Below, piece by piece: positions 1 through 6,670 of a stretch of 6,670 bases of DNA (within the stretch, counting starts at the first letter, position 1; the number at the start of each line of letters is the position of its first letter). Under the pieces are notes generated by a model. That model was given only the letters and a program-made list of their open reading frames with translations, searched no databases and was not told the DNA's origin. Source of the DNA: a bacterium (GTDB lineage: Bacteria > UBP14 > UBA6098 > JAFGQG01); NCBI GenBank assembly GCA_016930435.1, contig JAFGGQ010000175.1, positions 1 through 6,670 on the forward strand, given 5' to 3'. A program made the position numbers and the translations under genes.

Positions 1-261
1 AAGGGGGATTGGGCCCAGCGCTATATCAAAAAGGCCTTTGGCACAGTTAACTGCAATAATACCGCTGTTCCAGAGTGGGATACCGGCGGTTACGGTATCG
101 TAGAGCGCAAAATTTATGTTGGCGATACCCTCTATGGCGATCCCATCAGGGTCGGTCAGCTTGCCCTGGTAATTAATGGTGCGCGGTATTTGGGCAAAAA
201 TAACACTCCAAAATAAAACGATAAATATGACGATAACAAAGCAAATTTTTACTGATCTCAA
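1..261 (-). CDS. Secreted fibre-type protein, N-terminal part (partial, TTG start)
   Basis: This is the first 87 codons of a gene that runs off the left edge of the window. Residues 1-23 form a signal peptide: a basic start, a long hydrophobic stretch rich in I, V and F, and likely cleavage after IFA before QIPRT. Residues 24-87 match the N-terminal domain of the large protein encoded at 577: both have PR, then YQGKLTD, then an F-x-LY-x-T segment, a G-x-x-LW and a GLF....LG. The two are therefore divergently transcribed paralogs over this domain. The start is TTG at 261-259. An in-frame TAA lies upstream, no ATG or GTG occurs in frame between it and the TTG or in the visible frame, and a strong AAGGAGGG sits 4-5 nt before it. 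The function is unknown. I infer an exported fibre or surface protein. The rest of the protein, including any repeats, is not visible. Confidence 0.85.
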   Translation of the reverse strand, partial: MRSVKICFVIVIFIVLFWSVIFAQIPRTINYQGKLTDPDGIAIEGIANINFALYDTVTAGIPLWNSGIIAVNCAKGLFDIALGPIPL

Positions 262-265
262 TGTT

Positions 266-273
266 CCCTCCTT
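266..273 (-). promoter_or_regulatory. Ribosome binding site deciding the TTG start
   Basis: Read on the minus strand this is AAGGAGGG, nearly a full anti-Shine-Dalgarno complement. It lies 4 nt (5 nt from the AGGAGG core) before TTG 261-259. It supports a non-ATG start for the left-edge gene. Confidence 0.8.
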
Positions 274-320
274 ATCAAACTTTTAAATAATTACTAAATA
301 TAATCAATCTGCTTTTTTAG

Positions 321-349
321 ACAATAGAAAATTATTCATATTTAGGCAA
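321..349 (-). promoter_or_regulatory. Candidate sigma70-type promoter for the left-edge gene
   Basis: On the minus strand, TTGCCT (349-344) and TATTGT (326-321) are separated by exactly 17 bp, which would give a leader of about 50 nt before the TTG start. This rests on a by-eye match in an AT-rich region, where chance matches are common. If the host uses Bacteroidetes-type promoter signals the call would be wrong. Confidence 0.3.
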
Positions 350-375
350 CAGCTCTCTTGTTAAGTTTACAGAGG

Positions 376-405
376 TTGAAAATTCAAATTTATCTTAACT
401 ATATG
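376..405 (+). promoter_or_regulatory. Candidate promoter for the fibre-peptidase operon
   Basis: TTGAAA (376-381) and TATATG (400-405) are spaced 18 bp apart on the plus strand, about 170 nt before the ATG at 577. The -35-like element overlaps the TTGAA/TTCAA palindrome and sits inside the GTTAAG/CTTAAC pair. This is a weak call by eye. The long leader it implies is unusual, and a closer promoter of another type may have been missed. Confidence 0.22.
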
Positions 406-565
406 CTTTTTTCTTTACAATTTCACCTCAGCTACTCCTGTTTGCAATTTCATATTGCCTTTTACCGAAACTAAAATAAATTAAAGATATTTGTGTACAA
501 AAGACAACAAACAAATAAAAAACTAAAAACAGTCCACTTTAAAAACTCATAGTGAACATTATACC

Positions 566-570
566 AGGAG
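566..570 (+). promoter_or_regulatory. Ribosome binding site of the fibre gene
   Basis: AGGAG ends 6 nt before ATG 577. This fixes the start of the large gene despite its unusually long signal-like leader. Confidence 0.8.
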
Positions 571-576
571 TTTCTA

Positions 577-3500
577 ATGAAAAGAATTCTTTTTCTTTTT
601 GTTTTCATTTTTGCATTGCTAATTACAGAGCCCATCGGAAACGTTGTATTGCCAAAAGTGTCTAATTGCTCATTGCTATTTGCCTCTGTTCCCCGCCTTA
701 TGACCTATCAGGGCAAGCTTACAGATTCTCTTGGAGTAGGGATCAACGACACGGTTCAGATAACCTTCGGGCTTTACAGGACTCCTGCTCTTGGGGAAAC
801 ACTCTGGACTGAGACGCACGATTCCGTGGTTATTTCAAGGGGCTTATTCAGTGTTATCCTGGGTTCAATCAATCCACTCGACCTTCCCTTTGATTTCAGT
901 TACTTCCTGCGCATAATAGTTGATGGAGACCCTCTTGCTCCAAGAGTTCAGCAAACCGCAGCCCCCTATGCCTTTCGGGCAATCTATGCGGACACTATTG
1001 ACCTGTCCGATCATGCACTCTGGGAAATGGAAGATGTAATCTACACCGCGCTCAGTCCGGGGGATGTATTAAAATGGAATGGAGCCTTATGGGTTCCGGC
1101 AGTTGATGCCGGTGCGGGAGGCGCTGATGGCGACTGGGAGATCGACGGTGCGAATATGTATTCCATCCCCGTCGGAAATGTGGGCATAGGGGAGGAAATC
1201 CCCACTGCGAAACTGCATGTAAACACCATAGAGAAAATTGGGATTAAGGTTGGGGAATCGGACAGTATCGGGATTCATGTTGACAATGCAGAATGGCATG
1301 GCGTCTATGTGGATTCCGCTGGTTATGCCGGCATCTACGTAAACCAGGCGCACGATTGGGCCGGTTATTTTAACGGTAATGGCTTCTTCAGGGGTATCGT
1401 AGTTGCCGGGTCGCTGTATTCTTGCCTGTTCCGGGATGCCAGTTATGAACCTTTGTTGCGCTCCAGTGACGGCTCTATCGACATCGGCGAGGATACCGAC
1501 GGTTCATACAATATCACTACGCCTCACGGCCTGGGTGGCACAGGTACCGACAACTACCTCGCCAGATGGAATGGCGCAAACGCGGTGGAAGCATCTATTG
1601 TTCATCAAAGTGATGTCGGAAACCTTGGAATCGGAACGGTTGCTACGACCGCGAGGCTGGCGGTTTATGGAAGCAGTGATGGTCTAAGCATCCGCAATTC
1701 CACAGACGATGCGGTGGAAATCTTTAATATCGCTGATGATGGAATCGGTATTTATGATGTGGGAGGTGTCGGAATTCAGATCGATAGTACAGGGTCATCC
1801 GGTATAATTATCGACGGTGCCTCGGAATATGGATTGAGTGTTAACAACGCTAAATGGGCTGGTGTCCGGATCGATTTGTCTGGCACGCATGGAATCTCAA
1901 TTACCAACTCGGCAAACGATGGAATTCGGGTAACAAACTCCGGCGGATTGGCAGGTAACTTCCTCGGCGACGTCAATATATCACAGCAGCTATTCGTAGG
2001 GAATGTCCCCACCGATTCCGACCCCGAGTTCCTTCTTACCGTTATAGATGGTCAGATTATGAAGGTCGATGCAACGGCTTATGAGGGCTCCGGTTTGGAC
2101 GCCGACTGGGGAGTTAACGGGGATCATATCTATACTGCCCTTCCGGGGAATGTTGGTATTGGCGTGGTAAATCCACTCGCGAAACTTCATATTGCTAATG
2201 CTCCAGATGACGGTATTCTCGTACAAACTTCCGGTGCTTATGGCATTCGGTTGATAGATTCGCACTTTCATGGGGTATTCGTCGATTCTACTTACGCAAG
2301 CGGGTTATATGTAGGCAGAGCTGCTGATAACGGCTTATGGGTAAATGTATGCGGAGAACACGGGGCAAATATTGCTTACGCCGGGCAGAACGGAGTGAAC
2401 ATCACCTATCCTGAAGATTACGGTGTAAGAGTTTACAGAGCCGGAAAGGAAGGCATTTATATTAAGGAACCTGACGGTTCGGGTGTTCGAATAACCAAAC
2501 CAGGCAATAATGGAATGATAATTGACAGTGTGCTTACCACCGAATGTGACGGGATACTTGTTCAAAATATTGAAGATGATGGAATTCATATAAAAAATGT
2601 AGTGGATGATGGAATATATATCGAAAATGCCGGTAATAATGGCATAAACATTTACAATTCCCTAAACAACGGTATGACAATAGGAAATGCCCCTAATAAA
2701 AGCATGTATATATACAACGCGGGGATCGATGGGGTAGAGATAACAGGAGCTGAAAGAACTTTAAGGGGGATATATATACATGATCATTCAGGCGTAGGAA
2801 ACCCCGACACAGGATTAGTTATCAAAGATGTTGGAACGATCGGTATTGGCATCCAGAATCCTGCAGAGCAAGGCATTCGTATCTACTCTCCCGGAACTGA
2901 CGGAGTTTATATCGATTCTCCTGGTCATTATGGAGTAAGGGTGGTTGATCCCGGTGACCACGGAGTTAGTGTAACCAGCACAAATTATCCGAATGGAACT
3001 TATGGCATATATTCAGCAAGCTCCCATGTTGGCGATACTGCCGGATATTTTTTAGGAAGAGTCTATGTCTCTGATAATTTAAGTGTTGATGGTGATCTCA
3101 CCATTGACAATATGTTAACCGTAGGCGGGGAATTGATCATTGATGATTCTCTTGTATGTAATAAAATCAGGATCGAAGATTATGGTCCCGCTTTAGTCAT
3201 GGACGGTAGTGGGGGATTATCTCAAATGATATACCAATATAATAATAACGACAAATGGCGGTTGAGTTATTCACCGGGCTTCACACGTTTAAGTTTTGAT
3301 CGCTATAGTGTATCGGACTGGCAAACAGTAATGACCCTGGACGATGATTCCGGTTTTGTGGGGATCGGCACGACCCTTCCGCACAAAAGCTTCGAAGTTG
3401 CTGGTGAAGTACGGGTTAGATCAAGTAAGGATGTCAGCGAAGTTGTAGGTTCTGGAGCATTACAAATAATGGATCCCTCGGGAACCAGAGGACTGCACTT

Positions 3501-4341
3501 TGATGAAAACGAGATTCAGGCACTGGGTATCGACCTTTACATGAATAACTCAAACTTGACTACTACACACATCAACAACCTGGTTCATGTGGATACCTCA
3601 GGGAAAGTGGGGATAAGTACCCTTACACCTGAAGGGCTTGTGCATATTCAGTCCACCGGCACTATTATGGACCCCCTCGTGGTAAAAAACGATAGTGATT
3701 TAGGATTGATAGTACAAAACAATGGCGATGTTTCTATTGGCACTGCAGGATCTGCTGCCAAATTGGATATCTACTCTGAAAGCAGGGACCTTATCAGGGC
3801 TTTCACAGACGTTGAAATAAAATTCGTTGTTAAAAATAACGGTAGGGTAGGTATAGGTGTTTCAAGCCCGGATGAGCTATTGCATGTCGCCGGTACGGCA
3901 AAGGTTGATGTTTTGAAGATCGCCGGAGGAGCAGATCTCGCGGAGCAATTCGATGTTAATGATTCACCCGAACCGGGAATGGTCGTAATCATCGATGATA
4001 AAAATCCGGGTAAGCTGATTGTCAGTAGTAAAGCCTATGACAGGAGAGTGGCGGGTATTGTAAGCGGCGCTGGAGGAGTTAATCCGGGAATGCTGATGAG
4101 TCATGATGGTACGGTCGCCGCCGGAGAGTACCCGGTGGCGCTTAGCGGGAGGGTGTATTGTATGGTTGATGCCGCTAACGGTCCCATTCAACCCGGTGAC
4201 CTACTTACAACCTCAGATATACCCGGGTATGCTATGAAGGTGATAGACCAAGAGCGCGCACAGGGAGCGATCATCGGGAAAGCTATGAGCGCACTGGATA
4301 ATGGACAGGGATTAGTACTGGTTCTGGTTACACTTCAATAA
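577..4341 (+). CDS. Large secreted repeat protein, tail-fibre/tail-spike-like, with DLAE C-terminal domain
   Basis: This 1254-residue exported protein probably forms an elongated fibre outside the cell; its target is unknown. Residues 1-36 are leader: a hydrophobic segment at 4-17, a polar stretch, then SLLFAS before PRL. Residues 38-135 are the domain shared with the left-edge gene (YQGKLTD at 44-50, GLF, QQTAAPYAFRA). A linker follows with DVLKWNGALWVPA (163-175). Seven VGIG-type motifs occur near residues 202, 350, 526, 928, 1011, 1052 and 1091. The first three each open a block of decapeptide repeats (222-261, 369-458, 546-809), and each block closes with AG-[YN]-F-x-G (262, 459, 822). 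Residues 828-925 are a non-repeat strand-rich segment. Residues 1120-1254 are a conserved terminal domain starting DLAEQF, with VALSGRVYC and GPIQPGDLLTT. Known: VGIG motifs and such terminal domains occur in phage-type fibres and many uncharacterised bacterial proteins. Inferred: a trimeric or beta-helical fibre. Alternatives are an adhesin or S-layer-associated protein. The gene is likely co-transcribed with the peptidase 17 bp downstream. Confidence 0.9.
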   Translation: MKRILFLFVFIFALLITEPIGNVVLPKVSNCSLLFASVPRLMTYQGKLTDSLGVGINDTVQITFGLYRTPALGETLWTETHDSVVISRGLFSVILGSINPLDLPFDFSYFLRIIVDGDPLAPRVQQTAAPYAFRAIYADTIDLSDHALWEMEDVIYTALSPGDVLKWNGALWVPAVDAGAGGADGDWEIDGANMYSIPVGNVGIGEEIPTAKLHVNTIEKIGIKVGESDSIGIHVDNAEWHGVYVDSAGYAGIYVNQAHDWAGYFNGNGFFRGIVVAGSLYSCLFRDASYEPLLRSSDGSIDIGEDTDGSYNITTPHGLGGTGTDNYLARWNGANAVEASIVHQSDVGNLGIGTVATTARLAVYGSSDGLSIRNSTDDAVEIFNIADDGIGIYDVGGVGIQIDSTGSSGIIIDGASEYGLSVNNAKWAGVRIDLSGTHGISITNSANDGIRVTNSGGLAGNFLGDVNISQQLFVGNVPTDSDPEFLLTVIDGQIMKVDATAYEGSGLDADWGVNGDHIYTALPGNVGIGVVNPLAKLHIANAPDDGILVQTSGAYGIRLIDSHFHGVFVDSTYASGLYVGRAADNGLWVNVCGEHGANIAYAGQNGVNITYPEDYGVRVYRAGKEGIYIKEPDGSGVRITKPGNNGMIIDSVLTTECDGILVQNIEDDGIHIKNVVDDGIYIENAGNNGINIYNSLNNGMTIGNAPNKSMYIYNAGIDGVEITGAERTLRGIYIHDHSGVGNPDTGLVIKDVGTIGIGIQNPAEQGIRIYSPGTDGVYIDSPGHYGVRVVDPGDHGVSVTSTNYPNGTYGIYSASSHVGDTAGYFLGRVYVSDNLSVDGDLTIDNMLTVGGELIIDDSLVCNKIRIEDYGPALVMDGSGGLSQMIYQYNNNDKWRLSYSPGFTRLSFDRYSVSDWQTVMTLDDDSGFVGIGTTLPHKSFEVAGEVRVRSSKDVSEVVGSGALQIMDPSGTRGLHFDENEIQALGIDLYMNNSNLTTTHINNLVHVDTSGKVGISTLTPEGLVHIQSTGTIMDPLVVKNDSDLGLIVQNNGDVSIGTAGSAAKLDIYSESRDLIRAFTDVEIKFVVKNNGRVGIGVSSPDELLHVAGTAKVDVLKIAGGADLAEQFDVNDSPEPGMVVIIDDKNPGKLIVSSKAYDRRVAGIVSGAGGVNPGMLMSHDGTVAAGEYPVALSGRVYCMVDAANGPIQPGDLLTTSDIPGYAMKVIDQERAQGAIIGKAMSALDNGQGLVLVLVTLQ
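688..981 (+). other. N-terminal YQGKLTD domain of the fibre protein
   Basis: This segment covers residues 38-135. It is the mature N-terminus and is the part shared with the divergent gene at the left edge. Landmarks are PRLMTYQGKLTD, then F-G-LYRT, TLW, GLFSVILG, a strand FSYFLRIIVDG, and an end at PYAFRA. I know this pattern only as a recurrent N-terminal module of exported bacterial proteins with fibre-like bodies. Its role is unknown; anchoring to a base or to the cell surface is plausible because the downstream bodies vary. Confidence 0.7.
1240..1359 (+). repeat. Decapeptide repeat block 1 (4 units, 30-bp period)
   Basis: Residues 222-261 are four units beginning GIKV, GIHV, GVYV and GIYV. 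They follow the pattern G-[IV]-x-V-x-x-[AS]-x-x-x (first unit looser), with no insertion. The block is preceded by GNVGIG...P.AKLHV (200-215) and closed by AGYFNG at 262-267. At the DNA level the units are diverged, so this is an old protein repeat and not a recent tandem array. Confidence 0.85.
1681..1950 (+). repeat. Decapeptide repeat block 2 (9 units, 30-bp period)
   Basis: Residues 369-458 are nine gap-free ten-residue units: GLSI, AVEI, GIGI, GIQI, GIII, GLSV, GVRI, GISI and GIRV. Unit 2 has Ala in place of Gly. Positions 2 and 4 are always aliphatic, position 6 is usually N or D, position 7 is often A or S. The block is opened by GNLGIGT...ARLAV (348-363) and closed by AGNFLG at 459-464. 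Confidence 0.88.
2212..3003 (+). repeat. Decapeptide repeat block 3 (25 units, 30-bp period)
   Basis: Residues 546-809 are 25 consecutive units of the form G-[IVLM]-x-[IV]-x-x-[APS]-x-x-[DNYH], with a 26th partial unit at 810. Twenty-one units are exactly 10 residues. Four are longer: unit 11 has 13, unit 18 has 12, unit 19 has 15 and unit 25 has 14. Unit 17 starts with Ser instead of Gly. The block is opened by GNVGIG...P.AKLHI (524-539) and closed by AGYFLG at 822-827. Neighbouring units sometimes share short exact DNA words at 30-bp steps, for example GATGATGGAAT at 2575 and 2605, so some copies may be fairly young. Confidence 0.92.
3934..4338 (+). other. DLAE-type C-terminal domain, possible intramolecular chaperone
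   Basis: Residues 1120-1254 are the last 135 residues and look well conserved in style: DLAEQF, EPGMVVIID, NPGKL, YDRRVAGIVSGAGGVNPG, VALSGRVYC, GPIQPGDLLTTS, AQGAIIGKA and a hydrophobic end LVLVLVTLQ. I recognise this as a recurrent terminal domain of VGIG-containing proteins. The opening D-x-AE resembles the DYAE at the self-cleavage site of phage phi29 gp12-type (peptidase G2) tail-spike chaperone domains, as I recall it. The residue before Asp1120 is Ala1119, where the phage has Ser, so cleavage here is not assured. Confidence 0.6.
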
Positions 4342-4347
4342 CATGAG

Positions 4348-4351
4348 AAGG
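4348..4351 (+). promoter_or_regulatory. Weak ribosome binding site of the peptidase gene
   Basis: AAGG lies 7 nt before ATG 4359, inside the 17-bp gap after the fibre gene. It is weaker than the AGGAG of the fibre gene, as expected for a downstream gene whose translation partly depends on the upstream one. No promoter or terminator fits in the gap. Confidence 0.5.
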
Positions 4352-4358
4352 TAGGACA

Positions 4359-5975
4359 ATGAGAAAGAAATATAAACAAAAACAAAAATACCTGATTCCC
4401 TGGTTCCTGGTTTGTATAGCGGGAGTATTAACCTTGCATGCTGAAAAGCTTTCGGAGCAGGACATTAAAACTGCGGTCCAAACATGGGTGCAGGTAGTAA
4501 CTGCCGATGCCCGTCCGGATGCCGTTATTGAATCTATGGAACCATTTGTAACTGAGGGTGAGACCCTGGCTTACATTGCTCATATATCGGATAGCGGATT
4601 CTGCCTATGCGGGGCGGATAATATGCTCTACCCTGTTTATTATTACAATCCCCATAATAGTTTTGACGCGAATAATCCAAATTATAAGTATATCTTAGAG
4701 GAAATTACTGTTAGAACCGATTCCTATAAGGCTGGAATATCTGCCGAAGACACCCTGGTACTAAAATATGCTGAAGAGTTTGAATCGCGGGTCGCTCTCT
4801 GGAGAACCTTAGTTGAAGGTACTATCCCTCCGCTAATTACAGGAGATGAAAGTCCCCTCGCTGATCCTGATAGGATGAGTATTTTGTTTAACAGCAAGTG
4901 GGGACAGCATTGGCCTTTCTGGCACTATTGCCCTACCCTAACCCATAATCCCGTGGAACCAGACACCACCGTTGTGGGTTGTGTGGCAACAGCCTTAGCT
5001 CAGATAATATACTACTGGGAATGGCCTCCCCAGGGCACCGGTACAGTAGATACGGACTACCTCTTCCGGTGGAGTAACCTTTGGTTGAAGCAAGCACTGG
5101 CTGATGATCCCGGAATTGATACTACCGGTGATTTCAGGAATCGCTTAAGATGGGCCGGTGACACTCTGGAAATGAGAGGTAAATGGGATTATAGTCTGTA
5201 CGAATCTGCTCAGTATATAGATACTACGGCTGAATATTTAGCTGCATTATCAAACCTGTGGAATGGAATGAACGCCGACTCAGCTCACCTGGAGGTGAAT
5301 CTGGAAGCTCATTCCTATAATTACGATATTATGCTCGATCAACCGGAGGCCTTTTATCCTTCAAATTCGAACCTCGAAATGGCTAAACTCAGCTACCATA
5401 CGGGTCTGGCTGTAGATATGAGTTATGGTATAAATAGCTCCAGCTCTCTAACCTCAAATGTCCCCGAATTTATAATCAACCAGTTTGATTATGATCCCGA
5501 CGCCCATTATATTGATATTGATATTGACTCCATGACTAATGAGATTATATGGTCCCGTCCAGTGCAGATAAGGGGAAGCAGCAGCGCTGCCGGGGGACAT
5601 TCATGGGTGGTTTTCGGGTACAACAAGGCAACTGACCCGAACCGTCAATTCAGGATGAACATGGGATGGGATGGAAGCGATGATGGCTGGTACACACTGG
5701 ATAATGTGCCCCTGGATCTGATAAATAGTCACGCGCATAACATTTTTGTTGCTCCCGAGAATGTAGTCAGGTTCGTGGGGACTTCAGGAAGTCCGGGTGA
5801 TGGCTCACCCAATAATCCTCACGGCTCCTTTACAGAAGGCTTAGATGGCGTCGATGATGGCGGTACTCTGGTATTCAAAGCCAATTCAGTACATTACTAT
5901 CCCGCTGATTCGGCGATTAACCAGGAAGTAACGCTGAAGGGCTACAACATTGAGATAAGGGCTGCTGCGCCTTAG
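4359..5975 (+). CDS. Secreted C10-family (streptopain-like) cysteine peptidase with C-terminal accessory domain
   Basis: This 538-residue exported endopeptidase belongs to the papain-fold C10 family (streptopain/SpeB). Residues 1-28 are a signal peptide with a KYKQKQKY basic start and likely cleavage after LHA. Residues ~30-135 resemble the Spi-type inhibitory propeptide, including SGFCLCGADN followed by YPVYYY. The catalytic domain starts near 175 with KWGQ..PFWHYCP. GCVATALAQ places the nucleophile at Cys208. MAKLSYHTGLAVDMSYG is the family helix. GGHSWVVFGYN places the catalytic His at 414. NMGWDG (434-439) replaces the usual NWGWGG, with Met at the first Trp position. The Cys-His spacing is 206 residues against 148 in streptopain, owing to an insertion at about 225-320. 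Residues ~469-538 add a domain with GDGSPNNPHGSF and a GGTLVF strand, like the first coil of a beta-helix. The gene lies 17 bp behind the fibre gene, so the two probably form an operon. The substrate is unknown. Confidence 0.9.
   Translation: MRKKYKQKQKYLIPWFLVCIAGVLTLHAEKLSEQDIKTAVQTWVQVVTADARPDAVIESMEPFVTEGETLAYIAHISDSGFCLCGADNMLYPVYYYNPHNSFDANNPNYKYILEEITVRTDSYKAGISAEDTLVLKYAEEFESRVALWRTLVEGTIPPLITGDESPLADPDRMSILFNSKWGQHWPFWHYCPTLTHNPVEPDTTVVGCVATALAQIIYYWEWPPQGTGTVDTDYLFRWSNLWLKQALADDPGIDTTGDFRNRLRWAGDTLEMRGKWDYSLYESAQYIDTTAEYLAALSNLWNGMNADSAHLEVNLEAHSYNYDIMLDQPEAFYPSNSNLEMAKLSYHTGLAVDMSYGINSSSSLTSNVPEFIINQFDYDPDAHYIDIDIDSMTNEIIWSRPVQIRGSSSAAGGHSWVVFGYNKATDPNRQFRMNMGWDGSDDGWYTLDNVPLDLINSHAHNIFVAPENVVRFVGTSGSPGDGSPNNPHGSFTEGLDGVDDGGTLVFKANSVHYYPADSAINQEVTLKGYNIEIRAAAP
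5763..5972 (+). other. Short C-terminal beta-helix-like domain of the peptidase
   Basis: Residues 469-538 follow the papain fold. The order is VRFVGTSGSPGDGSPNNPHG, then a helix-like FTEGLDGV, then GGTLVFKA, then INQEVTLKGYNIEIR. This order (G-GS-x-NP, then a short helix, then GGTV strand, then a VTL strand) is what begins many secreted parallel beta-helix proteins. Only about one coil is present, so it is either a minimal binding domain or a truncated one. Confidence 0.5.
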
Positions 5976-6003
5976 AGGTCAGATTATCAGTTAACGGTAC
6001 GAG
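5976..6003. other. 28-bp convergent gap without a clear terminator
   Basis: The peptidase gene ends at 5975 and the opposing gene ends at 6004. The only local pairing I find is ACGGT (5994-5998) with ACCGT (6012-6016), a five-base stem without a T-run. I do not call it a terminator. Transcripts from both sides may overlap. Confidence 0.5.
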
Positions 6004-6492
6004 TTATTTAGACCGTGTTACGGCAATCCAGAAGAATTCCACTCCGGATTTTCCTTCTCCCATCTCCTTGACCGTAAAACCACTTTCATTATATTTGTAA
6101 ATGAACAAACCGTTACATTCGCCCAGTGGTGTAACCGTAATAGAGACTGCTTCCGGGTCGTTGAGTCCTTCGGTGAATTCCTTTTCGAACTCGACACTGC
6201 AGATTCCTTCAACTAACCGGGCTTTTCCGGATGCTTCTGTTTTCGAGGAGCGGTTGTATTTCCCCTTCATTTCCGCTATTTTTTCCTGCATCTCGGATTT
6301 ATCCATCTTCTTGAATTCCGGCTTTTGGAATGGGACTGGCTCCCCTGTCTTCTCCTGGACTGTGGGGGTGGATTCCTCAATTTGGCCTTCATTGGGGTCG
6401 GTAGTCTGTTCTGTTTGCGCCCAGATGGGTACTGATAGTGTATATAACATAAAACACACTATAATGAGGGAACAAATTTTTGTTGCTTTCAT
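6004..6492 (-). CDS. Small secreted protein with a fibre-associated C-terminal domain
   Basis: This is a 162-residue exported protein of unknown function. Residues 1-25 are a signal peptide (MKATKIC start, hydrophobic core IIVCFMLY, cleavage after IWA). Residues 26-60 are a polar, T/E/P/Q-rich linker. Residues 61-88 are Lys/Glu-rich and probably helical. Residues 89-162 are the folded part: SGKARLVEGICSVEF, EFTEGL, VSITVTPLGECNGLF, SGFTVKEM, GKSGVEFFWIAV. I recognise this last segment as the G-T-A-x-L...V-TP-G...F-V-x-E...F-W pattern found at the C-termini of other VGIG-containing fibre-type proteins. Here it stands alone on a short protein. I chose ATG 6492 over the ATG at 6516 because AGGAG (6501-6505) lies 8 nt before it and the protein then begins with a normal signal peptide. 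It is convergent with the peptidase gene. An interaction with the fibre is only inferred. Confidence 0.8.
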   Translation of the reverse strand: MKATKICSLIIVCFMLYTLSVPIWAQTEQTTDPNEGQIEESTPTVQEKTGEPVPFQKPEFKKMDKSEMQEKIAEMKGKYNRSSKTEASGKARLVEGICSVEFEKEFTEGLNDPEAVSITVTPLGECNGLFIYKYNESGFTVKEMGEGKSGVEFFWIAVTRSK

Positions 6493-6500
6493 GACTTTTA

Positions 6501-6505
6501 CTCCT
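6501..6505 (-). promoter_or_regulatory. Ribosome binding site deciding the ATG 6492 start
   Basis: On the minus strand this is AGGAG, 8 nt upstream of ATG 6492-6490. The upstream in-frame ATG at 6516 has no such sequence before it, and would place a few extra residues ahead of the signal peptide. Confidence 0.75.
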
Positions 6506-6542
6506 GTAATTAACAATTTTGGTTCGTACGCAATTTAGTTGC

Positions 6543-6566
6543 ATGGTATTATTTGAAATTTACCAT
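6543..6566. repeat. Short inverted repeat upstream of the small secreted gene
   Basis: ATGGTA (6543-6548) and TACCAT (6561-6566) are perfect inverted arms with a 12-base A/T-rich centre, about 50 bp upstream of ATG 6492. The size and spacing suit an operator, but the match is only six bases per arm. It also overlaps the stop codon of the possible upstream frame. Confidence 0.3.
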
Positions 6567-6670
6567 AACTGCCACTGGATTGCTGGATGGTTGCCTCTCC
6601 TGTATTGTTGAGTGATGATTGTTCTTGTAAAATTTAGTGAGTTTATCATTCATCTTATTTCCATAACATC
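6549..6670 (-). CDS. Possible C-terminal end of an upstream minus-strand gene (partial)
   Basis: On the minus strand one frame is open from the right edge to TAA at 6551-6549, giving 40 codons that end in VAVMVNFK. The sequence has a mixed composition (KLTKFYKNNHHS, then IQERQPSSNP) and I recognise no family. An internal ATG near 6653 could make it a 34-residue protein, but I see no good ribosome binding site there. A 40-codon open frame can arise by chance. If real, it would lie 56 bp upstream of the small secreted gene on the same strand. Confidence 0.2.
   Translation of the reverse strand, partial: CYGNKMNDKLTKFYKNNHHSTIQERQPSSNPVAVMVNFK

Follow-up and report, generated by a model that had tools for sequence, protein, structure and literature searches.

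Decapeptide-repeat arrays in a secreted mosaic fibre protein of an uncultured bacterium and a proposed trimeric stalk

The fibre gene, its arrays and its neighbours

The window (the whole 6,670-nucleotide stretch of DNA that was analysed) carries on its forward strand the gene of a large secreted protein, followed directly by the gene of a secreted peptidase. The features on which the analysis turns are given below; where no other basis is named, they were read from the sequence itself.

577..4341, + strand: whole gene of a 1254-residue secreted mosaic fibre protein (open reading frame; 1239-residue ortholog in genome G005)
577..672, + strand: signal peptide region, a hydrophobic N-terminus of about residues 1-32
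673..1026, + strand: N-terminal beta-rich anchor domain, residues 33-150 (Bdello_MAT_N, E=2.8e-4, below the curated cut-off)
1174..1224, + strand: tail-fibre type module GNVGIGxxxPxAKLHV just before R1; similar VGIGxxxP modules lie near residues 345-365, 520-536, 928-945 and 1090-1105
1240..1359, + strand: array R1, 4 decapeptide units, residues 222-261
1681..1950, + strand: array R2, 9 decapeptide units, residues 369-458
2212..3003, + strand: array R3, 25 units, residues 546-809 (sequence and ortholog comparison)
2512..2550, + strand: 13-residue irregular unit GMIIDSVLTTECD in R3 (equal length in the G005 ortholog)
2731..2841, + strand: R3 cassette of 12+15 residues, GVEITGAERTLR GIYIHDHSGVGNPDT, followed by GLVIKDVGTI (recurs in relatives)
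3925..4338, + strand: C-terminal cap, residues 1117-1254, from the motif (A/S)DxAExF (AF2 model, VIA, hhalign)
4359..5975, + strand: secreted C10 (streptopain-type) cysteine peptidase (PF01640, E=1e-38)

R3 consists, as the sequence-only reading had proposed, of 25 units of the form G-[IV]-x-[IV]-x2-[APS]-x3, of which 21 are exactly ten residues long (residues 546-809, window 2212-3003). The units start at 546, 556 ... 646, 659 ... 699, 709 (where S stands first), 719, 731, 746 and 756 ... 796. The same reading expected a uniform rod; the ten-residue spacing is indeed very regular, but it is interrupted within R3 by the four other units, which are conserved and measure 13, 12, 15 and 14 residues. 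R1 and R2, which share the unit and the period of R3, had been overlooked.

The periodicity stands far outside what shuffled sequences produce. R3 contains 17 pairs of G[IVLM]x[IVLM] spaced by exactly ten residues; in 5000 shuffles of its residues such pairs averaged 0.02 and never exceeded 2, and the strict five-unit DNA pattern occurs three times in the window and in none of 200 dinucleotide-preserving shuffles. Glycine and aliphatic residues show autocorrelation maxima at 10, 20 and 30, so the period differs, as had been claimed, from those of RTX, hexapeptide and pentapeptide repeats (9, 6 and 5, respectively), and no Pfam family accounts for it.

Profile searches with the repeat against Pfam, NCBIfam, PHROGs and PDB sequences were without significant match, in agreement with the earlier failure to place it in a named family; the array found nothing at E < 0.04 among PHROGs and nothing at E < 0.09 among PDB sequences. 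We found no description of a decapeptide stalk repeat in the literature, and absence from libraries is not the same as never having been described. The repeat is thus absent from every family library searched, but the fibre itself belongs to a known kind.

Around the fibre gene, several further observations were made. The C-terminus of the downstream C10 peptidase resembles the start of a parallel beta-helix (GTSGSPGDGSPNNPHGSF...). The G005 ortholog is followed by two tandem C10-type genes (L195 reading frames; likeness judged by eye), and the neighbourhood is thus partly conserved. Before the fibre gene, window 1-261 (- strand) holds, by eye, the start of a further, divergently oriented N-domain protein (IPRTINYQGKLTDPDG...). 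At the other end, window 6004-6516 (- strand) encodes a small secreted protein that matches no Pfam family and whose end (GLFIYKYNESGFTVKE...FFWIAV) looks by eye like the third cap type described below; a phmmer match to that type was sought and none was found, and the assignment was dropped. Two reading frames of L195 (L195:5161-6849 and L195:9148-10980, both - strand) have ends that resemble T9SS type A sorting domains (SGVYFYVVDIGG...), a hint of type IX secretion in that lineage.

Relatives of the array and the unit of its evolution

We scanned 84,980 species genomes for a strict DNA pattern of four units. Six of the 64 loci obtained are true relatives, with long open frames and the same kind of unit: L134 (labelled WOR-3), L136 (Desantisbacteria), L139 (Chloroflexi), L154, L177 and L182. 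Most of the remaining loci were low-complexity tandem repeats and were set aside, as were the loci from two pattern scans of viral contigs, which were low-complexity GV/PT repeats or antisense artefacts.

We pooled 232 ten-residue units from 16 arrays of the window and its relatives. Glycine occupies position 1 in 97% of them, I or V position 2 in 83% and position 4 in 95%, one of A/P/S/T position 7 in 91%, glycine position 8 in 52% and one of D/N/H position 10 in 67%; positions 3, 5, 6 and 9 differ widely among units. Of the 256 chained spacings between unit starts in the window and relatives, 216 are of ten residues, and in L177 the array reaches up to 48 chained starts. The departures from ten also recur: the 12+15 cassette (GxxIxG...GIxI..........DTGIVI) is found in the window, in the G005 ortholog, in L154 and twice in L201, and a 12+14 variant occurs in L219.

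The ortholog, in the genome of L177 (G005), is 84% identical to the window protein in its first part and 73.5% over aligned sites. Its R2 is longer than that of the window by exactly 60 residues, or six units, and its R3 shorter by exactly 10, or one unit. Because these length differences are whole multiples of the repeat, the decapeptide is the unit in which the array evolves, its length shifting by whole units. Within R3, conservation between the orthologs is 82% in the first half and 51% in the second. We also computed dN/dS, which gives no evidence beyond general constraint, since synonymous sites are near saturation. When units are compared by their distance along the array, similarity at lag 3 (mean 0.24) is below that at lags 1, 2, 4 and 6, and L134 shows a four-unit higher-order repeat within its array.

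Other shaft types were seen beside the decapeptide. Two proteins of L196 (L196:14333-17371 and L196:17675-19999, both + strand) carry a sister type, with G[VI]xGx[ST] repeats often about 14 residues or multiples apart; in L139, GVxGxS units about ten residues apart run directly into GVYVxSA decapeptides; and a single protein, L136:1989-6836 (+ strand), contains a decapeptide array together with right-handed beta-helix domains (PF13229) and long TATYAxxAGTS repeats.

The N-terminal domain and the C-terminal cap

The N-domain was compared with the MAT N-domain model NF053851, whose curated cut-off is 60 bits. The window protein scores 20.7 bits and the best relatives 34-36 bits, all under that cut-off, with E-values on single proteins from 2.8e-4 (window) to 2e-8 (relatives). 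The model gives 29 matches in G005; all 8 relative genomes have matches and none of the 14 controls does, and again every score lies below the curated cut-off. In a genome labelled Bdellovibrionaceae it exceeds the cut-off. An hhalign comparison of the N-domain with one Bdellovibrionaceae MAT returned a probability of 47%. In the reverse direction, the N-domain profile A4 found no match in a Bdellovibrionaceae genome, so the case for homology depends on the matches of the MAT profile itself. We conclude from this profile comparison that the N-domain is distantly homologous to MAT N-domains, outside the curated family.

The fetched loci yielded 49 distinct N-domain proteins or fragments, mostly from G005. 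This 4 Mb genome has more than 40 MAT-like N-domain loci (L195-L214), whose shafts and caps vary and several of which are clustered (C100, C117, C37). For Bdellovibrio HD100, the passages of the MAT study drawn on here count 21 MATs, and they describe fibres with a conserved end for retention at the cell, a diversified other end and intertwined trimeric beta-prisms between (PMC10769870).

At the C-terminal end, AlphaFold2 modelled residues 1090-1254 with a core pLDDT above 90. By VIA, this model superposes on the C-terminal fragment of phi29 gp12 (3gqh) with Z 12.1 and 2.8 A over 106 residues at 21% identity, and on 3suc with Z 12.1; phage head decoration proteins also appear in the VIA list, the fold class being common to both. 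Foldseek retrieved 3suc and 3gqh at E of about 0.01-0.02. In hhalign, the window motif ADLAEQF lies opposite SDFAEYF of gp12 (probability 78, pairwise E 1.9e-5), and the cap aligns to a seven-member G2 profile with probability 75. Against Pfam PF11962 (Peptidase_G2) the window cap has no match, and the best of ten family members reaches E 0.055, below significance. The cap is therefore predicted, from the model and these alignments, to adopt the fold of the phi29 gp12 auto-chaperone (Peptidase_G2-like), and the gp12-like fold together with the aligned motif makes a role as trimerisation chaperone likely. Self-cleavage is another matter. Mature gp12* ends at 691 (PMC6542822). Every member of the cap family alignment A3 has the Asp of the motif, and almost every one has the Glu; immediately before the Asp, several paralogs have Ser, whereas the window protein and its ortholog have Ala. 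Cleavage of the window cap is doubtful, because Ala stands where phi29 gp12 has the cleavage Ser.

The 49 N-domain proteins or fragments end in different ways: 9 in a gp12-like cap, 8 in a third cap type and 3 in S74, the other 29 being of another kind, cut off or unassigned. Peptidase_S74 chaperones thus close some paralogs that have the same N-domain. Decapeptide arrays are joined to the window-type cap in the window protein, its ortholog and L139, and to the third cap in L134, L177 and L201. Because both cap types are found on decapeptide arrays, stalk and cap must have been exchanged; a conserved end paired with a diversified one is the logic set out for MAT fibres in the passages drawn on here (PMC10769870).

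These phage-like parts raise the question of whether the protein is a phage or prophage tail fibre and not a cellular one. Residues 913-1117 match PHROG 18345, 'tail fiber protein', at E 8.7e-12, and the caps are of phage type. Against this stand the signal peptide, the dozens of paralogs spread across one bacterial genome and the adjoining gene for a secreted peptidase; the window has no phage genes and the fibre gene is absent from phage structural modules, the array has no match in 50,697 phage records, and the viral contigs scanned contain no true relative. We regard a phage origin as very improbable, and that the window protein belongs to the mosaic fibre kind is well supported.

A proposed structure of the stalk and its known counterparts

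One chain of the array, modelled by AlphaFold2 with 20 aligned arrays, had pLDDT values that averaged 69.5 and lay mostly at 75-86 in the first 180 residues; DSSP returned zero strands on this single-chain model. Compared with the PDB by Foldseek, the model matched five chains, none of them significantly (best E 2.4): two of Hyal_Sk, two of phage hyaluronidase and one of a phage capsid spike. VIA gave Z 4.1 (11.5 A over 185 residues) and Z 3.6 (4.2 A over 153), and a BFVD fold search found nothing significant. That no beta-solenoid stands among the PDB matches of the model is suggestive of a trimer and not proof of one.

The sequence-only reading had left two folds side by side, a beta-solenoid and a trimeric beta-prism fibre. 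Were the array a monomeric beta-solenoid of the antifreeze or pectate-lyase type, each coil would be made of two or three decapeptides from one chain, and trimerisation would be confined to the flanking domains. Such a coil would suit the alternation of I/V and the turn-rich loops, and the weak profile matches include several beta-helical proteins, among them antifreeze proteins and an alpha-1,3-glucanase; Pfam CfAFP is likewise a weak match. All of these lie at E 0.0017 or worse, under the curated cut-off where one exists, and both CfAFP and the glucanase were rejected as relatives. Nor do units resemble each other preferentially at lag 3, as a three-unit coil might produce, and the one-unit deletion in R3 and the four-unit repeat of L134 break any fixed coil of two or three units; with no solenoid retrieved by the model, we consider this fold unlikely.

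The trimeric fibre is favoured over the monomeric solenoid on account of the MAT-like N-domains, the phage-type trimer chaperone caps and the matches, though insignificant, of the single-chain model to intertwined trimers. The three chains might still run without intertwining, as parallel solenoids or beta-prism blocks, with the shaft itself adhering through variable positions 3, 5, 6 and 9. The high variability of these positions between units agrees with this, as does the lower conservation of the second half of R3 between orthologs (51% against 82%). Nothing specific favours separate chains, and the characterised relatives of the N-domain are, in the passages of the MAT study drawn on here, intertwined beta-prisms (PMC10769870), which leaves this arrangement with little probability.

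We hypothesize instead that the repeat forms the stalk of a homotrimeric mosaic fibre, secreted and displayed on the cell surface, in which the decapeptides make up a triple-stranded beta-helix, and we consider this reading probable. The fibre would be built from a conserved N-terminal anchor, shaft modules that can replace one another (decapeptide arrays and VGIGxxxP modules) and a likewise exchangeable trimerisation and auto-chaperone cap. The analysis establishes the repeat, the change of its arrays by whole units, its presence in proteins that have the anchor domain and the predicted fold of the cap; the trimeric packing, the display at the surface and the spacer and adhesion role are what we infer. 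Each decapeptide would supply a short strand, G-[IV]-x-[IV], and a turn, x-x-[APS]-G-x-[DNH], together one face of a three-sided prism, and three chains would wind about a common axis as in the triple-stranded beta-helix of T4 gp5. Beta-strands are spaced by about 4.8 A; the expected rise would be about 4.8 A per unit, which would make R3 about 12 nm long. Because the proposed trimer is threefold symmetric, any whole number of units could be gained or lost without penalty in register, and the array could thereby serve as a spacer of adjustable length, keeping an adhesive or catalytic tip at a distance from the cell. A C3-symmetric prism accounts for the loss of a single unit in one lineage no less well than a fixed single-chain coil does.

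A broader claim, on which we are evenly divided, is that the array represents an undescribed natural class of triple-stranded beta-helix, able to reach more than 40 units per chain, that serves as the adjustable shaft of a large MAT-like repertoire in uncultured bacteria outside Bdellovibrio. If the packing is right, the decapeptide would offer protein engineering a regular shaft module whose length is set in whole ten-residue steps. Mosaic fibres made of phage-like parts would then be seen to form large sets of paralogs in uncultured bacteria, and the role of these fibres, be it attachment, symbiosis, predation or biofilm, would become a testable question.

Among known systems, the MAT fibres of Bdellovibrio bacteriovorus, in the passages of their description drawn on here, share with the window protein a signal peptide followed by a conserved beta-rich domain of about 130 residues, a long shaft, a variable C-terminus with S74 caps in some members, and many paralogs per genome (PMC10769870). 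They differ in that the window N-domain scores under the curated cut-off, that none of the relatives found here is a Bdellovibrio, that the window cap is gp12-like and not S74, TNF-like or lectin, and that a decapeptide shaft goes without mention in those passages. The phi29 gp12 auto-chaperone (Peptidase_G2) is like the window cap in predicted fold, in having (A/S)DxAExF at the cleavage position and in profile match; the window cap, unlike it, is below Pfam significance and has shorter inserts and Ala for Ser. The PL16 hyaluronidases of phage and Streptomyces (HylP, Hyal_Sk) form a triple-stranded structure of three interwoven chains (PMC11669647), and the PDB matches of the array model are mainly to chains of such intertwined trimers; these matches are insignificant, the array has no PL16 sequence match, and a catalytic function is not proposed for it. 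The triple-stranded beta-helix of T4 gp5 is built on an eight-residue repeat, VxGxxxxx (PMC4576200), whereas the decapeptide has ten residues, of which two are aliphatic and the last, ahead of the G, is D/N/H, no sequence match to gp5 and a trimer that we infer; what the two have in common is a short regular repeat with small and aliphatic positions, a proposed strand and turn per unit, and a length set by copy number.
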